From Gottschalkiaceae bacterium SANA (GTDB lineage Bacteria; Bacillota; Clostridia; Tissierellales; GPF-1), in contig AP028876.1 of NCBI GenBank assembly GCA_036323355.1, positions 2,542,001-2,606,000 of the forward strand: 64,000 nucleotides of DNA, written 5' to 3'. The notes under the pieces were generated by a model. It saw nothing but the letters and a program-made list of their open reading frames with translations, did no database searches and was not told the DNA's origin. The position numbers and the translations under genes were made by a program. Shown in pieces: positions 1-64,000 of this stretch (positions within the stretch are counted from its first letter, which is position 1; every line of letters starts with the position of its first letter).

Positions 1-1730
1 TTTTCCTGCTCATCCTTCAATTCCTCTTTCGCTGTTTTCAAGGCCTTTACATAGGTCTCTCTAGCCGTCAAAATTTCTGGATCCTCTGTCTCAAAATAGG
101 AATCTGCCATTTCAATCATATGATCATCGTATTTTTTCTTCAATCGCGATTTTGCCAAAAAGACCGGGTTTCCACCCAAAACGATATCCGTTCCACGACC
201 AGCCATATTGGTTGCAATGGTAACCGCGCCCAAGCGTCCCGCTTGCGCCACAATCTCCGCCTCTTTTCCATGTTGCTTGGCATTCAATACCTGATGCTTA
301 ACACCGCGGCGCTTCAACATCGTGCTCAACAACTCCGATGTCTCGATGGTAACCGTACCCACCAATACAGGTTGACCGGATTTGTGCGCTTCAACAATTT
401 CTTCGATTACGGCATTAAATTTACCTTGGCCGTTCTTATACACAATATCGGGATAATCGATTCTGACAACCGGTCGGTTGGTCGGAATCTCAATCACATT
501 AATGCTGTAAATATGGCGAAATTCATCTTCCTCGGTCATGGCGGTACCCGTCATGCCGGAAAGCTTTTCGTACATGCGGAAATAGTTCTGGAAAGTAATG
601 GTCGCCAGGGTCTTGGATTCCTTTTGAATCTCAACCCCCTCCTTGGCTTCAATGGCTTGATGCAAGCCCTCGGAATAACGACGTCCCATCATCAATCGAC
701 CGGTAAAATCATCGACGATAATAACTTCCCCATCCTTCACCACGTAATCCTGGTCCCGAAACATCAGATAGTTGGCACGAAGGGCCTGATTAATCCGATG
801 CTGCAGCTCCATATGCTCCAGATCAGCAAGGTTATCCACATTAAAATATTTTTCAGCCTTGTCTACCCCTTTTTCACCTAGGGAAACAGACTTGCCTTTT
901 TCATCAATCACAAAGTCGGCTTCTTCTTCAACAAATTTTCGATCCAGCCGTTCTTCCATTCCTCTCACCTTATTGGGGTCTTCTTTTCTCCCCTTTAAGG
1001 TTTTAACAAAAAGATTGGCTACCTGATACAAGGTAGACCCGGTGTCTCCCTGACCAGAAATAATCAAAGGTGTTCTGGCCTCATCAATCAAAATACTATC
1101 TACTTCATCGACAATGGCATAATGAAGGGGACGTTGAACGCGGCGCTCTTTAAAGACCGCCATATTGTCACGAAGATAATCAAATCCAAATTCGTTGTTG
1201 GTTCCATAGGTAACATCCGCAGCATAGGCAGCTTTTCGCTCCACGTCATTCAAACCATGGACAATACAACCCGTAGTTAAACCCAAAAACTCATAGACCT
1301 TGCCCATCCATTCCATGTCGCGCTTGGCCAAATAATCATTAACCGTTACCACATGGACACCTTTGCCACTTAAAGCATTCAAATAAACCGCCAAAGTTGC
1401 AACTAAGGTCTTTCCTTCACCCGTTTTCATCTCGGCAATATCGCCCTGATGAAGAACAACCCCACCGATCAGTTGAACAGGGTAATGTTTCATACCCAAT
1501 ACACGCCATGCTGCCTCGCGACATACCGCAAAAGCCTCTGGCAAAAGATCATCCTCGGTTTCGCCCGCTTTTAATCGAGTGCGAAATTCATCCGTTTTCC
1601 CACGCAAAGCTTCATCGCTTAATGCTTGAATCGTCTCTTCCAAGGCGAGGACCTTATCAGAAAAGGGTGTAATTCGTTTGATCTCCCGGCTGCTCTGTGA
1701 GCCAAAAAAAGATTCCAATATCTTTTTCAT
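1..1730 (-). CDS. secA: SecA preprotein translocase ATPase (partial, C-terminus outside window)
   Basis: Motor ATPase that pushes unfolded preproteins through SecYEG at the inner face of the membrane. The first 576 codons are present and the frame is still open at base 1; the family is usually 800-900 residues, so roughly the last third is missing. Visible: Walker A MKTGEGKT at about residues 101-108, the [15 protein letters not shown] segment near 205-220, and the [10 protein letters not shown] region near the window edge. The ATG at 1730 is chosen because a GGAGG site lies a few bases upstream. It follows thpR by 13 bases and is probably cotranscribed with it. Confidence 0.97.
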
Positions 1731-1743
1731 TCGATTTCCTCCA

Positions 1744-2301
1744 TTATTCTTCAGTCTGCTTGTTCAAATTTGCATGGGTGATGGGACGGTAAACCAATTC
1801 TCCATTGACCCGAATACTTTCCATGATAACAATTTGCTCTATATCAATTTCCACATCGTCCAACTTGACTTCTCGCTGTACGGTTTCAAATCCATTGGTC
1901 CAGTAGATCCGTCTCGCCAAGGTTACATGGGGACGAAAAGGCATTTTTTCTACAGGAAACCCCTTGCTCTTAAAAGCGCGGTCCAAATGTCTAACCAAGC
2001 CACCTAAACCACGTTCTCGCCGAAGGCCGCGAAACAAAATATCGCCTCCGCGCTTGGAAAATCGACCCAGTCCAGTTAGATGGATCTGAAAGGGCGCTAC
2101 CTTCGCTGCCGTTTCTTCCAAAATCTGTTGAAAGGTTTCTACCATGGCAGGCTCCACTTCTCCAATAAAACGAAGAGTCAAATGAAAATTTTCTTCCTGC
2201 ATAAAGCGGCCTTTTTCACAATACGCCTGACAGATATCGGCTTCCTTCTTTAATTGTTCCTTGATTGTTTCGGGAAATGCAATTCCAAAAAAGATACGCA
2301 T
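1744..2301 (-). CDS. thpR: RNA 2',3'-cyclic phosphodiesterase (ThpR/LigT family)
   Basis: A 185-residue 2H-phosphoesterase that opens 2',3'-cyclic phosphates on RNA ends. Both catalytic HxTx motifs are present: HLTL at residue 40 and HVTL at residue 125, with the spacing normal for the family. Length is typical. The start has an AGGAGG site and a promoter about 25 bases further up. It lies between lysS and secA on the same strand; the lysS terminator isolates it from upstream transcription. The physiological substrate in bacteria is not settled. Confidence 0.9.
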
Positions 2302-2323
2302 AGCGACCTCCTAAACTTCCATT

Positions 2324-2353
2324 ATTGTATCATTTATTTTTACATCTTACCAA
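2324..2353 (-). promoter_or_regulatory. Promoter for thpR-secA
   Basis: On the minus strand TTGGTA, an 18-base spacer and TACAAT, preceded by TGA so that it also reads as an extended -10. It lies just below the lysS terminator and about 25 bases above thpR. Motif reading only. Confidence 0.55.
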
Positions 2354-2384
2354 ATTTCTCAAAGAGTTTAAGAAATTTTTACAC

Positions 2385-2412
2385 AAAAAAGAGGATCGTT
2401 TCCGATCCTCTT
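2385..2412 (-). terminator. Intrinsic terminator of greA-lysS
   Basis: Perfect 8-bp stem GAGGATCG/CGATCCTC with a four-base loop, followed on the minus strand by six T residues, immediately after the lysS stop codon. Confidence 0.92.
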
Positions 2413-2416
2413 GCTC

Positions 2417-3889
2417 TTATTCAATAGGTTTCATGGTTGGAAACAAGATCACGTCCCGAATGCTCGCTTGATTGGTATACAACATCACCAGGCGATCAAT
2501 GCCGATTCCCAAGCCTCCGGTCGGTGGTAAACCAACTTCCAGAGCATTGATAAAGTCCGCATCATAAGGCTGCGCTTCTTCATCGCCGGCATCCTTCAAT
2601 GCAACTTGAGCGGTAAAACGCTCCTTTTGATCAATAGGATCATTCAGTTCCGAAAATGCGTTGGCATACTCAGCACCCGAGATAAAGAGCTCGAATCGCT
2701 GGGTATATCGTGGATCTTCTGGATCTTTTTTCGCCAAAGGCGAGATCTCCACCGGATGATGAGTCACAAAAGTGGGTTGAACCAAATGGTCCTCGACAAA
2801 GGCGTCAAACGCTTCTTCAATCAGAACACCAATAGATTCATGTCCTTCCACATCCAAGTGCAATTGCTTGGCAAGACGCACCGCTTCCACTTGGTCTGTT
2901 ACCGCATCAAAATCAACACCGGTGTGTTCTTTCACCAAATCCACCATGCGCGCCCGTTTAAAGGGACCCTTTAAGAAAATTTCCTGTCCCTGATAGACAA
3001 CAGACTCTTTTCCCAATACCTTGTCAGCCAGATAGCCATAAAGATCTTCAACCAATTGCATCACATCTTCATAGTCAGCATAGGCTTCATAAGATTCCAA
3101 CAAAGTGAATTCCGGATTATGGGTGCTATCCATGCCTTCATTTCTGAATACACGGCTCATTTCATAGACTCGATCAAACCCGCCAACGATCAATCGCTTC
3201 AAAGGCAATTCCAAGGCGATGCGTAAATACATAGGAATATCCAAAGAATTGTGATGGGTGATAAACGGTCGTGCCGAAGCACCACCCGCTAGGGTTGACA
3301 AGACTGGTGTTTCAACTTCCATATAACCACGGTCGTCATAGAAATCACGAATATGTCTTTGAATCTGCGAACGAACGTAAAATACATTCTTCACTTCCGG
3401 GTTCATAATCAAATCAACATAACGTTGTCGATAGCGCAAATCCGGATCTTTCAAACCATGGAATTTTTCTGGTAAAACTTGAAGGGATTTCGATAGAAGT
3501 GTCACCTTTTTAGCACGAATTGATACCTCGCCCATTTTGGTTTTAAACACCTCGCCCGTGACCCCGATATGATCACCAATATCAAAGGTTTTCACGTCCG
3601 CATAGACGTCTTCCCCCAATAAATCTTTCTTTAAGAACAATTGAACGCGATCCGTGCTGTCCTGTAGATCGTAAAAAGCAACCTTGCCTTGTCCACGCTT
3701 TGACATCACGCGACCTGCAACCGTTACTTCATTTCCTTCGATCGTTTCAAAATCAGCCTTCAATTCAGCGGCTTTTGCCGTCACTTCAAACTTCACATGA
3801 TCAAAGGGATTGCATCCATTTTCTTGGTACTTCTTCAGTTTTTCTCGTCTCACCTGAAGTAATTCATTTAGGTTCTCGACTTGCGACAT
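2417..3889 (-). CDS. lysS: Lysyl-tRNA synthetase, class II
   Basis: Charges tRNA-Lys with lysine in the cytoplasm. 490 residues, the normal class II length. The N-terminal OB-fold anticodon-binding domain covers about residues 50-150; the class II catalytic core follows, with motif 2 around [14 protein letters not shown] and motif 3 [10 protein letters not shown] near the C-terminus. It lies 9 bases downstream of greA and ends in a strong terminator, so greA-lysS is a two-gene unit. The same dus/lysS neighbourhood is known from Bacillus. Confidence 0.98.
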
Positions 3890-3898
3890 GCTGGTCTC

Positions 3899-4378
3899 CT
3901 ATCTAGAAATCTCTAGGATTTCATACTTTACAATATCTCCATTGGGAACTTCAGCATCTATAAATTCTCCGGCAGAATGACCCAACAAGGCTTTTCCAAC
4001 CGGGGATTCATTTGAAATTCGATTTTGAAAGGGATCTGCTTCCGTGGATCCAACAACAATATATTCTTCCACTTCATCAAATTCTAAATCTCGAATTTTG
4101 ACATGACTTCCCACACTCACAACTTGATCATCAATTTCTTCGTCCTTGATGATCTTGGCATGAGCCAACATTTCTTGTAGCTTATAAATGCGTTCTTCCA
4201 CCTGAGCTTGCTCGTTTTTTGCTGCATCATACTCTGCATTCTCACTCAAATCTCCAAAGCCCTTCGCGATTCGAATTCGCTCAGAAACCTCTCCACGCCT
4301 AACATTCTTTAATTCCTTATACTCTGCTTCCAGCTTGATAAATCCTTCTTGTGTTAAAATTACCTCTTTACTTGGCAT
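3899..4378 (-). CDS. greA: Transcription elongation factor GreA
   Basis: Rescues backtracked RNA polymerase by stimulating cleavage of the nascent RNA 3' end. 159 residues: N-terminal coiled coil (about 1-75) carrying the acidic tip around FGDLSENAEYD, then the FKBP-like C-terminal domain. A GGGAGG site precedes the ATG. A consensus promoter and a short hairpin lie in its leader. First gene of a greA-lysS unit. Confidence 0.97.
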   Translation of the reverse strand: MPSKEVILTQEGFIKLEAEYKELKNVRRGEVSERIRIAKGFGDLSENAEYDAAKNEQAQVEERIYKLQEMLAHAKIIKDEEIDDQVVSVGSHVKIRDLEFDEVEEYIVVGSTEADPFQNRISNESPVGKALLGHSAGEFIDAEVPNGDIVKYEILEISR

Positions 4379-4390
4379 AAATTTTCCTCC

Positions 4391-4409
4391 CTTTCGCAGT
4401 TTGGCGAAA
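4391..4409 (-). promoter_or_regulatory. Leader hairpin of greA, abutting the ribosome site
   Basis: TTTCGC / GCGAAA perfect 6-bp stem with a six-base loop, ending next to the GGGAGG site of greA. It could modulate translation or be a pausing site. No T-run follows, so it is not a terminator. Confidence 0.4.
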
Positions 4410-4426
4410 TGTTTACATATAATCAG

Positions 4427-4455
4427 ATTATAGTGAATGAGTCAATTCTTGTCAA
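4427..4455 (-). promoter_or_regulatory. Consensus sigma-A promoter for greA-lysS
   Basis: TTGACA at 4455-4450, a 17-base spacer and TATAAT at 4432-4427: both hexamers match consensus exactly. The -35 box lies inside the last codons of dus, so the greA promoter is embedded in the upstream gene. Confidence 0.85.
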
Positions 4456-5437
4456 GCAAATCATTGTTTTTATTGACTTGCTCCAAATAATTTTCAAATA
4501 AGGCTTCCATTTCAAGAAGGGTTTCTGCTTCGTAGGAGCGCACGCGATATTCTGTTGCAAAGGGGCACCCCTTAAGATACCAGCCAAAATGCTTTCGCAT
4601 TTCAAGGACTGCCGTTCGTTCTCCCTTGTGGCCATGCAGGCCGTGAAGATGCCTTCTCACGACGGCAATTCGTTCTTCTGGCGTAGGCGGTGTCCAAATT
4701 TCTCCTTGTAATTCCGCCTTGATCTTTTGAAAAATCCAGGGATTTCCATGGGCGCCCCGCCCAATCATCAATCCGTCCACCTTAGACTCTTGCAATCGTT
4801 TCATGGCGATTTCGCCATTTAGAATATCTCCGTTTCCAATCACGGGAATGGAAAGGGCTGCTTTGATCTTGGCAATCTCTTCCCAGTCCGCCTTGCCCTG
4901 ATAAAACTCAGCACGTGTTCGTCCATGAACAACCAGAAAATCAATACCCGTCGCCTCCATACGTTTAGCGATCTCAATACCCCGCTTTTCTCCCGCTTCC
5001 CATCCGATGCGTATCTTTACAGAAACCGGACGATTAGACGCCTTCACAATCGCTTCCACTGCCGCTTGGGCACGGTCCAAATCCTTAACCAAGGCGCTGC
5101 CCGCGCCTCCTTTTATAATCTTTGGTGCAGGGCATCCCATATTAAAGTCCAGCACCGCAATATCTTCCCTGGGATTGATAAATCGCTTTGTTACCTCGGA
5201 AAGAATATGGGGATCTTCTCCAAAAATTTGCAAAGAGACAGGCTCTTCTTCCGGATGAATCACCATCAAGCGTTGGGATTTTGTGTCTCCATAATACAAG
5301 GCCTTGGCACTCACCATTTCGGTGCAAACCAAATCTGCTCCAAATTCACGACAAAGGGCGCGATAGGGCATATCGGTTATCCCCGCCATGGGCGCTAAAA
5401 ACAAGGGCGTTCCCAACCTTAATTTTCCTATCTTCAT
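4442..5437 (-). CDS. dus: tRNA-dihydrouridine synthase (DusB/NifR3 type)
   Basis: FMN-dependent reduction of specific uridines to dihydrouridine in tRNA. 331 residues, TIM barrel with MAPMAGITD near residue 16, catalytic Cys102 in NMGCPAPKI, and the VHGRTR and GNGDI flavin/phosphate motifs. It starts 9 bases below coaX and is likely the last gene of the ECF-coaX-dus operon. The DusB assignment is by family resemblance; the modified positions cannot be read. Confidence 0.93.
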   Translation of the reverse strand: MKIGKLRLGTPLFLAPMAGITDMPYRALCREFGADLVCTEMVSAKALYYGDTKSQRLMVIHPEEEPVSLQIFGEDPHILSEVTKRFINPREDIAVLDFNMGCPAPKIIKGGAGSALVKDLDRAQAAVEAIVKASNRPVSVKIRIGWEAGEKRGIEIAKRMEATGIDFLVVHGRTRAEFYQGKADWEEIAKIKAALSIPVIGNGDILNGEIAMKRLQESKVDGLMIGRGAHGNPWIFQKIKAELQGEIWTPPTPEERIAVVRRHLHGLHGHKGERTAVLEMRKHFGWYLKGCPFATEYRVRSYEAETLLEMEALFENYLEQVNKNNDLLDKN

Positions 5438-5446
5438 CTTCTCCTC

Positions 5447-6223
5447 CTAGGCTCGGTTGCGATCATAAATAATCTTCAACCCGTCCAGAGTCAAGCGCTT
5501 GTCGATCACTTCAATGGTTTCCGATGCCGTAGCGATCATAGAAGCCAAACCGCCTGTCGCCACGACCTTAGCCACAGAACCGCCCAGTTCTTCGATCATT
5601 CTCTCTACGATATAATCCACCAAGCCAACCTGGCCGATGGAAATGCCTGATTGAATGCTTTCCGTTGTATTGCGACAAATCACACGATCCGGCATGCGAA
5701 TTTCAACCTTGGGTAATTTTGCCGTTCCTTCGATCAAGGCATCACTGGCGATTTTAATACCAGGTGCAATGGTTCCCCCCAGATAATCACCCTTTTCGTT
5801 GACGGCACAAAAGGTAGTCGCCGTACCAAAATCCACAATCACCAAGGGGCCACCGTATTTTTGGAATGCCGCTACCGCATTGACAATCCGATCCGCCCCC
5901 ACCTGCTTGGGGTTGTCGTAGTGAATCAGCATGCCGGTTTTGATTCCGGGTCCAACAATCAGCGGACGCATTTCAAAATATTTGATGGTCATGGCTTCCA
6001 ATGAATACATGATCGGTGGCACAACGGATGAAATGATCACGGCATCCACTGATTCAGGATCCAATCCATCATGCTGAAATAATTGTGTGATCAAAATCCC
6101 AAATTCATCGCTAGTCTTCTGACGATCCGTTGCGATTCTCCAAGATTTTTTTAAATAAAGACCTTCTTTTTTATATAATCCGAGGGTAATATTTGTGTTC
6201 CCCACGTCAATGACTAATACCAT
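5447..6223 (-). CDS. coaX: Type III pantothenate kinase
   Basis: First step of coenzyme A synthesis, ATP-dependent phosphorylation of pantothenate. 258 residues in the ASKHA fold with DVGNTN at the N-terminus, GADRIVNA and DFGTATTF, all diagnostic of CoaX. Two in-frame ATGs exist (6229 and 6223); 6223 is preferred because the GGGGAG site sits directly against the first one and 6 bases from the second. The gene overlaps the end of the upstream ECF S component by 17 bases, suggesting translational coupling of uptake and activation. Confidence 0.95.
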
Positions 6224-6974
6224 TTGCATCTCCCCTATTCTTTAATAATGCCAAGACCACGTATGTTGATACAATCATACCTACAATCATCTCTGGAACA
6301 CCATTGGTCATACCAATGGAAATGATCATTTTCCCAGCTGTATCTGGATCTGCCCCAAGGGTTTCAGCAAAGCGTCTCCCATAGAACAAGTAGATCATGG
6401 TTAATACACCCAGTGTATTGGTTAGTGTGCCAAAAATCCCAGTCAATGCGATCTCAGCCGCATTTTTTGAAGCAAATCGCCAAACCACAACACCCAAAAT
6501 CACCAACAAAACCAACAATAGACTCTGGAAAGCCAGGGCTGCTGCTGTTCCAACTTTTAATAAATCTACCCATCCCTTAATCAAATATGCCATCGCCCCT
6601 AACCACATCAGACTAGAAACGACTAGCGTACCTTTCTGCCCAATCTTTGAAAATCCTCGATAGACATAGTAAGAAACCACCCCGATTAAAATCCTGGGCA
6701 GTACCGACACCAAGGGATTCAAAAACACAAAGGAAATTGGAGTTGGATTCGTAACGGCTTGAAAGATACTAAACAGACCAAAAATCAAACCGACAATTGC
6801 GCCGACAATCGGTCCTTCCAAGATCGCACCGATAATCACCGGTATATGCATAATGGTTGCCCGCGTTGGTCCGATGGGGATAAAACCCAAGGGCGTCAGT
6901 CCCAAGACCATGGAAATCCCGCCTAGTACACCAATAATAGCCATTCTTCGTGTTGTTAACCACTTCTTATTCAT
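6207..6974 (-). CDS. ECF transporter S component, probably for pantothenate
   Basis: Membrane substrate-binding subunit of an energy-coupling-factor vitamin transporter; it would share the general EcfAAT module encoded elsewhere. 255 residues with about six hydrophobic helices and the S-component N-terminal pattern (charged start, then [12 protein letters not shown]). The assignment to pantothenate is inference from its overlap with coaX; the family itself is broad. AAAGGAG ribosome site before ATG 6974. Confidence 0.8.
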
Positions 6975-6988
6975 TTTTTCTCCTTTCG

Positions 6989-7002
6989 CTTCGGTTCCGA
7001 AG
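6989..7002 (-). promoter_or_regulatory. Perfect 14-bp dyad in the ECF-coaX leader
   Basis: CTTCGG/CCGAAG with two central bases, lying just upstream of the AAAGGAG site of the ECF gene. It may be a leader hairpin or a protein-binding site. No established family matched by eye. Confidence 0.35.
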
Positions 7003-7028
7003 ATACCGCGCTACGAATTATTGTAGAT

Positions 7029-7075
7029 CAAAAAACGATAACCATCTAGTGCTTTCGCTCCCATTGATTATCGTC
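7029..7075 (-). terminator. Terminator of the methylmalonyl-CoA operon
   Basis: Outer stem ACGATAA/TTATCGT (7 bp) enclosing a structured loop with a GAAA tetraloop, followed on the minus strand by six T. It lies just after the last gene of the operon and before the ECF-coaX-dus unit. Confidence 0.65.
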
Positions 7076-7093
7076 CTTATTATATGAGTATTT

Positions 7094-7804
7094 TTACTTG
7101 CTTGCAACGTCAAGATATTGGATTGCCTTGATTTTTTTCCCGAAAACTCGAATCTTTCGTCCTGAGTCTTGTTTGACGATCAAATCGCCTTGATCGGTAA
7201 TTTCTTGCACGTGTCCCTCAATCTCTCGGTCAACGAGGCTAAATTTCAGTTTGCGATTGATCAGATTCGATGCAGTCCGATAGGCGTCCAAGCACCCTTG
7301 ATGGTTTCCCTCGCGCATGCTTTGATCCGCAAGATCCAAGGCTGATAAACATTCCTTAAGAAAGGCTTCCTGTTCATCCTCGGACCAGGTCTCGCCAAAG
7401 TCGAATTCTACCGATACAATCACATATACCCATCTGTCCTTAATCTTTTGAACCAAGCAATTCGCTAGTCCAAAGACAAGACCGTCTCGAACAAAGGAAT
7501 ATGGCCAGCGAAAACTTGCTTGAAAGGCTTCTAGCACCGAAGCCATGGCCCCCATCATCACGGGTTCCACTTCCTGTTTTTCCTTGAAAGGAAGGGTCTC
7601 TGGCTTTAAAACGACACCGAAACTACAAGGGTGATCAAATACACCCAGGTTTGTTCGAATCCGATCAGCAAAGATCACCGTTCCATCGATCCCTTTTACC
7701 CCCTGCATCGATCGACATTTTTCCGTCATAGAATCCAGAGTATCGTAGTAAACCACGGACTGGCCGACCCGATGAATAGGTTGTTTTAGGTCAAATTTTC
7801 TCAT
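7094..7804 (-). CDS. Divergent biotin-protein-ligase-like protein
   Basis: 236 residues with the shape of a biotin/lipoate ligase: the family pattern YYDxxDSM at about 19-26, a GTVIFADR strand, SFGVVLKPE, an RWP segment where the family has KWPND, and a C-terminal BPL_C-like barrel (GHVQEITDQGDLIV). However the ATP/biotin loop GRGRxGR is missing and replaced by a shorter stretch, and the Asn-Asp after WP are absent. It is the last gene of the decarboxylase operon, next to the biotin carrier subunit, so a dedicated biotinylation or biotin-handling role is plausible. Catalysis is uncertain. There is no N-terminal DNA-binding domain. Confidence 0.6.
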   Translation of the reverse strand: MRKFDLKQPIHRVGQSVVYYDTLDSMTEKCRSMQGVKGIDGTVIFADRIRTNLGVFDHPCSFGVVLKPETLPFKEKQEVEPVMMGAMASVLEAFQASFRWPYSFVRDGLVFGLANCLVQKIKDRWVYVIVSVEFDFGETWSEDEQEAFLKECLSALDLADQSMREGNHQGCLDAYRTASNLINRKLKFSLVDREIEGHVQEITDQGDLIVKQDSGRKIRVFGKKIKAIQYLDVASK

Positions 7805-7843
7805 GTCGTGCTCCTCTCGTTCCTCATTATATCATGGAGAGAA

Positions 7844-8980
7844 CTAAGAGAAAAGATTCAAGAGAATTCCAGCTGCAACAGCCGACCCGATTACCCCTGC
7901 CACATTAGGACCCATAGCATGCATCAATAGGAAGTTGGACGGATTCTCCTCTTGCCCTACCTTTTGCACAACACGCGCCGCCATAGGTACCGCAGAGACG
8001 CCTGCAGCCCCAATCATCGGATTCACTTTCCCGCCGGAGGTTTTGTACATGATTTTTCCAAAGAGCACACCCGCAGCTGTGCCAACAGAGAAAGCCATTA
8101 GTCCCAGTACGATAATCGCCAATGTTTTCACATCCAAGAAGACTTCCGCACTTGCTTTCGCTCCAACAGTTACCCCCAAAAGAATGGTTACAATCGGCAT
8201 CAAAGCTTTATTCGCTCCATCCACCAACAAGGGAACACGATTAGATTCCTTCAGTAAATTACCCAGCATCAACATCCCGATCAAGGGTGCTGCCGACGGC
8301 AGTAAAAGAACCGTAAAAAGGGTCACAAAGATTGGGAAAATAATCTTCTCCCGTTGTGATACCGGTCGCAATTGTTCCATCTTCACCTGGCGTTCTTCCT
8401 TGGTTGTCAGAGCACGAATGATAGGCGGTTGAATAATCGGTACCAAAGCCATATAGGAATAGGCCGCTAAAGCGATGGGACCCAAAAGATCAGGAGCAAG
8501 CTTGCTTGTCAAATAAATTGCTGTCGGCCCATCTGCTCCACCGATGATTCCGATTGCTGCTGCAGCTTTCGCTGTAAATTTTAAGGCTTCCACACCCATG
8601 CCACCCAACAAGATAGCGCCGATAAAAGCAAAAAAGATTCCGAATTGTGCTGCCGCGCCCAACAAAATGCTCTTTGGGTTGGCAATTAATGGTCCAAAAT
8701 CGGTACTGCTACCTACACACAGAAAGATCAATGGCGGATAAATGCCCAATTTTGTACCATAGTATAAATAATGTAAAAGATTTCCTTCCTCCATCAAATT
8801 GGCACCTGGCAGATTAACCAAGAGCATGCCAAATGCAATAGGAATCATCAAATAGGGTTCATAGCCCTTTCGAATCCCTAAATAAAGGAACCAACACGCC
8901 AATCCCAGCATAAAAACACTGCCAAGATCCAACTGATAAAAGCCCGTGCTTATCCAGAAAGCTTGTAAAATTCCACCCAT
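7844..8980 (-). CDS. mmdB: Methylmalonyl-CoA decarboxylase beta subunit (Na+ pump)
   Basis: Integral membrane subunit of the OadB/GcdB/MmdB family, which decarboxylates carboxybiotin and exports Na+. About 378 residues, mostly hydrophobic, with the conserved GGADGPTAIY segment (Na+/carboxybiotin site) and the closing AAGVSAVPMAARVVQK region. A GTG at 8989 is in frame, but ATG 8980 has AGGTGA at better spacing. Immediately follows the biotin carrier gene. Confidence 0.93.
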   Translation of the reverse strand: MGGILQAFWISTGFYQLDLGSVFMLGLACWFLYLGIRKGYEPYLMIPIAFGMLLVNLPGANLMEEGNLLHYLYYGTKLGIYPPLIFLCVGSSTDFGPLIANPKSILLGAAAQFGIFFAFIGAILLGGMGVEALKFTAKAAAAIGIIGGADGPTAIYLTSKLAPDLLGPIALAAYSYMALVPIIQPPIIRALTTKEERQVKMEQLRPVSQREKIIFPIFVTLFTVLLLPSAAPLIGMLMLGNLLKESNRVPLLVDGANKALMPIVTILLGVTVGAKASAEVFLDVKTLAIIVLGLMAFSVGTAAGVLFGKIMYKTSGGKVNPMIGAAGVSAVPMAARVVQKVGQEENPSNFLLMHAMGPNVAGVIGSAVAAGILLNLFS

Positions 8981-8989
8981 TCCGATCAC

Positions 8990-9397
8990 CTACTCCAAAT
9001 CCAACAGGGGTGCGTCCAATTGCACATTCTGTTGTTCTTTGACATAAATGCGACCTACAATTCCATCATTGGGTGCTACAATTTCATTTTCCATCTTCAT
9101 CGCTTCGAGAATGCATAAAACGTCTCCCCGCTTCACCGATTGATTCTCTGCAACTACAAGCTTAAGAATCGTTCCCGGCATTGGGGCTTTGATGGAAGTT
9201 GCTCCTGCTGATGCAACCGGCGCAACGTGCGGTGTCTGTGCAGGTTTAGGGGCTTGTGCTCTTTCTTTTTGCTGAATAACTTGTGCAGCTGGTCTTTTCA
9301 ACGGCTGTTCTATCGATTGTGTCGCTTGTCCCCCAACAAGTTCTTCAACTTCTACCTCGTATGCTACTCCATTCACTGTAATTCGATACTGTTTCAT
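8990..9397 (-). CDS. mmdC: Methylmalonyl-CoA decarboxylase gamma subunit, biotin carrier protein
   Basis: 135-residue carrier: short N-terminal domain, Pro/Ala/Gln-rich flexible linker (about 35-65), and a biotinyl domain with AMKMENE where Lys101 would carry biotin. It swings carboxyl groups from the carboxyltransferase to the membrane pump. ATG 9397 is chosen because GGAGGAG lies upstream and the longer reading frame has no homologous content. Confidence 0.95.
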   Translation of the reverse strand: MKQYRITVNGVAYEVEVEELVGGQATQSIEQPLKRPAAQVIQQKERAQAPKPAQTPHVAPVASAGATSIKAPMPGTILKLVVAENQSVKRGDVLCILEAMKMENEIVAPNDGIVGRIYVKEQQNVQLDAPLLDLE

Positions 9398-9407
9398 CGG
9401 ACTCCTC

Positions 9408-9737
9408 CTATACGTTCCCTTGATTTTGCCACATGATTTGTGTCTCTCCCACACGTCGGATCTTGCGGATCCGAATTGGATAAGAGGCGGTCTGATTGGC
9501 AAGAATTGCTGCGGTAATCACAGCAATTAATGCGGGATCATCCTGGGGTTGATCTTCTTCTGCAAGCGGTATTTGAGCAGCTGTAGCCACCGGCACCGCT
9601 TCTGGTTTAGGATCCGAAAAAAGCTTTTCGAAATAACCTAATAGAAATGCAATCGTTGCCAAGACTACAAAAACGACCCCCATGCTTAATAGGGTAACAA
9701 ACAAGGCTTGGCTCATGCTAATGTGTTCTCCAAACAT
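9408..9737 (-). CDS. mmdD: Methylmalonyl-CoA decarboxylase delta subunit (OadG-like)
   Basis: 109 residues: one N-terminal transmembrane helix (about 10-35), an acidic/proline linker, and a conserved C-terminal tail (IRKIRRVGETQIMW). This is the OadG/MmdD arrangement that anchors the carboxyltransferase to the membrane beta subunit. Lies between mmdA and mmdC with 9-10 base gaps. Confidence 0.85.
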   Translation of the reverse strand: MFGEHISMSQALFVTLLSMGVVFVVLATIAFLLGYFEKLFSDPKPEAVPVATAAQIPLAEEDQPQDDPALIAVITAAILANQTASYPIRIRKIRRVGETQIMWQNQGNV

Positions 9738-9746
9738 GTTTTCCTC

Positions 9747-11291
9747 CTATAATGGGCAATTGCCGTGTTTTTTTGCCGGATGTTTTTCTTGTTTTGTCTG
9801 TAGCATATCCAATGCGCTAATTAAACGTTGCCTTGTATATTGTGGTTCAATGATATCGTCCACCATGCCACGTTGTGCCGCCACATAAGGGTTTGCTACC
9901 GTTTCCCGATATAAATCAACCTTTTCCTGGCGAACCATAGCCGGCTGATCTGCTGCTTCAATCTCTTTTCTGAAAATAATATTCGCCGCTCCTGCAGGTC
10001 CCATCACAGCAACCTCAGCATTGGGCCATGCCAATACCAAATCGGCGCCCAAGGACTTGCTGCTCATGGCTACATAAGAACCGCCATACGCTTTTCTCAA
10101 AATCACTGAAATTTTTGGCACAGTGGCCTCACTATAGGCATAAAGCAATTTTGCGCCATGGCGAATGATGCCTCCGTATTCCTGTTGAATCCCCGGTAAG
10201 AAACCAGGCACATCAATAAAGGTCACCAATGGAATCTGGAAAGCATCGCAAAAACGAATAAACCGTGCGGCCTTGTCCGAGGCGTCAATATCCAATGTGC
10301 CCGCCAAATGTTTTGGCTGATTGGCGACAACGCCTGCAACCATACCACCAATGCGAACAAATCCCGTTACGATATTTTTCGCAAAATAGGGCTGAACCTC
10401 CATAAAACTGTCATGATCAGCGATGGTTTCAATAACAATTTTCACATCATAAGGCTTATTGGGATTTTCAGGCATTTGTTCATTCAAACTTGGGTGAAAT
10501 TTATTGATGCTGAAGCCCTCGGTACAAGGCGGCTTCTCCGTATAATTCGACGGCAAATAGGAAAGCAAGCGCTTGACTTGATCCAACGTTTCCTCGTCGC
10601 TGTTGGCCATAAAATGCGCTACACCACTCTTGGTGTTGTGACTCATGGCTCCGCCTAATTCCTCGGCACTTACAGTCTCTCCCGTTACGGTTTTAATCAC
10701 CTGGGGACCAGTAATAAACATCTTTGAGGATCGATCCACCATAAAGATAAAATCCGTCAAGGCCGGTGAATAAACAGCCCCACCTGCGCAGGGGCCCATA
10801 ATCACCGAAATCTGAGGGATCACACCACTGGCTATGGTGTTGTTGTAAAATATTTCTCCGTATCCGGAAAGAGCATCAACGCCCTCCTGAATACGAGCAC
10901 CACCCGAATCATTCAAGCCAATTAAAGGCGCGCCCATCTTCATAGCAAGTTCTTGAATATTCACAATCCGCTTGGCATGCATTTCACCTAAGGAACCACC
11001 AAACACGGTAAAATCTTGAGCAAATACATAAACAAGACGGCCTGCGACTGTTCCGTATCCAGTAACAACGCCTTCACCTGGCGCTTCCTTGGACTCCATG
11101 CCAAAGTTTGTGCAGCGGTGCTTAACAAAGGCGTTCAATTCAATAAAACTGCCTGCATCCAACAAATAGGCAATCCTCTCCCGCGCGGTCAACTTCCCTT
11201 GCGCATGCTGCTTTTCGATTCGTTTTTCGCCGCCGCCAAGTTCCATTCGTTTTCGTTCTGATTGATACCGTTCCATCATGGATTTTGTCAT
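9747..11291 (-). CDS. mmdA: Methylmalonyl-CoA decarboxylase alpha subunit (carboxyltransferase)
   Basis: 514 residues with two crotonase-like halves. It transfers the carboxyl group of (S)-methylmalonyl-CoA to biotin, leaving propionyl-CoA. Visible family blocks include GGARIQEGVDALSGYGEIF, GPCAGGAVYSPALTD and, in the second half, FIDVPGFLPG and RKAYGGSYVAMSSK. The epimerase gene 9 bases upstream and the beta/gamma/delta subunits downstream favour the decarboxylase over propionyl-CoA carboxylase; no biotin carboxylase gene is present in the window. Confidence 0.94.
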   Translation of the reverse strand: MTKSMMERYQSERKRMELGGGEKRIEKQHAQGKLTARERIAYLLDAGSFIELNAFVKHRCTNFGMESKEAPGEGVVTGYGTVAGRLVYVFAQDFTVFGGSLGEMHAKRIVNIQELAMKMGAPLIGLNDSGGARIQEGVDALSGYGEIFYNNTIASGVIPQISVIMGPCAGGAVYSPALTDFIFMVDRSSKMFITGPQVIKTVTGETVSAEELGGAMSHNTKSGVAHFMANSDEETLDQVKRLLSYLPSNYTEKPPCTEGFSINKFHPSLNEQMPENPNKPYDVKIVIETIADHDSFMEVQPYFAKNIVTGFVRIGGMVAGVVANQPKHLAGTLDIDASDKAARFIRFCDAFQIPLVTFIDVPGFLPGIQQEYGGIIRHGAKLLYAYSEATVPKISVILRKAYGGSYVAMSSKSLGADLVLAWPNAEVAVMGPAGAANIIFRKEIEAADQPAMVRQEKVDLYRETVANPYVAAQRGMVDDIIEPQYTRQRLISALDMLQTKQEKHPAKKHGNCPL

Positions 11292-11300
11292 CGTCTTCCC

Positions 11301-11702
11301 CTATTCTCGCTCCGTCAATTCAACCAAAACACCACCCGTGCTCTTGGGATGGCAAAAAGCAATCTTTGCTCCGCCAGCGCCGTAACGCGGCACTTGGTCA
11401 ATCATTCGAATGCCTTTTTCTTTCATCTCGCGAATCGCTTCTTCGATGTTCTCTACGCGCACGGCCAAATGCTGAACGCCTTGTCCCCGCTTATCAATAT
11501 AGCGGGCGATGGGACCCTCTGGATCCGTCGATTCCAAAAGCTCGATTTCAGTATCGCCTATGGGTAGAAACGCGACCTTAACATGCTGGTCTTCAACCAC
11601 TTCTGTTCCCGTCAAATCCAAACCCAGGGTTTCTTGATAAAAATGTAATGATTCCTCTAAATTCTTGACTGCAATGCCGATATGATCAATCTTACTTACC
11701 AT
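11301..11702 (-). CDS. mce: Methylmalonyl-CoA epimerase
   Basis: 133-residue vicinal-oxygen-chelate protein interconverting (R)- and (S)-methylmalonyl-CoA. Metal ligands expected of the family are present: His in [18 protein letters not shown], and Glu in the C-terminal VLVELTE. It overlaps the 3' end of meaB by 11 bases. It links mutase output (R) to decarboxylase input (S). Confidence 0.95.
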   Translation of the reverse strand: MVSKIDHIGIAVKNLEESLHFYQETLGLDLTGTEVVEDQHVKVAFLPIGDTEIELLESTDPEGPIARYIDKRGQGVQHLAVRVENIEEAIREMKEKGIRMIDQVPRYGAGGAKIAFCHPKSTGGVLVELTERE

Positions 11703-12645
11703 GTTTCCCCTCCTTGATCCATGACCGTAATATTTCTTCGCCTCGTTCCCGCGGCGATTGATTGCGTTGGTAGACTCTGTTCAATTTCCATTGATCCAAT
11801 TCTTTCTTGAGCATGACTTCTAGCTCACCCCGCATAAAATATAGAATCTCATTGCGGGCTTGCTCTTTTCTCCTTGTTTCCCATTGTCCGTTTTCAATTT
11901 GATCCCTTCGATGCTTGATGATTCCCTCCACGACCGATTCGATTCCTTCCGCTCGATTAGAACCCGCCATACTAGCCGTTACAGGGTACACCAATGGAAT
12001 CACCTTTCGGCGTTGATCGGTAGCGAGCATCATTTCAATCTCTGTTTTCGCCCGAACCGCTCCATCCAAATCATACTTGTTGATGATGAACAAATCACCA
12101 ATTTCCATGACCCCAGCCTTGATCGCCTGGATATCATCGCCCAATCCCGGCACCAGAACCATCAGTACCGTATCCGCATTTTGAACAATCTCAACCTCCG
12201 ATTGTCCAACCCCAACGGTCTCAACAAAGATCACATCACAACCGAATGCATCCAGAATTTGTATCACGCCAGCTGTCGTCTTTGACAAGCCACCCAAGTG
12301 ACCTCGGGTCCCCATGCTTCGAATAAATACACCTTGGTCTTCATAGAGGCTCTTCATGCGAATGCGATCCCCTAGAATCGCACCTCCCGTAAAGGGACTC
12401 GTGGGATCCACTGCAATGATCCCCACACGCTTGTCCTGGGCGCGAAAGGCTTCCGCCAATCGTGTTGTCAGGGTACTCTTTCCACCCCCTGGCGGACCCG
12501 TTATGCCTACTACATGGGCAGATCCCGTATGGGGATAGATCTCGCTTAAAATTTCTTTGGCGCATGCGTGCTCATTTTCAACCTGGGTAATCAGCCTCGC
12601 ACAATCGCGCCGGCTTCCCATAAGCATCGCTTCGACCGCTTTCAT
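11692..12645 (-). CDS. meaB: MeaB/ArgK-type GTPase, mutase chaperone
   Basis: G3E-family P-loop GTPase that gates cofactor B12 loading and protects methylmalonyl-CoA mutase. 317 residues; Walker [10 protein letters not shown] near residue 50, [11 protein letters not shown] switch region, and NKYD as the guanine-specificity motif. It overlaps the mutase small subunit gene by 4 bases, consistent with co-production. Confidence 0.94.
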
Positions 12646-13046
12646 TCTTCTAAATCCCGCTTCAGATTACCTTGGATAAAGGAAACCACGGTTTCTGTTG
12701 TCGTTCCTGGTGTAAATACAGCTTCAATTCCCTGGGTCTTTAAATTAGGAATATCTGTCTCCGGAATTACGCCGCCGCCCAAGATCAAAACATCCTCGAC
12801 ACCCTCGGCTTTCAAACCGTCTGCTACCTTTGGCAAGAGATGATTATGAGCGCCTGAGAGAATGCTCATTGCCACCACATCAACATCTTCATCCACTGCT
12901 GCGCGAATAATTTGCTCCGGTGTCTGTCTGAGTCCTGTGTAAATGACTTCCATTCCTGCATCGCGAAGGGCTCTGGCTATCACCTTTGCACCTCGATCAT
13001 GGCCATCCAAACCCGGTTTTGCTACTAATACTCGTATCGGTCTCAT
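12642..13046 (-). CDS. mcmA2: Methylmalonyl-CoA mutase small subunit, cobalamin-binding domain
   Basis: 134 residues forming the Rossmann-like B12 domain. The DxHxxG base-off motif is present as LDGHDRG, with the His as the lower cobalt ligand, followed by the SILSGAH and LGGGVIP motifs. In many bacteria this domain is fused to the catalytic barrel; here it is a separate gene, as in archaea and some anaerobes. ATG 13046 has a GGAGGAG site; the longer frame upstream is unsupported. Confidence 0.95.
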
Positions 13047-13056
13047 CCTGCTCCTC

Positions 13057-14727
13057 CTACAAACGAACGTGCTGTTCGTACTCGCCAAACACGTCACGCA
13101 TTACATCAGAAATTTCCCCAAGGGTTGCATAGGTTCGTACTGCCTTTAAAATAGCTGGCATGGTATTTTCAGTGCCCTGGCATACTACCTTTAATTCAGC
13201 CAAGGCTTCTTCTACCATAGCTTGATCCCGTTCTGCTTTCATAATATGAAGAGCGGTAACCTGACGCTTCTCTACCACCGGATCGACACGCAAAAGATCC
13301 TTTGGCGCCTCTTCCTCCATCTGATATTGATTGACGCCCACAACAACCTGATCACCGGATTCAATATCCTTTTGAGCCGCATAAGCGGCATCCGAGATAG
13401 CTTGCTGAATAAAGCCCAGATCAATGGCGCGCGGGGCTCCCCCCAAGTCGTCAATCTTCTCGATCAAGGCAAAGGCTTCTTTTTCTATAAGATTGGTTTT
13501 TTCTTCGATATAGTAGGATCCCGCCAAGGGATCAACAGTCTGTGTGATGCCACTTTCATGAGCAACAATTTGTTGCGTTCTCAGGGCAATGCGCACCGAA
13601 TCTTCCGTTGGAAGCGCCAAGGCTTCATCGCGAGAATTGGTATGCAGACTCTGGGTCCCCCCCAGAATTGCGGCTAAGGTTTGAATTGTCACCCGAACAA
13701 TATTATTATCCGGTTGCTGTGCCGTTAAGGTCGATCCCCCGGTCTGTGTATGAAATTTCATCATCATAGATTTTGGATTTTTTGCACCAAATCGCTCTTT
13801 CATAATCTTTGCCCACATTCTTCGAGCCGCACGATACTTGGAAACTTCTTCCAATAAATCATTGTGCGCATTAAAGAAAAAGGATAATCTTGGTGCAAAT
13901 TCATCAATATCCAGTCCCGCTTGAAGGGCCGATTCCACATAGGCAATTCCATCTGCCAGGGTGAAGCCAACCTCTTGTGCCGCCGTTGAACCGGCCTCTC
14001 GAATATGATAACCCGAGATGCTGATGGTATTCCATTTTGGCACCTCTTTAGAACAGTATGCAAAAATATCTGTAATCAGTCGCATAGAGGGTTCCGTTGG
14101 ATAGATATATGTTCCCCGGGCGATATATTCTTTCAAGATATCATTTTGAATGGTTCCCCGCAATTGATCCGCTGAAACGCCTTGCTTTTCGGCCACTGCG
14201 ATATACATGGCAAGAAGAACCGCTGCTGGCGCGTTAATGGTCATGGATGTACTCACACGATTCAATGGGATTCCATCAAAAAGTCGTTCCATATCAGCAA
14301 GAGAATCAATGGCAACACCCACCTTGCCAACTTCGCCAGCCGCTAATGGATGATCGGAATCATATCCAATCTGCGTCGGCAGGTCAAAGGCAACAGACAA
14401 TCCTGAAGAACCTTGAGAAACCAGGTACTTGTATCTTGCATTGGATTCCTCTGCCGTTGCAAAACCAGCGTACATGCGCATGGTCCACAATCGACCCCGA
14501 TACATAGTCGGCTGCACCCCTCGCGTAAACGGGTACTGGCCAGGAAAGCCAATCTCCTCTAGATATTGATCCTCTCCATCCATGGGTGTGTAAAGTCGTT
14601 CCACCGGTTCTCTGGATCCAGTTACAAAGCTTTCTTTTCGCTCTGGAAAGCGATCTGTTACTTTCTTAACGGTAGTGTCTTCCCATCGTTCCCGTTCGGT
14701 TTGCACCTGTTTCTTCCAATTCTCCAT
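13057..14727 (-). CDS. mcmA1: Methylmalonyl-CoA mutase large subunit
   Basis: 556-residue TIM-barrel subunit that binds the CoA ester and catalyses succinyl-CoA to (R)-methylmalonyl-CoA rearrangement with adenosylcobalamin. Visible: [13 protein letters not shown] (active-site Tyr), TMTINAPA-type block, [11 protein letters not shown] with the catalytic His, and [18 protein letters not shown] 14727 is preferred: GGGAGGAAG precedes it and homology begins there. First gene of the operon; its promoter is at 14762-14790. Confidence 0.96.
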
Positions 14728-14761
14728 TCTCTTCCTCCCGCTTAGTGCGATATTCACCTCT

Positions 14762-14790
14762 AGCCTACAAGAAAACGATGTCATATGCAA
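14762..14790 (-). promoter_or_regulatory. Promoter for the methylmalonyl-CoA operon
   Basis: Minus strand TTGCAT at 14790-14785, 17-base spacer, TAGGCT at 14767-14762, about 35 bases above the first start codon. It is the only good candidate between the ftsH terminator and the operon. Confidence 0.55.
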
Positions 14791-14853
14791 GTTTTATTGC
14801 AGTATTTTTGATTTTTTACGAAAACATCATAATTTATGAATGAATAATTGCAA

Positions 14854-14883
14854 GAAAACACCCTAAGCTGTCGCCTAGGGTGT
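14854..14883 (-). terminator. Intrinsic terminator of ftsH
   Basis: Stem ACACCCTA/TAGGGTGT (8 bp) with a ten-base loop, followed on the minus strand by TTTTCTT. Located 10 bases after the ftsH stop. Confidence 0.85.
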
Positions 14884-14893
14884 CTCATTCTTC

Positions 14894-16822
14894 CTATTCT
14901 TCATCAATTTCCATTGCAGTTGTAAAGGCTGGATCCCCGATTGGATCCTGATTTGAACCTTCTACTTTCAGTTCTTTCTTCTCTGGTTTGGCCTCCGTCG
15001 CACTCGCAACAGGTAGGGCTTCCCCTTCGTTGAAAATTGCACTGAACTCGTCGGCCGTTATGGTTTCCTTCTCGAGAAGCAGATCTGCAACCGCATGAAC
15101 CTTATCCATATGATCCGTCAGCAATTGACGGCATATACGATAGGCTTCATCAACAATTTGACGCATTTCTTTATCAATCTTTGAAGCCGTTTCATCACTA
15201 TAGTCTTGAGACCTTGCGATATCACGCCCCAAAAAGACTTCATTGGATTCTTTACCGTAAGTCATTGGACCCATTTCATCATTCATTCCATAATGAGTGA
15301 CCATGGCTCTTGCCGTAGCGGTTACACGTTCAATATCATTTGAAGCACCCGTGGAGATATCGTCCAAGACCAGTTCTTCCGCAACACGTCCACCCAATAA
15401 GACCACCAATTGCTCTTCCATATCTCGCTTGGAAATAAATCGCTTGTCCTTGTCTGGTAAATGCATGGTAAATCCACCTGCGCTTCCACGCGGCATAATC
15501 GTAACCATATGCACCTTGTCTACATGAGAGAGATATTGACTAACAACGGCATGACCCGCTTCATGGAAGGCCACCAGTCGATTTTCTTCCGCAGATCGAA
15601 CATGGCTCTTTTTCTCCGGACCAGCAATTACTTTGGTAATGGCTTCCTCGGCAACTCGCATGGGAATCTCTAGCAGGTTTTCACGCGCTGAAAGGAGCGC
15701 CGCTTCATTTAAGAGATTCTCTAAATCAGCCGGTGTAAAACCAATGGTTCGCTTGGCCAATGTTTTCAAGTTGATATCCTTGTGCATCGGTTTGTTACGG
15801 CAATGAACTTTTAAAATTGCCTCTCGTCCCTTGATGTCTGGAATACCTACCCGCACCTGACGGTCAAAGCGACCTGGGCGGAGAATAGCAGGATCTAAAA
15901 TATCCGGACGATTTGTTGCTGCCATAACAATCACGCCTTCATTCACACCAAATCCATCCATTTCTACCAATAATTGATTTAGGGTTTGCTCACGTTCATC
16001 GTGACCACCACCAACACCGGCGCCACGACGGCGTCCAACTGCATCAATTTCATCAATAAAGATAATACATGGAGAATTTTTCTTTGCTTGCTCGAAGAGA
16101 TCACGAACACGTGAAGCACCCACCCCGACAAACATTTCGACAAAATCGGACCCACTGATGCTAAAAAATGGAACGCCAGCTTCTCCAGCTACCGCTTTTG
16201 AAAGATAGGTTTTCCCCGTTCCCGGAGGACCAATCATTAATATCCCTTTTGGAATGCGGGCACCCAATTGAATATATCGCTTTGGATGACTAAGGAAATC
16301 AACAATTTCCGCCAATTCTTCCTTTTCTTCTTCCAAACCTGCCACATCGGCAAAACTCACATTGGTAGAACCCGATTCAACCATACGTGCCTTAGACTTG
16401 CCAAAATTCATGGCACCTTTTCCACCGCCACCCTGAGATTGACGCATAAAAAGATACCAAATTACCGCGAAAAAACCGACCATCAAAAGTGGAGACAAAA
16501 TCGTCAACCATAAAGGATCACCCTGGGGTTGCCGCACCACCAGATTCACATCACTACCTTCTAAATTCAATGAATCGTAATAGTCTTTATCAAAATCTGG
16601 AATACTGGCAGTCACATTGGTCCCGTCAACCAAGGTTCCCTGAACCTCATCACCTACTGCTACCAAATCGCCATCGACTTCTCCCGCTTCGATTTTCTCT
16701 AACAAGACATTATAACTTAATTCTTCTGCTGCTTCAAACTGATTGCTGGTCATGGAAGCGATCAAAATAATCACTAAAAAGACCAACAGATACATTCCAA
16801 CTCCTCGAAAATACTTCGGCAT
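14894..16822 (-). CDS. ftsH: ATP-dependent zinc metalloprotease FtsH
   Basis: Membrane AAA+ protease for quality control of membrane and short-lived proteins. About 642 residues: two transmembrane helices (about 8-24 and 104-124) flanking an extracytoplasmic domain, Walker A GPPGTGKT (198-205), Walker [10 protein letters not shown], the second region of homology, and zinc site HEAGH (420-424). In-frame GTG and ATG codons lie further up, but the AGGAGG at 16831-16836 is best spaced for ATG 16822. Follows hpt, as in Bacillus. Confidence 0.97.
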
Positions 16823-16856
16823 TGTCATCACCTCCTGAAAATTCTGCGTTTATGCT

Positions 16857-17390
16857 TTATTCATAGACCGATGGGTCTAAAATTCCAATATAGGGCAGAT
16901 TTCGATATTTTTCTGAATAATCCAATCCATATCCCACCAAGAATCCGTCAGCTACAACGAATCCCGTATAATCAAAAGTGTGACCCGTTGTTTGTCCTTC
17001 TCTTTCCAAAAGTGCACAGACTTTCAACGAAGCTGGTTCGCGTTCCTTAAGGATCCGAAGCAAGTACTTCAAGGTCAAACCACTATCAATAATGTCTTCT
17101 ACGATCAATACATTTCTACCCTCAATACTAGAATTCAAATCTTTTACAATTTTTACAATTCCAGAAGATTCCGTTGAGTTGCCGTAGCTAGAAACTGCCA
17201 TAAAGTCCATCTCAAGAGGACGATCAATCGCCTTAACCAAATCACTCATAAAAAGAACGGCGCCTTTTAATACACAGATTACCATCAAGTCTCCATCCGG
17301 ATAATCCTTAGTGATTTGAGCACCCAGCTCACTCACTCTTTTTTGCAACACTTCTTCTGACAATAATACCTCTTTAATATCCCTCTTCAT
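16857..17390 (-). CDS. hpt: Hypoxanthine phosphoribosyltransferase
   Basis: Purine salvage enzyme making IMP/GMP from hypoxanthine/guanine and PRPP. 177 residues, typical length, with the PRPP-binding motif VLIVEDIIDSGLTL. ATG 17390 with GGAGGA upstream is chosen over a longer frame that only extends into tilS. It overlaps the end of tilS by 17 bases; tilS-hpt-ftsH is a classical Firmicute cluster. Confidence 0.96.
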   Translation of the reverse strand: MKRDIKEVLLSEEVLQKRVSELGAQITKDYPDGDLMVICVLKGAVLFMSDLVKAIDRPLEMDFMAVSSYGNSTESSGIVKIVKDLNSSIEGRNVLIVEDIIDSGLTLKYLLRILKEREPASLKVCALLEREGQTTGHTFDYTGFVVADGFLVGYGLDYSEKYRNLPYIGILDPSVYE

Positions 17391-18753
17391 GATGTCCTCC
17401 TTCAAAACGCCTCCAAGAGATACGCAACACGCGCGCTCCCGCTTGAGGACGTTCAACACATTTCCTCTGACCAGCAATCCATAAGATTTGGTCGTTAACT
17501 GCCAGTAATGGCCAGGATACTCGTTGATGCTGCGGGATCTTCTCATCAATCCAAAACCGCTTCAACTTTTTTCTGCCCTGTTTTTGTGGCAAGAAAAACC
17601 AGTCCCCCGACTGCCTTGTCCGCCAAAATAAGCTGCTCTTTATTTTATCATAATCGATTTCAATGGTAAATGGATCTGAAGCTTCTTGTGCATTTTTTTC
17701 CCACTCCGCATAGACAATTCCCCCCGGTACTCGGGTTTCGCCTGGAACACATAAGGAAATTGAAAAGGGTTGTTCCTTTTCTCCCACGCCCCAATAAATC
17801 GCTTGACTTCCAATCAAAAAGCCTCGATTCATTGAAAATTGAAATAGGTTTCCCGTCTGTCCTTGGCGAATCAACTTGATTGCCTGCTGGATCTGACTAC
17901 TTGTTACATCTTTTCGACTACCAAATTGCTTTTCCAATGCAAGAAAAAGCACACGGGAAAGGATCGGCAATTCCATGGATTTAAGCAAATCACGATTTAA
18001 AGCAATGCCACCTGCCTCAAAAACTACGGCTTGGGTAAAGGCCTGTTGAGCCATAAACTGCAGGTAGTCATCATCCTGGGCAATGAGCTCACTGGTCTGT
18101 ACAATCCGGTCAACCACCCCTTGGTCAAAGCGATTTTCGAGCAGGGGAATCAGTTCATGCCGAATCCAATTACGCGTATATACTGTGGATTCATTGGTCT
18201 TGTCAATAAAATAGGCAATGTTCTTTTCCCGGCATGCCGCAAGGATTTCCTCTCGTTTCCACTCATGCAAAGGACGCAAAACCGGTGCTTCAATCGCTGG
18301 AATACCGCGCAATCCCCGAGCACCCGCACCGCGAAACAGATGAAACAAAATGGTTTCCACCTGATCGTTCCGATGATGGCCTGTCAAAATCCAACCAGGA
18401 TTTTCCTTACGGATTGAGGCAAAAAACTCATATCGCAAATTCCGTCCCGCTTCCTCAAGAGTTAAGTGATGTTCTGCCGCAAAGGCCGCACACGCCACTC
18501 GCTTTGAATAAAAAGGAATCTTTCGCGCTTGGCATAAGATGCGTAAGGCTTCCTCTTCCTGATTGGCCTCATCTCTCAATCCATGATTCAGATGTGCAGC
18601 AAGTACCGGAAATCCACCCCCTGCAGCGGCCATACAGGTCAACTCCAGCAGAAGTGCAGAATCCGGTCCTCCAGATAAAGCGACAATGGCGCATTGATCT
18701 TCCTTAATTTGATTTTGAATCCATTGAATGGTTTGGCTTGCTTTTTTCATCAT
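17374..18753 (-). CDS. tilS: tRNA(Ile)-lysidine synthase
   Basis: Converts the wobble C of the tRNA-Ile CAU anticodon to lysidine so it reads AUA. 459 residues: N-terminal PP-loop ATPase with SGGPDS near residue 25, HLNHGLRDEA, TGHHRNDQ(VET), then the TilS substrate-binding and C-terminal domains (WFFLPQKQGRKKLK region). GAGGTG precedes the start. Confidence 0.95.
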   Translation of the reverse strand: MMKKASQTIQWIQNQIKEDQCAIVALSGGPDSALLLELTCMAAAGGGFPVLAAHLNHGLRDEANQEEEALRILCQARKIPFYSKRVACAAFAAEHHLTLEEAGRNLRYEFFASIRKENPGWILTGHHRNDQVETILFHLFRGAGARGLRGIPAIEAPVLRPLHEWKREEILAACREKNIAYFIDKTNESTVYTRNWIRHELIPLLENRFDQGVVDRIVQTSELIAQDDDYLQFMAQQAFTQAVVFEAGGIALNRDLLKSMELPILSRVLFLALEKQFGSRKDVTSSQIQQAIKLIRQGQTGNLFQFSMNRGFLIGSQAIYWGVGEKEQPFSISLCVPGETRVPGGIVYAEWEKNAQEASDPFTIEIDYDKIKSSLFWRTRQSGDWFFLPQKQGRKKLKRFWIDEKIPQHQRVSWPLLAVNDQILWIAGQRKCVERPQAGARVLRISWRRFEGGHHEEGY

Positions 18754-18779
18754 GATTTTTCACCTCAAAATACAAATGG

Positions 18780-18806
18780 AAAAAACCGGAAAAATATCCG
18801 GTTTTA
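18780..18806 (-). terminator. Terminator after the S1-domain gene
   Basis: AAAACCGGA stem with a short AT loop, then on the minus strand a TTTTTT run. It overlaps the last codon of the S1 gene and separates it from tilS. Confidence 0.85.
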
Positions 18807-19289
18807 ATCACGAGTTTGATACCCACGCTTTGTTCGCGTAGGTTTCTTTTTAAATTCATTTCGCTCATTGCTGTCTTTAAGGTAAGCTTCTAATTTATCT
18901 TCAAAAGTCGCAGGTTTATACTCACGATTTCGAGGGGGAAATGGTTTCTTTCCCTGTGGTTTTCTACTAAAATTACGTTCTCCTGACGGTTTTCCGTTCG
19001 GCCTGCCTGTCGGCTTAGCCGATGGTCTTCCTTCACTAGGTTTCCGCTCCGGTCGCTTTTCAGTTTGTCGAATCGACAAACTAATCTTCCCGTCATTGCC
19101 AATGGTTAATACTTTTACCTTGACTTTGTCACCCACTTTATACAAGCCAGACAATTCCTCTATGTATTGATAGGATACCTCAGAAATATGAACCAATCCT
19201 GATTTAGGTGCTCCAACATCAATAAATAATCCGAATTTTGCGACCCCTGTTATAACACCTTCAACAATCTCATTCTCTTTCAGCTGCAT
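18804..19289 (-). CDS. S1-domain RNA-binding protein (YabR-like)
   Basis: 161 residues: one S1/OB-fold domain (about 1-75, EGVITGVAKFGLFIDVG ... GLVHISEVS) followed by a basic, low-complexity tail rich in Lys, Arg, Pro and Gly with repeated GRP/GKP motifs, and a short C-terminal conserved piece. Known homologues in this position (YabR) are presumed RNA-binding; a precise role is not established. It has its own promoter overlapping the divIC stop. Confidence 0.85.
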   Translation of the reverse strand: MQLKENEIVEGVITGVAKFGLFIDVGAPKSGLVHISEVSYQYIEELSGLYKVGDKVKVKVLTIGNDGKISLSIRQTEKRPERKPSEGRPSAKPTGRPNGKPSGERNFSRKPQGKKPFPPRNREYKPATFEDKLEAYLKDSNERNEFKKKPTRTKRGYQTRD

Positions 19290-19334
19290 AAAAATGCGAC
19301 TCCTCCTTATTAGTGTGTACCACGTATGACTATG

Positions 19335-19363
19335 AGTATAGGTGATGAAAGCGATTCTGTCAA
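19335..19363 (-). promoter_or_regulatory. Strong promoter for the S1-domain gene
   Basis: TTGACA at 19363-19358, exactly 17 bases, TATACT at 19340-19335 on the minus strand. The TGA of the -35 box is also the stop codon of the divIC gene. Confidence 0.8.
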
Positions 19364-19677
19364 TTTTTAAAGAGCGCTTCCATTGGATCTTCCGTCTCCG
19401 TTCGGTCTTGATCCTTATAAATCAATTCATTGTCTCGTACCATTCCATAAAACCGTGCCATCTTTTCAACAAATTCGGGATCATTCTTTGCACCAAGTAA
19501 ATCCTCACGAATATGGATTCTTTCCTTAATTCGAATAATTTCCTTCGACTTATCTTCCTGGATTTTTTCCAATTCTTCCATGCGAATTTGATGGCGACCC
19601 AAAGCCGTCATCACTCCCGTTCCAAACAACAATACCAAGATGAGGAGAAGAACACTTTTTCCTATCCATCCTCGCAT
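19360..19677 (-). CDS. divIC: Septum formation initiator, FtsB/DivIC family
   Basis: 105 residues: a short cytoplasmic N-terminus, one transmembrane helix (about 5-25), then a coiled coil (EELEKIQEDKSKEIIRIKE) and a small C-terminal domain ending in acidic residues. Bitopic division protein that would work with FtsL and FtsQ/DivIB at the septum. Start at ATG 19677 has an AAAGGAG site; a TTG further up is possible but unlikely. Sits below rqcP, as in Bacillus. Confidence 0.85.
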   Translation of the reverse strand: MRGWIGKSVLLLILVLLFGTGVMTALGRHQIRMEELEKIQEDKSKEIIRIKERIHIREDLLGAKNDPEFVEKMARFYGMVRDNELIYKDQDRTETEDPMEALFKN

Positions 19678-19690
19678 GAAAGGTCTCCTT

Positions 19691-19936
19691 TCAGTCACCA
19701 ATTACCTCATACATAGTCTCGGCCGTTTGCTTGGTCGCATGATCCAAACAAAGCATAACCTCCACAGTCAACACCTTCGAACCCAATCGCAACTCAATGC
19801 GGTCACCTGGTACAACTTCCGTTCCCGGCTTCGCTTTTCTTTCATTGACTAAAACACGTCCCTGATCGCAAGCCTCTTTGGCTACAGTCCTCCGCTTGAT
19901 AATTCGTGCATTTTTTAAATATTTGTCAATTCTCAT
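19691..19936 (-). CDS. rqcP: S4-domain RNA-binding protein RqcP (YabO/Hsp15-like)
   Basis: 81 residues, essentially a lone S4 domain (MRIDKYLKNARIIKRRTVAKE ... GRVLVN). Members stabilise stalled 50S-peptidyl-tRNA complexes and assist RqcH in alanine tailing during ribosome-associated quality control. Placement between hup and divIC matches Bacillus yabO. Confidence 0.92.
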   Translation of the reverse strand: MRIDKYLKNARIIKRRTVAKEACDQGRVLVNERKAKPGTEVVPGDRIELRLGSKVLTVEVMLCLDHATKQTAETMYEVIGD

Positions 19937-19995
19937 TTTTTGTCCCCTTTGCCTGTATTCTTCTTTATTCTACGAAACATTTGCAATAAAAGTCA

Positions 19996-20024
19996 AATAA
20001 AAAAACCAGGCTAGCCTGGTTTTC
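19996..20024 (-). terminator. Terminator of hup
   Basis: Self-complementary AAACCAGGCTAGCCTGGTTT followed on the minus strand by a long T-run; lies 17 bases after the hup stop. Confidence 0.88.
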
Positions 20025-20040
20025 TTACTAAGTATAAGGA

Positions 20041-20319
20041 CTATTTGTTTACTTTCGCTTTCAAAGTCTTACCAACTTTGAAAACAGGTGCTTTCGATGC
20101 AGGAATTTGAATCGATTCCGCTGGGTTCCTTGGGTTACGACCTTCACGTGCTTTACGCTCACGAACTTCGAATGTACCAAATCCAACCAATTGAACTTTT
20201 TCTTCCGCAATTAACGCTTCCTCTACGCTCTCAATGAATGCATTCAAAGCTGCTTCTGAATCTTTTTTGCTTAAACCACATTTGTCTGCCATTTTAGCAA
20301 TGAGTTGTGCCTTGTTCAT
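20041..20319 (-). CDS. hup: HU family DNA-binding protein
   Basis: 92-residue histone-like protein that bends DNA and compacts the nucleoid. The [18 protein letters not shown] block with the intercalating-Pro arm is present. ATG 20319 is chosen for its GGAGGGG site; the longer upstream frame lies over the end of yabN. Confidence 0.97.
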
Positions 20320-20344
20320 CGATAAACCCCTCCTCAACTTTATA

Positions 20345-20365
20345 TGAATCAGTAAAACTGAATCA
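20345..20365. repeat. Imperfect dyad upstream of hup
   Basis: TGAATCAGT, three A, ACTGAATCA: two 9-base arms that pair except at one position. It lies between the yabN stop and the hup ribosome site, a position where an HU or regulator site might act. Function unknown. Confidence 0.35.
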
Positions 20366-21820
20366 TTACTCTTCCTGCTTGCATTTATCCCAAAGCGCAT
20401 CCAAGGCTTCCAAACCCAGAGTTTCCATTTCTAAGCCTCTTTTTTCCGCTTCGTTCTCCATCCAGCTGAATCGACGAATAAACTTATCCGTAGCCCGTTT
20501 CAGCGCAAGCTCGGGATGGATCTTGTAAAAACGTGAAACGTTGACAATCGCAAAGAGCAAATCGCCAAATTCCATCTCCATTTCATCGGTTTGATTCAAT
20601 CGAAGAGCCTCTTGGAATTCTTCAAGTTCCTCCTGCAATTTTTGCATGGGACCCTGAGCATCCGGCCAATCAAAACCAATCTCCGCCGCCTTTTTCTGAA
20701 CCTTTCGACTCCGAACAAGCATTGGCAAAGCTTCAGGCAATTCTTTCATTCGCTGTGATTGAACCCGTTGCGACTTTTCGTCTGCTTTGATCTCTTCCCA
20801 GCGCTTGAGAACACCATCCGTAGTTTGAATCGATTCCCCCGCGAAAACATGCGGATGACGTCGAATCATTTTCTCGCAGATTCCGGTCGTTATGTCCAAA
20901 AGGGTAAAAAAACCGTCTTCTTCCGCAATCAAGCCGTGAAATACAATCTGCAACAATACGTCTCCTAGTTCTTCTTCTAGATTCGTATCATCTTGTTGGT
21001 TAATTGCTTCGATCACCTCATAGGCTTCTTCTAGCAAATTAGCTCTCAAAGATTCATGGGTTTGTTCCCGATCCCATGGGCAACCGCCCGGACTTCTCAA
21101 TCGCTCAATTATGGCAATCAGGTCTCGAAAACCAAAGCGTGTTTGATCCACAACCTTCGGCACATACACCGATGTTAAATGAGAACACTTCACTTGATAA
21201 AGGTTCATCAAAGAAATACGTTGAACCTTCTCTGATGGATCCATGGGATGATCAATCACCAACACTTCTTGTTCATCGCCATAACTTTCCGTCAGCTGAA
21301 CGCCAAGCTCTGACAACAATCCTTCATCGTCAATATTGGTGATCAGGATCCCTTGTTGGAAATCAATCATTCGAGAATCAAATTGCGAAGCTTCAATAAT
21401 TTGACATCCTTCTGAAAAATCTTGTGCAATTACGGTCATTGCAGCATCAATCTGGCTGATTCCACCAAGAAATTCTATCCTTATTTTATCCTTCAAATCC
21501 GATGAAGTCAACATTTTCACGACGTTTTCACCAAAAATTGGATGTCCTAGAACAAAGTAAAAGAGATTTTCTTGTTTTTGTCCTTCTTCTAGGAGCTTTT
21601 GATAGATTTTATCCTCGACTTCTGCCAAGGAATCCAACTCTTCATAGAAGTTGTCGAAACTCGTCAATATGACTCCAGCCTCCACTGCCGCCTCGGCAAC
21701 TGGATGCTTAAGCGTGCGAAAAAACTTCTTGCCCTCTGTTTCAAACAAAGCGCGATATGCAGCAACAGTCATATCATCGATCCGTCCAGGCCCTAGACCC
21801 ACTATCGTAATCGTATTCAT
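20366..21820 (-). CDS. yabN: YabN-type fusion: tetrapyrrole-methylase-like domain + MazG pyrophosphohydrolase
   Basis: 484 residues. Residues 1 to about 220 form a SAM-dependent tetrapyrrole methylase-like domain ([26 protein letters not shown]). The rest is MazG, with two EEELGD/EMEFGD-type metal-binding helices (around [15 protein letters not shown] and [15 protein letters not shown]). The MazG half hydrolyses (d)NTPs to monophosphates as house-cleaning; the methylase half has no established reaction in this fusion. Position next to hup matches Bacillus yabN. Confidence 0.93.
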
Positions 21821-21862
21821 AAAATCCCTCCTTTTCTCAGTATACTGGATTCCAGAAAAAAG

Positions 21863-21887
21863 AAAAACATCCCGAAGGATGTTTTTT
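21863..21887 (-). terminator. Terminator of the prsA-like gene
   Basis: ACATCC-TTCG-GGATGT stem extended by A/T pairs, then TTTTCTTTTTT on the minus strand. The UUCG-type tetraloop adds stability. Confidence 0.88.
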
Positions 21888-21897
21888 TATCATTCAC

Positions 21898-22947
21898 CTA
21901 TTCTTGTGTTGATTCTTCCGTTTCTTCTGTTGCAGTTTCTTCTGTTGCAGTTTCAAGGATGCCGGCACCCTCGCCTAGAAGCACATCATAGATTGGGTAT
22001 GTTGTCACTTCAGCTGCCTCAATAATTTTCGAAATACTTGCCGAAATATTCTCACCAGCCAATTGTGTCTTAATTTGATCCTGATATTCTTCAAAGCTTG
22101 GATCTAATCGATCTTCCACCTTGATTACATGCCAGCCAAATTGTGTGGATACAGGAGCTGAAATTTCTCCAGCCTCTGTACTGAAAGCAGCCAGTTCAAA
22201 TTCAGGCACCATTTGTCCCCGAGAAAAATAGCCCAAGTCTCCGCCAGTTTCAGCGCTTGGTCCAATTGAATTTTCTTTAGCCAAGGTTGCAAAGTCTTCC
22301 CCTGCTACAGCTCGCTCATAAATTGCGTCCGCTTCCTCTTGAGACTCAACAAGAATATGACGTGCCCAAACTTGTTCGTAGCTTGCTGCATTGGCGTCAT
22401 AAAAAGCCTGAACATCCACATCAGCAATCTCTACTTCACTACGCAATTGTGTATCGTATTTCTCAATCAATAATTGTTGCTTCAACAATTCCTGGTAATA
22501 AACTTCATCGATTCCAGTATTGGTTAAGAACTCTTCGTAATTGGCTTTTAATTCCTCATCGGCTTTAATCGAATCAAGTTCCGCCTGTACCTCTTCATCG
22601 GTTACGGAAATTCCCATATCCAAGGCCGATAGTTCCAAGGTCTTTTGCTGAACGTATTGCGCAACCATAGAGTCCAAATATTGACGTTCATAAGTCATGC
22701 CGTTGCCAGCATCCTCTGTCCACATCTCTGGTGTAATGTAACCGATCACTTCTACATATTTTTTATTAAAGGCAAAGAAGCTTTCAAATTCCCCCAATGG
22801 CAGATCAACGCCATTAATTGTTGCCACATTCGTCACTGCTTCTGTTTCTGGTGCTGATTGTCCTTCTTGTGCTGCTGAACATGCCGCCAACACACCTGGT
22901 ACGACCATCAGAATCACCATGAATATCGCTACTACTCTCTTTTTCAT
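21898..22947 (-). CDS. PrsA/SurA-like lipoprotein peptidyl-prolyl isomerase
   Basis: 349 residues. Signal peptide with lipobox GVLAAC (Cys about 23), so anchored to the outer face of the membrane. SurA-like N-terminal helical domain, then a parvulin (PpiC) domain starting at ARHILVESQEEAD and ending at FGWHVIKVEDR. Would assist folding of exported proteins. C-terminal tail is a run of Thr/Glu repeats (ETATEETATEETEE). Lies below mfd with its own promoter; spoVT, often next door in sporulating relatives, is absent. Confidence 0.9.
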   Translation of the reverse strand: MKKRVVAIFMVILMVVPGVLAACSAAQEGQSAPETEAVTNVATINGVDLPLGEFESFFAFNKKYVEVIGYITPEMWTEDAGNGMTYERQYLDSMVAQYVQQKTLELSALDMGISVTDEEVQAELDSIKADEELKANYEEFLTNTGIDEVYYQELLKQQLLIEKYDTQLRSEVEIADVDVQAFYDANAASYEQVWARHILVESQEEADAIYERAVAGEDFATLAKENSIGPSAETGGDLGYFSRGQMVPEFELAAFSTEAGEISAPVSTQFGWHVIKVEDRLDPSFEEYQDQIKTQLAGENISASISKIIEAAEVTTYPIYDVLLGEGAGILETATEETATEETEESTQE

Positions 22948-22977
22948 CCTGTCTCCTCCTTATACTGATACTTTGCT

Positions 22978-22986
22978 ATTATACCA
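22978..22986 (-). promoter_or_regulatory. Extended -10 promoter for the prsA-like gene
   Basis: TGGTATAAT on the minus strand, about 30 bases above the start codon. No clear -35 box. Confidence 0.6.
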
Positions 22987-23017
22987 AATCCGACCCTACT
23001 TGCGGTTAGCTTTTTCA

Positions 23018-26000
23018 TCAATTCTTAAAAAATTCACAGATCATCCCCACAGCTTCTTCCATTAGAAGTAAAGCTTCCTCGGCTGTACAGTCTCGCTTGA
23101 GTAAAAAGATCTTTGGAAATTCCGTCGATAAGTCAAAATCTACCATGCGTGCATAATGATCCATCAACATCTTGCCCAGTTCCGGCGTAAAGGACAAAGC
23201 CTTGGCAAAATTCATCACAACACCCTTCTTGGTATGAGAAATTGTAGAGAATCCCGCGTGCTTTGCACCCGCACGCACCTTGGCAATCCGCATCAGATTA
23301 ATTAATGCTGCTGGCGGTTCACCGAATCGATCAATCAGTTCATCTAAAATCTCGGAATAATCCGCCGTTGACTCAATCGTCGCTATGCGTTTGTACATTC
23401 GAATTTTCTGCTCCGCATCCTGAATATATTCATCAGGAATGTAGGCGTCCACCTGCAATTCCAGTTTGGATTCGCTTTCTTCTGATCCCAATTCCAAACT
23501 TCCCGTATAAAGGCTCACTGCCTGCTCCAAATACTTCACATAGAGATCATATCCAATGGAAGCCATATGACCATGTTGTTCAGCCCCCAACAAATTTCCC
23601 GCACCTCGGATTTCCAAATCCCGCATGGCAATCTTGAAGCCCGCTCCGAATTCCGTGAACTCCCGAATTGCTTTCAATCGTTTCTCCGCTACCTCGGACA
23701 AAACCTTATTCTTTTGAAAAGTGAAATAGGCAAAGGCAAGCCGATTGGAACGGCCAATCCGTCCCCGCAATTGATACAATTGAGAAAGCCCCAATCGATC
23801 GGCGTCGAAGATAATCATGGTATTGACATTAGGAATATCCATACCGGTTTCAATAATTGTGGTGCTGATCAAGACATCGATTTCTCCGTCTAAAAAGGCA
23901 ACCATCACGGCTTCCAGTTCCCGTTCCCCCATCTGCCCATGGGCGACGGCGATCCTCGCTTCCGGAATCAATTTTTGCAGTTTCCCCTGCATGGACCGAA
24001 TTCCTTTCACGCGGTTGAAGACAAAGTACACCTGACCTTCCCGCTCCAATTCGCGTCGTATCGCATCACGCACCAGTTCCTCTTGGTACTCGACAACAAA
24101 GGTCTGTACCGGCAGTCGCTCTTCTGGTGGCTCATCGATCACAGAGAGATCACGCACCCCAATCATAGACATATGCAAGGTCCTGGGAATAGGCGTCGCT
24201 GACAAGGTCAGTACATCTACTGAAGCCTTCATCATTTTCATGGCCTCTTTGTGACGAACCCCGAATCGTTGTTCCTCATCCACAATCAAAAGACCCAGAT
24301 CCTTATATTGCAAATTTTTTGAGAGAATTCGATGGGTACCAACAATCACATCAATATTTCCAGCCTTCACATCCCGAAAAATCGACTGCTGCTGCTTGGC
24401 CGTACGGAATCGACTCAGCATCTCCACTTTTACTGGAAATTCCTGAAAACGAGAAAGAAAGGTGTTATAGTGCTGCTGTGCCAAAATGGTGGTCGGCACC
24501 AAAATAGCCACCTGTTTTCCATCAAGAACAGCCTTGAAAGCAGCCCGCAAAGCAACCTCTGTTTTCCCATAGCCAACATCGCCGCAAAGCAGGCGATCCA
24601 TTGGGCTTGGTTTTTGCATGTCGGACTTAATTTCCTCTATACATTGCAATTGATCCTGGGTTTCTTCGTAGGGAAAGAGATCCTCGAACTGGCGCTGCCA
24701 TTCGTTGTCATCGCTGAAGGCATATCCCTTCACCGATTCCCGCTTGGCGTAGTGCTCCAGCAATTCTCGAGCCATAATCTCAATGGCCTTCCTAGCCGTT
24801 TGTTTGGTCCGTTTCCAATCGTCCGAACCCATCTTGTTAAGCCGCGGTGACCCCGCATCTCCACCAATGAACTTTTGAAGAATTTGCATTTGATCCACAG
24901 GTACATAAAGACGATCTGTACCTCGATACTGCACAATCAAATAATCCCGTTTGATTCCCAAAATCACCTTTTGTTCAATGCCTTGGTATTGACCGATTCC
25001 AAATTCCTCATGAACGACATAATCGCCCACCTTTAAATCCATAAAGGTTTCAATTCGACGACTTTTCTCTTTTTCTCGTTTCCGACGTTTGCGTTTGCTT
25101 CCGCCATAAACTTCAGCTTCACCAAAGAGAAATATTTTCTCATCAATATACTCAAATCCCTGATTCAAGGATTCCTTGCTTATGGTAACAAATCCCGGCT
25201 GCGTTTGAAAGTCAGATAGAACGGGAATCCGCGCCTCTTCCAAATACTGTTTTAAAGCAAGCGCTCTTTCCGTACTCCCCGTAAAAAAGACCACGGTGCC
25301 ATCTCGCGCCAAAAGCCGCTTTGTCTCTTGGGCTAAAAGCTCAAATTTACGATGAAAAACCGGATTGGCTTTTGTCCGTACTTGCACCAGTGCCTTGGGC
25401 GCAAAGAATCGACTGTTTTTCAACAATCGAGTCGAGGTGATCAGTCGACGATTTTCCAGGGGCAATTGTTCGAAAGGCAATAGTGCCTCCGCATGGCGGG
25501 ACAAAGTCTCGCCGGCAAGATGCAACTCCTCCAATCGATGGTGGAATTGATGCTGCTGATCCCGTCCAGCTTCCAAAATTCGATCCGGTTCCTCTAACAC
25601 AAGGACCGCATCGGCCTGCAACCAGTTCAGCAAACTTTCTGACTCCTCTAAATAAGGGTAGCAAAGGGCCGCACTGGGAAGGGGCAAATCGCTTTCGATC
25701 TGGTGGATCACCTTCTCAAACTTTTCCACCCGCTTGGTTCGCTCTGCTCCGTGCTTTTCTTTTTTGGTTGTTTCGGCCAAGTCCTTTTCGATCCCCACGG
25801 CAACCCGCTGTCTTTGATCCTGGGTCAAGATAAATTCTACAGCCGCCGGAATCAAAGCTTCCTGGCTATTTTCAAAGGACCGTTGAGTTCCCAAGTCAAA
25901 ACTTCGAATTGAATCGATTTCAATGTCGAAAAACTCCAACCGTAACGGGTCTTCCGCATCCGACGGAAAACAATCAATAATCCCGCCCCGAGCGCTAAAC

Positions 26001-26506
26001 TGGCCAGGACCTTCGATCATCGTTTCTCGCCGATACCCTAATTTTACCAAAGATTCAATGACTTTCTGCGGTTCAATCATCTGACCTACGACCAGCCGCA
26101 ACTCCCCGTATTGTTTCTTGGGCAGCATGGGATTCATCATTGCTTCCGTACAGGTTACATAGATGCCCTTGCTTCCCCGCTGCAAATGATGCAAGGTACG
26201 AAGCCGTTGATTCATATTCTCGTGACTGAATGCTTCAATATCATAAAAATAAGTTGGACGTGCCGGAAAATAATGCACAATTCCCGTCACAAAACTTTGA
26301 ATCATGGTCCTCGCCGCCCGCGCTTGATGGTCCTGGGAAAAAACCAGAACCACTTGACACTCATCAGCATATCGGGCAAAGAGTTGAAATAAAGCCTCCT
26401 CCGACAATCCATGCAAGGAAATCGGAAAGGAGCCATTATCAATGGCATGGGTGATGTCAGCATATGCTTTTGTCTGTTCTGTAATTTTTCCCCATAGTCC
26501 CTGCAT
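23018..26506 (-). CDS. mfd: Transcription-repair coupling factor
   Basis: 1162-residue ATP-dependent translocase that removes RNA polymerase stalled at DNA lesions and recruits UvrA. UvrB-like N-terminal domains, RNA polymerase-interacting domain around DLKVGDYVVHEEFGIGQY, RecG-type helicase core with Walker A GDVGYGKTEVALRA and DEEQRFG, and the C-terminal TRCF domain. Follows pth by 10 bases; order matches Bacillus. Confidence 0.98.
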   Translation of the reverse strand: MQGLWGKITEQTKAYADITHAIDNGSFPISLHGLSEEALFQLFARYADECQVVLVFSQDHQARAARTMIQSFVTGIVHYFPARPTYFYDIEAFSHENMNQRLRTLHHLQRGSKGIYVTCTEAMMNPMLPKKQYGELRLVVGQMIEPQKVIESLVKLGYRRETMIEGPGQFSARGGIIDCFPSDAEDPLRLEFFDIEIDSIRSFDLGTQRSFENSQEALIPAAVEFILTQDQRQRVAVGIEKDLAETTKKEKHGAERTKRVEKFEKVIHQIESDLPLPSAALCYPYLEESESLLNWLQADAVLVLEEPDRILEAGRDQQHQFHHRLEELHLAGETLSRHAEALLPFEQLPLENRRLITSTRLLKNSRFFAPKALVQVRTKANPVFHRKFELLAQETKRLLARDGTVVFFTGSTERALALKQYLEEARIPVLSDFQTQPGFVTISKESLNQGFEYIDEKIFLFGEAEVYGGSKRKRRKREKEKSRRIETFMDLKVGDYVVHEEFGIGQYQGIEQKVILGIKRDYLIVQYRGTDRLYVPVDQMQILQKFIGGDAGSPRLNKMGSDDWKRTKQTARKAIEIMARELLEHYAKRESVKGYAFSDDNEWQRQFEDLFPYEETQDQLQCIEEIKSDMQKPSPMDRLLCGDVGYGKTEVALRAAFKAVLDGKQVAILVPTTILAQQHYNTFLSRFQEFPVKVEMLSRFRTAKQQQSIFRDVKAGNIDVIVGTHRILSKNLQYKDLGLLIVDEEQRFGVRHKEAMKMMKASVDVLTLSATPIPRTLHMSMIGVRDLSVIDEPPEERLPVQTFVVEYQEELVRDAIRRELEREGQVYFVFNRVKGIRSMQGKLQKLIPEARIAVAHGQMGERELEAVMVAFLDGEIDVLISTTIIETGMDIPNVNTMIIFDADRLGLSQLYQLRGRIGRSNRLAFAYFTFQKNKVLSEVAEKRLKAIREFTEFGAGFKIAMRDLEIRGAGNLLGAEQHGHMASIGYDLYVKYLEQAVSLYTGSLELGSEESESKLELQVDAYIPDEYIQDAEQKIRMYKRIATIESTADYSEILDELIDRFGEPPAALINLMRIAKVRAGAKHAGFSTISHTKKGVVMNFAKALSFTPELGKMLMDHYARMVDFDLSTEFPKIFLLKRDCTAEEALLLMEEAVGMICEFFKN

Positions 26507-26516
26507 GGCTCTCTCC

Positions 26517-27089
26517 TTACTGAAAGTTCAAGTGATTGGTTTGATTCATGGATTGCTCCACACCCTTTTCGACAATCATTTCAACGGCATGACAAGCCGC
26601 CTTCAACACATGGTCCAAGGTCTTTTCTTCTTGTGCACTGAATCCGCTCAATACATAGTTGGCAAGATCCATATAGGTCGGTTGCTTTCCAATTCCAATA
26701 CGGACCCGAGGAAAAACATCGGTCTGTAATTGAAAAATCACGGATTTCATGCCGTTATGACTACCGCCGCTACCCCGTTTTCTAACCTTGAGGATGCCAA
26801 CCTCGAAATCGATATCGTCATAAATCACAATCATATTCTCTGGTGGCACTTGAAAATAACGCTGCAATTCAACCACAGCTCGGCCACTTTCATTCATAAA
26901 GGTCTGCGGTTTGATCAAAACAATCTTCTCTCCACCTCGAAAAACTTCTCCCGAAAGGGATTGAAACTGCACCTTCTTCACAGAGACGCCCCAGTCTTTC
27001 GCCAATCGGTCGATCACCCGAAAACCAACATTATGTCTTGTTTTTTCATATTTTTTTCCCGGATTTCCCAATCCTATAATAACATACAT
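26517..27089 (-). CDS. pth: Peptidyl-tRNA hydrolase
   Basis: 190 residues. Releases tRNA from peptidyl-tRNAs dropped by ribosomes. Visible: GLGNPGKKYEKTRHNVGF with the catalytic His, KPQTFMNESG and YDDIDFEVG. Only 12 bases separate its start from the prs terminator hairpin, so expression probably depends on read-through or an internal start. Confidence 0.96.
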   Translation of the reverse strand: MYVIIGLGNPGKKYEKTRHNVGFRVIDRLAKDWGVSVKKVQFQSLSGEVFRGGEKIVLIKPQTFMNESGRAVVELQRYFQVPPENMIVIYDDIDFEVGILKVRKRGSGGSHNGMKSVIFQLQTDVFPRVRIGIGKQPTYMDLANYVLSGFSAQEEKTLDHVLKAACHAVEMIVEKGVEQSMNQTNHLNFQ

Positions 27090-27101
27090 TCTACACCTCT
27101 T

Positions 27102-27128
27102 AAAAAACCCCCGAAATCATCGGGGGTC
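27102..27128 (-). terminator. Terminator between prs and pth
   Basis: ACCCCCGA/TCGGGGGT 8-bp stem and a T6 run on the minus strand, ending just above the pth start codon. The proximity suggests partial termination inside the glmU-prs-pth-mfd transcript. Confidence 0.85.
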
Positions 27129-27134
27129 TTCTTT

Positions 27135-28091
27135 CTAGTCAAACAATACACTGATGGAACGGTTTCCGTGAATTCTGCGAATGGATTCTGCTAGCAATTC
27201 TGCAACCGGCATGATCTTGATTTTATCGATCTGTTTTTCCGCTGGAAGAGGAATTGTATCCGTAATCAAGACCTCTAGAATCGGAGAATTCTTGATTCGT
27301 TCAATTGCTGGTCCCGACAGAATGCCGTGGGTACAGCTTGCATAGACATCCAGTGAACCGAATTGCTTGGCAACCTCAGCCGCTTTTACCAAAGAACCCG
27401 CTGTATCGATCATATCATCAATAATAATAACATGCTTGCCTTCGATATCACCAATAACATTCATGACTTCCGCCACATTTGCCTTAGGACGACGTTTTTC
27501 AATAATTGCGATTGGAAGGTCCAAAATGGCACCTAAGTTTCTTGCCCGCTTCACTCCACCGATATCAGGAGAAAGAACGATGGTATTGTCTTTGTTCAAG
27601 CCCTCTTTGGCTTTGTAGTATTCGCCCAATAGGTTGATTGCCTTCAAATGATCCACTGGGATATCGAAAAATCCTTGCAATTGTGATGCATGCAAGTCCA
27701 TCGCTACCACGCGGTCGGCACCCGCCGCTTGAAGAAGATTCGCAATCAGTTTTGCAGAGATTGGATCTCTAGCCTTCGCCTTTCGATCTTGTCTCGCATA
27801 CCCGTAGTATGGAATTACCGCATTGATTCTTCCCGCTGACGCTCGTTTGAATGCGTCAATCAGTATCAACACTTCCATCAAGTTCTCATTCACCGGTGGA
27901 CATGTCGATTGAATCAAGTACACGTCATTTCCGCGTACAGTCTCTGGAATGCTGACAGAAATTTCTCCATCACTGAATCGATCCACACTGCAACGGCCCA
28001 ATGAAATACCCAACTCATTGCAGATTGCCTGCGCGAGTTCAGGATTTGCATTACCTGTAAAAACCTTGATACGACTTTGCTCAGAATGCAT
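27135..28091 (-). CDS. prs: Ribose-phosphate pyrophosphokinase
   Basis: 318 residues. Makes PRPP from ribose 5-phosphate and ATP for purine, pyrimidine, His and Trp synthesis. Visible: flexible FSDGEISVSIPETVRG, DLHASQLQGFF, and the PRPP loop VIIIDDMIDTAGSL. Preceded by glmU as in Bacillus; the ctc gene often found between prs and pth is missing. Confidence 0.97.
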   Translation of the reverse strand: MHSEQSRIKVFTGNANPELAQAICNELGISLGRCSVDRFSDGEISVSIPETVRGNDVYLIQSTCPPVNENLMEVLILIDAFKRASAGRINAVIPYYGYARQDRKAKARDPISAKLIANLLQAAGADRVVAMDLHASQLQGFFDIPVDHLKAINLLGEYYKAKEGLNKDNTIVLSPDIGGVKRARNLGAILDLPIAIIEKRRPKANVAEVMNVIGDIEGKHVIIIDDMIDTAGSLVKAAEVAKQFGSLDVYASCTHGILSGPAIERIKNSPILEVLITDTIPLPAEKQIDKIKIMPVAELLAESIRRIHGNRSISVLFD

Positions 28092-28112
28092 GGTACTCCT
28101 CCTAAAATTAAC

Positions 28113-29486
28113 CTATTTATTAAAGAAACGCTCCGCCCATCCAGCTTTATTTACCTGCTTCGCTCTCGCAATGGATAAATCACCTTCTTCTACATCCCGC
28201 GTAATGGTTGATCCCGCTGCAACAAAACCCTTTTTCTTCACATGCACCGGTGCCACCAAATTCGCATTGGATCCAATAAAAGCATCATCCTCCACAATGG
28301 ATTGAGATTTCTTTTTACCGTCGTAGTTTACAAATACGACGCCACAACCTATATTCACCCGTTCTCCAACAATTGCATCTCCTACATAAGAAAGATGACT
28401 AGCCTTTGAGCCATTGCCGATTACAGCATTTTTTACTTCTACAAAATCTCCGATTCTGCAACCCTCTCCAATTTGACTCTTTGGACGCAAATACGCGTAG
28501 GGGCCGATGGTCGTCTTCCGACCAACCGTACTTTCCAGAATTTTCGATGAATCGATAGTGACTGCATCTCCAATTACACTGTCGACAATTTTGGACATGG
28601 AGCCAATTTCAACATTGCTCCCAATCACAGTCTTCCCTTTCAATTGCACATTTGCTTCGATCAGCGTGTCCTGTCCGATGGATACATCCACATCGATATA
28701 GGTGCTTGCCGGATCAATCAGGGTCACCCCTTCTTCCATCCAATGTGTGTTAATCCATTGCTGTCGAATCTTTGTCGCCTCCGCCAATTGCACCCGGGAA
28801 TTAATCCCTCGGATATGATCAGCGTCTTTCATACAATAGGACTCAACCTGTTGGCCCAACTCTCTAAGGATTTGCAAACTGTCTGTTAAATAATATTCGC
28901 CTTGCGCATTCTCGGTTGTCAAACCAGCAAGGGCGATCTTTAATGCTTTCCCTTGAAAGCAGAAAATTCCTGAGTTAATTTCTTGAATCAAGCGTTCCTC
29001 TGCCGTTGCATCCTTTTGCTCCACGATCCCAACAACACCTTTTGTATCATGTAAGATTCGACCATATCCCGTCGGATCCTCCATCTTCGCGCTCAAGACT
29101 GTCGCTACCGCTTTACTGTTCCGATGCTTCTGTAGAAGGGCAGTCAAGTCAGCGCCTTCAATCAAAGGGGTATCCCCTGTCAGAATAAAGACCTCGTCTT
29201 CGTCATCAATAAACTTCATCCCTTGCATGGCCGCATATCCGGTTCCATAGGGAGCTCCATCTTCGATGGGCTGGTCAGCAAAATGCCATCCCTTCTGCTC
29301 ATAGGCAGAACAAATCTCATTTTTTCCATGGCCCACGATGACAATGGTTTCGTCGCTGCCAGCGTCACTTGCCGCCCGCGCAACCCATTCCATCAGAGAT
29401 TCTCCACAGATCTTATGCATTACTTTCGGAATTTGCGATTTCATTCGAGTGCCTTGCCCCGCGGCAAGAATCATTGCTTTAATCAT
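28113..29486 (-). CDS. glmU: Bifunctional GlmU (GlcN-1-P acetyltransferase / GlcNAc-1-P uridyltransferase)
   Basis: 457 residues. Makes UDP-GlcNAc for cell wall. N-terminal uridyltransferase with ILAAGQGTRMKS near residue 7; C-terminal left-handed beta helix with hexapeptide repeats and active-site region around FVEVKNAVIGNGSKASHLSYVGD. Follows spoVG after a terminator. Confidence 0.97.
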   Translation of the reverse strand: MIKAMILAAGQGTRMKSQIPKVMHKICGESLMEWVARAASDAGSDETIVIVGHGKNEICSAYEQKGWHFADQPIEDGAPYGTGYAAMQGMKFIDDEDEVFILTGDTPLIEGADLTALLQKHRNSKAVATVLSAKMEDPTGYGRILHDTKGVVGIVEQKDATAEERLIQEINSGIFCFQGKALKIALAGLTTENAQGEYYLTDSLQILRELGQQVESYCMKDADHIRGINSRVQLAEATKIRQQWINTHWMEEGVTLIDPASTYIDVDVSIGQDTLIEANVQLKGKTVIGSNVEIGSMSKIVDSVIGDAVTIDSSKILESTVGRKTTIGPYAYLRPKSQIGEGCRIGDFVEVKNAVIGNGSKASHLSYVGDAIVGERVNIGCGVVFVNYDGKKKSQSIVEDDAFIGSNANLVAPVHVKKKGFVAAGSTITRDVEEGDLSIARAKQVNKAGWAERFFNK

Positions 29487-29554
29487 TATCCGTCACCTCA
29501 CAACCTACACCATTATACCAGAGTTTTCAATCCTTTCAACTATTATATTCTAAC

Positions 29555-29583
29555 ACAAAAAAAGGACCGTGAACGGTCCTTTT
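29555..29583 (-). terminator. Terminator of spoVG
   Basis: AAAGGACCGT/ACGGTCCTTT 10-bp stem with a two-base loop and a T7 run on the minus strand, directly after the spoVG stop. Confidence 0.92.
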
Positions 29584-29588
29584 CTGCT

Positions 29589-29864
29589 TTATTCAATCGT
29601 TTCAGCTTCCTGCATGGATCTTTCATATTCAGTAAAAACAATATCCTGGATTGTCGCGCGCGTATCCGAATTAATTGGATGCGCAATATCGCGAAATTCA
29701 CCATCAGGCATTCTTCTGGACGGCATCGCAATAAAAAGTCCATTTTGCCCCTCGATGATCTTAATGTCGTGTACCACGAAGGCATCGTCAAAGGTTACCG
29801 ATACTATTGCCTTCATTTTCCCATCAGTGTTGATCTTTCTTACTCTTACGTCTGTTACTTCCAT
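29589..29864 (-). CDS. spoVG: SpoVG regulatory protein
   Basis: 91-residue RNA/DNA-binding regulator, nearly full-length match in pattern (VTDVRVRKI ... [19 protein letters not shown] ... FIAMPSRR). Present in many Firmicutes regardless of sporulation. A TATAAT at 29917-29912 on the minus strand may be its -10. AAGGAGC precedes the ATG. Confidence 0.97.
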
Positions 29865-30141
29865 TTTACAGCTCCTTCCGCCAAGATTGAATGCATATTG
29901 TATGATAGTCCATTATATATATACTCCTTTTGGAAAGGAAAACCCTTTTTTTTGAAAAAAGTTTTCGAAATATTTTTTCAATTCATCAAAAAATCCATTG
30001 AATAACAAAAAAACCATAGCAAAACACCTGGCATCCTCATCAAGGTTGAAGGGGCATGCCCATGTCTACACTATGGAAATCTCTTATTTGCATCTTTATT
30101 CAGTCTACATTTCCTTGCCGTGTTTTGACGGCGACAAGTAT
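29865..30141. other. Intergenic region between purR and spoVG
   Basis: 277 bases. Contains an AT-rich tract (about 29930-30010), the spoVG -10 candidate, a GGGCATGCCC palindrome near 30050 and a weak GCCGT/ACGGC hairpin near 30120 after purR that lacks a T-run. yabJ, usually here in Bacillus, is absent. No gene seen. Confidence 0.5.
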
Positions 30142-30954
30142 TTAATCGAGATTGGGATGAATAACAACCTCTCCAGTTTGCTCATCGACCGAGACCAATT
30201 TAAACATGGCGTAGTAATCCTGAACCAATTTCCGATCCGGTTCTTCCGTCGCAACCAAGACCCCAATCCCTTCTACAACTGCCTCAAACTCCCGAACCAT
30301 TTCAATCATGCCACGCAAGGTTCCGCCTCCGCGCATAAAATCATCAACCAAAAGCACATGAGCACCTGCAGGAATCGCTCGCTTCGATAAAGACATGGTC
30401 TGAATCTGTCCGGTCGATCCACTACGATAATTAATATTGACCGTGGTTCCTTCCGTCACCTTGATGTTTTTCCGAACGGTTACCATGGGTACATTTAAAA
30501 CGCGTGCTGTCGCCAAAGCAACGGGAATGCCCTTGGTTTCCACCGTGACCACATAATCAATCTTTTTTTCGGCATAACGATCCGCGAAGATCTTGCCAAT
30601 GGTAAATACCGTATCTGGATGGTTCAACAGATCCGTCATATAAATAAATCCGCCGGCTATTAGCCGTTCCTTCTCCATAATTCGCTTGCCAATTCGAGTC
30701 AAGAAACTCACTGTTTCTCCCCGATTTAAATGAGGCTGAAACAAAACCCCGCCCGCTGCGCCGGATTGCGTCACAATTTCTCCTGAATCCAATCGCTTGA
30801 CCAATTGACGTAGAATCGCGACATCTTCACTAATCGTCGTCTTCGAAGCAGCAAAACGTTCCTCAAATGCCTGGTATGTGAATAACTGGTTGGGATGTTC
30901 AACCAGTATTGAAAAAATAGCGGCTACTCGCTCACTGCGTTTAAATTTCTCCAT
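30142..30954 (-). CDS. purR: Purine operon repressor PurR
   Basis: 270 residues. N-terminal winged helix (about 1-75, ERVAAIFSILVEHPNQ ... SKTTISEDVAILRQ) and a phosphoribosyltransferase-fold effector domain with the PRPP motif HVLLVDDFMRGGGTL. In Bacillus it represses purine genes and is relieved by PRPP. ATG 30954 is chosen (AAAGGGG site); a TTG lies 15 bases further up. Divergent from murC, with a candidate PurBox in its leader. Confidence 0.94.
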   Translation of the reverse strand: MEKFKRSERVAAIFSILVEHPNQLFTYQAFEERFAASKTTISEDVAILRQLVKRLDSGEIVTQSGAAGGVLFQPHLNRGETVSFLTRIGKRIMEKERLIAGGFIYMTDLLNHPDTVFTIGKIFADRYAEKKIDYVVTVETKGIPVALATARVLNVPMVTVRKNIKVTEGTTVNINYRSGSTGQIQTMSLSKRAIPAGAHVLLVDDFMRGGGTLRGMIEMVREFEAVVEGIGVLVATEEPDRKLVQDYYAMFKLVSVDEQTGEVVIHPNLD

Positions 30955-30967
30955 AAAAACCCCTTTC

Positions 30968-31012
30968 AAACACGAACAATTTGTTTCATTATATACTATT
31001 TTATTCGCATAT
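30968..31012. promoter_or_regulatory. Candidate PurBox pair between purR and murC
   Basis: AAACACGAACAAT at 30968-30980 matches 11 of 13 positions of the Bacillus PurBox (AWWWCCGAACWWT). A weaker inverted copy centred on TTCG lies at 31000-31012 (10 of 13). The cores are about 30 bp apart, similar to known paired PurBoxes. Suggests PurR autoregulation, by motif only. Confidence 0.45.
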
Positions 31013-31059
31013 ACATGTTTTTACAAGATGTTTTCTAGAAAATCATTTGGATTTTTTTA

Positions 31060-31068
31060 TGATATAAT
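31060..31068 (+). promoter_or_regulatory. Extended -10 promoter for murC
   Basis: TGATATAAT, i.e. TGN plus a perfect TATAAT, 28 bases above the murC start; no convincing -35. Confidence 0.65.
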
Positions 31069-31096
31069 AAAAGCATTCAAAAATAGGAGGCTCCCT

Positions 31097-32464
31097 TTGA
31101 ACATCAATTGGAAAAATCAAAATCAAACGATTCACTTTATCGGGATCGGAGGGATCAGTATGAGTGCTTTGGCTGAGATACTCCTTCGGCGCGGTTACCG
31201 CATCACAGGATCCGACCGCAACGCCTCTCCCCTGACTGAACATCTAGAATCTTTGGGTGCAACCATCCATCAAGGTCACCAGAAAGAATGGGTTCATGGC
31301 GCGGATCAAATCGTTTATACCTCTGCCATTCACCCAGATAATCCCGAACGGCAGGAAGCAGCTCGGTTGAAAATACCTCAACATAAGCGTGCAAGCCTAT
31401 TAGGCGCATTAATGGAGGATCATGAAATCTCTATCGCTATTTCCGGCACCCACGGAAAAACAACCACGACCGGCATTCTTGCCGCGATCCTTCTAGAAGC
31501 GAAAACTGAATCCACCATCCTTAACGGTGGCAATACCGATGTAATGGGTGGCAATCTATCCATCACAGGGGATCGTATTTTTGTGACTGAAGCCTGCGAG
31601 TATAAGGAAAACTTCCTTGAACTCCAACCGACTCATACCGCGATTCTCAATATTGATGCCGATCATCTCGATTATTTTAAAGATTTAAACCATATCGAAT
31701 CTGCATTTTTACGCTTTGCGAATATCCTGCCTGATAAAGGCACCTTGGTTACACACCATGATTTGCTAGCGATATTTAAGGACCTGGATGCTAGAATCTT
31801 TAGCTTTTCTCTGGACGAATCCGGAGATTATTATCCGGCAAATGCCAAACACACCACAATGGGCTGGACCTTCAACTTGATGAAACAAGGAAGAAACTTA
31901 GGATTGATCGATCTGTCGCTGCCTGGCAATCACAACCTGGAAAATGCCCTGGCAGCAATCGCCCTAGCAGACTCCATTGGCATTGAGTTTTCCCATATTC
32001 AACATGCTTTAGCCACATTTACCGGTGTTCATCGCCGTATGGAAAAGAAGGGTGAGCAAAACGGCATCATCGTATATGACGATTACGCCCATCATCCAAC
32101 AGCAATTCAAGCTGCCTTATCCGCCATTCGACCCCGGGTACAAGGACGACTGTTTTGTGTTTTTCAATCTCATACCTTTACCCGCACCCATAAGCTCTTT
32201 CGTGAATTCTCTCAATGTTTCTATGATGCGGACCTGGTTCTGATGGACGATATCTATCCAGCTCGTGAAAAAGATACAGGACTGGTTCATGCCCGTGATT
32301 TAACACAAGCGATCGTTGAGAACGGAACCGATTGTCGATACCTCGGTACCCGCGATCGCATGATCGCCTATTTAAAAGAAAATGTCCAGCCCGGTGACTG
32401 GATCGTCACAGTAGGTGCTGGCGATATTAACAAGGTCGGCGAACGTTTTTTAGACAAACCATAA
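31097..32464 (+). CDS. murC: UDP-N-acetylmuramate--L-alanine ligase
   Basis: Adds the first L-Ala of the peptidoglycan stem peptide. 455 residues. N-terminal Rossmann motif HFIGIGGISMSALAE, ATP loop GTHGKTTTT, YDDYAHHPT and C-terminal ligase domain. The start is taken as TTG 31097 because AGGAGG lies 6 bases upstream and the frame further up lacks homology. One of few plus-strand genes in the first half. Confidence 0.95.
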   Translation: MNINWKNQNQTIHFIGIGGISMSALAEILLRRGYRITGSDRNASPLTEHLESLGATIHQGHQKEWVHGADQIVYTSAIHPDNPERQEAARLKIPQHKRASLLGALMEDHEISIAISGTHGKTTTTGILAAILLEAKTESTILNGGNTDVMGGNLSITGDRIFVTEACEYKENFLELQPTHTAILNIDADHLDYFKDLNHIESAFLRFANILPDKGTLVTHHDLLAIFKDLDARIFSFSLDESGDYYPANAKHTTMGWTFNLMKQGRNLGLIDLSLPGNHNLENALAAIALADSIGIEFSHIQHALATFTGVHRRMEKKGEQNGIIVYDDYAHHPTAIQAALSAIRPRVQGRLFCVFQSHTFTRTHKLFREFSQCFYDADLVLMDDIYPAREKDTGLVHARDLTQAIVENGTDCRYLGTRDRMIAYLKENVQPGDWIVTVGAGDINKVGERFLDKP

Positions 32465-32499
32465 AAATACACCCCACAAAATTGTGGGGTGTATTTTTA
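32463..32499. terminator. Bidirectional terminator between murC and the LCP gene
   Basis: Long perfect stem (AAAATACACCCCACAA arm and its complement) with a small AT loop, flanked by A-run on one side and T-run on the other, so it can end transcription from both convergent genes. Confidence 0.93.
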
Positions 32500-32505
32500 C
32501 TCTAT

Positions 32506-33555
32506 TTATTCCTTCTCTTGATTCGCTTGGATTTCCGTAATTTCTGGCGCATAAATTTCTTCCAATAAATCTTCCGTTTTCTCCGTTACCTTATAATCCT
32601 GCACCCAGTAGTTCAAGGTCTGACTACCAAAGGTCATATTTTTTGTATCTCCTGGAAGGGTATGCATAAAGATCGAATCAGAAGAGAATCCTGTTGCAAA
32701 ACTCGTTCCAATTTTCAGTCCATTGGCAATGCCCATATCCGTCTTTACATAATCGAAGGCCGTTTCAACGACTTTAATAAATCGATAACTCAAGGCTTTA
32801 TCCGTAATCGCTTTGATCACCTTCTTTTGATTTTCAATTCGTCCGACATCACCGATAAAAATCGTTCCGTCATTGCTCTTTCTAAATCGCAAAAAGTCCA
32901 ATGCCTGCAAACCATTCAACTCTTGCCTGCCTGCCAAAAGATTAATATGAAGTTCCGGTTCTGCCCATTCATCATCATATTCCATGTCATAAGGCACATT
33001 GACTTCGATGCCACCAACTAAATTTACGATTGCAGCCACACCGTTGTAATTCACCTTGACATAGAAATCAACAGGTGTTTTATACAACAAAGTGCTAACC
33101 GCGGTTTTAATTCCATCAGTACCCTCACGGCCGTGTACCGCATTGACCTTGCGAAGGTCCGCTTCTTCATATCCCTTTTCATAATAATAGGTATCTCTCG
33201 GAATATTAATCAAATCAATTCGTTTCAAATCAGGATCGATACTTGCAAAGATAATCGTATCGGTTCGAGGTCCTTCCATTCCAATAATAACCGCATTAAT
33301 GCGATTAGAAGCTTGCATGGCAAGATAGAGGTCACTCAATTGCTCCGGCTCAGGTTCTGGCTCGACAATTGGCGTCTCCTCGCTCCCTTCATCAGGCGGT
33401 GTTAAAACCACCTCGGGATCCGTTGTTACTTCTCCCGGTTCTGGAAAATTCATTTCCGGTGAAGAAGTCATGCCGTGAACTAGCATCATTCCACCACCAA
33501 TTACAAGGGTGAACACCAATAAGGCGGTCCCAAAAATACGCAAAAAATGTTTCAT
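32506..33555 (-). CDS. LytR-CpsA-Psr (LCP) family cell-wall glycopolymer ligase
   Basis: 349 residues. One N-terminal transmembrane helix (about 5-25), a Pro/Glu-rich spacer (PEPEPEQ), then the LCP domain with RTDTIIFASIDPDLKRIDLINIPRD-type core (Asp and Arg of the pyrophosphate site) and FLRFRKSNDG. The family attaches teichoic acids or capsular polymers to peptidoglycan outside the membrane. ATG 33555 has a GGGAGAG site. Confidence 0.9.
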   Translation of the reverse strand: MKHFLRIFGTALLVFTLVIGGGMMLVHGMTSSPEMNFPEPGEVTTDPEVVLTPPDEGSEETPIVEPEPEPEQLSDLYLAMQASNRINAVIIGMEGPRTDTIIFASIDPDLKRIDLINIPRDTYYYEKGYEEADLRKVNAVHGREGTDGIKTAVSTLLYKTPVDFYVKVNYNGVAAIVNLVGGIEVNVPYDMEYDDEWAEPELHINLLAGRQELNGLQALDFLRFRKSNDGTIFIGDVGRIENQKKVIKAITDKALSYRFIKVVETAFDYVKTDMGIANGLKIGTSFATGFSSDSIFMHTLPGDTKNMTFGSQTLNYWVQDYKVTEKTEDLLEEIYAPEITEIQANQEKE

Positions 33556-33593
33556 CTTTTCTCTCCCGTCTACTGCTATACTAATCAAACCTA

Positions 33594-33622
33594 ATTATAA
33601 TCATTATTGGCGTGATTCACAA
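33594..33622 (-). promoter_or_regulatory. Promoter for the LCP gene
   Basis: TTGTGA at 33622-33617, 17 bases, TATAAT at 33599-33594 on the minus strand. Confidence 0.7.
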
Positions 33623-33656
33623 GGTTTCCAGAGAGGATTCACATTTCGTTAACATC

Positions 33657-33780
33657 AGGTGGCGAAGCCACAAATAAAGAGACGGAGGTATCCGTCAACA
33701 AATAGGTGGCGAAGCCACAAATAAAGAGACGGAGATATCCATCCCCAATCAGGTGGTGAAACAGATAAAATCAAACGGGG
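33657..33780. repeat. 47-bp tandem repeat, two full copies and a partial third
   Basis: Copies begin at 33657, 33704 and 33751, period exactly 47. Each full copy contains two small hairpins: GTGGC-GAA-GCCAC and GACGGA-GGTA-TCCGTC (one mismatch in copy 2), joined by AAATAAAGA. Copy 3 diverges after about 13 bases and runs into the terminator of the transporter operon. No open reading frame. Confidence 0.9.
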
Positions 33781-33797
33781 ACCAATAGGCCCCCGTT
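33766..33797 (-). terminator. Terminator of the NSS transporter operon
   Basis: AACGGGG/CCCCGTT stem with a ten-base loop followed on the minus strand by TTGATTTTAT. It overlaps the truncated third 47-bp repeat. Confidence 0.75.
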
Positions 33798-33809
33798 ATA
33801 CACATCTAT

Positions 33810-33905
33810 CTATTTACCCTTATTGGCTCGTCCAAGACTCCACGCTAAACCGCCATAGAGAACGACAACACCAAAGATCAACATAATCCATGCTCCTGCA
33901 GTCAT
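33810..33905 (-). CDS. Small NSS-transporter subunit (MetS-like, 31 aa)
   Basis: Encodes 31 residues: a single transmembrane helix (AWIMLIFGVVVLYGGLAWSL) and a short basic tail. Size, sequence pattern and position 10 bases after an NSS transporter match the MetS family of small partners needed by MetP-type methionine/alanine transporters. AGGAGGG lies upstream of the ATG. Confidence 0.8.
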   Translation of the reverse strand: MTAGAWIMLIFGVVVLYGGLAWSLGRANKGK

Positions 33906-33915
33906 CTCTTCCCTC

Positions 33916-35409
33916 CTATTCTTCCACGTTGACAGCCGTCTTCTTCAGACCAAAAATGAAGGACGCAATAACTAATGCCGCCAAGACGCCATATCCGCCA
34001 ACTGCGATTACCCACATTGGATATCCTTCATAGAGTGTGCCTGCTGCCAAGTCAGTAATTTCATTGTAGATATTGCCTGTCAAAATAACACCCAATATCA
34101 ATGGTGTAACCAATCCCAATAGATAGTTAAACCATTTTCCAAGATGAACTTCGGACACCTCGTTGACATAGTTTCGAATGGTTTCTGCCTTGATAGAAGT
34201 CACAATCATAATGGCTTCCAAGAAGGCAACGCCGATAATGCCAAATTGATTGACATAACGATCAACAACATCTAGCCAGTACAAACCAGACTTGGTCGCG
34301 AAGATCAAGCTGAACACACCAGCAACTGCAACCACACCGATGGTTGTTTTCTTGCGGTTCCAGGCAAACTTATCGGCTAATGCTGTCGATACAGATTCAA
34401 CCAAAGAGAAGGCTGAATCGATTCCTAGAGTCAAAAGCATGATAAAGAAGATCAACGCAAACGCCACCCGACCAAACGGCAAGGTCGCTAAGGCTTCTGG
34501 GAAGACCACAAAGGCCATGCCCAAACCACCAGAACCTGCAACATCGCCAACATAGGCACCTTGAACCTGCGCCATATATCCGAGGGTTCCAAAGACTGCA
34601 AATCCACCCAAGAAAGAGGTCCCGCAGTTTGCTAGGGCTGTCATTATCGCATTGTTCGTCACATCAGAATCCTTTGGCAAGAAACTGGAATATGCAACCA
34701 TAACGCCAAAGGCCACCGATAAACTAAAGAAGATCTGCCCATAGGCATCCGCCCAAACCTTCCAATTTGTAAGTTTGCTAAAGTCAGGATTTAAATAGTA
34801 GTTGATTCCATCAACGGCTCCTGGCAGGGTCACGCCACGGATGGCCAAGATAATCAACATAACGATTGGCAAGGTAACGGTCACTTTAACAACGACTCCT
34901 ACAGATTTTACACCGTCACGGATTGACCACCAAATAAAGAACCATGTCAAAAGTAATCCAATCAGAATCGGAATCTTCAAACCAAAATCAGCTGCCGGTC
35001 CATCAGACAAGGACAGAATCTGACCAAAGAAGAATCCCGCTGTATCGCCTTCCCATGCCAAAGAAAAGGCATGCCATAAGTAATTGAACACCCACGCCAT
35101 AATGACGGGATAATAACAAACAATTGCAAAACTAACGAATACGGACAGCCATCCCAAAGGCTCCCATTTTTCACTGATATTTTGCATCGCAGTCGGTGCA
35201 CCAGTTTGATAGCGGTGCCCCAAGTAAAACTCAAAAATCAAAAGCGGTATCCCTGCTGTAAACAGGGCAATAAAGTACGGTAGTAAAAAAGCGCCTCCAC
35301 CATTTTGCGCAGCCATATATGGAAATCTCCATACGTTACCCAGACCTGCTGCAGAACCAACGGCAGCCAATACAAAAGCAGTACGGCTCCCCCAATTATC
35401 GCGACTCAT
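33916..35409 (-). CDS. Sodium:neurotransmitter symporter (NSS) family transporter
   Basis: 497 residues, about twelve transmembrane helices, beginning with the family signature AAVGSAAGLGNVWRFPYMAAQNGGGAF (unwound TM1 Na+/substrate site). Imports an amino acid with Na+; with the 31-residue partner downstream, methionine or alanine are the leading guesses. ATG 35409 with AAAGGAG. A cre-like site lies above its promoter. Confidence 0.92.
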   Translation of the reverse strand: MSRDNWGSRTAFVLAAVGSAAGLGNVWRFPYMAAQNGGGAFLLPYFIALFTAGIPLLIFEFYLGHRYQTGAPTAMQNISEKWEPLGWLSVFVSFAIVCYYPVIMAWVFNYLWHAFSLAWEGDTAGFFFGQILSLSDGPAADFGLKIPILIGLLLTWFFIWWSIRDGVKSVGVVVKVTVTLPIVMLIILAIRGVTLPGAVDGINYYLNPDFSKLTNWKVWADAYGQIFFSLSVAFGVMVAYSSFLPKDSDVTNNAIMTALANCGTSFLGGFAVFGTLGYMAQVQGAYVGDVAGSGGLGMAFVVFPEALATLPFGRVAFALIFFIMLLTLGIDSAFSLVESVSTALADKFAWNRKKTTIGVVAVAGVFSLIFATKSGLYWLDVVDRYVNQFGIIGVAFLEAIMIVTSIKAETIRNYVNEVSEVHLGKWFNYLLGLVTPLILGVILTGNIYNEITDLAAGTLYEGYPMWVIAVGGYGVLAALVIASFIFGLKKTAVNVEE

Positions 35410-35501
35410 AGAATCACTCCTTTCGATTTTTGAAGAAACTGCATCCAATTAAACCAAAATAATTTCACCCACAATACTTTTTACAATTTCTTCATATTTC
35501 T

Positions 35502-35530
35502 ATTTTCCCAGAGTTCAATTCTAAAGTCAA
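35502..35530 (-). promoter_or_regulatory. Candidate promoter for the NSS transporter operon
   Basis: TTGACT at 35530-35525, then 17 bases and GAAAAT; a good -35 with a poor -10. Confidence 0.4.
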
Positions 35531-35539
35531 ACAACTATC

Positions 35540-35553
35540 TGAAAACGTTTGCA
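35540..35553. promoter_or_regulatory. cre-like operator (CcpA/LacI type)
   Basis: TGAAAACGTTTGCA matches 13 of 14 positions of the Firmicute cre consensus TGWAANCGNTNWCA. It sits just above the NSS promoter -35, a position usually linked with activation. Motif evidence only. Confidence 0.45.
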
Positions 35554-35562
35554 AACATATGG

Positions 35563-35587
35563 AAAAAAAAGAGCCTTTCGGCTCTCT
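35563..35587 (-). terminator. Terminator of pgi
   Basis: AGAGCC-GAAA-GGCTCT with GNRA-type loop followed on the minus strand by a T8 run, 3 bases from the pgi stop. Confidence 0.92.
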
Positions 35588-35589
35588 CT

Positions 35590-36921
35590 TTAACGACTCT
35601 TTAGTTGACGAGCCAATTCTTCATATCCAGCTTTCCCTAGCAAAGCAAACATATTTCGTTTGTAGGCTTCAACACCCGGTTGATCAAAGGGATTGACACC
35701 CAAAAGATATCCACTAATGCCACAGGCCTTCTCGAAGAAATAAATCAAATATCCAAAGGTTTCTGGATCCATCTTCTCCATTTCGATGATGATATTGGGT
35801 ACACCTCCGTCAACATGTGCCAAAAGGGTTCCCTCAAACGCGCTTTGATTCACCTCCGCAAAGGTTTTGCCAGCCAAATAGTTCAATTGATCCAAATTTT
35901 GCTCATCCTCTTCGATCACCAAGTCTTCTTCTATAGATGCTAGATGCAAAACGGTCTCAAAGAGATTTCGTGGTCCATCCTGAATATATTGACCCATGGA
36001 ATGAAGATCTGTTGAAAAATCAACAGAAGATGGAAAAATACCAAGACCATCTTTGCCTTCACTCTCACCGTACAATTGCTTCCACCATTCCGCAATAAAA
36101 TGAAGCGACGGTTCATAATTTGCTAAGATTTCAATGGTCTTTCCATCCGCTAAAAGGCAATTTCGTAATATTGCATATTGCAATGCGGGATTTTTTTCAA
36201 TTTCTTCCAATGCACAATCTTCTTGCGCTTTTTTTGCGCCCGCCATCATTTCAGCAATGGATACACCCGTTGCGGCAATCGGCAATAAACCCACTGGCGT
36301 AAAGATCGAATATCGACCACCTACAACATCTGGGATCACAAAACTTGTATATCCTTCCTGATCCGCCAAAGTGCGCAAGGCGCCCCGTTTTTCATCCGTT
36401 GTCACATAGATTCTTTCTCGTGCACCATCTTTACCATATCGTTCTTCTAAAATCTTCTTCAATGCGCGAAATGCAATCGCCGGTTCCGTTGTGGTTCCGG
36501 ACTTGCTGATTACATTGACAGAAAAATCTTTTTCGCCGATCCAATCAATCAATTGCTTGGTATAGCGCCCTGAAATCTGATGTCCAGCAAACAATACCAC
36601 TGGACCTCGACGATCTTCATTGGACTGCAGATTATAGAAGGAATGATTCAAGGTTTCAATGGCTGCTTTTGAACCCAGATATGATCCCCCGATTCCAATC
36701 ACCACCAAAACCTCGGACTGCGCTTGAATGCGCTTGGCCGCCTCTTCAACAGCCTTTAAAATTGCGGGGTCCATGGTTTCCGGCAGATTCACCCAACCCA
36801 AATAATCTGCACCTTTCCCTGTTCCTTCATGCAAAGCCCGGTTAGCCGCAATTGCTTTTTCTTTCCATGCATCCATCTCGTTCGTTGAGACACCTGCTTT
36901 TGTTTGATTGATTCGAATCAT
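35590..36921 (-). CDS. pgi: Glucose-6-phosphate isomerase
   Basis: 443 residues, the short Firmicute form. Interconverts glucose 6-phosphate and fructose 6-phosphate. [11 protein letters not shown] and [10 protein letters not shown] sugar-phosphate motifs are present. Starts 9 bases after the PP2C phosphatase gene, so the two are probably cotranscribed. Confidence 0.97.
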
Positions 36922-36930
36922 TTTATCCTC

Positions 36931-38067
36931 CTAAATAAATCGTATTTTCATCATGGCAAAATCATCTTTTTGTTTATCCTGAGCAAAAAGCCGTAAGGCA
37001 AGATCAATATTACGAATAATATTAGTATCGAGTTTGGTCTCTCTCACAACATGAAGCAGACGCTCCATCCCAAATTGCTCTCCATCTTCTCCTTTTGCTT
37101 CCAATAGACCATCGGTATACAAAAGTAAACGATCGTCAGCATGCACAAGGATTTCTTCCTCTTGAAAAGTAACCTGTGCAAAGAGACTGGAAATCGGATA
37201 TCCTGATCCCTCTAAAATATCAATCGTCCCGTCCTGCCGGCTCAAAATAGGCATGCAAATATGACCACCATTGGCATAACGCAGAACTTTTGTCTTATGA
37301 TTATACACGGCGTAAACAATGGTGAAATACTTGTCCGCTTCTAAATCCAAGTCAGAAAATTTCTTATGCAACCTTTTTAATATTTCCGCTGGAGACACAG
37401 ACTCATCCTTCAATGCACGCATGGTCTGACGAATAAACATGGTCAATAATGATGCCGACACCCCGTGACCAACTACATCGCTGATATACATCCCCGTATA
37501 CTCACCCTTTTGAAGCTCAAAGATATCAAACATATCACCGCTAAGAATCTCAGAAGGACGATAGATATAGTCCAACAGAACATGAGCAAAATGCTGATTG
37601 TTCGGCAGAATTTTTTCCTGCAGCAATCGAGAAAAATCTAGATCACGATCTAGTTTGATTTTATTGCGAATCAAAGTTTCTTCTAATTCTTTCTTTTGAG
37701 TAATATCAACAAAGGTTTCTAGAACGCCGTACAATTTTCCAGACTGATCCTTGATTGGTACATTGCGAACCTGATAAAATCGTGAACCAATCTTTCGTTC
37801 CTTTTCAACAGATAAAGCTGTGTTTTCAGCAATTACACGAATACAATGATTGCAACCAAAGCACCCTTCTGCATCGATATAGGAAAGCATATCCGGATTT
37901 CCTTTTCCCAAATCCTCTTTCATACGAGCATTTAGAAAGACCTTTTGCGATTGAAGTTCTACAAATCGAGCCCAATAGGGAAGTGCATCCAAAATTTCAT
38001 GAATCCAGCCTACTGAAGACGAATTCCATTCCTTTGTTGCTGCGTTCAATACCGCGTCTTGAATCAT
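36931..38067 (-). CDS. PAS-domain PP2C (SpoIIE/RsbU-type) serine phosphatase
   Basis: 378 residues. PAS-like sensor (about 20-140) with Cys69-x2-Cys72-x2-Cys75, a short coiled linker (KKELEETLIRNK), then a SpoIIE-type PP2C domain with SGDMFD, ISDVVGHGVSASL, LLLYTDGLLEAK and KDDFAMM metal-binding motifs. Such proteins dephosphorylate anti-anti-sigma factors. It lacks the membrane region of real SpoIIE. No partner anti-sigma or STAS gene is adjacent. ATG 38067 has AAAGGAGG. Confidence 0.88.
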   Translation of the reverse strand: MIQDAVLNAATKEWNSSSVGWIHEILDALPYWARFVELQSQKVFLNARMKEDLGKGNPDMLSYIDAEGCFGCNHCIRVIAENTALSVEKERKIGSRFYQVRNVPIKDQSGKLYGVLETFVDITQKKELEETLIRNKIKLDRDLDFSRLLQEKILPNNQHFAHVLLDYIYRPSEILSGDMFDIFELQKGEYTGMYISDVVGHGVSASLLTMFIRQTMRALKDESVSPAEILKRLHKKFSDLDLEADKYFTIVYAVYNHKTKVLRYANGGHICMPILSRQDGTIDILEGSGYPISSLFAQVTFQEEEILVHADDRLLLYTDGLLEAKGEDGEQFGMERLLHVVRETKLDTNIIRNIDLALRLFAQDKQKDDFAMMKIRFI

Positions 38068-38100
38068 ACAGGTCCTCCTTTCATTCATCATTTCATCCCA

Positions 38101-38128
38101 ATTATACCAGAAAAACCCGTGTAAACAA
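38101..38128 (-). promoter_or_regulatory. Promoter for the PP2C-pgi operon
   Basis: TTGTTT, 16 bases, TGG-TATAAT (extended -10) on the minus strand, directly after the feo terminator. Confidence 0.7.
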
Positions 38129-38161
38129 GAAAAGCCATCTACAAATTCATAGATGGCTTGC
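38129..38161 (-). terminator. Terminator of the feo operon
   Basis: AAGCCATCTA/TAGATGGCTT 10-bp stem with an 8-base loop and TTTCTTG on the minus strand, right after the last feo gene. Confidence 0.88.
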
Positions 38162-38166
38162 TTAAT

Positions 38167-38322
38167 TTATTCTGTAAAATCAACCGGTAAATTACAGGTT
38201 GAACAATCCTTCGCACACCCAGCGCATTTCCCAGATTTAATCGCTTTCACTTGTCTAGAAATGATCCGTGTTACCCACCAACCAATACCAGCGGTCAATC
38301 CAATTGTTATGATTGTTCCCAT
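38167..38322 (-). CDS. FeoB-associated Cys-rich membrane protein
   Basis: 51 residues: one transmembrane helix (IITIGLTAGIGWWVTRII) followed by Cys33, Cys36, Cys40 and Cys43. This matches the small proteins that follow feoB in many Firmicutes and are thought to help iron transport. Start at 38322 overlaps the end of feoB by 16 bases, implying coupling. Confidence 0.85.
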   Translation of the reverse strand: MGTIITIGLTAGIGWWVTRIISRQVKAIKSGKCAGCAKDCSTCNLPVDFTE

Positions 38323-40391
38323 TCGAATTCTTCCTTTCTTGACTTTTGATGCGTGCGCAGACCGATCAGCCCCATGGTGCCCACGGCCAAAGCAAACCCA
38401 GAAATTCCTACTGAAAAACGTGATGCCAGTGCATAGCCAGTCACAGCGTAAATCCATGCCACCGCAAAAGTGTAGCTGGCAGAGAAAAACATCCATCGCC
38501 AAGATTTCGTCTCCCTTTTAATAACCGCCAACGTTGCCACACACGGCGTATACAAGAGACTGAAGATCAAGAAAGCAAATGCCGCTGCCAAGGGGAATGC
38601 TGCTTGAATACCTGTAAGCATACTGGATGTATCTCCATTCAGAGCTGCTTGACCAGCTGCCTCACCCATACCGAATATAATGGATATATTCGCAACAATG
38701 GTTTCTTTCGCAACAATACCCGTTATCAAAGATAAAGACGACTGCCAATTTCCAAAGCCCATTGGCGCAAAAATCGGCGCGATCCAATGTCCAATTTGCG
38801 CACCGAAGCTATCAACCATCTCTACCATTCCATGCATATTAAAATTCAATAATCCCCAAAGAACTACTGATGCAGCTAGAATCACAGTTCCAGCTTTTAC
38901 AATATAATTGCCGACTTCTTCTCTAACACTACGTCCAACCGTTTTCATCGTTGGAGTATGATAGCTCGGCATTTCCATAATGAAGGGATCACCCGAGCCT
39001 TTGAACAAGGTATCTTTAAAGATGGTTCCCATCAACACCGCAACCAGAATTCCCAAAAAGTACAGAAAGAAGGTGACGATCGCTTCTCTACCCGGGAAAA
39101 AGATCGATGAAAAAAGCATATAAATCGGCATGCGAGCCCCACAGGACATAAAGGGAATCATCATCATGGCTGCCTTTCGATCCCGATCACTTTCCAAACT
39201 CCGTGTCGCCATCACAGCCGGAACGGAACAGCCAAATCCCATCAATAATGGAATAAATGCCTTGCCACTTAATCCCACCTTGCGCATAAATCGATCCATA
39301 ATAAAAGCAACTCGAGCCATATAACCGCTGTCTTCAAGAATAGCTAAAGCTAGGAATAAAAATGCGATATTCGGTAAAAATACCAATACACCACCAACTC
39401 CGGCAATGACACCATCGGTAATTAAGGAAATCATCCACTCCGCTACATGTAAGTTTGTCAAAATCGAGCCCACATTCATCGAAAGCCAGCCGAAAAATCC
39501 TTCCACAGGTCCAGCAAACAAACCACCCAAACTAAAGGTCAGCTTGAACACCAAAAACATAAAAAATCCGAAGATTGGCAATCCAAACCAGGGGTGCATT
39601 AACATCTTATCTGCCTTCTCCGTCATGGACTCAAACCGGTCTGGCCGTTTCATCACTCGATCAATCAGATCATGAATATAACGATAGCGAAGATGTGTAA
39701 TCTCCGTTCGCTGATGATCATAAAGATGCTCAATCTCAACGCCCAAGGCATCGCATACATCCAAGTCCTCTTCAATAATGCGAATTGCCTGCCATCTTGC
39801 ACGATGACCGCCATCTTCCAATTTGTAATCAATCATTAATTTCTGAATCAAGGCTTCAATTTCCTTGGAAAACGTCAATGGATTTCCCATCCCAATAGAT
39901 GGATCTTTTGAAACCTCTGATACAGCTTGTCGAAGTTCTTCCAAACCCTCAGCCTGACTAGCGGAAATAGGTATAATGGGGACACCCAGTTTTTCTGACA
40001 ATTTCTTTATATTTAATTCAATCTGCCATCGTGCAACAATATCCATCATATTCATAGCAATTACGGTTGGCTGCTGCAATTCCAAAAGTTGCAGGGTCAA
40101 ATACAAGTTTCTTTCCAAATTCGACGCATCGATAATATTGATAACAACGGCAGGATTTTGTGCCACAATATAATCACCTGCAATTTTCTCCTCCATTGAG
40201 TAAGGGGAAAGACTATAGGTGCCTGGTAAATCCGTAACCACCCAATTTTCATCCTGATAGGTGAATTTCCCTTGTTTTTTTTCTACAGTTACGCCTGGCC
40301 AATTCCCTACACTTTGCCGCGCGCCTGTCAATTCATTAAATAACGTTGTTTTTCCCGCATTGGGGTTCCCCGCCAAAACCAATTCTTTCAT
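38307..40391 (-). CDS. feoB: Ferrous iron transporter FeoB
   Basis: 694 residues. N-terminal GTPase domain with G1 GNPNAGKTTLFN (8-19), GNWPGVTVEKK switch and DLPGTYSL; helical spacer; then membrane core with two gate motifs (around GFGCSVPAVMATR). Takes up Fe2+ under anaerobic conditions. Between feoA and feoB a second Fur-like box is found. Confidence 0.97.
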   Translation of the reverse strand: MKELVLAGNPNAGKTTLFNELTGARQSVGNWPGVTVEKKQGKFTYQDENWVVTDLPGTYSLSPYSMEEKIAGDYIVAQNPAVVINIIDASNLERNLYLTLQLLELQQPTVIAMNMMDIVARWQIELNIKKLSEKLGVPIIPISASQAEGLEELRQAVSEVSKDPSIGMGNPLTFSKEIEALIQKLMIDYKLEDGGHRARWQAIRIIEEDLDVCDALGVEIEHLYDHQRTEITHLRYRYIHDLIDRVMKRPDRFESMTEKADKMLMHPWFGLPIFGFFMFLVFKLTFSLGGLFAGPVEGFFGWLSMNVGSILTNLHVAEWMISLITDGVIAGVGGVLVFLPNIAFLFLALAILEDSGYMARVAFIMDRFMRKVGLSGKAFIPLLMGFGCSVPAVMATRSLESDRDRKAAMMMIPFMSCGARMPIYMLFSSIFFPGREAIVTFFLYFLGILVAVLMGTIFKDTLFKGSGDPFIMEMPSYHTPTMKTVGRSVREEVGNYIVKAGTVILAASVVLWGLLNFNMHGMVEMVDSFGAQIGHWIAPIFAPMGFGNWQSSLSLITGIVAKETIVANISIIFGMGEAAGQAALNGDTSSMLTGIQAAFPLAAAFAFLIFSLLYTPCVATLAVIKRETKSWRWMFFSASYTFAVAWIYAVTGYALASRFSVGISGFALAVGTMGLIGLRTHQKSRKEEFEWEQS

Positions 40392-40411
40392 CTTTATTTC
40401 GCCCCTTTAAT

Positions 40412-40426
40412 TGAGAATGGTTATCA
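40412..40426. promoter_or_regulatory. Second Fur-like box, between feoA and feoB
   Basis: TGAGAATGGTTATCA, 13 of 15 positions of the 7-1-7 Fur box TGATAATNATTATCA. Confidence 0.5.
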
Positions 40427-40455
40427 TCGCTTTGCAAATAAATACGGCTTAGAAT

Positions 40456-40680
40456 TTAAGCCGCTTCTTTAACTTTAATTTTTTGCGCCATCCCACGTCC
40501 CAATAATAACTTGGAACCTTTAATCTCTACAACAATAGCACCAAATCCATCGGAGCGAACCACACAAACCGGCGTTCCTTTAATAAATCCCATATCTTCC
40601 AATCTGCGTTTTACGCCTGGTGACCATGTAATTTCATCGACTAGCATGGGTACTCCCGGTTTACTATATAAAAGAGTCAT
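40456..40680 (-). CDS. feoA: Ferrous iron transport protein FeoA
   Basis: 74 residues, SH3-like FeoA domain (SPGVKRRLEDMGFIKGTPVCVV ... IKGSKLLLGRGMAQKI). Needed for FeoB function. ATG 40680 is preferred: GGAGG lies just upstream, whereas the longer frame begins with TTG inside it. Confidence 0.94.
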   Translation of the reverse strand: MTLLYSKPGVPMLVDEITWSPGVKRRLEDMGFIKGTPVCVVRSDGFGAIVVEIKGSKLLLGRGMAQKIKVKEAA

Positions 40681-40696
40681 TCGCCTTACCTCCAAT

Positions 40697-40711
40697 TGAT
40701 AACAATTATCA
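40697..40711. promoter_or_regulatory. Fur box of the feo operon
   Basis: TGATAACAATTATCA, 14 of 15 positions of the 7-1-7 Fur consensus, directly below the feo promoter and just above the feoA ribosome site. Iron-dependent repression is the expected outcome. Confidence 0.8.
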
Positions 40712-40719
40712 TTTAGTTC

Positions 40720-40748
40720 ATTCTACGAAGATTTAGATCGAATGTCAA
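40720..40748 (-). promoter_or_regulatory. Promoter of the feo operon
   Basis: TTGACA at 40748-40743, 17 bases, TAGAAT at 40725-40720 on the minus strand. Confidence 0.8.
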
Positions 40749-40771
40749 CTCTTTAACATAGATTGTAATCG

Positions 40772-42628
40772 TTACAATTCATTCTCCTCTGTCTCTAAGT
40801 ACTCCGAAAGGTTTTCCCATTCTTCTTCCCATTTTACTTTCATATCAAACAAATGTTGTAATTCTTCCACAGAATGGTTTTCAAAATTCAATTCCTGATC
40901 CAAACGCTCAATTTCATTCTCTAATTCCACAACTCGAGCTTCTACTTCCCTGCGTTTTTTCTCTGGCTGATCTGATCTTCTTCGATCGTTTCTTTTCTTT
41001 TTCTTAATAATTTGTTTTGGCTCATCTTCCTCCTCTGGGAAAAAAGCCTCTTCCAACGAATCCACCGTTCGCAAAGTCCCATCTTCTAAAAAGAGAAGAC
41101 GATCCGCCATCTTTTCAATAAAATATCGATCATGGGATGCAAAAAGCACGGTTCCTGTAAATTTTTGCAGCTCGCTTTCGAGGATCTCTCGTGCGTCCAA
41201 ATCCAAATGATTGGTAGGCTCATCCAAGATCAAGGTATTTGGAGCATTCTTCATCATGGCGCCAAGGGCTAATCTTCGACGTTCGCCGCCCGACAATCCC
41301 ATCATAGGTGCAAAAACATGGTCCCCACGAAAACCCAACTGTGCCAATTCCCGACGGGCGTCAAGAGTCACAATTTCCCGAGTCTTTTCCCAATAATCCA
41401 AAATACTGCGTTCGGAATCCAAATAGATTTCCTGAGGCATAAAGGCAATCTGGGTAGAAGGGCCAATACGAATCTCTCCCGCATCCGGTTCCAATTCCCC
41501 CAAGACGACTTTAAACAGAGTGGATTTCCCCGCTCCATTCCGTCCCAACAAGGCAATGTTTTCTTGATATCGAAGCAATAAATCAATATCCTTCAAGACC
41601 TCATTTTCTCCAAAAAACTTAGAAATCCCCTTCAACTGAAGCACCTCTTTGCCAGACCTTCGCGTTTGCGATGAACGCAGGGCAAATCGAGTTTCTGGAA
41701 TCCAGGGCTTGCCCGGAGTTCTTGCCTCCAGTTTTACCAACCGTTTTTCCAACTCCTTGGCGCGCTTATACATGACTTCGCTATCACGCATCTTTCCCCA
41801 TATGCGAAAGCGCTCGATCTGGGCTTCCATTCGCTGAATCTTCTTCTGATGCAATTCAAAATGTTTCAAGGATTCCAAAAACCGTCTTTCCCGTTCAGTC
41901 TGATAGTAACTATAATTACCGTGATACTCCTCCATATGGTCGGGGTGTAATTCAAATACCTTCTCCACAATGCGATCCAAAAAGTATCGGTCGTGAGAAA
42001 CAATCAATAGAGCCATACTGGTCTGCAAGAGATAGTCTTCCAGCCAAACAATGGTCGGCAAATCCAGATGGTTGGTCGGCTCATCCAAAAGCATCAAGTC
42101 CGGTTCTTCCAATAAAGCCCGTGCCAAACGCACTCGAAATCGCTCCCCGCCACTTAGACTGTCCATGGATCGCTCCAGCCAGCTTTCGGGAATTTTCAGG
42201 CCTTGTTTCATGCGATTGGCTTTCTCTTCTACCTGATAGCCCCCAATCTCCTGATAATTTTCCAGCTCTGACAGATAGAGCGGCATAATACGCTCCAACT
42301 CATCGGGTTTTTCCGCCATCTCCAGCTCATACTCATTCAAGCGTTCTCGCGAGGCATCCACATCTGAAAAAGCACCCTTAAGAATGCTTCCAATTGACTC
42401 TTTTGAGGGTGCTAGGTCCTGTTCCAAAATCTTGACACTCGTATTCCGGCGAAGGGTCATGCGTCCCTCCCCCTCCATCTTACCGGCCAAGATCTTCAAC
42501 AATGTTGTTTTTCCACACCCATTGACACCAACCAGTCCAATTCGTTCCTTTGGCGCTATATGAAAAGAAACACCCGCAAAGACCGTGGTGGCCCCATAAT
42601 GTGCGGCTCCTTCTCGATAATCCATCAT
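40772..42628 (-). CDS. ABC-F family ATPase
   Basis: 618 residues, two ABC domains with GVNGCGKTTLL and GRNGAGKSTLF Walker A motifs, two LSGGE signatures and LDEPTNHLD Walker B motifs, joined by a basic linker; no membrane domain. The C-terminus (about 530-618) is a basic/acidic coiled coil. The family acts on ribosomes as translation or antibiotic-resistance factors. Subtype cannot be assigned. ATG 42628 (or 42625) follows GGGAG; the longer frame is unsupported. Confidence 0.88.
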   Translation of the reverse strand: MMDYREGAAHYGATTVFAGVSFHIAPKERIGLVGVNGCGKTTLLKILAGKMEGEGRMTLRRNTSVKILEQDLAPSKESIGSILKGAFSDVDASRERLNEYELEMAEKPDELERIMPLYLSELENYQEIGGYQVEEKANRMKQGLKIPESWLERSMDSLSGGERFRVRLARALLEEPDLMLLDEPTNHLDLPTIVWLEDYLLQTSMALLIVSHDRYFLDRIVEKVFELHPDHMEEYHGNYSYYQTERERRFLESLKHFELHQKKIQRMEAQIERFRIWGKMRDSEVMYKRAKELEKRLVKLEARTPGKPWIPETRFALRSSQTRRSGKEVLQLKGISKFFGENEVLKDIDLLLRYQENIALLGRNGAGKSTLFKVVLGELEPDAGEIRIGPSTQIAFMPQEIYLDSERSILDYWEKTREIVTLDARRELAQLGFRGDHVFAPMMGLSGGERRRLALGAMMKNAPNTLILDEPTNHLDLDAREILESELQKFTGTVLFASHDRYFIEKMADRLLFLEDGTLRTVDSLEEAFFPEEEDEPKQIIKKKKRNDRRRSDQPEKKRREVEARVVELENEIERLDQELNFENHSVEELQHLFDMKVKWEEEWENLSEYLETEENEL

Positions 42629-42726
42629 ATTGTACTCCCTTCGGCCAAGGCTCGACCTTTTATCATTCAAATATAAGTATATCGGGTTCAACCCCGAATG
42701 TAAAAGGATATAGGGACCGAACAGAA

Positions 42727-43566
42727 TCACAAGATGTTTTTTAAATGGCAAAATGAACATCCCCAGGATTGATCCACGATCCACTGACATCCTTCTCCCA
42801 TGCAATCTCCTTCACACAAAGCAACGCCAATTTTTCGATTCAGTTTCCTTCCCATTCGAACTGTATGCATGCTGCCGGAAGCCTTTTCTGCTTGTACGAC
42901 AAGGATCCATTCACTTAAAGCAGCAATCAACCGGTTGCGTTGCACAAAATGATAGGGTTCTAATTTGATCTCAGGGAATACTTCACTGAGTAATAGTCCT
43001 TGACCTTCAACAATTTGCCTTGCCAATCTAGCATTTTTTTGTGGAACAATTCTAGACAGGTCTGATGGCAATACAGCAATCGTTTTTCCCTTGACGCTCA
43101 ATGCACCCCAATGAGCAAGGGTGTCACAACCCAAAGCTAAGCCGCTAACTGCTACACGGTCCTCTTTGGCGCATTCTCGCCCCAATAAATAGGACCTGTT
43201 CTTTGCAAATTCACTTGGTTTGCGACTTCCAATAATTGCAAGGCCCCTTCTTTTAAGCAAAGATGAATCACCCAATACGGAGATCAGCAACGGTGGATTG
43301 CTTAATTCAGAAAACACCTCCGGATAAAAAGATCCTTCCGGACACAAAATTTCACCGCCCAACTTTTTTATCGTCTCCATTTGCCGACTTGCCAAATCCC
43401 ATGCCTTTTGTCTTGTGAATACGCCATAATTATTTGACCAAGCCATGCCAACCTGTTCGCACCAGATGGAAAAATCATCAGAAAATATTTCGTTTTTAAC
43501 TTCCGCTTTTCGTATGCTTTGATTTCCGATTCCCGGAAGATTAAGCGCTGCCAACCGCCCCTTCAT
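42727..43566 (-). CDS. DprA/Smf-like DNA-processing protein, divergent
   Basis: 279 residues. Rossmann-like DprA core: IIGSRKPSEFAK, VSGLALGCDTLAHWGAL, TIAVLPSDL, LLLSEVFPE, RNRLIAALSEWILVVQAEKASGSMHT. Normal members load RecA on incoming single-stranded DNA. The C-terminal tail carries five Cys (CEGDC, GC, GCSFC) in place of the usual short tail, and no topA/rnhB neighbour is present. ATG 43566 has AAAGGAAG. It overlaps the upstream MocR gene by 26 bases. Confidence 0.8.
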   Translation of the reverse strand: MKGRLAALNLPGIGNQSIRKAEVKNEIFSDDFSIWCEQVGMAWSNNYGVFTRQKAWDLASRQMETIKKLGGEILCPEGSFYPEVFSELSNPPLLISVLGDSSLLKRRGLAIIGSRKPSEFAKNRSYLLGRECAKEDRVAVSGLALGCDTLAHWGALSVKGKTIAVLPSDLSRIVPQKNARLARQIVEGQGLLLSEVFPEIKLEPYHFVQRNRLIAALSEWILVVQAEKASGSMHTVRMGRKLNRKIGVALCEGDCMGEGCQWIVDQSWGCSFCHLKNIL

Positions 43567-44953
43567 CCGACTCACTTCCTTTCAAAATTTCCATCAATTG
43601 TCCACAAACCGCTTCAATTTTCGTGTATAAAATTCCACTATATGGAAACAACAAAAGCTGACGGTTTGGATCGATGGATTCAATCTCTTCTAAGTATATT
43701 CCTTTGTCATAAGCCTGACTAACAATTTCCCCTACAGGCAAAGGCTTCTGCATTTCTAAAAGCAAATGCACCCCAGACTCCGTTCCCAAAACAGAAATCA
43801 AATCCCCAGCGTCACGGGTTAGCAGTTCGTCAAGCAGGGTATTTTTCTTTCGGTATATCTTCCGAATCCGTCGCAAATGTCGCTCATAATGCCCCTCTTC
43901 TATAAACTTCGCCAAGGTCAACTGATCAATTTTCGAAGCGCTGGGTGTCATCCTTTTTTTGTTGCTTGTAAATTTTTTTAACATTGGCATGGGTAAAATC
44001 ATATAGCTGATCCGCAAGGAAGGCAGCAGCAGTTTCGACAAGGAACCCAAATATACCACACGATCATTTCGGTCCATGCCCTGTAGAGCAGGAATTGGAT
44101 TCCCCGAATATCGCAAATAACTGTCATAGTCATCCTCAATAATCATCCCAGATTCACTTTCGGCCCAGCGTAGGAGAGCTTCTCGCTTGGCAACAGACAT
44201 AACCGTTCCTGTCGGATACTGATGAGACGGGCTTACATAGGCTACACGACTGCTGCTTTCTTGCAACCGCTCTACATCCATCCCACCGTCAACCAGGGGT
44301 ATCTTTACTGTTTTCCATCCATAGTCCTCAAAGACATATTGCGCCTTGACAAAACCTGGATCCTCCAAGCCAACACGGCGCATTTTGTCCGGTAAAAGGG
44401 GCAAAAGCATACCCAAGAGCACCTGCACTCCGGCGCCGATAACAATCTGCTCCGGCAAACAATCTACGCCGCGATCCCGTCGCAATTGTTCCCTCAATTG
44501 CAACTTTAAGGCCATCTCACCCGTTACATCTCCGCTCCGAATCAAGTCCCCACTCTGTTCCCTAAGAATCTGGGCGTGAAGTTTTCTCCAAAGACCAAAA
44601 TCAAAACTGGTCGGATCCACCCCCATGTTTTCCATGACAGGTGTTTTCATGCCATAGCTTTCTGATTCTTCACGTGCTTGTATCTTAGGACCTGGTGGTT
44701 CCGCAATTTCCAGAGGCAAGACAAAATACCCCACTTTGTGATGGCTTTCAATATATCCTTCCATCATCAATTGCTGATAGGCATTCTCAACAGTGGTACG
44801 GCTCAAGTCTGTAATCTCCTTCATTTCGCGAATCGCCGGCAGACGCGAGCCCGCCTCCAATTTACCTTCTCGAATATTCTTGCGCAAATTCCTGTACAAT
44901 TGCAAGTATAAGGGCATCTTTTGTTTTTTATCCATGGGATAATGAAATATCAT
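43541..44953 (-). CDS. MocR/PdxR family regulator (GntR HTH + aminotransferase-like)
   Basis: 470 residues. Winged helix at 1-75 (LPAIREMKEITDLSRTTVENAYQQL), then a fold-type I aminotransferase domain with PLP-lysine Lys307 in LGSLSKLLLP and DDYDS near 275. Such proteins sense pyridoxal phosphate and related amines. Divergent from an ECF S component gene, suggesting it controls that transporter. ATG 44953 has AAAGGGG. Confidence 0.88.
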   Translation of the reverse strand: MIFHYPMDKKQKMPLYLQLYRNLRKNIREGKLEAGSRLPAIREMKEITDLSRTTVENAYQQLMMEGYIESHHKVGYFVLPLEIAEPPGPKIQAREESESYGMKTPVMENMGVDPTSFDFGLWRKLHAQILREQSGDLIRSGDVTGEMALKLQLREQLRRDRGVDCLPEQIVIGAGVQVLLGMLLPLLPDKMRRVGLEDPGFVKAQYVFEDYGWKTVKIPLVDGGMDVERLQESSSRVAYVSPSHQYPTGTVMSVAKREALLRWAESESGMIIEDDYDSYLRYSGNPIPALQGMDRNDRVVYLGSLSKLLLPSLRISYMILPMPMLKKFTSNKKRMTPSASKIDQLTLAKFIEEGHYERHLRRIRKIYRKKNTLLDELLTRDAGDLISVLGTESGVHLLLEMQKPLPVGEIVSQAYDKGIYLEEIESIDPNRQLLLFPYSGILYTKIEAVCGQLMEILKGSESDEGAVGSA

Positions 44954-44982
44954 ACTGTCCCCTTTCACTTTTTCTTTTTTGG

Positions 44983-44995
44983 CCCTTTTAAAGGG
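44983..44995. promoter_or_regulatory. Dyad in the mocR / ECF divergent region
   Basis: CCCTTT-T-AAAGGG perfect dyad. It sits within the 95-base gap shared by two divergent genes, where an operator would be expected. TATAAT on the minus strand at 45012-45007 is a candidate -10 for the regulator. Confidence 0.4.
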
Positions 44996-45048
44996 GTCAC
45001 ATCTCTATTATAGTGGAGTTGTCAGAAAAAGAAAAGGGAGGAACACCT

Positions 45049-45810
45049 ATGAACGGACGATCTACCAAAACCTTAGTACTCACCGGTATGATGACCGCCT
45101 TAGTCTTCATCGCAACCATTGCTATTCGAATACCTGTGCCTTTTACCCAAGGTTATATTCACGCGGGCGATACCATGATCTTTGTCGCTGCTGCACTTTT
45201 AGGCCCCGTCCCCGGCATGATCGCCGCAGGTGTCGGTTCCGCACTGGCGGATCTTATGGGTGGCTATCCCCAATGGGTCATTCCCACCTTGTTAATCAAA
45301 GGAATTATGGGTTATCTCATGGGTATATTCGTCAATTTTCACGCAAAGAAAGCAAAGCAACGCGGCACCTTGATTCTTGCCATCTTCTCCGCATTAATTG
45401 TTGGCTTTTTTTTCACTTTGTCCCGTCATGGCAACCTAAATCCACAATTATTTATTGACGGACTTGAAGAAGTAGCCAATGCAGATCAGGCAAGTGCTAT
45501 GATCGCAGGGGTACAAGGGCAATTGATTGCCGTCCTTATCGGCATACCAGCACTCACCTTCCTTGCTTCTACCATTCTTAACCGTAAAACCGGAATCAAG
45601 ATCTCCGGCGCAGTCATGATCGGCATGATGATTGCTGGCACCTGGATGGTCACCGGTTATTACATTGCGGCAGGATGGATGTATGGCAGTTTTATCCTTC
45701 CCATCTTCAGCATCCCTTGGAATGTCATCCAATTTGTCTTGGGCGCTGTTCTTGGCATGATTATTCTAACAGCACTCAACCGAACAAATTTTAAAAAATA
45801 CATGGAATAA
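45049..45810 (+). CDS. ECF transporter S component (possible vitamin B6 type)
   Basis: 253 residues, six to seven hydrophobic helices; family pattern KTLVLTGMMTALVFIAT and GYIHAGDTMIFVAAALLGP. Binds a vitamin or similar micronutrient and docks to shared EcfAAT. Divergent from a PLP-sensing MocR regulator, so pyridoxine/pyridoxal is a reasonable inference; the sequence does not show the ligand. ATG 45049 has GGGAGGAA. Confidence 0.78.
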   Translation: MNGRSTKTLVLTGMMTALVFIATIAIRIPVPFTQGYIHAGDTMIFVAAALLGPVPGMIAAGVGSALADLMGGYPQWVIPTLLIKGIMGYLMGIFVNFHAKKAKQRGTLILAIFSALIVGFFFTLSRHGNLNPQLFIDGLEEVANADQASAMIAGVQGQLIAVLIGIPALTFLASTILNRKTGIKISGAVMIGMMIAGTWMVTGYYIAAGWMYGSFILPIFSIPWNVIQFVLGAVLGMIILTALNRTNFKKYME

Positions 45811-45832
45811 AAAAGACTCCCCGAAGGGAGCC
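45808..45832 (-). terminator. Terminator of nagA
   Basis: GGCTCCC-TTCG-GGGAGTC stem followed on the minus strand by T6; lies between the two convergent stop codons. Confidence 0.85.
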
Positions 45833-47040
45833 TACTGAACCAGATATTCTCGAAAGGCCGGATTCGTCCGGTCTTTTTTTTCGTCTTTTCGATAAGCAAC
45901 CCTGCCCTCACACACTGTCATATCCAGAGACAGGTCAGAATCCAAGACCAAAAGATCTGCGTCCTTTCCAATTTCAATGCTTCCTTTTCGATCCAACACC
46001 TCGGTAATCCGCGCCGGATTTCTCGATGCCATCACACTAGCCTCTTCCATAGAAACCCCCAAAACCTTCACCCAGTTTTGAAAACCCAAAAGCAAGTTTC
46101 CTGTACTGCCAGCAATGGTTCCATCCGGCAATGTGCTGCCGCCACCCTCACCAATGATGATCTCTCTCCCCTCAAAAACATAGCGTCCCGGCGCAACACC
46201 TGCAGCCAGAATGGCATCGGAAACCAGCGCAATCTTCTCTACACCCTTCAACCGACGAATCATCTCCATCATCTGCGGGTGTACATGCACAAAATCACTA
46301 ATCAATTCACAATCCACGTCAGACAATAAATACGCCCCCAAAGCGCCGGGGTCCCGATGATGAATGGATCGCTGCGCATTGCAAGTATGGTTAGAAAGAG
46401 CCACTCCCCATTCAATGCCACGCATAGTTTCTTCATACGTTGCATCCGTATGAGCGCCCGCCACAAGGATTCCCTTGTCTCTCAAGAAGTGAATCACCGC
46501 CTCTGCTCCTTCGATCTCCGGTGCCATGCTCACATGCTGAATTTTTCCTTGTCCCGCATCCAAAAAGGCTTGCATCTTTTCAACAGTCGGCTTCAATAAG
46601 ACCTCAGCCGGAAAAGCACCCTTTTTCTTGGGATTTAAAAAGGTTCCTTCCATATGGATCCCGATCATTCGCGCACCGGATGTTTGTCGATCCATAGCCG
46701 TCGCAATCGCCCCTAGCTCTTCAATCAAATCCTCGAACATAGCACCGCTAGTCGACGGTTGAAATGCTGTTACACCGACACTGGGCAAGTAATCCGACAA
46801 TCCCAGAAGGTCCTTTGGATCAGAACTGCCTACCGCCCAGCCGCCAGAACCATGGATATGCATATCAATCAATCCTGGCACAATCCATCGATCGCCAACA
46901 TCCACTTTTTTTCCTTCAGAAAACGCCGCACTTTCTCCACGCTGGATTGCCTGAATCTTACCCTTTTCAACCAAAATCGCCCCGGATGAAACGCCGTCCG
47001 GAAAAACAATTCGTTTACTCTTGATCCACCAAGTTTCCAT
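45832..47040 (-). CDS. nagA: N-acetylglucosamine-6-phosphate deacetylase
   Basis: 402 residues, amidohydrolase. Opens GlcNAc-6-P to GlcN-6-P and acetate. Metal and substrate motifs are present: GLIDMHIHG, HMEGTFLNPKKKGAF, a His in GAHTDAT, SNHTCNAQ, and VSDA with the catalytic Asp. The usual HxFNAM..HHR loop is altered (NAQRSIHHRDPG). nagB is not adjacent. ATG 47040 has a GGAGGG site. Confidence 0.92.
   Translation of the reverse strand: METWWIKSKRIVFPDGVSSGAILVEKGKIQAIQRGESAAFSEGKKVDVGDRWIVPGLIDMHIHGSGGWAVGSSDPKDLLGLSDYLPSVGVTAFQPSTSGAMFEDLIEELGAIATAMDRQTSGARMIGIHMEGTFLNPKKKGAFPAEVLLKPTVEKMQAFLDAGQGKIQHVSMAPEIEGAEAVIHFLRDKGILVAGAHTDATYEETMRGIEWGVALSNHTCNAQRSIHHRDPGALGAYLLSDVDCELISDFVHVHPQMMEMIRRLKGVEKIALVSDAILAAGVAPGRYVFEGREIIIGEGGGSTLPDGTIAGSTGNLLLGFQNWVKVLGVSMEEASVMASRNPARITEVLDRKGSIEIGKDADLLVLDSDLSLDMTVCEGRVAYRKDEKKDRTNPAFREYLVQ
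45855..45881 (+). terminator. Plus-strand terminator of the ECF gene, inside nagA
   Basis: GGCCGGA-TTCG-TCCGGTC followed by eight T on the plus strand. It lies within the last codons of the convergent nagA gene. Confidence 0.75.
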
Positions 47041-47068
47041 CAATGCCCTCCTTAATTTGTATATACCA

Positions 47069-47097
47069 ATTTTATCCCTCTTTCCATTTCAAGGCAA
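47069..47097 (-). promoter_or_regulatory. Promoter for nagA
   Basis: TTGCCT, 17 bases, TAAAAT on the minus strand, 29 bases above the start. Confidence 0.5.
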
Positions 47098-47126
47098 GAA
47101 AAAAAGAAGCAAATTACGCTTCTTTT
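47097..47126 (-). terminator. Terminator of the THUMP methyltransferase gene
   Basis: AAAGAAGC/GCTTCTTT stem with a 7-base loop and a T-run on the minus strand; its 5' arm overlaps the last codons of the gene. Confidence 0.85.
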
Positions 47127-48259
47127 GATTTAACTGGTTTTGGACCCAGGTACTGATAGTAATAGGTCCGAATTCGTCCGTTATACAATTTTCGGTTTCG
47201 AAAAGCTTGAATCCCATAAAGTCGTTCAAAACGCTCTTCCCCTGTGATGATATACTTGGACCACGTTGTGAGCTGTTGGAAAGACAAACCCATCTTGCGA
47301 TACAAGTTTTCTACCTCTTGCTGTTCACCCAATCGCACACCATATGGTGGATTGGTAATAATTACACCATAATCTTCTTGAATATCAACCCCGTCAAACT
47401 CTTGAACACCAAACTCAATGCAGTCATCTACACCCGCATCAATGGCATTTTCCTTGGCAATCTCTACCATGCGTGGGTCTCGATCGTAAGCATAAATTTT
47501 CAACTCTGTATCGTAATCAATCGCTTGGTAGGCTTTTCGCTTGGCTTCTTTCCATACGGAAGCATCCAATATTGGCCACTCTTCCGCTGCAAAACTTCGG
47601 CCCAAACCCGGTGCGATATTCCTTGCGATCATAGCCGCCTCAATAGGAATCGTACCCGATCCGCAAAAAGGATCCAGAAGCACACGGTCCGCCCGCCACA
47701 CCGATAACTTTACCAATGCCGCCGCCAGAGTTTCCTTCATAGGCGCTTCCCCTTGCGTTTGTCGATAGCCGCGCTTGTGAAGTCCAACACCCGATGTATC
47801 CATGGTTAAAGTCGCTCGATCGTTATTGAGGGCAATCTGAATCGAAAAGGGTGCGCCCGATTCTTCAAACCAATCAATTTCATGGTGTTCCTTCATACGA
47901 TCCACAATGGCTTTCTTCACAATAGACTGACAATCCGACACACTCATCAATTGTGATTTCTGTGCCTTGCCTTTCACATGCATTTTGCCCGTTACTGGAA
48001 TCCATTTCTCCCAGGGCAATTCACGCGTTCTTCGATACAATTCGTCGAAAGTTAATGCTGTGAACTCTCCCATTAAAACATGAATTCGGTCTGCCGTGCG
48101 TAACCAAATATTTGAATCAGGGATGGCTGTAAGATCCCCTTCATACAAAATTCTTCCATTCTCTACTTCTATAATCCGATAGCCACGCGCAAGTATTTCT
48201 CGTTTCACAACTGCCTCTAATCCTTGCGGCGCAGTCGCAATTAATTGAATCTTCTCCAT
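47114..48259 (-). CDS. THUMP-domain class I SAM-dependent RNA methyltransferase (RlmL/YpsC-like)
   Basis: 381 residues. N-terminal THUMP domain (about 1-160), then a Rossmann methyltransferase with DPFCGSGTIPIEAA (SAM site) and TNPPYGVRLGE (catalytic NPPY). The family makes m2G in 23S rRNA; the exact site is not deduced. ATG 48259 has GGAGGG; a TTG two codons up is less likely. Confidence 0.9.
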   Translation of the reverse strand: MEKIQLIATAPQGLEAVVKREILARGYRIIEVENGRILYEGDLTAIPDSNIWLRTADRIHVLMGEFTALTFDELYRRTRELPWEKWIPVTGKMHVKGKAQKSQLMSVSDCQSIVKKAIVDRMKEHHEIDWFEESGAPFSIQIALNNDRATLTMDTSGVGLHKRGYRQTQGEAPMKETLAAALVKLSVWRADRVLLDPFCGSGTIPIEAAMIARNIAPGLGRSFAAEEWPILDASVWKEAKRKAYQAIDYDTELKIYAYDRDPRMVEIAKENAIDAGVDDCIEFGVQEFDGVDIQEDYGVIITNPPYGVRLGEQQEVENLYRKMGLSFQQLTTWSKYIITGEERFERLYGIQAFRNRKLYNGRIRTYYYQYLGPKPVKSKEA

Positions 48260-48290
48260 CGCCAACCCTCCTAGTCTCTTTCAGTCTTTC

Positions 48291-48319
48291 ATTATATCCT
48301 TTCCCCAATCATTCGACAA
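48291..48319 (-). promoter_or_regulatory. Promoter for the THUMP methyltransferase gene
   Basis: TTGTCG, 17 bases, TATAAT on the minus strand. Confidence 0.65.
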
Positions 48320-48397
48320 GAAAACTATTTTACCTGTTTATTCCAATCCATTGCGGGTATCCTCTTTAACGGAAAACAATTTAAGGAGGAAATTACT

Positions 48398-48760
48398 ATG
48401 TTGAAAGTACAATCCGGCGATTGGAAAGGTGAAAAACACGTTCCAATCATTCATGCCCCTAAATCAGTAAAAAAAGGCGAGGCCTTTGAACTAAAAGTAA
48501 CCGTTGGCGACGAGATCGCACATCCAAATACTTTGGAGCATCACATTGCATGGTTCAAAGTATACTTTGTTCCTACAGAAGGTAAATTCCCAGTTGAGAT
48601 CGGCAACTTCGAGTTCCGTGCTCACGGTGAAGGCGGCGTTTTTGATGAGCCTCATGCAGCAACAAAGGTTAAATTAGACGGCTCTGGCAGCTTCCATGTT
48701 ATTTCTTACTGCAACATTCATGGAATCTGGGAATCAGAAGCCGACATTACCGTAGAATAA
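48398..48760 (+). CDS. Class II superoxide reductase (neelaredoxin)
   Basis: 120 residues. Reduces superoxide to peroxide without making O2, an anaerobe's defence. Iron ligands: His14 (EKHVP), His42 and His48 (HPNTLEHH), Cys105 and His108 (SYCNIHG); Glu12-Lys13 form the expected gate. It lacks the N-terminal desulforedoxin domain, so it is class II. AAGGAGG precedes the start. A monocistronic unit. Confidence 0.94.
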   Translation: MLKVQSGDWKGEKHVPIIHAPKSVKKGEAFELKVTVGDEIAHPNTLEHHIAWFKVYFVPTEGKFPVEIGNFEFRAHGEGGVFDEPHAATKVKLDGSGSFHVISYCNIHGIWESEADITVE

Positions 48761-48778
48761 AAAAACCTAATCTATAAG

Positions 48779-48806
48779 AAAAGCAGGGCTTGTGCCCTGC
48801 TTTTTC
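48779..48806. terminator. Terminator between superoxide reductase and the small-membrane-protein operon
   Basis: GCAGGGC/GCCCTGC stem with TTGT loop; T-run on the plus side and TTTTCTT on the minus side, so it can serve both convergent units. Confidence 0.88.
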
Positions 48807-48831
48807 TATGCCTCTCACTTTTTCAAAACGC

Positions 48832-49272
48832 TCACTCCACTTTCTTCAACTCAAAATTTTCCACTTCTTCATCCATATCCACAGTTACCGTTACAAGCGC
48901 ATCCTTTCCGGCTTCCATGCCAACGAAACGTTCAAAAACAAACTGCTTTTCATCAATCCACTCTCCCTTGATTTCCAAAGAGCTTCCCCCCAAGGAACCA
49001 GCATCATAGCCCACTTGAAAACGATCCAACGCATTCAAATCAGAGAGTTTTCCTTTATACAGAATTGTCATTTGATAGTATCCATCGGTTTTGACATTTG
49101 TGAAATCCCCTTGATCCCGGAAGATCCACTTCCCCTCTCCCACAAGTTCAGCCGTCCATAACTCCGTCTCCCCAATATAAGTGTAGGTGTAGCGTACCAC
49201 ATCCCGATTCCAGACAAAAACAACAATCGTTATTGCTGCAATCGCAAGCAATATAATCCAAAACTTTTTCAT
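48832..49272 (-). CDS. Unknown protein with one N-terminal membrane helix
   Basis: 146 residues. N-terminal helix (WIILLAIAAITIVVFVW, about 4-22), then a soluble extracytoplasmic domain of mostly beta-type residues (YTYTYIGETELWTAEL; FERFVGMEAGKDALVTVTV). Not recognised as any named family. It overlaps the preceding lipoprotein gene by four bases (ATGA), so the two are translationally coupled. Confidence 0.75.
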   Translation of the reverse strand: MKKFWIILLAIAAITIVVFVWNRDVVRYTYTYIGETELWTAELVGEGKWIFRDQGDFTNVKTDGYYQMTILYKGKLSDLNALDRFQVGYDAGSLGGSSLEIKGEWIDEKQFVFERFVGMEAGKDALVTVTVDMDEEVENFELKKVE

Positions 49273-49508
49273 GCCGCTCTCCCTTTCAGCCATTCAGCCC
49301 GCACCGAGCGAGAAATTAAACCATAAATCACAGCTAAGCCCGCCTCCAGATAGACTTTGGTCCATTCTATGAAATCCGGCAATTTAGACACTTCTGCTAC
49401 TTCCCGTTCACTTGCTACAGGTGTTTCCGATGAAGCAGGCAATTCTGACTGACAACCTGCCATAAGCAAAACAAAAAATAATCCAAAGAATATAATGATT
49501 CGCTTCAT
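49269..49508 (-). CDS. Small predicted lipoprotein, unknown
   Basis: 79 residues. Signal peptide with lipobox LMAGC (Cys19), a Ser/Glu-rich spacer, and a second hydrophobic segment near the C-terminus (LEAGLAVIYGLIS). Function not recognised. Middle gene of a three-gene operon with ATGA overlaps at both ends. Confidence 0.75.
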   Translation of the reverse strand: MKRIIIFFGLFFVLLMAGCQSELPASSETPVASEREVAEVSKLPDFIEWTKVYLEAGLAVIYGLISRSVRAEWLKGRAA

Positions 49509-49819
49509 TGCTCCTCCATCCGATCTTCCTTAGAGTTTCCTTGAAGCCGTTTAATCGTCTTATAGATTCCAGTCAACAATGTACCGTAAATAACGACGTG
49601 CATCATCAAAGGAATAATCGTAAAAAAAACAAATAGGAACTTCATAAATGTTTCATGCTCCCAAAGGCTGGTCCTTGGCATTACAAACTGAGAAAGAATC
49701 ATGATATAGCAAAAATAAAATGTCAGCATCGCAAATGAAGCAAAAAACAAACGAATTTCTTTGTATGCCCTGCCCCGCCAACAAATCACCATTCCAATAA
49801 TTCCTGCTATCAGTTCCAT
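49505..49819 (-). CDS. Unknown integral membrane protein
   Basis: 104 residues, three hydrophobic segments (ELIAGIIGMVICW; FFASFAMLTFYFCYIMIL; FLFVFFTIIPLMMHVVIYG). First gene of the operon; ATG 49819 has AAGGAGG. No family recognised. The IS110 element lies just upstream and may have cut it from its original promoter. Confidence 0.72.
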   Translation of the reverse strand: MELIAGIIGMVICWRGRAYKEIRLFFASFAMLTFYFCYIMILSQFVMPRTSLWEHETFMKFLFVFFTIIPLMMHVVIYGTLLTGIYKTIKRLQGNSKEDRMEEQ

Positions 49820-49854
49820 GGTTTCCTCCTTGTATAGTGAACTTGTAGTCAAAC

Positions 49855-49880
49855 TACGAGTTCAAGATTTTTTCTTATAT
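49855..49880. repeat. Inverted repeat next to the IS110 left end
   Basis: GAACTTGTAGT, three bases, ACTACGAGTTC: 11-bp arms with one wobble position, followed by a T-run on the plus strand. Could be a terminator-like hairpin or a structural mark near the insertion site. Confidence 0.5.
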
Positions 49881-49908
49881 ACTGAATATAGTGTTGTGGA
49901 TTGGTGTG

Positions 49909-50065
49909 TTCTCCTATAGCTTTGACTATTTTTTTAAGGCTCCAACCACATATCTATGTTCTTTTGTTTATGAGTTAGATAACGCTAGACGTTTTATCTC
50001 GGGCAAGGATACATAACATAGAATCATGTGGAACCACAACTCAAATAATGAAAGGATGTGTTTTT
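49909..50065 (+). ncRNA. Possible bridge RNA region of the IS110 element
   Basis: Non-coding stretch upstream of the transposase, the place where IS110-group elements encode the bipartite bridge RNA that guides target and donor choice. It can form hairpins such as GTGG-AA-CCAC near 50030. CCACAAC at 50034-50040 is complementary to GTTGTGG at 49893-49899, immediately outside the candidate core. Extent and fold not established. Confidence 0.4.
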
Positions 50066-51232
50066 ATGATTTATGTTGGCATCGATGTTGCCAAAGACAA
50101 GCACGATTGCTTTATCGTAAACTCGGATGGTGAAGTTATCAAAGATGTTTTTACTTTCAAGAACAATTTGGAAGGTTTCACGCAGTTTTTCTCTGCGATC
50201 CCCGATGTTCCTTTGGACAAAATAAAGGTGGGACTAGAAGCTACTGGTCATTACAGCATTAATCTCACGAATTTCATTAGCAATCATCACCTACCACTAG
50301 TAATTCTCAATCCGCTTCAAACCAACCTTTTCAGAAAAGCTCAAACGCTTAGAAAAAGCAAAACGGACAAGATCGATGCTAAACTTATCGCTTTAATGTT
50401 GCAAACGGGTAACTTCGAATCCCACACAAATTTATCATATCATCTGGCAGAATTAAAGTCACTCACTCGACATAAATCTAGAATTAAAGAAAATCTCTCC
50501 AAGTATAAAATTTCACTGGTACGAATGACAGATATTATGTTTCCAGAACTTGCTTCGGTTGTTTATTCGATCAATCAAACGTCGACCTATGCGATTCTAA
50601 GAGCTTTCCCGTCTACACAAGCGATTGCTTCTGCTCACCTTACCAAACTCACAACCCTACTGCATCATGCGTCTCATGGCAAATATGGCAAAATTAAGGC
50701 ACTTGAAATCCGACAAGCTGCGAGAATATCCATTGGCTCTGAGAGCCGTGCACTCAGCTTTGAACTCATCCAGATCGTGCACTTTATCGAATACTACAAG
50801 CAAGAAATTGCTCAGATTGATAAAGAGATCAAATCTATCATGGATGAATTGGAAAGCCCGATCCTGAGCTTCCCAGGTATCTCTTATGGATTGGGATCTG
50901 TCATCCTAGCTGAGGTTGGCGATATTCGAAGATTCTCTTCTCCAGCTAAGCTGCTAGCCTTTGCTGGTCTGGAGCCCTCCACTCATGAATCAGGAAAATT
51001 TGTGGGATCGAACATGAGAATGGTAAAACGCGGGTCACCATATTTGCGATGGGCACTTCTTGAAGCTGCTAGACTCGTTGCTATGAGAGACCAAACTTTT
51101 AAAGACTATTATCAGAAAAAGAAAGCTGAAGGTAAGCATCATTATGTTGCTCTGTCTCATGTCGCAAAAAAACTTGTCCGTGTTCTTTACCACATTTTAG
51201 TCAATAATCTAACTTTTCAACCTCAAATTTAG
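50066..51232 (+). CDS. IS110-family transposase (DEDD recombinase)
   Basis: 388 residues. N-terminal RuvC-like domain with the DEDD set: Asp7 (YVGIDVAKDKHD), Glu58 (GLEATGHY), Asp101 and Asp104 (TDKIDAKLIA). C-terminal Transposase_20 domain with SFPGISYGLGSVILAEVG and the conserved Ser-containing FVGSNMRMVKRGSPYLR region. The frame is intact, so it may be active. ATG 50066 (AAAGGAT upstream). Confidence 0.92.
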   Translation: MIYVGIDVAKDKHDCFIVNSDGEVIKDVFTFKNNLEGFTQFFSAIPDVPLDKIKVGLEATGHYSINLTNFISNHHLPLVILNPLQTNLFRKAQTLRKSKTDKIDAKLIALMLQTGNFESHTNLSYHLAELKSLTRHKSRIKENLSKYKISLVRMTDIMFPELASVVYSINQTSTYAILRAFPSTQAIASAHLTKLTTLLHHASHGKYGKIKALEIRQAARISIGSESRALSFELIQIVHFIEYYKQEIAQIDKEIKSIMDELESPILSFPGISYGLGSVILAEVGDIRRFSSPAKLLAFAGLEPSTHESGKFVGSNMRMVKRGSPYLRWALLEAARLVAMRDQTFKDYYQKKKAEGKHHYVALSHVAKKLVRVLYHILVNNLTFQPQI

Positions 51233-51287
51233 TTATACCCATCGTCAATCTCATCCAGGAGTAGTTTGCTACTTCTAATTTGGTGTG

Positions 51288-51540
51288 CAAATTTTCTTGT
51301 TTCAATTCTTATGATAAATTACTCGAATTCTACTTGACTTCATATAGTTAGTCTTGATTTCCATCTATTTCAAGTATATCATTTTTACAATCATTTCAAC
51401 GTTATTCATTTTAATGACCCTATTAATTCAATTTTCATTTACATATATCTCAACTAGCTTAATTATTGTTTACTAGCTAGGTGGTTTCTCTAATCGTTTG
51501 TATAGATTCTAGTGTCCTCTCTTTTGTTTGAATCTAATCC
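51288..51540. other. AT-rich gap between IS110 and the tyrS leader
   Basis: About 250 bases, clearly more AT-rich than the surroundings, with no gene. TGATATACT on the minus strand (51381-51373) resembles an extended -10 and could be the original promoter of the small-membrane-protein operon, now separated by the IS. Nothing else supported. Confidence 0.4.
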
Positions 51541-51544
51541 ATCC

Positions 51545-51573
51545 TTGACAATTGTTCTCCCTTTCAGTAAGAT
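51545..51573 (+). promoter_or_regulatory. Promoter for the tyrS T-box transcript
   Basis: TTGACA at 51545-51550, 17 bases, TAAGAT at 51568-51573. Confidence 0.85.
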
Positions 51574-51579
51574 GTGGAT

Positions 51580-51794
51580 AGATTCATAGTGCCAGTGAAA
51601 GCCAATAGTAGCAACGCAGATTGCTGATAGAGAGTCGATGGGTGGTGAAAATCGATACAAGCTGCGTGAGCCAAGTACATGGTTGGAGGTTCTTTTAGAC
51701 GTTTCCCTCGTTACGGGTTTGAGGCAGACTTCGGTTTGTAAATAAAGGTGGTACCACGGTTCGATTCGTCCTTTGACGAATGCGAGCTTTTTTT
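51580..51794 (+). promoter_or_regulatory. Tyrosine T-box riboswitch
   Basis: Leader that senses uncharged tRNA-Tyr. Stem I carries an AGAGAG motif (51629-51634), GGTGGTGAAAA, and pairing ACGCAG/CTGCGT; the specifier TAC (Tyr) is at 51676-51678 in CCAAGTACATGG. The T-box core AAAGGTGGTACCACGG is at 51744-51759. The terminator (GTTCGATTCGTC arm against GACGAAT and CGAGC, then T7) spans 51759-51794. Uncharged tRNA would favour the antiterminator and tyrS expression. Confidence 0.93.
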
Positions 51795-51829
51795 ATACAA
51801 AATTTTAGAAAATCGAAAGGAGAACAATC

Positions 51830-53056
51830 ATGAAACGAAACGTTTATGACGTATTGATGGAACGCGGATTTATCGAGCAAGTGACTCATGAAACAGAAGT
51901 GCGCGAAATGCTTGAAAAGGAGAGTTCCACTTTTTATATTGGCTTTGACGCTACCGCTGACAGCCTTCATGTTGGACACTTTTTAACCATTATGGCTATG
52001 GCGCATATGCAACAATACGGCCATCGCCCCATCGCTTTGATCGGTGGAGGAACCACCATGGTGGGTGACCCAACAGGAAAAACAGATATGCGAAAAATGA
52101 TGACTAAGGAGACCATTGCAGAGAATGCAGAATGCTTCAAAAAGCAATTGTCTCGCTTTATCGATTTTAAAGATGGAAAAGCGATTATGGCAAACAATGC
52201 CGACTGGCTGCTGCATCTCAATTACATTGAATTCCTTCGCGAAATTGGCGTACATTTCTCTGTAAACCGCATGCTGAGCGCAGAAAGCTACAAGCAGCGT
52301 ATGGAGAAAGGCTTGACCTTCTTGGAGTTCAACTACATGATTATGCAGTCTTACGACTTCCTGGAACTCAATCGCAGATACAATTGTAACTTACAATTAG
52401 GTGGAAACGATCAATGGTCCAATATCATCGGCGGCGTTAATCTAATCCGCAAGACTGAACAAAAACCAGCCTTTGGCTTAACATTCACTTTGCTAACCAA
52501 CTCGGAAGGCAAGAAAATGGGCAAAACAGAAGGCGGAGCAGTTTGGCTAGATGCCAACAAAACTTCTCCATACGACTTCTTCCAATACTGGCGAAATGTT
52601 GCCGACAACGATGTAGAACGTTGCCTGGCGCTATTAACATTCTTGCCTATGGATGAAGTTAGACGCCTAGGTGCCCTTGAAGATTCCGCCATCAATGAAG
52701 CCAAAGAAATCTTGGCTTTTGAAGTGACCAAGAATGTACATGGTGAAGAAGCGGCTACTAAGGCAAGAGAAGCAGCCCGCGCTTTATTTGCCGGTGGCAG
52801 CGACAAAACTGATATGCCAACCACACAAATGGATGCGGCACGATTTGAAGAAGGCATTGGCCTCTTGGCTTTGCTGACTGAACTCGGCTTAACAGCATCC
52901 AATGGCGAAGCTCGACGATTGGTACAGCAAGGCGGTGTTACCATGAATGATGTCAAGATGACCGACTTCCGTCACACCGTTGTTCAAGCGGACTTTGTCG
53001 ATGGTGAATTGATCCTGAAAAAAGGGAAGAAGAAATTCCATCGCATCACCCTATAG
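51830..53056 (+). CDS. tyrS: Tyrosyl-tRNA synthetase
   Basis: 408 residues, class I. HIGH-type signature is HVGHF in [16 protein letters not shown]-type loop is KMGKT, and an S4 RNA-binding domain closes the protein. This is the long TyrRS (TyrZ-like) type. AAAGGAG precedes the ATG. Controlled by the upstream T-box; ends in a strong terminator. Confidence 0.97.
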
Positions 53057-53066
53057 AATAATGATC

Positions 53067-53105
53067 AAATAGGACACCGAAATCATTCGGTGTCCTATTT
53101 CTTTA
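53067..53105 (+). terminator. Terminator of tyrS
   Basis: AATAGGACACCGAA and its complement form a 14-bp perfect stem with ATCA loop, then TCTTT. Confidence 0.88.
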
Positions 53106-53152
53106 TGTCATCTGCTCACGGACGATTGTATGAAGTAACCACCTAATTGTCC

Positions 53153-53181
53153 TTGACCATTTTACGTTTCCGTAATATACT
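53153..53181 (+). promoter_or_regulatory. Promoter of metY-metA
   Basis: TTGACC at 53153-53158, 17 bases, TATACT at 53176-53181. The remaining leader is under 40 bases, so no SAM riboswitch or T-box fits. Confidence 0.75.
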
Positions 53182-53220
53182 TCTACTAATATCCAAAAAT
53201 ATGATAAGGAGGAGAAATCA

Positions 53221-54489
53221 ATGGCGTACAAAAAAGAAACACAATGTATCCACGGCGGCTATCAACCAAGTGAAGGGGAACCGCAAGTCATGCCCCTCGC
53301 ACAAAGCACCACCTATCGTTACTACGACAGCGACTTTGTCGGCAAATTATTCGATTTGGAGGCCGAAGGGCATATGTACTCCAGAATTTCGAATCCGACC
53401 GTATCCGCAACCGAAAAGAAGATCAACACATTAGAAGGTGGTGTTGGCGCCCTTTGCGTTTCCAGCGGACAGGCAGCTACAACCACAGCCCTTCTGAATA
53501 TTTGTGAATCCGGCGACCATGTGATCGCTGCCTGCAACATCTATGGCGGCACATACAATCTGCTGGGATTTACCTTTAAAAAGTTTAATATCGATGTGAC
53601 TTTTATCGAGCCTACGGATTCGAAAGAGGCAATTTTGGCGGCAGCCACACCCAACACCAAGGCGATTTTCACTGAAAGCCTGAGCAATCCATCAACGAGC
53701 GTGTTGGATTTTGAAAAATTCTCGGCGATTGCCAAAGAACTGAATGTCCCATTGCTTGTAGATAACACCCTGGCAACCCCCTATCTTTGCCGTCCCTTGG
53801 ACCATGGTGCTGATATTGTTATTCATTCGGCTACCAAATTCCTAGACGGTCACGCAGCCATCGTTGGCGGTGTAATCATCGATGGTGGAACATTCAACTG
53901 GGATAATGGAAAATATCCAAGTTTAGTGGATCCTGATCCGAGCTACCATGGTATTTCTTATACAGAGCAATTCAAGGAAGCGGCCTATATTGTCAAAGCA
54001 CGAACCCATCTTCTGCGAGATCTGGGCATGACTATGAGCGCTTTCAATGCCTATTGGCTCCATCACTCCATTGAAACCCTGCATGTGCGCATGGATCGCC
54101 ATTGCGAAAACAGCCAGGCCATTGCTTCATTTTTAGAGGCGCATCCAAATGTTGACTGGGTACGCTACCCCGGTTTAATATCCAGCCCTGATTATGACTT
54201 GGCACAAAAATATATACCTAAAGCCGGTGCTGTTATGACCTTCGGTGTCAAGGGCGGCCGTGATGCAGCAGCTGCCTTTATCGACAACCTGAAACTTTGC
54301 TCTTTGGTTGTTCATGTAGGAGATTTGCGGACTTCCGTCCTTCATCCAGCCAGCATGACCCATCGACAAATGTCCGCTCAAGCCTTAGAATCCGCTGGCG
54401 TCAAGCCTGAAATGGTTCGGATAAGCGTTGGCTTAGAGAATGTTGACGATATCATTGAAGACCTGACACAAGCACTAGAGGAGGTCTAA
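53221..54489 (+). CDS. metY: O-acetylhomoserine sulfhydrylase (MetY family)
   Basis: 422 residues, PLP fold type I Cys/Met metabolism enzyme. PLP Lys206 in HSATKFLDGH; YSRISNPT and the SSGQAA block are present. It would make homocysteine from O-acetylhomoserine and sulfide. Length and the insertion after the PLP lysine (IIDGGTFNW) favour MetY over cystathionine gamma-synthase. One base separates it from metA. Confidence 0.9.
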   Translation: MAYKKETQCIHGGYQPSEGEPQVMPLAQSTTYRYYDSDFVGKLFDLEAEGHMYSRISNPTVSATEKKINTLEGGVGALCVSSGQAATTTALLNICESGDHVIAACNIYGGTYNLLGFTFKKFNIDVTFIEPTDSKEAILAAATPNTKAIFTESLSNPSTSVLDFEKFSAIAKELNVPLLVDNTLATPYLCRPLDHGADIVIHSATKFLDGHAAIVGGVIIDGGTFNWDNGKYPSLVDPDPSYHGISYTEQFKEAAYIVKARTHLLRDLGMTMSAFNAYWLHHSIETLHVRMDRHCENSQAIASFLEAHPNVDWVRYPGLISSPDYDLAQKYIPKAGAVMTFGVKGGRDAAAAFIDNLKLCSLVVHVGDLRTSVLHPASMTHRQMSAQALESAGVKPEMVRISVGLENVDDIIEDLTQALEEV

Positions 54490-54490
54490 A

Positions 54491-55399
54491 ATGCCCATTA
54501 TCGTCCATCGCGACTTGCCTGCCTATCAAACCCTCCTACGGGAGAAGGTTTTTGTTATGCGGGAAGCACGAGCGATCAAGCAGGATATTCGACCCCTTCG
54601 CATTGGACTCTTAAATCTAATGCCGACAAAAATTGCAACCGAAACGCAGATCGCACGAATTTTATCCAACACGCCGCTGCAGGTGGAATTGATTTTAATT
54701 CAAATGGAGAGTTATCAGCCCAAGAATACGGATGGCACCCATCTGTCGAACTTCTACTGCTCCTTTTCGGATGCCATGAAGATCGGACTCGACGGAATGA
54801 TCATTACAGGTGCACCGGTAGAGACCCTTCCCTTCGAAAAGGTTGCTTACTGGAAGGAACTTGAGCAAATTATGCAATATGCAGAAGAACAGGTCACCTC
54901 GACCTTGCATATCTGCTGGGGTGCCCAGGCAGGCTTGTACTACCATCATGGAATCGATAAGCAGGCTCTTTCAAAAAAACGGTTTGGTGTATTCAGCCAC
55001 CGTGTTGCAGATCCAACCTGTCTTTTGTTCCGTGGCTTTGATGACCGCTATGCCTGTCCCCATTCCAGGCATACAGAAGTCCCCCTTGAAGCGATTCAAG
55101 CGAACGAACACCTTCGGGTCTTGTCAGTCTCCGATGAAGCGGGTGTCAACATCGTCAGCACGACGAATCTCAATCAGATTTATGTCTTCGGTCATATGGA
55201 ATATGACGCCGATACCTTGCGTTCCGAATATCAACGCGACATCGACAAGGGCATGAAAATTGATGTGCCTGCTCACTATTTTGTAAACGATGATCCCTCT
55301 CAAGAGGTAATCGTTAATTGGCGAAGCACAGCCCATCTATTCTACGCCAATTGGCTGAATCTCGTTTACCAAAAGACCCCATATGTTTTAACACCATAA
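54491..55399 (+). CDS. metA: Homoserine O-acetyltransferase (MetA family)
   Basis: 302 residues. Catalytic Cys142 in HICWGAQAG, and HMEYD with His and Glu. Residue 111 in GAPVE is Glu, which in this family is known to specify acetyl-CoA instead of succinyl-CoA (Gly there). This fits MetY next door, giving a direct sulfhydrylation route to homocysteine. GAGGTC-type site overlaps the end of metY. Confidence 0.93.
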   Translation: MPIIVHRDLPAYQTLLREKVFVMREARAIKQDIRPLRIGLLNLMPTKIATETQIARILSNTPLQVELILIQMESYQPKNTDGTHLSNFYCSFSDAMKIGLDGMIITGAPVETLPFEKVAYWKELEQIMQYAEEQVTSTLHICWGAQAGLYYHHGIDKQALSKKRFGVFSHRVADPTCLLFRGFDDRYACPHSRHTEVPLEAIQANEHLRVLSVSDEAGVNIVSTTNLNQIYVFGHMEYDADTLRSEYQRDIDKGMKIDVPAHYFVNDDPSQEVIVNWRSTAHLFYANWLNLVYQKTPYVLTP

Positions 55400-55401
55400 A
55401 A

Positions 55402-55434
55402 AAAGAGCTTGATGTCTTTGACATCAGGCTCTTT
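55402..55434. terminator. Bidirectional terminator, metA / GH130 gene
   Basis: AAAGAGC and TGATGTC arms with their complements and a three-base loop; flanked by A-run and T-run, between two convergent stops. Confidence 0.9.
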
Positions 55435-56475
55435 CTATATCCACATTTTTCTCAGTTCCTCGCGATCAAATACTGCAACGGCTGTTGAGGTATCCGCGCA
55501 GCCGTAGTAAATCCAGATTTCATCCTTTCTTTCCACGAGTCCACAGGTAAAAACAACATTGCCGTAAAATCCTTTCAACTCAAATTCCGCCTGAGGTATT
55601 AATATCGGCTCTTCTACAATTTTTACGATCTTTCTGGGATCATCCCGATCTAGCACGGCAATACCTAAGACATATCGATTGGATTCGTCCGCACCGTGGA
55701 AAACCTCGATCCAGCCCTCTTTGGTTTCAAAGGGCGGCGCCCCCGCGCCAAATCGTTTCATATTCTGCCAGCCTTCCCCCACCCCAAAGAGATGATGGTG
55801 CTGGCCCCAATGCACCCCATCTGGCGAAAATGCACACCAGATATCTGGTGTTCCAATCCCCTTAGGCACCGGGCGATGGAGACAGACATATTGATCATTG
55901 ATCTTCTTTGGAAACAAGCAAACATCCTTGTTCTCCGGTGGAAGAATAAGGCCGTGCCTCTTAAAGTCACGAAAATTTTTAGTTGTCATAAGAGCCGGCG
56001 TTGGTCCCGCCTGTGAAACCGACGTATAGGTGATCCAATAGGTATCATCCACCCTTGCAATGCGAGGATCTTCGATCCCCCAACTCTCCATTTCCCCTTT
56101 AGGAAACAAGTCGGGATGCGTGTCAATTTGAAAATGAATTCCATCAACACTTCGAGCAATTCGAAGATGGGAAAGACTCGTCAAATATAGGGTTTTGCCG
56201 GTAACCGCTTCCTTGACACCACGGGGATCCGATAGATCATATTGGGGATTGGATTGATCCAACCATTTTACGGTGACTTTTCCATCCTCCATCACAACAA
56301 CACCACGCTTGCCCGCTTCTTGTTTGGGACTTTCTGCAACGCGAAGCAAAAGAATGATCTCCTCGCCAAGTGTACAGACACCGGCATTAAACACACAATC
56401 CACCTGCAGGTCAACTTGAGAAGGACTCAAATCTTTGGGTGTAATCAATAAGACTCTACGTTTTGGCTGAATCAT
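55435..56475 (-). CDS. GH130 family glycoside phosphorylase/hydrolase
   Basis: 346 residues, five-bladed propeller. Diagnostic SWGIEDPRIA (131-140) with Asp136 and Arg138, and ARSVDG, GAGAPPF, YYGCADTSTAVA blocks. Characterised GH130 enzymes phosphorolyse beta-mannosides; the exact linkage is not readable here. ATG 56475 has GGGAGGG and overlaps the GH13 stop (ATGA). Last gene of the sugar operon. Confidence 0.88.
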   Translation of the reverse strand: MIQPKRRVLLITPKDLSPSQVDLQVDCVFNAGVCTLGEEIILLLRVAESPKQEAGKRGVVVMEDGKVTVKWLDQSNPQYDLSDPRGVKEAVTGKTLYLTSLSHLRIARSVDGIHFQIDTHPDLFPKGEMESWGIEDPRIARVDDTYWITYTSVSQAGPTPALMTTKNFRDFKRHGLILPPENKDVCLFPKKINDQYVCLHRPVPKGIGTPDIWCAFSPDGVHWGQHHHLFGVGEGWQNMKRFGAGAPPFETKEGWIEVFHGADESNRYVLGIAVLDRDDPRKIVKIVEEPILIPQAEFELKGFYGNVVFTCGLVERKDEIWIYYGCADTSTAVAVFDREELRKMWI

Positions 56476-58112
56476 TTCTCCCTCCCTACAATCCATCGTC
56501 CCTCAAAAGGGTGTAATTGGTCTACATATTCATTCCCAATCAAGTCAATTCCAGAATCTTCTTCCGATAGATTCATTGCCAAATGACTCATATTGACAAA
56601 ACAGCTGATGCTACCGCTTCCATCCAAGGCAGTACGCTTGATTTTCAGCAGAGAATCCAAAACAAAAACTTCTTGTTTCGCCTGGGGATGAAAGGCCAGC
56701 TGCTGCGCTCTCACTTGAAATAATCTCTTCATCGTATCCAACCAATTCCTTTGTCTATTATCTAATGGCATTGAAATTGCCTTGCGATTGATGGAACGAT
56801 TCATGCCTATTCTTTTCTTTTCATCCAATTGATTCTCGCTGGCAAATAAACTGTGATAGTAGATGCCCGGTATCCCAGCCAAACTTAATAGAATCATATG
56901 GGCCGATTTAAATTTGTTTATAGTCCATAGCTCAGGCTCTTCTGGCGCCTTCAGCATGCTGTAATAGGTGATATTCAACTCATAAGGCGAGCGGCTGCCA
57001 TCAGCATTGATCTTCTCATTAACCGCCCCTCCCCTTTCAAGGGCAGACTTGGCCAAGGCTTCAATCTCGCTGACAGACAATATTCCAATCAATGGACGCA
57101 TGCCAATGCCGTCATGGGTTGCCAATACATGAAAATATCCCGTGTCTTCCCGAGGCACACTCAGCGTCTTCAGATAACTGCCAAGAGCTTTCGCCGATTC
57201 TGTTAAAAAGCCATGGGCCACCAGTCCAGAAAGGGCAAAATTATAAATCAAGTGTGCTTCCGGTTCTGAATCACCAAAGTATAGCAAATTCTCCGATTGT
57301 GGCACATTGGTCTCCGACAATAGAATCACATCGGCCCCAAGCAAGTCCAAATAGCTTCGCATGGCGCAAATCCACCGATGCGCCTCTGGTAAATTCAACG
57401 AACTTCGCTTGGGATCTTTCCACCCGTGCCCAATCGCATCAAGTCGAATCCCCCTTGCGCCCTTCTCGGCGTAAAACCGCAAGAGTTGAGCTAGGGCGAC
57501 AAAAACCTCTGGAGAAGAAAAATCTAAATCCGCCTGATCCTCGCTAAAGGTTGTCCACACCCACTTCTCTCCCTCTGACGTTTCAAAGGGAGTCAGCAAA
57601 GGATGGGTGCGAGGACGAGTAACAGATGAAACATCAGTCTCTTTGGGAAGGTCTAGATAAAAGGAAGCATAGGCGGGATCCCCCCTCTTCCATCCAATAA
57701 ACCATGGATGGGAGACCGATGTATGATTAATAACTGCATCAAAAAAAAGCGAAAAAGAATCTTTCATGGATTCAATTTCGCTCCAGCTCCCCAAATCCGA
57801 TCTTACCTGGCGGTAATCGGAGACAGAAAAACCATCATCCGAAGTGAATGGGAAGAAAGGGAGGAGGTGAACCCAAGAAAGGGTTCCCTCCAATTCCCTT
57901 TGTAAAAAGGATGTTAAACTTGCAAGGGGCAATAGCCCCGAAGAACCAATACTATCACCGTAAGTAATCAGCGCCATGCTTGATTCATCCCATAAAACAG
58001 AAGGCAAGGCTTTTTCTATCGGTTCAAAGGATAGGCGAGCAAGAATGGTTTCCGCCCCATCGCTCCCATATAATTCATTTAAGATATTCCTTAAAAGTTC
58101 TTGTCTATCCAT
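56472..58112 (-). CDS. GH13_18-type sucrose-phosphorylase-like enzyme
   Basis: 546 residues. Alpha-amylase fold with nucleophile Asp225 (GIRLDAIGHGW), acid/base Glu267 (LLSETNVP) and Asp334 (ATHDGIG). Resembles sucrose and glucosylglycerate/glucosylglycerol phosphorylases, which release glucose 1-phosphate from an alpha-glucoside. The acceptor-side loop differs from sucrose phosphorylase (GHGWKD), so the substrate is open. No clear ribosome site; start lies inside the lacI end, implying coupling. Confidence 0.85.
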   Translation of the reverse strand: MDRQELLRNILNELYGSDGAETILARLSFEPIEKALPSVLWDESSMALITYGDSIGSSGLLPLASLTSFLQRELEGTLSWVHLLPFFPFTSDDGFSVSDYRQVRSDLGSWSEIESMKDSFSLFFDAVINHTSVSHPWFIGWKRGDPAYASFYLDLPKETDVSSVTRPRTHPLLTPFETSEGEKWVWTTFSEDQADLDFSSPEVFVALAQLLRFYAEKGARGIRLDAIGHGWKDPKRSSLNLPEAHRWICAMRSYLDLLGADVILLSETNVPQSENLLYFGDSEPEAHLIYNFALSGLVAHGFLTESAKALGSYLKTLSVPREDTGYFHVLATHDGIGMRPLIGILSVSEIEALAKSALERGGAVNEKINADGSRSPYELNITYYSMLKAPEEPELWTINKFKSAHMILLSLAGIPGIYYHSLFASENQLDEKKRIGMNRSINRKAISMPLDNRQRNWLDTMKRLFQVRAQQLAFHPQAKQEVFVLDSLLKIKRTALDGSGSISCFVNMSHLAMNLSEEDSGIDLIGNEYVDQLHPFEGRWIVGREK

Positions 58113-59128
58113 GCTCGTGTCGTCGATTGGCGAACCTTCAATTCTGGATCAAAGATTACATGCTCACCTCGACCTACCTCCCCGTTCTCAATTTGTTCAT
58201 TCAACAGACGAATGGCTTCCACCGCCATTTTTTCAGGAAATTGATTAATCGAACTGAGAGGGGGGTGAGAAAATTGCGCCATGGGAATATCATCAATCCC
58301 CAGCACAGCAATATCCTGCGGAATTTTTAAACCCTTTTCATAGATAGCATGATAAACCCCCATCGCCCGCATATCTCCAGATACAAACACTGCATCTGGC
58401 CACTGATCTGTCGATAGAATTTCCTTCATCTTGTCATAAGCGGTTTCCGGATTGATAATTCCATAATCAATCGGAATCACTTTCATCTTTTTCGCTTTAA
58501 GTGCATCCAAATAACCTTTGCTTCGATCCTCATTAACCGTATAATTCTTCGACCCCAAAAAGAATCGAATCTTCTTGTATCCTTGTTGAATCAAATGTTC
58601 CGCTCCCATATATCCAGCACGGTAGTTGTCTAAATTCACATAAGACGACTCCGAATTATGCTTGTCTTTTCCGACAACAACAAATGGTATTTGTTTCTCA
58701 ATTAAGTAGGTCAAGCGTTCATCTACATCTTTGGTATCGAATATCACAGCTCCGTCTGCATAACCATTGGTCAACAAATAAAAACCATCATGCTGATCTT
58801 CCTTGATCCGATCTGCATTAGACTGGGAAACAATCATCTTATATCCCAATTTTCTTGCTTCTTCATTGAGGTATTGAATGGTTACATTATGAAATTCTCC
58901 CAAAAAAGCATTGTCCTTTTCGCTAACAAAAGCAAAAAGAATTCCTGTTTTTTTGTTTCGCAAGGATTGTGCCAAAAGATTGACGCGAAACCCTGTTTCT
59001 TCAACGACTTCTAATACGCGCTTGCGCGTTCGATCGCTTACATTTTCATCTTGATTGATGACTCGTGAAACCGTTCGGGCAGACACCCCGGCTATTTTTG
59101 CGACATCTTTAATTGTAATTGGCGCCAT
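58091..59128 (-). CDS. LacI family transcriptional regulator
   Basis: 345 residues. Classic HTH at the N-terminus (TIKDVAKIAGVSARTVSRVIN), hinge (NLLAQSLRNKKTG), and periplasmic-binding-like sensor domain. Expected to bind a sugar and control this operon. It overlaps the following GH13 gene by 22 bases. No operator was visible because the operon promoter is beyond the window. Confidence 0.93.
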   Translation of the reverse strand: MAPITIKDVAKIAGVSARTVSRVINQDENVSDRTRKRVLEVVEETGFRVNLLAQSLRNKKTGILFAFVSEKDNAFLGEFHNVTIQYLNEEARKLGYKMIVSQSNADRIKEDQHDGFYLLTNGYADGAVIFDTKDVDERLTYLIEKQIPFVVVGKDKHNSESSYVNLDNYRAGYMGAEHLIQQGYKKIRFFLGSKNYTVNEDRSKGYLDALKAKKMKVIPIDYGIINPETAYDKMKEILSTDQWPDAVFVSGDMRAMGVYHAIYEKGLKIPQDIAVLGIDDIPMAQFSHPPLSSINQFPEKMAVEAIRLLNEQIENGEVGRGEHVIFDPELKVRQSTTRAWIDKNF

Positions 59129-59141
59129 CCCGTCACCCCTT

Positions 59142-60491
59142 TCATTCTTGCATCAATTGTATCAATATTTTCCTTAAATTGGTATGAGAAAACGTTCGGC
59201 TTCCAATTGCGAAATTTCGATCACACATCTCACGATATTTTTTTTGATTTGTTAAGCATTCAAGAATCTCTTTTGCCACCATTTCATGCCTTAGCGGTTC
59301 TACCCAAGCCATGCCAGCCTCGTCTATTTGATACTCATCTCCAAGGGATATCGTCTCAAATCCGGCTGCTTCAATATCTGATTTATAAACTGCGTATTCA
59401 AAAATCAAAATCGGTTTCTTTGCAAATACCCCTTCCAAGAATTGATTGCCCCACCCTTCCCAAATACTGGGATAGGTGATGAAATCAGCAAATACATAAG
59501 CATCCCACAGAGAATACACCTTGTGCGCTTCTGTATGGGTACGGGAATGGTCGACCCACTCTCCTATCCAACGAAGAGCGACTCCCTTGTCTTTGGCTCG
59601 CGCCACTAAACGCTTCTCATATCCATCATCAGACTCAATCATACCTGGCAACACAAGGACAATTTTTGAATCTGCTTGAAAAATCCGTCCATCATAAAGG
59701 GCTTTCCCCACCCAGTCTTTTCTAAATCTTTCTTGATTTAAAACTGCAATCTGATCAATTGCCAATTCAATCGCCTTGCGATTGGTGACCCGCGTCGCTT
59801 GCAAGAAAATTACATCTTGGGGACGAAGTCCTAGTTTTTCCTTAAAATCTTGATTATAGGCATCAACACACCACGCCTCCCCTTCAAAATCGAATACATT
59901 CGGCACCACTGTTGAGTCGTACCCCTTCCGCTTTCTCAAGGATTCTTGAGCAATATGATTGATCACCACATGACGGTAACCTTGGTCTGCAGGGGGATAT
60001 AGCTCTTCGAGCAGGTCCGCAACGCCTTTGCAGGTTGGTTTTGAAAAGTTGGCTCGCTCCCAAAAAAAATCATGATGATGGCAAATGACAGCTAGCTTTA
60101 ACTTTTCAATTACCCGTTTTAAAGCGAGGGCTGTGGGCAAACTCCTTCCAATGGAAAAGATATTATTGGGGATGACCATTTCAATTCCAAGTGATTGAAA
60201 AATACGCGTGAATCGATTTTCAAGCCTATCGGCGGCTTTTTCTATTGCCGCCATCAATTCTATTTCATTCTTATATTCATTGAAAGCCACATAGGCATTT
60301 CGTTCGATGCGCAAATCTTCTTCGTATCGATATCCGAGTTCTGGAATCACATAGCCTTCCGTGGTTCCCGAACTTCCCGCAATCATAAATACCTCGTGCC
60401 CCATCTCTTCAAGAATTTCTTTCCACTTATCCATTTCCAAAGAAACTCCGTCGGTCTCTCCAATTCGATAATGACATAATGCAATTCTCAT
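59142..60491 (-). CDS. GT4 family glycosyltransferase
   Basis: 449 residues, GT-B fold. N-terminal domain starts CHYRIGETDGVSLEMDKW; C-terminal nucleotide-sugar site with YPSIWEGWGNQFLEG and the E(x7)E-type pattern, preceded by RVTNRKAIELAI. Donor and acceptor are unknown. A transferase inside a sugar uptake and phosphorylase operon is unusual; synthesis of a glycoside (for example a compatible solute) is one possibility. Confidence 0.82.
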   Translation of the reverse strand: MRIALCHYRIGETDGVSLEMDKWKEILEEMGHEVFMIAGSSGTTEGYVIPELGYRYEEDLRIERNAYVAFNEYKNEIELMAAIEKAADRLENRFTRIFQSLGIEMVIPNNIFSIGRSLPTALALKRVIEKLKLAVICHHHDFFWERANFSKPTCKGVADLLEELYPPADQGYRHVVINHIAQESLRKRKGYDSTVVPNVFDFEGEAWCVDAYNQDFKEKLGLRPQDVIFLQATRVTNRKAIELAIDQIAVLNQERFRKDWVGKALYDGRIFQADSKIVLVLPGMIESDDGYEKRLVARAKDKGVALRWIGEWVDHSRTHTEAHKVYSLWDAYVFADFITYPSIWEGWGNQFLEGVFAKKPILIFEYAVYKSDIEAAGFETISLGDEYQIDEAGMAWVEPLRHEMVAKEILECLTNQKKYREMCDRNFAIGSRTFSHTNLRKILIQLMQE

Positions 60492-60500
60492 GGCGACCTC

Positions 60501-61580
60501 CTATCTGTCCAAACGCTCTCCAGTTTCAGAATCAAAGAAATGGTAATGACCAGATTTTAACCGCAATCGAAATGGTTGATCAATCTTCAGACCAATATCG
60601 GGGCTCACAGACAACTTCATCCGTTGTTCCCCAATCTGAGCCAGAATAATATTATGAGATCCCTGCGGCTCAATCAAGCGACAGATTGCCTCTATAGGCG
60701 CCTCCTCCATCACATCAATATTCTCTGGTCGAACACCCAATAAAACGGTTTTCCCTTCAAACCCCGCCAGACTTGGATGATTGGCTGTAAAATCCAAATG
60801 ATCGCCCTTCAACCGATATCCGTCTTCTTCCTTGGCTCCTACCGTTACACTCAAGAAATTGGTCGGTGGCGTCCCGATAAAATCAGCCACAAAACGATTA
60901 GCGCTATTGTGATACACCTCGTCGGGTGTACCAATTTGAATAATGGCGCCATCCTTCATAATCACAATCCGATCGGCCAGACTCATTGCCTCTGACTGAT
61001 CGTGGGTGACAAATACGGTTGTTGCTCCAGTTCTGCGATGGATTTCTTTTAAATCCGTCCGCATCTGCACCCGAAGCTTGGCATCGAGATTGCTTAGGGG
61101 CTCATCCATTAAGAATACCTGGGGACGAACGGCGATAGCTCTCGCCACAGCGACACGTTGCTGCTGACCTCCTGACAGTTGATCTGGATAGCGATCAAGA
61201 AGACTCTCAATCCCAGAAAGTTCTGCCACCTCTTTTACGCGCTCATTCATTTCCTTTTTATCCATTTTCTTTATCTTCAAGGCATAGGCGATATTTTCAA
61301 ATACTGTCATATGCGGCCAGACGGCATAATTCTGAAAAATCATGCTGACATTTCGTTTTCTTGGCGGCAAGTCACCCACGCTTTGCCCATTGATCAAGAC
61401 TTGACCTTCGGTGATTTCTTCTAGGCCTGCAATCATTCTCATGGTTGTGGTTTTCCCGCAACCCGAAGGACCTAATAAGACGAGAAACTCTCCGTCATGC
61501 ACCGTTAAATCAATGCCTTTTACCGCTTCAACTTTACGGTTATATACTTTCTTTAATCGTTTTAATTCTACAGTAGCCAT
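60501..61580 (-). CDS. ABC sugar transporter ATPase (UgpC/MsmK type)
   Basis: 359 residues. Walker A GPSGCGKTT, signature LSGGQQQRVAVARA, Walker B VFLMDEPLSNLD, then a C-terminal TOBE regulatory domain. Drives the two permeases upstream. In many Firmicutes such an ATPase serves several sugar importers; here it is in the operon. Confidence 0.95.
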   Translation of the reverse strand: MATVELKRLKKVYNRKVEAVKGIDLTVHDGEFLVLLGPSGCGKTTTMRMIAGLEEITEGQVLINGQSVGDLPPRKRNVSMIFQNYAVWPHMTVFENIAYALKIKKMDKKEMNERVKEVAELSGIESLLDRYPDQLSGGQQQRVAVARAIAVRPQVFLMDEPLSNLDAKLRVQMRTDLKEIHRRTGATTVFVTHDQSEAMSLADRIVIMKDGAIIQIGTPDEVYHNSANRFVADFIGTPPTNFLSVTVGAKEEDGYRLKGDHLDFTANHPSLAGFEGKTVLLGVRPENIDVMEEAPIEAICRLIEPQGSHNIILAQIGEQRMKLSVSPDIGLKIDQPFRLRLKSGHYHFFDSETGERLDR

Positions 61581-61597
61581 TTCATCCTCCTCTCAGC

Positions 61598-62650
61598 CTA
61601 AACGCTGACATCTCCCCACATTTGATTGATATATTTTCTTATGATAAAGGTAAAGATCAGGGTCGGAATCGCCATGGCAATACCGCCTGCAGCCGTTAGA
61701 TTAACTTGACCCGTCGAGCCATACAAGGCTTGATAGACAACAACCGCAAAGGTTGGCTTGAATTGTGTCAAGATGAGTGCTGAAATAGTTTCGTTCCATG
61801 CGCCCAAAAAGGCATACATCGAACTTGCTGCAAGCCCTGGCAAGGCCAAAGGCAGGGTAATATTGACAAAGGTACGCAACTTCGAAGCGCCAAATACCTG
61901 AGCTGCCTCCTCTAATTCTACTGGAATCCCTAAAAAAATAGAGGTTGTAATCCAGGTTGTCAAGGCAATCGATCCAATGGCATAAACCAGAGATAAGCCA
62001 AGGGGTTGATCATATAAACCCATATTGGCAAGAATAATCACCATCGGCATGGCAATAGCAACGCCGGGAAACATACGGACAAAAAGAATACTGAACTTCA
62101 ATGTATGCTTTCCCTTAAATCGGTATCGCGCCAGTGTATATCCCGCTGTGCCTCCGATACTCAATGAAATCAGGATGGTAATAAAGGCAATCTGAATACT
62201 TCGAATCAAGGCTGGAATTGCATCCCGAGTCACCTGAAAGAAGGTTTTATAGTTATGTAAAACGTCCTTTCTCGCTTTAAAAACCACCTGACTTTGGGTC
62301 AGCAAAAGACTCGACTTTTCTTCCAATTCTTCCGGTGTAAAATTCAGGCTTAAATTGGTTCGCATATAAGTCGACATCTTCTTAAAATCACTTGTATCCA
62401 GTAAGGTTTCATAATCATGATTCCGCTTGTCGTAGATACTTAGCAAGACGCCCCGGTCTCCACTTTCCAATTTAATCTCTGATCGCAATTCAGGAAAAAG
62501 AGGCAAGGGATATTGGTAAGCTTCCCTTGTTGACAAAAAAGATATCGAAAAGATGAAGTATACAGGAACCAAAATCGTAAAGATGATTGCAACACTGATA
62601 ATATATATCGTTGCAAGATTGGCCTTTTTTTTCATTGATTTTAGATTCAT
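61598..62650 (-). CDS. ABC sugar permease (MalG-like) with large extracytoplasmic loop
   Basis: 350 residues, about six membrane helices and the EAA loop (ELEEAAQVFGASKLRTF). Between helix 1 and helix 2 an extra hydrophilic stretch of roughly 90 residues (about 38-130) exceeds the usual 270-290-residue MalG family size. Start overlaps the preceding permease by four bases (ATGA). Confidence 0.9.
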   Translation of the reverse strand: MNLKSMKKKANLATIYIISVAIIFTILVPVYFIFSISFLSTREAYQYPLPLFPELRSEIKLESGDRGVLLSIYDKRNHDYETLLDTSDFKKMSTYMRTNLSLNFTPEELEEKSSLLLTQSQVVFKARKDVLHNYKTFFQVTRDAIPALIRSIQIAFITILISLSIGGTAGYTLARYRFKGKHTLKFSILFVRMFPGVAIAMPMVIILANMGLYDQPLGLSLVYAIGSIALTTWITTSIFLGIPVELEEAAQVFGASKLRTFVNITLPLALPGLAASSMYAFLGAWNETISALILTQFKPTFAVVVYQALYGSTGQVNLTAAGGIAMAIPTLIFTFIIRKYINQMWGDVSV

Positions 62651-63558
62651 GATCTTTCACCCCCGTTCTTCCTGCCAAAAGCACCCGACACCTTCAGATA
62701 CATGACCGCAACAATGGTAATAATCACGGCTATGACAACGGAATAAGTTGATGACATTCGAAAACTGTTGGTTAAATTTGGTACCTCTTCGCTGTAGTAG
62801 ATAACCCGTGACAAAAGCACAGGCACCCTGCCAAAACCAAAGAGCATAACAATGGTCAACCAGATCTGAAGAGCAGAGATTAATCGTAAAATCACAGCGG
62901 TTTGAATGGTTGGTCTCAGCATGGGCATAGTAATCCGCCTCAGTGTTTTCCATCGGTTTGCTCCGAATACATAAGAGGCTTCCATCATTTCCTTTGGCAA
63001 GCCCTGAAGCCCTGCCAATAGAATAATCATCATGGATGGAATCACCTGCCACGCATCGATCAAAATAATTAAAAGCAAATTCTTGAACCGACTCTCCCCC
63101 GATAGAAAAATAATTTTTTCTCCAATATCCAAAAAACCAATATAAGTCAAAAAGCTGTTCACCCATCCGTGGGTGGTAAATCCAGTCTTCCACATAGCAC
63201 CCAGCGCCACCGGCGCTAAAGCCATGGGAATCATGGCGATAAACAAAAGAATACCCGACCCCTTAAATTTGCGATTAATCAACAGGGCTAAAGCCATGGC
63301 GGCAACAAATTCTAGGGTAACAGAAAAAATAACGATAATGGCTGTATTCTGAGCAGCTGGAATAAAGGTTGGGTCCTCTAATACCAGCCGAAAATTTTCT
63401 AAACTAAGTCGCCCGGTCGCATCGGTGATACTAAACAAAAAGGTCCGAAATACCGGTCGGATCCAAAATAATACGTAATAAATTAATGCTGGCGCAACAA
63501 GTAGATAGGGACCGACTTGATTCCAATTTCGACGTTTACTAGTCTGTTCCTTTGACAT
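62647..63558 (-). CDS. ABC sugar permease (MalF/UgpA-like)
   Basis: 303 residues, six membrane helices and EAA motif (MEASYVFGANRWKTLRRITMP). Forms the channel with the MalG-like partner. Located downstream of the binding-protein gene after a 59-base gap that contains a hairpin. Confidence 0.93.
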   Translation of the reverse strand: MSKEQTSKRRNWNQVGPYLLVAPALIYYVLFWIRPVFRTFLFSITDATGRLSLENFRLVLEDPTFIPAAQNTAIIVIFSVTLEFVAAMALALLINRKFKGSGILLFIAMIPMALAPVALGAMWKTGFTTHGWVNSFLTYIGFLDIGEKIIFLSGESRFKNLLLIILIDAWQVIPSMMIILLAGLQGLPKEMMEASYVFGANRWKTLRRITMPMLRPTIQTAVILRLISALQIWLTIVMLFGFGRVPVLLSRVIYYSEEVPNLTNSFRMSSTYSVVIAVIITIVAVMYLKVSGAFGRKNGGERS

Positions 63559-63585
63559 GATCTCTCACTCCCTCGACAAAGCAAA

Positions 63586-63608
63586 GCCACCAGGATCACC
63601 CTGGTGGC
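63586..63608 (-). promoter_or_regulatory. Hairpin between binding-protein and permease genes
   Basis: GCCACCAGG/CCTGGTGGC 9-bp stem with a five-base loop, without a clean T-run (GCTTTGCTTTG follows). Likely stabilises the upstream message or limits read-through so that more binding protein than permease is made, as in malE-malF. Confidence 0.6.
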
Positions 63609-63617
63609 CCCATCTTC

Positions 63618-64000
63618 TTATTTCCTCAATGCATCCATTTCTGCGCTAGCAGCATCAAGCATTGCTTGATCCACATTGCCTTTTAAAACCATATCTTCAA
63701 ACAGATTGTCAAATACTTGTTTTACAGCACCCCAGTCTTGGAAATCGCCGCCTGGCACGCCAGACACAATACCATTTTCCAATACCAACAATGCTTTTGA
63801 AATAACTTCGTCAGTTGGTTCATTCCCCAAAAACTCAAGTGCTTCTTCAACAGGTGGAATAAATCCACCGGTACCCTTAGAAAGTTTCAACTGAATATCC
63901 GGTCGTGTGATGTACTCTAGGAAGGTTTCTGCCAATTCAGGGTTTGGCGCACCTTTCATAATTGCAAAGCCTGATGTTCCGGCAATCGAACCAATACCTG
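63618..64000 (-). CDS. Extracellular sugar-binding protein, C-terminal part
   Basis: The frame continues beyond the window end; about 127 C-terminal codons are present. GTSGFAIMKGAPNPE and ETFLEYITRPDIQLKLSK are typical of family 1 solute-binding proteins of ABC sugar importers. N-terminus, lipobox and promoter are outside the window. Confidence 0.9.
   Translation of the reverse strand, partial: GIGSIAGTSGFAIMKGAPNPELAETFLEYITRPDIQLKLSKGTGGFIPPVEEALEFLGNEPTDEVISKALLVLENGIVSGVPGGDFQDWGAVKQVFDNLFEDMVLKGNVDQAMLDAASAEMDALRK

Follow-up and report, generated by a model that had tools for sequence, protein, structure and literature searches.

Biotin protein ligase (BPL, BirA) is a textbook enzyme whose active site is strongly conserved; BirA dimers use the biotin loop, and short class I BPLs without a helix-turn-helix (HTH) domain exist. 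By their titles, several PDB entries of the P. horikoshii BPL carry mutations at R48, R51, D104 or K111, and others describe complexes of this ligase with its carrier in the active-site mutants R48A and R48A/K111A (2ejg, 2ejf). The PF03099 scaffold also includes members that are unable to activate their substrate, the amidotransferases LipL and LIPT1, which are reported to move lipoyl groups between carriers (PMC7253636). Lactococcus lactis has two BPLs, BirA1 and BirA2, and both are reported as active ligases working through biotinoyl-AMP (PMC4861984).

The gene described here, D, was found in the window, the whole 64,000-nucleotide stretch of DNA that was analysed, which belongs to a genome (G000) of one contig with 3,490,293 bases and 97.5% completeness. 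D follows the genes of a decarboxylase sodium pump, with 39 bp between the oadB stop and the D start (Table 1). On its 5′ side and in the same direction lie, far end first, methylmalonyl-CoA mutase parts, a meaB-like GTPase, an epimerase, mmdA, oadG, mmdC and oadB, and on its 3′ side an ECF transporter S component, coaX, dus, greA and lysS. Seven genes of the locus, including D, were scanned against Pfam and NCBIfam, while the mutase parts, the meaB-like gene, the epimerase, dus, greA and lysS were named by reading their sequences. mmdA scored 887.4 bits against TIGR01117, under the model cut-off of 998.8. The listed open reading frame of mmdC (8990-9502) begins too early, at a TTG at 9502 inside oadG, and the likely start is the internal methionine of MKQYRI at 9397. 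The S component is probably PanT, a name taken from its linkage to coaX; a role for D as partner of a biotin transporter was dropped, the neighbouring S component not being BioY.

Table 1 Features of the D locus in window coordinates, and relatives with an oadB-linked birA
Feature	Position	Strand	Basis or remark
coaX, type III pantothenate kinase	5447..6229	-	PF03309 263.8 bits; NF009847 401.4 bits
ECF transporter S component	6207..6974	-	PF12822 93.7 bits, no BioY match
Hairpin (7034-7075) and T-run after D	7028..7075	-	conserved in three genomes, terminator-like by eye, z -3.3 to -4.3
D, pseudo biotin-protein-ligase, no HTH domain	7094..7804	-	ORF, ATG start, 236 aa
C-terminal SH3-like domain of D, residues 185-230	7115..7252	-	region best recognised by sequence models; strands in model
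Strand replacing K-x-x-G-x-L-x-E, D residues 107-119	7448..7486	-	without Lys in all three D
RWPYS (RWPSS in the other two D) replacing KWPND, D residues 99-103	7496..7510	-	alignments
Shortened, variable loop replacing biotin/ATP loop GRGRxGRxW, D residues 48-60	7625..7663	-	alignments
oadB/mmdB, carboxybiotin decarboxylase subunit beta of sodium pump	7844..8989	-	PF03977 512.9 bits
mmdC, biotin carrier, AMKM biotinylation motif	8990..9397	-	PF00364 69.3 bits
oadG/mmdD-like small subunit	9408..9737	-	PF04277 59.8 bits
mmdA, methylmalonyl-CoA decarboxylase alpha (carboxyltransferase)	9747..11291	-	PF01039 679.3 bits
Genomes with oadB-linked birA	G009, G010, G011, G012, G013, G019, G025, G026, G027, G028, G032, G038, G039, G040, G043, G049, G052

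The original prediction had placed D at the end of an operon encoding a biotin carrier, which agrees with oadB lying directly upstream and with the conserved hairpin and T-run after D. This element separates D from the S component and coaX and therefore fits expression of D together with the pump; it is absent from the list of a simple terminator scan (5 terminator-like sites against 1.1 expected, and 3 promoter-like sites against 1.7 expected). D may also be expressed independently of the pump, because a conserved TATAAT stands just upstream of its ATG; the promoter scan upstream of D gave no acceptable pair at this TATAAT. Between D and the S component (7028-7107, minus strand), a promoter-like TTGCAA-17-TATAAT is directly followed by the GNRA-capped hairpin and T-run in the three genomes, an arrangement that may act simply as the terminator of D or as an attenuator ahead of panT-coaX. 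Just before the start of the S component (6980-7010, minus strand), a conserved GGTATCTTCGGAACCGAAGCGAAAGGAG is identical in the three genomes and the adjoining bases vary. No Rfam family matched within positions 6900-7900 of the window.

We compared the place of D with that of birA in related genomes. Of 60 relatives, 17, distributed among six families (f8, f9, f10, f11, f12 and f18), had a BirA match and an OAD_beta match at most 3.1 kb apart on one strand, although the OAD_beta match was merely a fragment in three of the 17 (G010, G019 and G026). Eleven of the 17 regions, chosen for birA near oadB and drawn from five families other than that of D (f9 left out), were read, and all 11 had the gene order mmdA-oadG-carrier-oadB-BirA-coaX, with an S component (panT) between BirA and coaX in seven. 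The distance between oadB and BirA was at most 0.42 kb in eight regions and 1.0-2.9 kb in three, and the BirAs in this slot were of normal full length (326-342 aa). D therefore occupies the position of birA, since in every region read a BirA lies between oadB and coaX. The linkage is common, not universal: 43 of the 60 relatives, the three genomes of the genus included, had no BirA match that near oadB, and other relatives keep birA elsewhere.

Family models recognised D weakly, and none from Pfam or NCBIfam reached its cut-off. Of the two Pfam models that the original prediction had named as a check, BPL_LplA_LipB (PF03099) gave no match at E ≤ 1 and BPL_C (PF02237) a sub-threshold 19.5 bits against a cut-off of 21 (residues 192-217). 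NCBIfam birA_ligase (TIGR00121) reached 27.5 of the 83.1 bits of its cut-off (residues 144-222) and PRK08330 30.1 of 311. PDB BirAs ranked first for D but weakly (phmmer E = 0.049; E = 0.0084 with a three-row profile). Alignment of D with hhalign to seven full-length BirAs of the order gave a probability of 95.9% (E = 5.8e-9), with D columns 11-218 on 90-325, a region covering the catalytic and C-terminal domains of canonical BirAs; these seven BirAs were D’s own earlier weak matches and hence a favourable set. The profile-profile comparison with the genus’s own canonical BirA, in an alignment with fewer and closer rows, was weak (5.4%, E = 0.007).

AlphaFold performed poorly on the three D sequences alone (pLDDT 44.5, pTM 0.30) and reached pLDDT 77.6 and pTM 0.75 from 10 rows, consisting of the three D and seven BPLs from viral contigs. 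The seven were taken from eight loci, one of which (L058) was omitted as a near copy of another (L057), and three further scans of viral contigs gave no additional BPL, one of them retrieving a contig already known and the other two nothing. Foldseek and VIA-align searches with the 10-row model returned BPLs in all 50 matches listed by each, the best among those listed having Z 20.2 and rmsd 2.7 over 209 aligned residues. The 10-row model supports the fold yet is not independent of the sequence alignment, because the added BPL rows help shape it. Alignments and predicted structure agree on the BPL fold for D, comprising the catalytic and the SH3-like C-terminal domain, such that the original claim of a retained BPL shape holds in the profile alignment, the 10-row model and the structure matches at Z of about 20. 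The N-terminal winged HTH of class II BirA is not in D, which begins where the catalytic domain begins. A reading of D as a frame-shifted BirA was dropped, as there is no room before D for the HTH domain.

The active site was assessed by aligning the three D with 32 BirAs from the order (the genus’s three included) and the seven viral-contig BPLs. In all three D the GRGRxGRxW loop has lost its Trp and 7-8 residues and the remainder is rewritten; GIGIN is also lost, its Asn being Asp135. The partner of K183 depends on the alignment, being either a gap or D residue 113, and no Lys occurs at residues 110-115 in any D. Conserved columns were defined as those identical in at least 31 of the 32 BirAs from the catalytic domain on (n = 51), and all three D kept nine of them (17.6%; S25, G41, G54, P68, W100, P101, Y127, G206 and L208 in D numbering), the same rate at which at least two of the three D kept ordinary columns (26 of 148). 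The catalytic site of D is therefore no longer under special constraint. D also kept six of the 23 columns identical in all 32 BirAs and the seven viral-contig BPLs. Positions lost in at least two D were, in the numbering of the genus’s BirA, T91, Q113, G116, W124, S126, S135, K172, N175, D176, K183, G186, L188, E190, G204, G206, N208 and E316, with a Glu opposite E190 in one D. From spacing we infer that R48, R51, D104 and K111 of the P. horikoshii enzyme match R119, R122, D176 and K183.

These results bear out the original observation that GRGRxGR and KWPND are missing or altered, and the loss is common to all three orthologues. Judging from its sequence, D should be unable to form biotinyl-AMP, since the loop, the Lys and the Asn/Asp are all missing. 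A dedicated noncanonical ligase, one of the roles first suggested, is accordingly unlikely: the loop Arg and Gly residues, the Lys and the Asn/Asp are gone, a complete BirA is present, and MmdC is only one of several proteins in the genome with a biotin/lipoyl-domain match. We also considered that a standard catalytic site had been misaligned and that D is a working BPL, a reading with which the kept fold and the existence of short class I BPLs without HTH would be compatible; it is scarcely credible, as no GRGRxGR, KWPND or GIGIN occurs anywhere in the D protein sequence, the loop deletion is shared by all three D and the genome has a complete BirA.

Orthologues of D occur in G001 and G002, the other two genomes of the genus, with pairwise identities of 72-77%. 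A D profile matched in 19 of 249 genomes of the order, with full-length matches in the genus’s three only; the other 16 were weak and partial (E 9e-6 to 1e-3). Of these, 15 fell in open frames of 323-352 codons, the size of canonical BirA, and the frame of the last (G148) has 186 codons and contains a stop. Among 391 genomes of the class there were 26 profile matches and no further D, the window’s own being the only one at full length.

D is under purifying selection, with pN/pS of 0.250, 0.262 and 0.262 in the three pairs, compared to 0.04 for oadB, 0.06-0.07 for mmdA, 0.04-0.07 for coaX, 0.10-0.11 for the S component, and, near the D values in the same genomes, 0.16-0.20 for canonical BirA and 0.22-0.32 for oadG. 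The frame is intact in all three genomes at dS of 0.74-1.48. Neutral drift simulated at each of three divergences, set by the observed synonymous divergence (2000 runs each), gave on average 7.2, 8.7 and 9.6 stops where none was observed and mean identities of 18-39% compared to the observed 72-77%; the fraction of stop-free runs was 0, 0.0005 and 0. D is thus a maintained protein and not a chance open reading frame, because the simulation rejects neutral decay. A decaying birA remnant without function would be expected to have its task covered by another gene, to evolve faster than oadB or coaX and to be found in a single genus, all of which apply to D. However, this reading is already largely refuted and very improbable in view of the pN/pS values, the intact frames at these divergences and the near absence of stop-free neutral runs (at most 0.0005), and the sequences upstream and downstream of D are conserved as well.

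Conservation within D is uneven. Of its 236 residues, 156 are invariant among the three sequences, with residues 1-50 the most conserved (44/50), including residues 17-50 (30/34), where the former SSTN and EQ strands lie. Other segments follow with 27/35 (62-96), 8/11 (138-148), 28/41 (97-137) and 38/64 (C-terminal, 173-236), and the old loop (51-61, 3/11) and a helix (149-172, 8/24) are least conserved. In the genus’s canonical BirAs, residues 172-210, from KWPND to GIGIN, are the most conserved (37/39), whereas their counterpart in D, residues 97-137, is about average for the protein. Three cysteines, C30, C60 and C116, are invariant in the three D.

The check for a second, canonical BirA proposed with the original prediction identified one full-length gene (C1:1458096-1459061, 322 aa) with the HTH region, GRGRRGR, KWPND and the Lys, adjoining uvrB and uvrA. 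One such gene is present, away from the D locus, in each of the three genomes of the genus, with 81-85% identity. In the window’s genome, four proteins matched PF03099 above the cut-off, namely canonical BirA and, judging from their sequences, three lipoate-ligase-like proteins (291-331 aa). Biotin/lipoyl domains gave eight matches at E = 2.4e-9 or better, MmdC being one, and three weaker ones; one match falls within a frame of 1152 codons, a length that suggests pyruvate carboxylase, a name given by size only. Since the genome has several biotin/lipoyl-domain matches and a canonical BirA, a general ligase is both needed and present. A second OAD_beta gene (G000:C1:376572-377894; L118) has a biotin-carrier-like open reading frame in front, and none of the four PF03099 matches is at that locus. 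In G002, a 70-codon open frame about 1.1 kb from canonical birA (G002:C12:56512-56703, minus strand; about 6513-6704 in L120) is 53% identical to the last 64 BirA residues and is perhaps a leftover of a duplication.

D could regulate canonical BirA, either by pairing with it through the shared dimer sheet and thereby blocking repression, or by sensing the supply of biotin or biotinyl-AMP for the pump. D lost exactly the DNA-binding domain, a region that the genome’s canonical BirA retains, and two BioY matches (G000:C1:2875674-2876114 and 1515948-1516388) are possible targets. The biotin loop, which BirA dimers use, is nevertheless the most eroded part of D, and D follows the decarboxylase rather than birA or the BioY matches, which are away from it. 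We consider this role improbable.

The descent of D was assessed by tree and profile. The branch leading to D, about 10 changes per column away from every BirA, is too long for placement, and on this tree a position as sister of the genus’s own BirA was not rejected (p-AU = 0.229). The three-row D profile scored 11.1-35.9 bits on 29 other BirAs of the order, 27 of them drawn by the genus’s own BirA and not by D, compared to 3.5-8.2 bits on the genus’s own three. Scores of oadB-linked and unlinked BirAs overlapped; the best-scoring one (L085, the gene of L008) is unlinked to oadB but adjoins an S component. Outside the genus, the best match of its canonical BirA is 47% identical both in the order (G009, 306 bits) and beyond it (G388, 313 bits). 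We read D as the ancestral birA because the slot holds a normal BirA in other families and the genome’s canonical BirA is elsewhere. Most simply, the ancestral cluster birA became a pseudo-ligase once another copy had taken over its task, while an early duplication of birA with decay of the cluster copy fits equally. That D descends vertically from a gene in this slot is likely, a statement we hold somewhat less firmly than that of catalytic loss with retained function.

D is probably dead as a BPL and still functional, and as a whole the best explanation, to which we assign a probability of about 0.5, is a pseudo-ligase derived from the cluster birA that docks on the carrier. In this genus, the birA of the mmd-oadB-birA-(panT)-coaX cluster would have lost its DNA-binding domain and its biotin/ATP site, with biotinylation and any repression left to the second, canonical BirA elsewhere. 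D would keep the acceptor-docking side of the BPL fold and bind the MmdC biotin carrier domain while leaving it unmodified. It might serve as a holder or an assembly factor that offers the carrier to the working BirA or to the pump partners MmdA and MmdB, to the benefit of the decarboxylase. By analogy, a BPL with a damaged site may hold its carrier, as the titles of the R48A and R48A/K111A mutant-carrier entries in the PDB indicate. A docking or assembly role is favoured for this reason and because D follows the carrier genes and the hairpin fits co-expression with the pump. As the specific job of D, non-catalytic docking or assembly on the MmdC carrier is tentative, and the docking surface is not singled out by conservation, since residues 1-50 (44/50) and not the C-terminal part (38/64) are the most conserved. 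In a broader proposal, which we regard as doubtful, this ligase-derived protein would be dedicated to the pump and would handle its biotin carrier without ATP, either as a carrier-specific assembly factor or as a biotinyl transferase with a rebuilt site.

A new kind of active enzyme on the PF03099 scaffold would transfer biotin, or lipoate or octanoate, between carriers without ATP, perhaps via one of C30, C60 and C116. We know of no biotin relay between proteins. The invariance of the three cysteines and the good conservation of residues 17-50 are compatible with such a transferase, although the cysteines are weak evidence because only three close D sequences are known. In addition, PF03099 proteins without activation became amidotransferases in the case of LIPT1 and LipL (PMC7253636). 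The scaffold Lys is absent from D in either alignment, however, with none at residues 110-115, and the pocket stretch 97-137 is only average in conservation (28/41 compared to 156/236 overall), so that a transferase is improbable. Under docking on the carrier, a selected and apparently dead BirA copy at the pump’s birA position would be a natural separation of carrier binding from catalysis, and binding of D to MmdC would show a hand-over of carrier domains between ligase and pump partners. As an ATP-independent assembly factor or biotinyl transferase, D would to our knowledge be the first case of a non-ligase role on a BirA-derived scaffold. To label D a biotin ligase from its place among the genes or from the C-terminal match would be incorrect.

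Among the papers listed by searches of openly available literature, judged by titles and the beginnings of abstracts, we found no existing description of a selected pseudo-BirA in a birA slot. The closest relatives of D are the BPLs themselves, the class II BirAs of the order and the solved enzymes of E. coli (1bia), S. aureus (3rir) and P. horikoshii (1wnl), with which it shares the catalytic and C-terminal fold. Its gene also occupies the same slot as birA in the order, between oadB and (panT-)coaX, and D differs from BirA in having no HTH domain, GRGRxGRxW, KWPND, catalytic Lys or GIGIN and in falling below all family cut-offs. As with LipL and LIPT1, D would be unable to activate its substrate, but D lacks the scaffold Lys that they have, is linked to a biotin rather than a lipoyl carrier and has no known transfer activity. 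D and canonical BirA resemble BirA1 and BirA2 of L. lactis in being two BPL-fold proteins in one genome, whereas D has no recognisable active site. D thus belongs to a known fold family, of which a pseudo-BirA under selection at the birA position represents a variant.
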